DNA of 5,393 nt, from contig JAKAYH010000190.1 in NCBI GenBank assembly GCA_021826835.1, forward strand, positions 1 through 5,393, written 5' to 3'. The notes under the pieces were generated by a model. It was not told where the DNA came from and searched no databases. It worked only from the letters and a program-made list of their open reading frames with translations. This DNA comes from Thermoplasmata archaeon (GTDB lineage: Archaea; Thermoplasmatota; Thermoplasmata; Thermoplasmatales; Thermoplasmataceae). The position numbers and the translations under genes are program-made. Shown here in pieces: positions 1 through 5,393 of the stretch (position 1 is the first letter of the stretch; each line of letters opens with the position of its first letter).

Positions 1-1
1 A

Positions 2-274
2 AGAATAAACTATGTTACAAAGGCTACCATGGAAATTGAGGTTGATGTAATATCACAGGAACCATTTACCGGAAGGAAGAGATTTGCCACAAAAGCATAT
101 CTAACCTACGTTGCAATAGACCAGGATGGAAGGGCAACGTCAGTTCCAGGTCTTCGTCTTGAAGATGAAGAAGCAAAAGATAGATTTTCTCAGGGCGAGA
201 TGCGAAGCAAGAGAAGGATGGAGCTTCTTAATTCTGTCAAGACGGAAGCCTCAAAGTTCGACGATCTGCAATGA
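2..274 (+). CDS. Acyl-CoA thioesterase (hotdog fold, YciA/YkhA-like), C-terminal part, 5' end cut by window edge
   Basis: The reading frame is open from base 2 to a TGA at 272-274, about 90 residues, with no start inside the window; the ATG at 29 is internal. Upstream of that Met the frame reads RINYVTKAT, which continues the protein. Visible features are typical of the hexameric acyl-CoA hydrolase family: the strand-rich stretch INYV..ATMEIEVDVISQEPFTG, then AYLTYVAIDQDGRATSVPGL, then an acidic/basic helix EDEEAKDRF..GEMRSKRRMEL. In this family the central 'LTFVALD-x-xGK...VP' segment and the trailing 'EEE..R...R' helix are conserved. The enzyme is cytosolic and hydrolyses acyl-CoA thioesters to free acid and CoA. 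The catalytic Asp/Asn region of the hotdog helix lies upstream of the window, so substrate preference cannot be judged. Family assignment is from remembered motif similarity. Confidence 0.8.
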   Translation, partial: RINYVTKATMEIEVDVISQEPFTGRKRFATKAYLTYVAIDQDGRATSVPGLRLEDEEAKDRFSQGEMRSKRRMELLNSVKTEASKFDDLQ

Positions 275-309
275 AATGGTTGGCTTTTATCTCAATAGTG
301 GCAACCATT
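275..309. repeat. Perfect 8-bp inverted repeat directly after the thioesterase stop codon
   Basis: AATGGTTG (275-282) is exactly complementary to CAACCATT (302-309), giving an 8-bp stem with a 19-nt loop. The left arm begins at the base after the stop codon (272-274). No T-run follows the right arm, so a classical terminator is not supported. The right arm touches the AT-rich TATA-like element of the next gene, so it could be a 3'-end processing hairpin or a protein-binding site. It may also be chance. Confidence 0.35.
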
Positions 310-316
310 ATTAATA
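307..316 (+). promoter_or_regulatory. Candidate TATA box for the small membrane protein gene (leaderless)
   Basis: The AT-rich stretch ATTATTAATA is centred about 27 bases before the ATG at 339. Archaeal transcription starts roughly 25-27 bases downstream of the TATA centre, so the mRNA would begin at or next to the start codon. No convincing Shine-Dalgarno sequence precedes the ATG (CATTTAGGGTCTTAAT), which fits a leaderless transcript. Inferred from spacing only. Confidence 0.45.
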
Positions 317-338
317 CAAATTCATTTAGGGTCTTAAT

Positions 339-563
339 ATGACTGAGCTTGAAAATAAAAAGCGAAAGGAAAGCTTACTTTCCATGGTAACGTACCATAA
401 CATTATTCTGGCAATTAGTTTCATATTCCTGTTGATAGGAATCCTGTTTTATGTATCATGGTCGATCCTTTATAATACGTGGGGAGACCCAGGTCTTTAC
501 TCCTTCTGCCTGCCTATGGCTGTGTTCGGTCTTATTGGAATTGCGTATTCAAAGGTCAATTGA
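339..563 (+). CDS. Small two-helix membrane protein, unknown function
   Basis: This 74-residue protein is not one I recognise. It has a short, highly charged N-terminus (MTELENKKRKES), a hydrophobic helix at about residues 21-44 (IILAISFIFLLIGILFYVSW), a short polar turn (NTWGDPG), and a second helix at about 52-71 (LYSFCLPMAVFGLIGIAYS). The positive charge before helix 1 favours an N-in, hairpin topology with both ends in the cytoplasm. The start ATG at 339 is chosen because a TATA-like element lies about 27 bases upstream. A second ATG at 384 would remove the charged tail. The gene converges on the VirB4-like ATPase gene, and the two coding regions overlap by 15 bp at their 3' ends. It could be an independent hypothetical gene, or an accessory to the neighbouring secretion-like cassette (small two-helix proteins are common in such machines), but nothing in the sequence proves a link. 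Confidence 0.6.
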   Translation: MTELENKKRKESLLSMVTYHNIILAISFIFLLIGILFYVSWSILYNTWGDPGLYSFCLPMAVFGLIGIAYSKVN

Positions 564-2342
564 ATTTCCAGAATCCATGACCATGATTTTCTTCAATGCC
601 CCTCTCGTATAGAGATACATCTCCGAGAAATGAGTGTTCTTTCCACCCATCAACGGCTGGTTATGATTATATCCGTAATCTTCAGGTTTTATGCCTATCT
701 CTGCAAGTTGATCCCACAACTTGTTCCTGAATATGAACATATAATTTGAATTATTGAAAATGCTGTCATAAGGTTTATTGAGAAAATCTGAGATATCCTG
801 GGTAATAAGAACAATTGACGTTGAGTAATGCCTCGATGTTCTCACCATATCCAGGATAACATCTCTCGTTTCTATATGTGACAGGAATTTGTGTGCCTCA
901 TCGATTATAATGATCTTCCTCTTGAGGTCGCATGTTAAAAATGCCTTTACCGCATTCATGTCAGATTCTTCAGGTGGTCTTTGGTCAACCGTTATTTGTA
1001 TCATTTCATCGTTTCTGCCAAACCTTGCAAAATCGTTTAAAGGATCGCAAATATAAGCTTTCTCAATCGAATCGAAATGAATAAGCCTTGATAGGAGAAG
1101 ATTTGCAAAATAACTCTTCCCTGATCCTGTTTCACCAAGGATCAGAATGTTGTTGGATGTTCCTTGAAATATGTCGAGAACCACTGGATGATGCCCGGAG
1201 GGTTCGAATCCAATGGGTATTCCATCATCCATGGACGACTTCGACATGAATGGAATCAGGGGTGCGACAGACTCTTTTGAAATAGCATACTTCATGGTCA
1301 TATTTCCCGTGTAAACGAACTTTCTTATTTCTTTTCGTCTATTCACGATATAGAAATCAAGACCAAGGAATTTTGCCTTGTTGACGACATTTCTCAGGTT
1401 GTTATTTAGATCTAAGGGATTATCTCCACGCACTATAATGCCGGAATTGAAAAGTGCAAAATCCTTCCTCTCCTTTGCGTAATATTTCTTTGCAATTTTC
1501 AAACGATATTCATCGAATTGCGATACCGACTTTCCTCTGGTTTTCTTCATTCGTGATGAGGCAAGTATTGTACTCATATGCCTTCTGTATTCATTGAATT
1601 CACTTTTCTCAAGATCCCTTATATTAAAGCGCAGCAGGATATCAAAGTCAAGCTCGAAGAGTAAATCAGATATCTGAAACGATTTATCACCGGATGAATT
1701 TTTGAGGTATATGAGACAGAAATAACCATTGAACCTGAAATATCGATTTCTGAAATCCATTCCTCTAACTCCGGTGAGCCCAAAATCCCTGAGCCATCCA
1801 CTGTAGTCATCTGGTGAAGCAGGAAGGAGTTTAATACCTCCGGTGTTGAATATCCTTATAATTCTGTCTGTATCCTTCCTCTTTATTATTATGGCATGGT
1901 GGGCTTTTCTAGGATATACATAGTTACTTTCTTCATGTCTCTCCCGCGTCCATAGAAATGGCTTGATGTCTTTATTTCCCATTTCGTTGGTGAAAGTAGA
2001 GATGAATTTTAAGTCAATCTCATTGTCCCTGAAGAGGGATATCAGGTTCTGCATTTTTGATTCATTTAGATCGATCCTGTCATCCCAGTTAAATTCAAAG
2101 TCGATGAAAAACATGTTCACTCCATCCTTAGGCAGGTCAAATTTATCTTCATTTTTAATGAATTTGGCGAAGAGAAATATCATCAGCGCCAGAGTCACGC
2201 ATAAAGCTGCTAAAAAGTAGAGGGATTGCAGGGCAAGAGTCAAAGAAATCAGGATAATGACGAATACTGTTAAAAAAAATTTACTTTCACTGTCTGTACC
2301 TTGAAAAATGTTTACAGGCAATCTAAGATCTTCCTTATTCAT
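549..2342 (-). CDS. VirB4/HerA-family membrane-anchored DNA-transfer ATPase (CedB-like)
   Basis: A 597-residue motor protein. Residues 21-60 hold two adjacent hydrophobic segments (KFFLTVFVIILISLTLAL and YFLAALCVTLALMIFLFA), a membrane hairpin. Residues about 70-345 form a divergent VirB4-type N-terminal domain; 296-345 (FNSGIIVRGDNPLDL...) resembles the strand region preceding the motor in VirB4. The line 'PLIPFMSKSSMDDGIPIGFEPSG' (361-383) is a typical VirB4 lead-in. Walker A is GETGSGKS (403-410). Walker B is KIIIIDEAH (476-484), with Asp481-Glu482. A sensor/arginine region follows: RTSRHYSTSIVLITQD (501-516), including the Gln of the 'TQ' motif. All key ATPase residues are intact. By family it should be a hexameric ATPase at the inner face of the membrane powering DNA or pilin movement. 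The two-helix leader resembles a VirB3-VirB4 fusion or CedB. The start ATG overlaps the stop of the upstream gene (TAATG), implying translational coupling; GGGGGA lies about 11 bases before it. It is last in the three-gene operon. A pure HerA end-resection helicase is disfavoured by the membrane anchor and partners. Confidence 0.85.
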   Translation of the reverse strand: MNKEDLRLPVNIFQGTDSESKFFLTVFVIILISLTLALQSLYFLAALCVTLALMIFLFAKFIKNEDKFDLPKDGVNMFFIDFEFNWDDRIDLNESKMQNLISLFRDNEIDLKFISTFTNEMGNKDIKPFLWTRERHEESNYVYPRKAHHAIIIKRKDTDRIIRIFNTGGIKLLPASPDDYSGWLRDFGLTGVRGMDFRNRYFRFNGYFCLIYLKNSSGDKSFQISDLLFELDFDILLRFNIRDLEKSEFNEYRRHMSTILASSRMKKTRGKSVSQFDEYRLKIAKKYYAKERKDFALFNSGIIVRGDNPLDLNNNLRNVVNKAKFLGLDFYIVNRRKEIRKFVYTGNMTMKYAISKESVAPLIPFMSKSSMDDGIPIGFEPSGHHPVVLDIFQGTSNNILILGETGSGKSYFANLLLSRLIHFDSIEKAYICDPLNDFARFGRNDEMIQITVDQRPPEESDMNAVKAFLTCDLKRKIIIIDEAHKFLSHIETRDVILDMVRTSRHYSTSIVLITQDISDFLNKPYDSIFNNSNYMFIFRNKLWDQLAEIGIKPEDYGYNHNQPLMGGKNTHFSEMYLYTRGALKKIMVMDSGNSIDL

Positions 2343-3289
2343 TACTTCCCAGTTCCCCCTAGAAATCTCTCGATATTAGCTTCCGGATAAGAGACGGATA
2401 AACTCATCTCCCTTCTTTCCATTTCGGACATTGATCTACCTGGAAGATCTCCTGCATAGGTGATCGCAGTTTCAGGTGAGAATGCCTGAACAATGTACGG
2501 GACAGACGAGAATGTTGAAGATGCGGTGCGGTATATTCCCATTGAAAACAGGGCTGGAGTGGCTACAACAAAAATCAGGATCCCTAACTGGGCAAAACTG
2601 TCGTGAGAAAGATTTATGTAAATGTAGAGGAGAGGAATGATCATCAAAGGAAATAAGGAAGTCTCTATGAAAAGGAGCCATAACTTCAACATAATTTCCC
2701 TTCCCTTCTGAAATACCAGAGAAAAGGAAAAAAACGGTAAGAAGAAATAGAAGGCTATTAGAATCCCGAGCCTCAGCATCAGAAATATTCCAAGTTCAAT
2801 ACCTGACACTGTGTATATAGCTGAAAAAAATATGAGTGCGTAGGAATTGCTTGCTTCCAGGTTGTTCGTCATTTGAGACACCATGTATGAGTCAGAAAAG
2901 TAATATGGAAGGTTTTTCATATAAACATTTAAGGTGCTGACCAGCAGGTAGATAATTTCCATGGAGTATCTTATGAAATAAGTGCCGAGTATGGTGAGGA
3001 GGACAGCCAGTGAAATTCTCTGAAGGAAACTGGAAATATTTGCATTCTTGTCAGTAATTATCTGGATTCCTGCAATTGCCGCAGCAATCATGGCAAGGTA
3101 CGGAAAATATATACGCTCATACACATAGATGTTCATGATATTGTGGTTGAACATAGACCAAACAATGTAATCATTTCTTGAAAGGATACCCTGATTTATG
3201 TCTATTTTCCATATGAATTGGGATAACGAAAGCTCAACTGTCAGAATAATTTTTGCAATAATCGACGTAATGAATTTTTCCGAAATCAT
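2342..3289 (-). CDS. Polytopic membrane protein, VirB6/CedA-like candidate DNA channel
   Basis: This 315-residue protein has about six or seven predicted membrane helices, at roughly residues 61-79, 92-106, 109-123, 150-170, 171-193, 200-225 and 234-253. An amphipathic or membrane-dipping N-terminal segment (about 5-27) precedes them, and a polar C-terminal tail (254-315: ...DLPGRSMSEMERREMS...GGTGK) follows, probably cytoplasmic. The stretch PFFSFSLVFQKGREIMLKLWLLFIETSLFPLMIIPLL (185-221) resembles the region of VirB6/TrbL proteins where a short charged loop separates two long helices. I do not see a diagnostic motif, so the assignment rests on size, topology and position between a pilin-like and a VirB4-like gene, the arrangement seen for CedA in archaeal DNA import. 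The start ATG overlaps the upstream stop in an ATGA junction (3286-3289), and the stop shares one base with the ATPase start. A general transporter is an alternative, but the operon argues against it. Confidence 0.65.
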   Translation of the reverse strand: MISEKFITSIIAKIILTVELSLSQFIWKIDINQGILSRNDYIVWSMFNHNIMNIYVYERIYFPYLAMIAAAIAGIQIITDKNANISSFLQRISLAVLLTILGTYFIRYSMEIIYLLVSTLNVYMKNLPYYFSDSYMVSQMTNNLEASNSYALIFFSAIYTVSGIELGIFLMLRLGILIAFYFFLPFFSFSLVFQKGREIMLKLWLLFIETSLFPLMIIPLLYIYINLSHDSFAQLGILIFVVATPALFSMGIYRTASSTFSSVPYIVQAFSPETAITYAGDLPGRSMSEMERREMSLSVSYPEANIERFLGGTGK

Positions 3290-3591
3290 GGATTTCCAGT
3301 TATTATGAAATTAAAGAGACCGAAGATGACACCTGTCACTGCCATGACATATATTGCTGTTCCAATTGCAGCATTTCTGAGTTTCTCGTATGCGTTGTAT
3401 TTTCTAGTCTCATCTGCACTAAAGAAACCTATGGCAATCGGAATCCATAATACAGCTATTATAACAGCTGATATTGAGATCAGGACATCCATGCCTCTTC
3501 CCAAAATTGCATTTAGTTCACTTATGCCACTCAGAGTCGCAAGAGGCATGTTCGTAATTTTAAGCAAATCCATAAAACCTGAATATTGCAT
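3286..3591 (-). CDS. Small two-helix protein, candidate VirB2/CedA1/TedC-like pilin
   Basis: From the first ATG (3591) the protein has 101 residues. A polar/amphipathic N-terminal segment of about 35 residues is followed by a hydrophobic helix at about 36-58 (VLISISAVIIAVLWIPIAIGFF), a charged loop (SADETRKYNAYEKLR), and a second helix at about 75-98 (AIGTAIYVMAVTGVIFGLFNFII). Two helices joined by a short charged turn, rich in small residues, is the fold of conjugative pilins (VirB2/TraA) and of the archaeal CedA1/TedC filament subunits, which pack with lipid. No class III signal peptide of archaeal type IV pilins is visible. TTG (3597) and ATG (3573) are other possible starts; the TATA at 3606-3612 would place the transcript start near 3582 and favour 3573, whereas an upstream TATA (3634-3644) allows 3591. 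The gene is first in the operon and overlaps the next gene by four bases (ATGA). The pilin call is by topology and context, not by motif. Confidence 0.6.
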   Translation of the reverse strand: MQYSGFMDLLKITNMPLATLSGISELNAILGRGMDVLISISAVIIAVLWIPIAIGFFSADETRKYNAYEKLRNAAIGTAIYVMAVTGVIFGLFNFIITGNP

Positions 3592-3603
3592 ATCCAAAGC
3601 ATT

Positions 3604-3644
3604 TAATTTATATGCTCTTTGATCACATCACCATAAAATATATT
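3604..3644 (-). promoter_or_regulatory. Promoter region of the pilin/channel/ATPase operon
   Basis: Read on the minus strand, two TATA-like elements are present: AATATATTTTA (3644-3634) and ATATAAAT (3613-3606). Taking a start site about 27 bases downstream, they predict transcripts beginning near 3612 and near 3582 respectively. The second would be almost leaderless for an ATG at 3573. Between them lies the interrupted inverted repeat TGAT-GTG-ATCA (3620-3630), next to the proximal TATA at the position of a BRE or operator. Which element is used cannot be decided from sequence alone. Confidence 0.45.
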
Positions 3645-3657
3645 AACCATTTATACT

Positions 3658-3663
3658 AAAAAA
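3658..3663 (-). terminator. Oligo-T terminator of the pcc1-pfdB-mptA operon
   Basis: Six consecutive T on the minus strand lie about 16-21 bases after the mptA stop codon (3681-3679). Archaeal RNA polymerase terminates at such T tracts without needing a hairpin. The tract lies just before the promoter elements of the next operon, so it is well placed to separate the two minus-strand transcription units. Confidence 0.5.
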
Positions 3664-3678
3664 CCTTTATTGGGAATG

Positions 3679-4587
3679 TCACCGAGAATTCAACTTATAA
3701 TCAGCTATCTTCCTTAGATCTCCTACGTTACCTGAAATTTTAGCATAGGCATTGTGCGGATGGATGCTTTCCTCGCTTTCGGAACTGACCTCCAAGAATG
3801 CATTATCTGGAATGAAATCTTTGATGTTCAGTACCGTCATCGCTACAGATCTCGCTATATCTTCAACGAACATTGGATTTTTATGAGCGTGTATTACAAG
3901 GTTTCCCTCGTCAACTCTCTTCAGGACAGGAAGTATGGGTCCACCCAGAACCTTCTCCGCCGCCTCAATGAGTATCATGGCCTCAATATTTTTGTCTTCG
4001 TAAAGAACAGCCTTAATTTTCACATGATTTCTCTGGTTATGGGTTATTCCTGGAACGGAATCTAGGAAACCATCAATTTCCGGATTCTCATTTGCTATCA
4101 GAGTTTTTGCAGTTTCCATTGCGCAAGGGCATGCATTGATTCCCAGCACATCTACTTCAATTGAGCTGGATTGTGAGCCATCTCTGCTAACTATTGCCTC
4201 TGTTGACATAGGATATGAAACAAATGATGTTTTTCCACTCTGAGAAGTCTTTTTCGAATATAACTCAGTCTTAAGGCTTACTATTGCCAAGGTGGAATAG
4301 TCAAATCTTCTCAAGCTCTCCTTTGCGATTTCCTGGGCAACTTTCTCTATCGATAAAAGATGCTCTCTTTTCAAGACAACCTCGTTAATTGCCTCGACGG
4401 CCCTTGACATATCGGCGCCCTTCCTGTTTGGTGGGAGGTCAACAAAGACATCGAATTCAGCTACAAGGTGATTTTCCTCATCATCTCTCTGGATAACAAT
4501 GGGCATCTTGACGTTTTTTACACCAACCCTGCTGATCGGGATTGAATATAACGATCTTTCCCCTTGAACATCCTTTAATTCTCTCAT
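3679..4587 (-). CDS. mptA: GTP cyclohydrolase MptA/FolE2 family (COG1469)
   Basis: This protein of 302 residues, the usual length for the family, opens the imidazole ring of GTP. Archaeal members make a dihydroneopterin cyclic phosphate for tetrahydromethanopterin or folate-type pterins, and in some archaea also feed archaeosine (7-deazaguanine) synthesis. Family signatures in order: DVQGERSLYSIPISRVGVKNVKMP (6-29), AEFDVFVDLPPNRKGADMSR (43-62), the metal/active-site segment GINACPC (149-155), ITHNQRNH (181-188), IEAAEK with the expected metal-ligand Glu (207-212), LKRVDEGN...AHKNPMFVEDIAR (222-246), and IHPHNAYA (275-282). All look intact. It is cytosolic and metal-dependent. ATG 4587 was chosen as start; a GTG nine bases upstream (4596) would add three residues. 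It begins 12 bases after the prefoldin stop and is last in the pcc1-pfdB-mptA operon. The exact product (cyclic phosphate versus dihydroneopterin triphosphate) cannot be told from sequence. Confidence 0.92.
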   Translation of the reverse strand: MRELKDVQGERSLYSIPISRVGVKNVKMPIVIQRDDEENHLVAEFDVFVDLPPNRKGADMSRAVEAINEVVLKREHLLSIEKVAQEIAKESLRRFDYSTLAIVSLKTELYSKKTSQSGKTSFVSYPMSTEAIVSRDGSQSSSIEVDVLGINACPCAMETAKTLIANENPEIDGFLDSVPGITHNQRNHVKIKAVLYEDKNIEAMILIEAAEKVLGGPILPVLKRVDEGNLVIHAHKNPMFVEDIARSVAMTVLNIKDFIPDNAFLEVSSESEESIHPHNAYAKISGNVGDLRKIADYKLNSR

Positions 4588-4599
4588 CTGTTGCACAGC

Positions 4600-4962
4600 T
4601 CATTCCGGTTTTTGAGTCTGCTGATATGTTTTCTGTATTGACTGCTCTATTTCGTGATATTTATCTTCAAGCGATTTTTGTTGCTTTTCTATTGTCTTTA
4701 TCCTAATTTCACTGAGTTCTTTCTGCTCACTTAGTTCACTTACAAGCTTGGTCTTGTCATCAACTTTGTATAAAACTGGTCCAACACTTCTGTATATTGG
4801 TGTGTTTTCACCAACCTTCTGTAATTCCTCAAGAGTTTTTGTGAGTTCCTTTATGCGCAGTTCCATCTGGTATTTCTGGTTACTTAACTGCTCAATCTGC
4901 CCTTCAATCTGTTGAGCCTGCTTAATCTGATTCTGCAAATAATTACTAATTCCTCCTTCCAT
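4600..4962 (-). CDS. pfdB: Prefoldin subunit beta
   Basis: This 120-residue protein is close to the usual ~115-120 residues of archaeal beta prefoldin. It has a long N-terminal coiled coil (about 5-50, rich in Q/E/K with hydrophobic heptads), a beta-hairpin core (TPIYRSVGPVLYKVDDKTKLVSEL, 54-77) with the family-typical 'IY..VG..L.K', and a second coiled coil (78-113). Four beta and two alpha subunits form the jellyfish-shaped cytosolic chaperone that holds unfolded proteins for the thermosome. The ATG at 4962 is preferred because AAGGAGAT lies just upstream inside the end of pcc1. A longer TTG-initiated reading (4995) would overlap pcc1 and add 11 atypical residues. The TGA of pcc1 is only four bases before this ATG, and pcc1-pfdB adjacency is a common archaeal arrangement. 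Confidence 0.92.
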   Translation of the reverse strand: MEGGISNYLQNQIKQAQQIEGQIEQLSNQKYQMELRIKELTKTLEELQKVGENTPIYRSVGPVLYKVDDKTKLVSELSEQKELSEIRIKTIEKQQKSLEDKYHEIEQSIQKTYQQTQKPE

Positions 4963-4966
4963 TTTC

Positions 4967-5200
4967 TCAAATCTCCTTGTAAACTCTATCTGCAATCTGT
5001 ATCCACTTAGTAATGGACCCCAATGCAGCTCTTATTGCTCCTGTATCAAACGCTTCTATATAAATTATCAAAGCCTTATCTGAAATTTTCATAGACATTT
5101 TCGATCTTCCAGTTTCACCGTCAACATTACTTTCGATCGCTCCTGATATTTGTCTCCAGAACTCTCCATCAAATTTAATCTGTACACTGATCGAAGGCAT
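4967..5200 (-). CDS. pcc1: KEOPS complex subunit Pcc1
   Basis: A 77-residue protein, the normal small size for archaeal Pcc1. The pattern is strand (SISVQIKF, 3-10), helix (GEFWRQISGAIES, 12-24), two strands (SKMSMKIS and ALIIYIEA, 33-50), and a long C-terminal helix with the family hallmark D-x-x-x-hR-A-x-hxS-hxxW (52-66: FDTGAIRAALGSITKW). Gly61 stands where Asn is frequent in the NS pair. Pcc1 dimerises the KEOPS complex (Kae1-Bud32-Cgi121-Pcc1) and helps bind tRNA for threonylcarbamoylation of A37 (t6A). The ATG at 5200 is chosen because GAGGT lies eight bases ahead and a TATA is correctly placed; an in-frame TTG at 5230 would sit between the TATA and the expected transcript start. It is the first gene of the minus-strand operon, divergent from tRNA-Arg. 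Confidence 0.9.
   Translation of the reverse strand: MPSISVQIKFDGEFWRQISGAIESNVDGETGRSKMSMKISDKALIIYIEAFDTGAIRAALGSITKWIQIADRVYKEI
4971..4978 (-). promoter_or_regulatory. Shine-Dalgarno sequence that sets the pfdB start
   Basis: On the minus strand AAGGAGAT lies inside the last codons of pcc1, eight bases before the ATG at 4962. This supports the shorter prefoldin start over the in-frame TTG at 4995, and suggests coupled translation of pcc1 and pfdB. Confidence 0.65.
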
Positions 5201-5207
5201 CCTACAA

Positions 5208-5212
5208 ACCTC
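5208..5212 (-). promoter_or_regulatory. Shine-Dalgarno sequence for pcc1
   Basis: On the minus strand GAGGT ends seven bases before the ATG at 5200. With a transcript start predicted near 5213, the leader would be only about 13 bases, and the ribosome site would occupy its very start. Confidence 0.5.
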
Positions 5213-5233
5213 AATAGTTAATGCATTCAACTC

Positions 5234-5245
5234 AAAAATATTTAT
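5234..5245. promoter_or_regulatory. Palindromic TATA element shared by pcc1 (-) and tRNA-Arg (+)
   Basis: AAAAATATTTAT contains the perfect palindrome AAATATTT (5236-5243). Its centre is 28 bases before the first base of the tRNA on the + strand, and about 27 bases before the expected pcc1 transcript start (near 5213) on the minus strand. It is the only good TATA candidate in the 67-base gap, so one element may serve both directions. Sequence and spacing are observed; shared use is inferred. Confidence 0.6.
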
Positions 5246-5267
5246 GTCAGTGTGAACTACCCTTTAA

Positions 5268-5342
5268 GGGCTCGTGGCCTAGTCTGGATAAGGCACCGTC
5301 CTTCTAAGTCGGTGATCGTGGGTCCGAATCCCACCGAGCCCG
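5268..5342 (+). tRNA. tRNA-Arg (anticodon TCT)
   Basis: A 75-nt cloverleaf. The acceptor stem GGGCTCG (5268-5274) pairs fully with CGAGCCC (5335-5341), with discriminator G at 5342 and no encoded CCA. The D stem GCCT/AGGC is perfect, with G18-G19 and G15, the archaeosine site. The anticodon loop CTTCTAA (5301-5307) gives TCT (5303-5305), reading AGA and probably AGG. The T stem GTGGG/CCCAC is perfect. There is no intron. Two oddities: the anticodon stem CCGTC/GTCGG has a U-U mismatch at 30-40 (5299, 5309), and the T loop is TCCGAAT, with C instead of the nearly invariant T at position 55 (5324). Everything else looks functional. U36-A37-A38 is the context for t6A modification by the KEOPS pathway, a subunit of which is encoded divergently next door. 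Confidence 0.93.
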
Positions 5343-5363
5343 TCTTCTATATGGTATAGGTTA

Positions 5364-5391
5364 TTTTTTTGTGCAGGTTTTTTCATTTTTT
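5364..5391 (+). terminator. Oligo-T terminator of the tRNA-Arg gene
   Basis: Three T tracts follow the tRNA in succession: T7 (5364-5370), T6 (5378-5383) and T6 (5386-5391). Tandem T tracts without a hairpin are the usual archaeal intrinsic termination signal. The first begins 22 bases after the mature 3' end, so a short 3' trailer would be trimmed before CCA addition. Confidence 0.65.
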
Positions 5392-5393
5392 CT

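What the first reader, a model, noticed from the sequence alone, without database searches (positions are those of the whole stretch)
549..3591. Three-gene VirB2/VirB6/VirB4-like cassette: candidate euryarchaeal counterpart of the Ced/Ted DNA-import system
Three overlapping genes (ATGA and TAATG junctions) encode a two-helix small protein, a 6-7 helix membrane protein, and a membrane-anchored VirB4-type ATPase with intact Walker A (GETGSGKS), Walker B (IIIIDEAH) and TQ motif. This is the minimal set known for the archaeal Ced (CedA1/A/B) and Ted machines, which are related to conjugation apparatus and were characterised in Thermoproteota. Here the context (pcc1, pfdB, MptA, tRNA-Arg) is euryarchaeal, probably Thermoplasmatota. 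Natural Ferroplasma populations are reported to recombine extensively, and a dedicated DNA-exchange machine would offer a mechanism. I cannot exclude that homologues in this lineage are already catalogued.
Basis: partly seen in the sequence, partly recalled or inferred. Interest (0 to 1): 0.85.

Follow-up and report, generated by a model that had tools for sequence, protein, structure and literature searches.

The report
Minimal mating-pilus machine of acid-loving archaea
Three overlapping genes encode the core of a small conjugation-type pilus machine that acid-loving archaea such as Ferroplasma carry as a stable chromosomal trait, and it probably moves DNA between cells, although nobody is known to have tested that.

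Summary
In detail: three overlapping minus-strand genes (549-3591) encode a VirB4-type ATPase, a 6-helix membrane protein and a 2-helix small protein. The ATPase is VirB4, not HerA (strong). The small protein's family matches the Pfam T4SS pilin (35 of 37 members at E up to 1, best 1.2e-7; the window's own copy does not). The 6-helix model's best structural matches are R388 VirB6 (suggestive only). The ATPase N-terminus carries a VirB3/PrgI-like hairpin, a separate gene in 12 of 30 relatives. Pilin, channel and ATPase are collinear in 39 of 40 family loci and 14 of 14 chosen outside loci. The channel gene is in 57 of 61 family genomes, the ATPase in 58 of 61; the ATPase tree follows RNA polymerase: a vertically inherited chromosomal system rather than a mobile element. 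It resembles Ted of Thermoproteales more than Ced, whose CedB and CedA tests it fails. A 2016 Cuniculiplasma paper already lists such a cluster as type IV secretion components, so its existence is not new. Apparently new are the pilin and VirB3 assignments, the near-universal vertical inheritance and the Ted parallel. DNA exchange is inferred, not shown. Interest 0.62.

The parts
3289..3591 (-). VirB2-like pilin candidate (101 aa, two helices); stop codon at 3286-3288
   Evidence: Family level: PF18895 T4SS_pilin in 35 of 37 aligned members at E up to 1, best 1.2e-7; NF045849 pilin-like in 34 of 37 at E up to 1, best 9e-8. The window protein itself: NF045849 E 0.043, no PF18895 match. AlphaFold model: helices 15-57 and 61-98, pLDDT 73, pTM 0.39.
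2345..3289 (-). VirB6-like polytopic channel candidate (315 aa)
2103..2342 (-). VirB3/PrgI-like two-helix N-terminal segment of the ATPase gene (approximate limits)
   Evidence: Own gene in 12 of 30 relatives (my reading, checked for one genome). Profile against a bacterial PrgI family: probability 93.8, E 1.7e-7; control comparisons 0.2 and 0.3. Pfam VirB3 in 4 of 28 members at E up to 1, best 7e-4; the window member had no match.
552..2342 (-). VirB4-type ATPase (597 aa)
   Evidence: AAA_10 9e-14, TraG P-loop 7e-10; VirB4_plasma 9e-19, TraC 5e-18, CedB 1e-7, HerA_antiphage 0.019; family profile against PDB: VirB4 4ag5 first, 1.4e-14.
3607..3612 (-). TATA-like box upstream of the pilin start (weak)
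   Evidence: A loose TATA-type pattern lies 18-45 bases upstream in 22 of 37 loci; shuffles give 36%.
339..563 (+). Conserved convergent two-helix protein; possible accessory, not shown to belong
   Evidence: In 58 of 61 family genomes, but away from the cassette in genera g10, g18 and g19 (one search read).

Best explanation
The cassette is a minimal, vertically inherited, chromosomal conjugation-type type IV secretion machine. The small protein is the VirB2-type pilin (from family profiles), the 315 aa protein the VirB6-type pore (suggested by structure), and the ATPase gene a fused VirB3/PrgI plus VirB4 that docks on the pore and powers it (VirB4 shown by profile, VirB3 supported by profile-profile match). 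In cells bounded by a single membrane a pore plus a thin pilus may be enough to join two cells. Most likely it carries single-stranded chromosomal DNA between cells of one population, for repair and recombination, as Ced and Ted are thought to do. Cargo and direction are inferred only.
For: Collinear genes in 39 of 40 family and 14 of 14 outside loci. Pilin family PF18895; a paralog in genome G073 passes the Pfam cut-off, 1.7e-8. VirB4 models far above HerA for the window protein: 66.6 against 13.6 bits. VirB6 structures at ranks 1-3. VirB3/PrgI 93.8. In Alicyclobacillus and Saccharibacteria loci found with this ATPase, a pilin-family protein, a polytopic membrane protein, a short two-helix protein (PrgI-like by eye and position) and VirB4 follow in that order with one extra gene in each. 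ATPase tree against RpoB: 17 of 27 splits shared, permutation maximum 3; distance correlation 0.81, 0 of 10,000 permutations as high. Found in Ferroplasma acidarmanus Fer1 and a Thermoplasma. Ferroplasma populations recombine strongly (PMC2704941, passage).
Confidence: 0.62

Rival explanations
1. Same T4SS core, but it delivers proteins to neighbouring cells (competition or signalling), like effector-type systems or perhaps the Patescibacteria T4SS.
For: The core parts are those reported for Patescibacteria: VirB4, PrgI/VirB3, VirB6 and VirB2-like (PMC12102498, passages); no relaxase PF03432; coupling protein not linked.
Against: No extra gene recurs inside the operon in the family loci. In the one locus whose neighbours I identified they are housekeeping genes (L083). 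Effector genes were not searched for.
Confidence: 0.17
2. The machine only builds a thin surface pilus for adhesion, without moving any cargo.
For: The pilin is the best conserved part: 48% mean column identity against 32% and 26%. An Ig-domain protein sits beside five pilin paralogs in L124.
Against: Channel and VirB4 motor are kept in all 40 family loci looked at (L067 cut by a contig end).
Confidence: 0.12
3. Remnant of an integrated conjugative plasmid or element.
For: VirB4 relatives lie on plasmids of bacteria and Sulfolobus. A few genomes have broken or missing parts (G035, G048).
Against: One pilin copy in each of 27 family genomes; channel in 57 of 61; tree agrees with RpoB; catalytic residues kept.
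Confidence: 0.03
4. HerA/NurA-type repair ATPase beside unrelated membrane proteins.
For: A chain labelled HerA matches the family profile at 6e-6; 7 of 31 members match HerA_antiphage.
Against: The genome has a separate HerA (NF040819, 201 bits); the window ATPase gives 66.6 bits to VirB4_plasma and 13.6 to HerA_antiphage; linkage to both membrane genes is conserved.
Confidence: 0.02

Closest known systems
Ted system of Thermoproteales (TedC pilin, TedA channel, TedB ATPase; PMC9905601, passages seen)
   Same: Chromosomal VirB2/VirB6/VirB4 set in an archaeon; canonical VirB4 rather than CedB plus CedD.
   Different: Other phylum; compact overlapping operon; VirB3-like hairpin fused to or next to VirB4; no HerA, Rad50 or ParA gene in the window. 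TedC is reported to have a cleaved signal peptide; the family pilins here show none by eye. No Ted sequence was compared.
Ced system of Sulfolobales (PMC11868833 and PMC9905601, passages seen)
   Same: Pilin, VirB6-like channel and an ATPase of the same superfamily.
   Different: ATPase far below the CedB model cut-off; no similarity between channel and pilin, which is reported for CedA and CedA1; DNA-damage induction unknown.
Type IV secretion cluster of Cuniculiplasma divulgatum (CSP5_1185-1189, CPM_1190-93; PMC5155288, passages seen)
   Same: Very probably the same locus in a relative (inferred from the listed parts): VirB4 arCOG04034, multipass protein arCOG05369, two membrane proteins.
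   Different: The words VirB2, VirB3, VirB6, Ced and DNA import do not occur in its main text.
Monoderm bacterial and Patescibacteria T4SS (MPF-FATA class; PMC12102498, passages seen)
   Same: PF18895 pilin, membrane protein, PrgI-like protein and VirB4 in the same relative order.
   Different: Components such as VirB8, VirB1 and coupling proteins are reported there; that study found no VirB3-VirB4 fusion in its Patescibacteria set, which is the state in this window.

Membership tests
Conjugation-type T4SS core | VirB4-family ATPase | tested here: met
   At E up to 0.001, 31 of 31 members match the CD1110 and TraC models and 28 of 31 VirB4_plasma. The window protein is below the curated equivalog cut-offs shown, so no named subfamily.
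Conjugation-type T4SS core | VirB2-type pilin | tested here: met
   Met for the family: PF18895 in 35 of 37 at E up to 1, best 1.2e-7; how many pass the Pfam cut-off was not shown. The window's own protein is weak, and the structure search added nothing.
Conjugation-type T4SS core | VirB6 channel | tested here: inconclusive
Conjugation-type T4SS core | VirB3/PrgI partner next to VirB4 | tested here: met
   Profile-profile probability 93.8, controls below 1; Pfam VirB3 only 4 of 28, best 7e-4. Profile hit in 38 of 40 family loci but only 1 of 14 outside loci.
Conjugation-type T4SS core | VirD4 coupling protein | tested here: inconclusive
   TrwB-like ATPase elsewhere in the genome, in 50 of 61 genomes, none of the 10 of g10, g18 and g19.
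Conjugative mobile element | Relaxase | tested here: not met
   PF03432 in 0 of 61; of 14 controls only Lactococcus rings. Other relaxase families were not searched.
Ced system | CedB ATPase | tested here: not met
   30.6 bits against cut-off 700; 28 of 31 members match below 0.001, best 9.2e-11.
Ced system | CedD partner ATPase | tested here: inconclusive
   The CedD model matches 12 of 31 VirB4 members, best 1e-8, and the genome's HerA at 126 bits against cut-off 600; no dedicated CedD search was run.
Ced system | Channel N-terminus homologous to the pilin | tested here: not met
   hhalign probability 0.6 between channel and pilin alignments.
Ced system | DNA-damage induction and DNA import | not testable with these tools
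   Needs cultures.
Ted system | Chromosomal VirB2 + VirB6 + canonical VirB4 set | tested here: inconclusive
   VirB2 and VirB4 met, VirB6 by structure only; no Ted sequence was available for comparison.
Ted system | HerA, ParA or Rad50 genes nearby (common, not defining) | tested here: not met
   The window's other ORFs are MptA, prefoldin beta, Pcc1, a small membrane protein and a fragment related to a 4HBT thioesterase. Other loci were not scanned for these.

The most novel reading that the evidence does not exclude
Thermoplasmatales, including Thermoplasma and Ferroplasma, own a third domesticated conjugation machine: a dedicated chromosome-exchange pilus with an archaeal VirB3 fused to VirB4, inherited vertically since before the family split, so that cell-to-cell DNA exchange is a core trait of these acidophiles and explains their mosaic populations.
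Probability: 0.45. Interest if true: 0.82.

Novelty: new variant of a known kind. Interest (0 to 1): 0.62.

Why it matters
In the papers seen, DNA exchange machines domesticated from conjugation are described for Thermoproteota (Ced, Ted). Ferroplasma populations recombine strongly (PMC2704941, passage), and PMC3750248 says in its abstract that all acid-mine plasmas compared but the Ferroplasma have pilus genes (its table also marks Aplasma as lacking them). A nearly universal cassette gives a concrete candidate mechanism in cultivable species. It also questions the statement in PMC11868833 that VirB3 homologues are absent in archaea.

Tried and rejected
Pilin model against the PDB: no conjugation pilin among the hits; the best rows are unrelated hairpins. 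This does not exclude the fold.

Channel against the pilin and against a two-sequence bacterial VirB6 profile: no match. The second is too shallow to mean much.

Single-sequence searches for the 315 aa protein found 5 proteins and 30 of 61 family genomes; the profile finds 57 of 61. Misses are G001, G023, G044 and G048; of these G023 and G044 have the ATPase, G001 and G048 have neither. G058 shows two full channel copies, G029 and G049 one copy in two pieces.

Relaxase absence as proof of domestication: rejected, because archaeal conjugative plasmids also lack known relaxases.

The small plus-strand gene 339-563 as a fourth component: not accepted, since linkage is lost in three genera.

Comparison with CedA, CedA1, TedA or TedC proteins: not done, I had no sequence of them.

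Full report
What is there. On the minus strand lie a small two-helix protein (101 aa from the ATG at 3591), a 315 aa protein with six hydrophobic segments and a 597 aa ATPase, overlapping by 4 and 1 bases (TM counts from my own hydropathy script). Upstream of them are MptA, prefoldin beta and Pcc1, then tRNA-Arg on the plus strand. Downstream and convergent are a small membrane protein and the end of a gene whose blastp relatives include a 4HBT thioesterase (L083).

Conservation. The window lies in held genome G000, contig C2. Of 61 family genomes, 58 have the ATPase with a single-sequence query and 57 the channel with a profile; among the 32 best genomes it is 31 in both. G048 (96% complete) has neither. 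I took 40 family loci, of the 58 genomes with an ATPase match, and 14 outside loci, of the 24 outside genomes with a pilin match, and searched all six frames with profiles: pilin, channel and ATPase are collinear on one strand in 39 of 40 and 14 of 14. The profiles were built from family loci and the outside loci were picked for their pilin, so presence is partly by selection; order and adjacency are not. The exception, L067, ends at a contig end. The VirB3-like profile hits in 38 of 40 family loci and 1 of 14 outside. In the class draw the pilin profile matched 51 of 200 genomes: 27 of this family, one each, 1 of f2 and 23 of f12 (129 misses unlisted). In the phylum draw the channel profile matched 45 of 292: 29 of this family, 5 of two sister families, 11 of f12 (227 misses unlisted). 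Channel profiles of family and outside loci agree with probability 99.1. Named records with the ATPase include Ferroplasma acidarmanus Fer1, Acidiplasma aeolicum, Cuniculiplasma and a Thermoplasma; all three genes were read in Fer1 and the Thermoplasma.

Inheritance. For 30 genomes with both genes, the ATPase and RpoB trees share 17 of 27 splits (permutation mean 0.2, maximum 3); distance correlation 0.81, 0 of 10,000 permutations as high; one pair of splits supported at 90 or more conflicts. The G054 row was dropped because no RpoB was found there. Neighbours in one locus, L083, are a thioesterase, dihydroneopterin aldolase, an NTPase and Trm1; ORFs of like size recur in many other loci. This points to a stable chromosomal trait.

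How it probably works. Inferred: the pilin forms a thin tube, the VirB6-like protein the pore, and the VirB3-like hairpin docks the VirB4 motor on it. [quoted passage not shown] Cargo is most likely DNA because the archaeal relatives with a reported role move DNA (Ced, Ted, conjugative plasmids; PMC9905601, PMC11868833, PMC12857230, passages), and Ferroplasma populations recombine strongly (PMC2704941, passage). Against this, no coupling protein is linked, and the VirD4-like candidate is missing from all 10 genomes searched of g10, g18 and g19, 9 of which keep channel and ATPase.

Known or new. PMC5155288 (passages) lists VirB4, a multipass and two membrane proteins of Cuniculiplasma as type IV secretion components; PMC10354927 (passage) mentions VirB4 in E-plasma. 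Searches listed no paper whose title or abstract start ties this cluster to Ced or Ted or names its pilin or VirB3. The lists were capped (15 of 421 shown, 15 of 170, 15 of 36, 12 of 44), I saw passages of nine of the papers, and subscription journals are mostly not held. PMC11868833 (passage) states that VirB3 homologues are absent in archaea, which questions.

Noticed in passing
L124:7826-12685 (genome G073): Five tandem pilin-like genes; three (320-353 aa) have a long outside part with a Gly-Trp rich stretch before a C-terminal pilin hairpin, a fourth (405 aa) another long outside part. An Ig-domain protein lies just upstream. The 160 aa copy passes the PF18895 cut-off.
   Followed up: partly
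window 339-563 (+): Unannotated 74 aa two-helix protein with a strongly conserved FYxxWSIxYxTWxDxGLYSF core, in 58 of 61 family genomes; its 3' end overlaps the VirB4 gene.
   Followed up: partly
L002:1435-3306 (genome contig C16): TrwB/VirD4-like ATPase in 50 of 61 family genomes, unlinked to the cassette in this genome.
   Followed up: partly
L133:8033-8482 and L124:12203-12685: These pilins outside the family begin with signal-peptide-like stretches (by eye), whereas the family's own pilins do not, echoing the reported TedC and CedA1 difference.
   Followed up: no
G048, and G035 contigs C20, C37 and C42: Within genus g18 one 96% complete genome lacks channel and ATPase, and another shows the cassette in pieces with stop codons in pilin and ATPase: possible loss, or assembly trouble.
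   Followed up: partly
L064:15541-16851: The held genome G000 has a run of N from MptA into the pilin gene, so the pilin start is missing there; the window covers it.
   Followed up: yes
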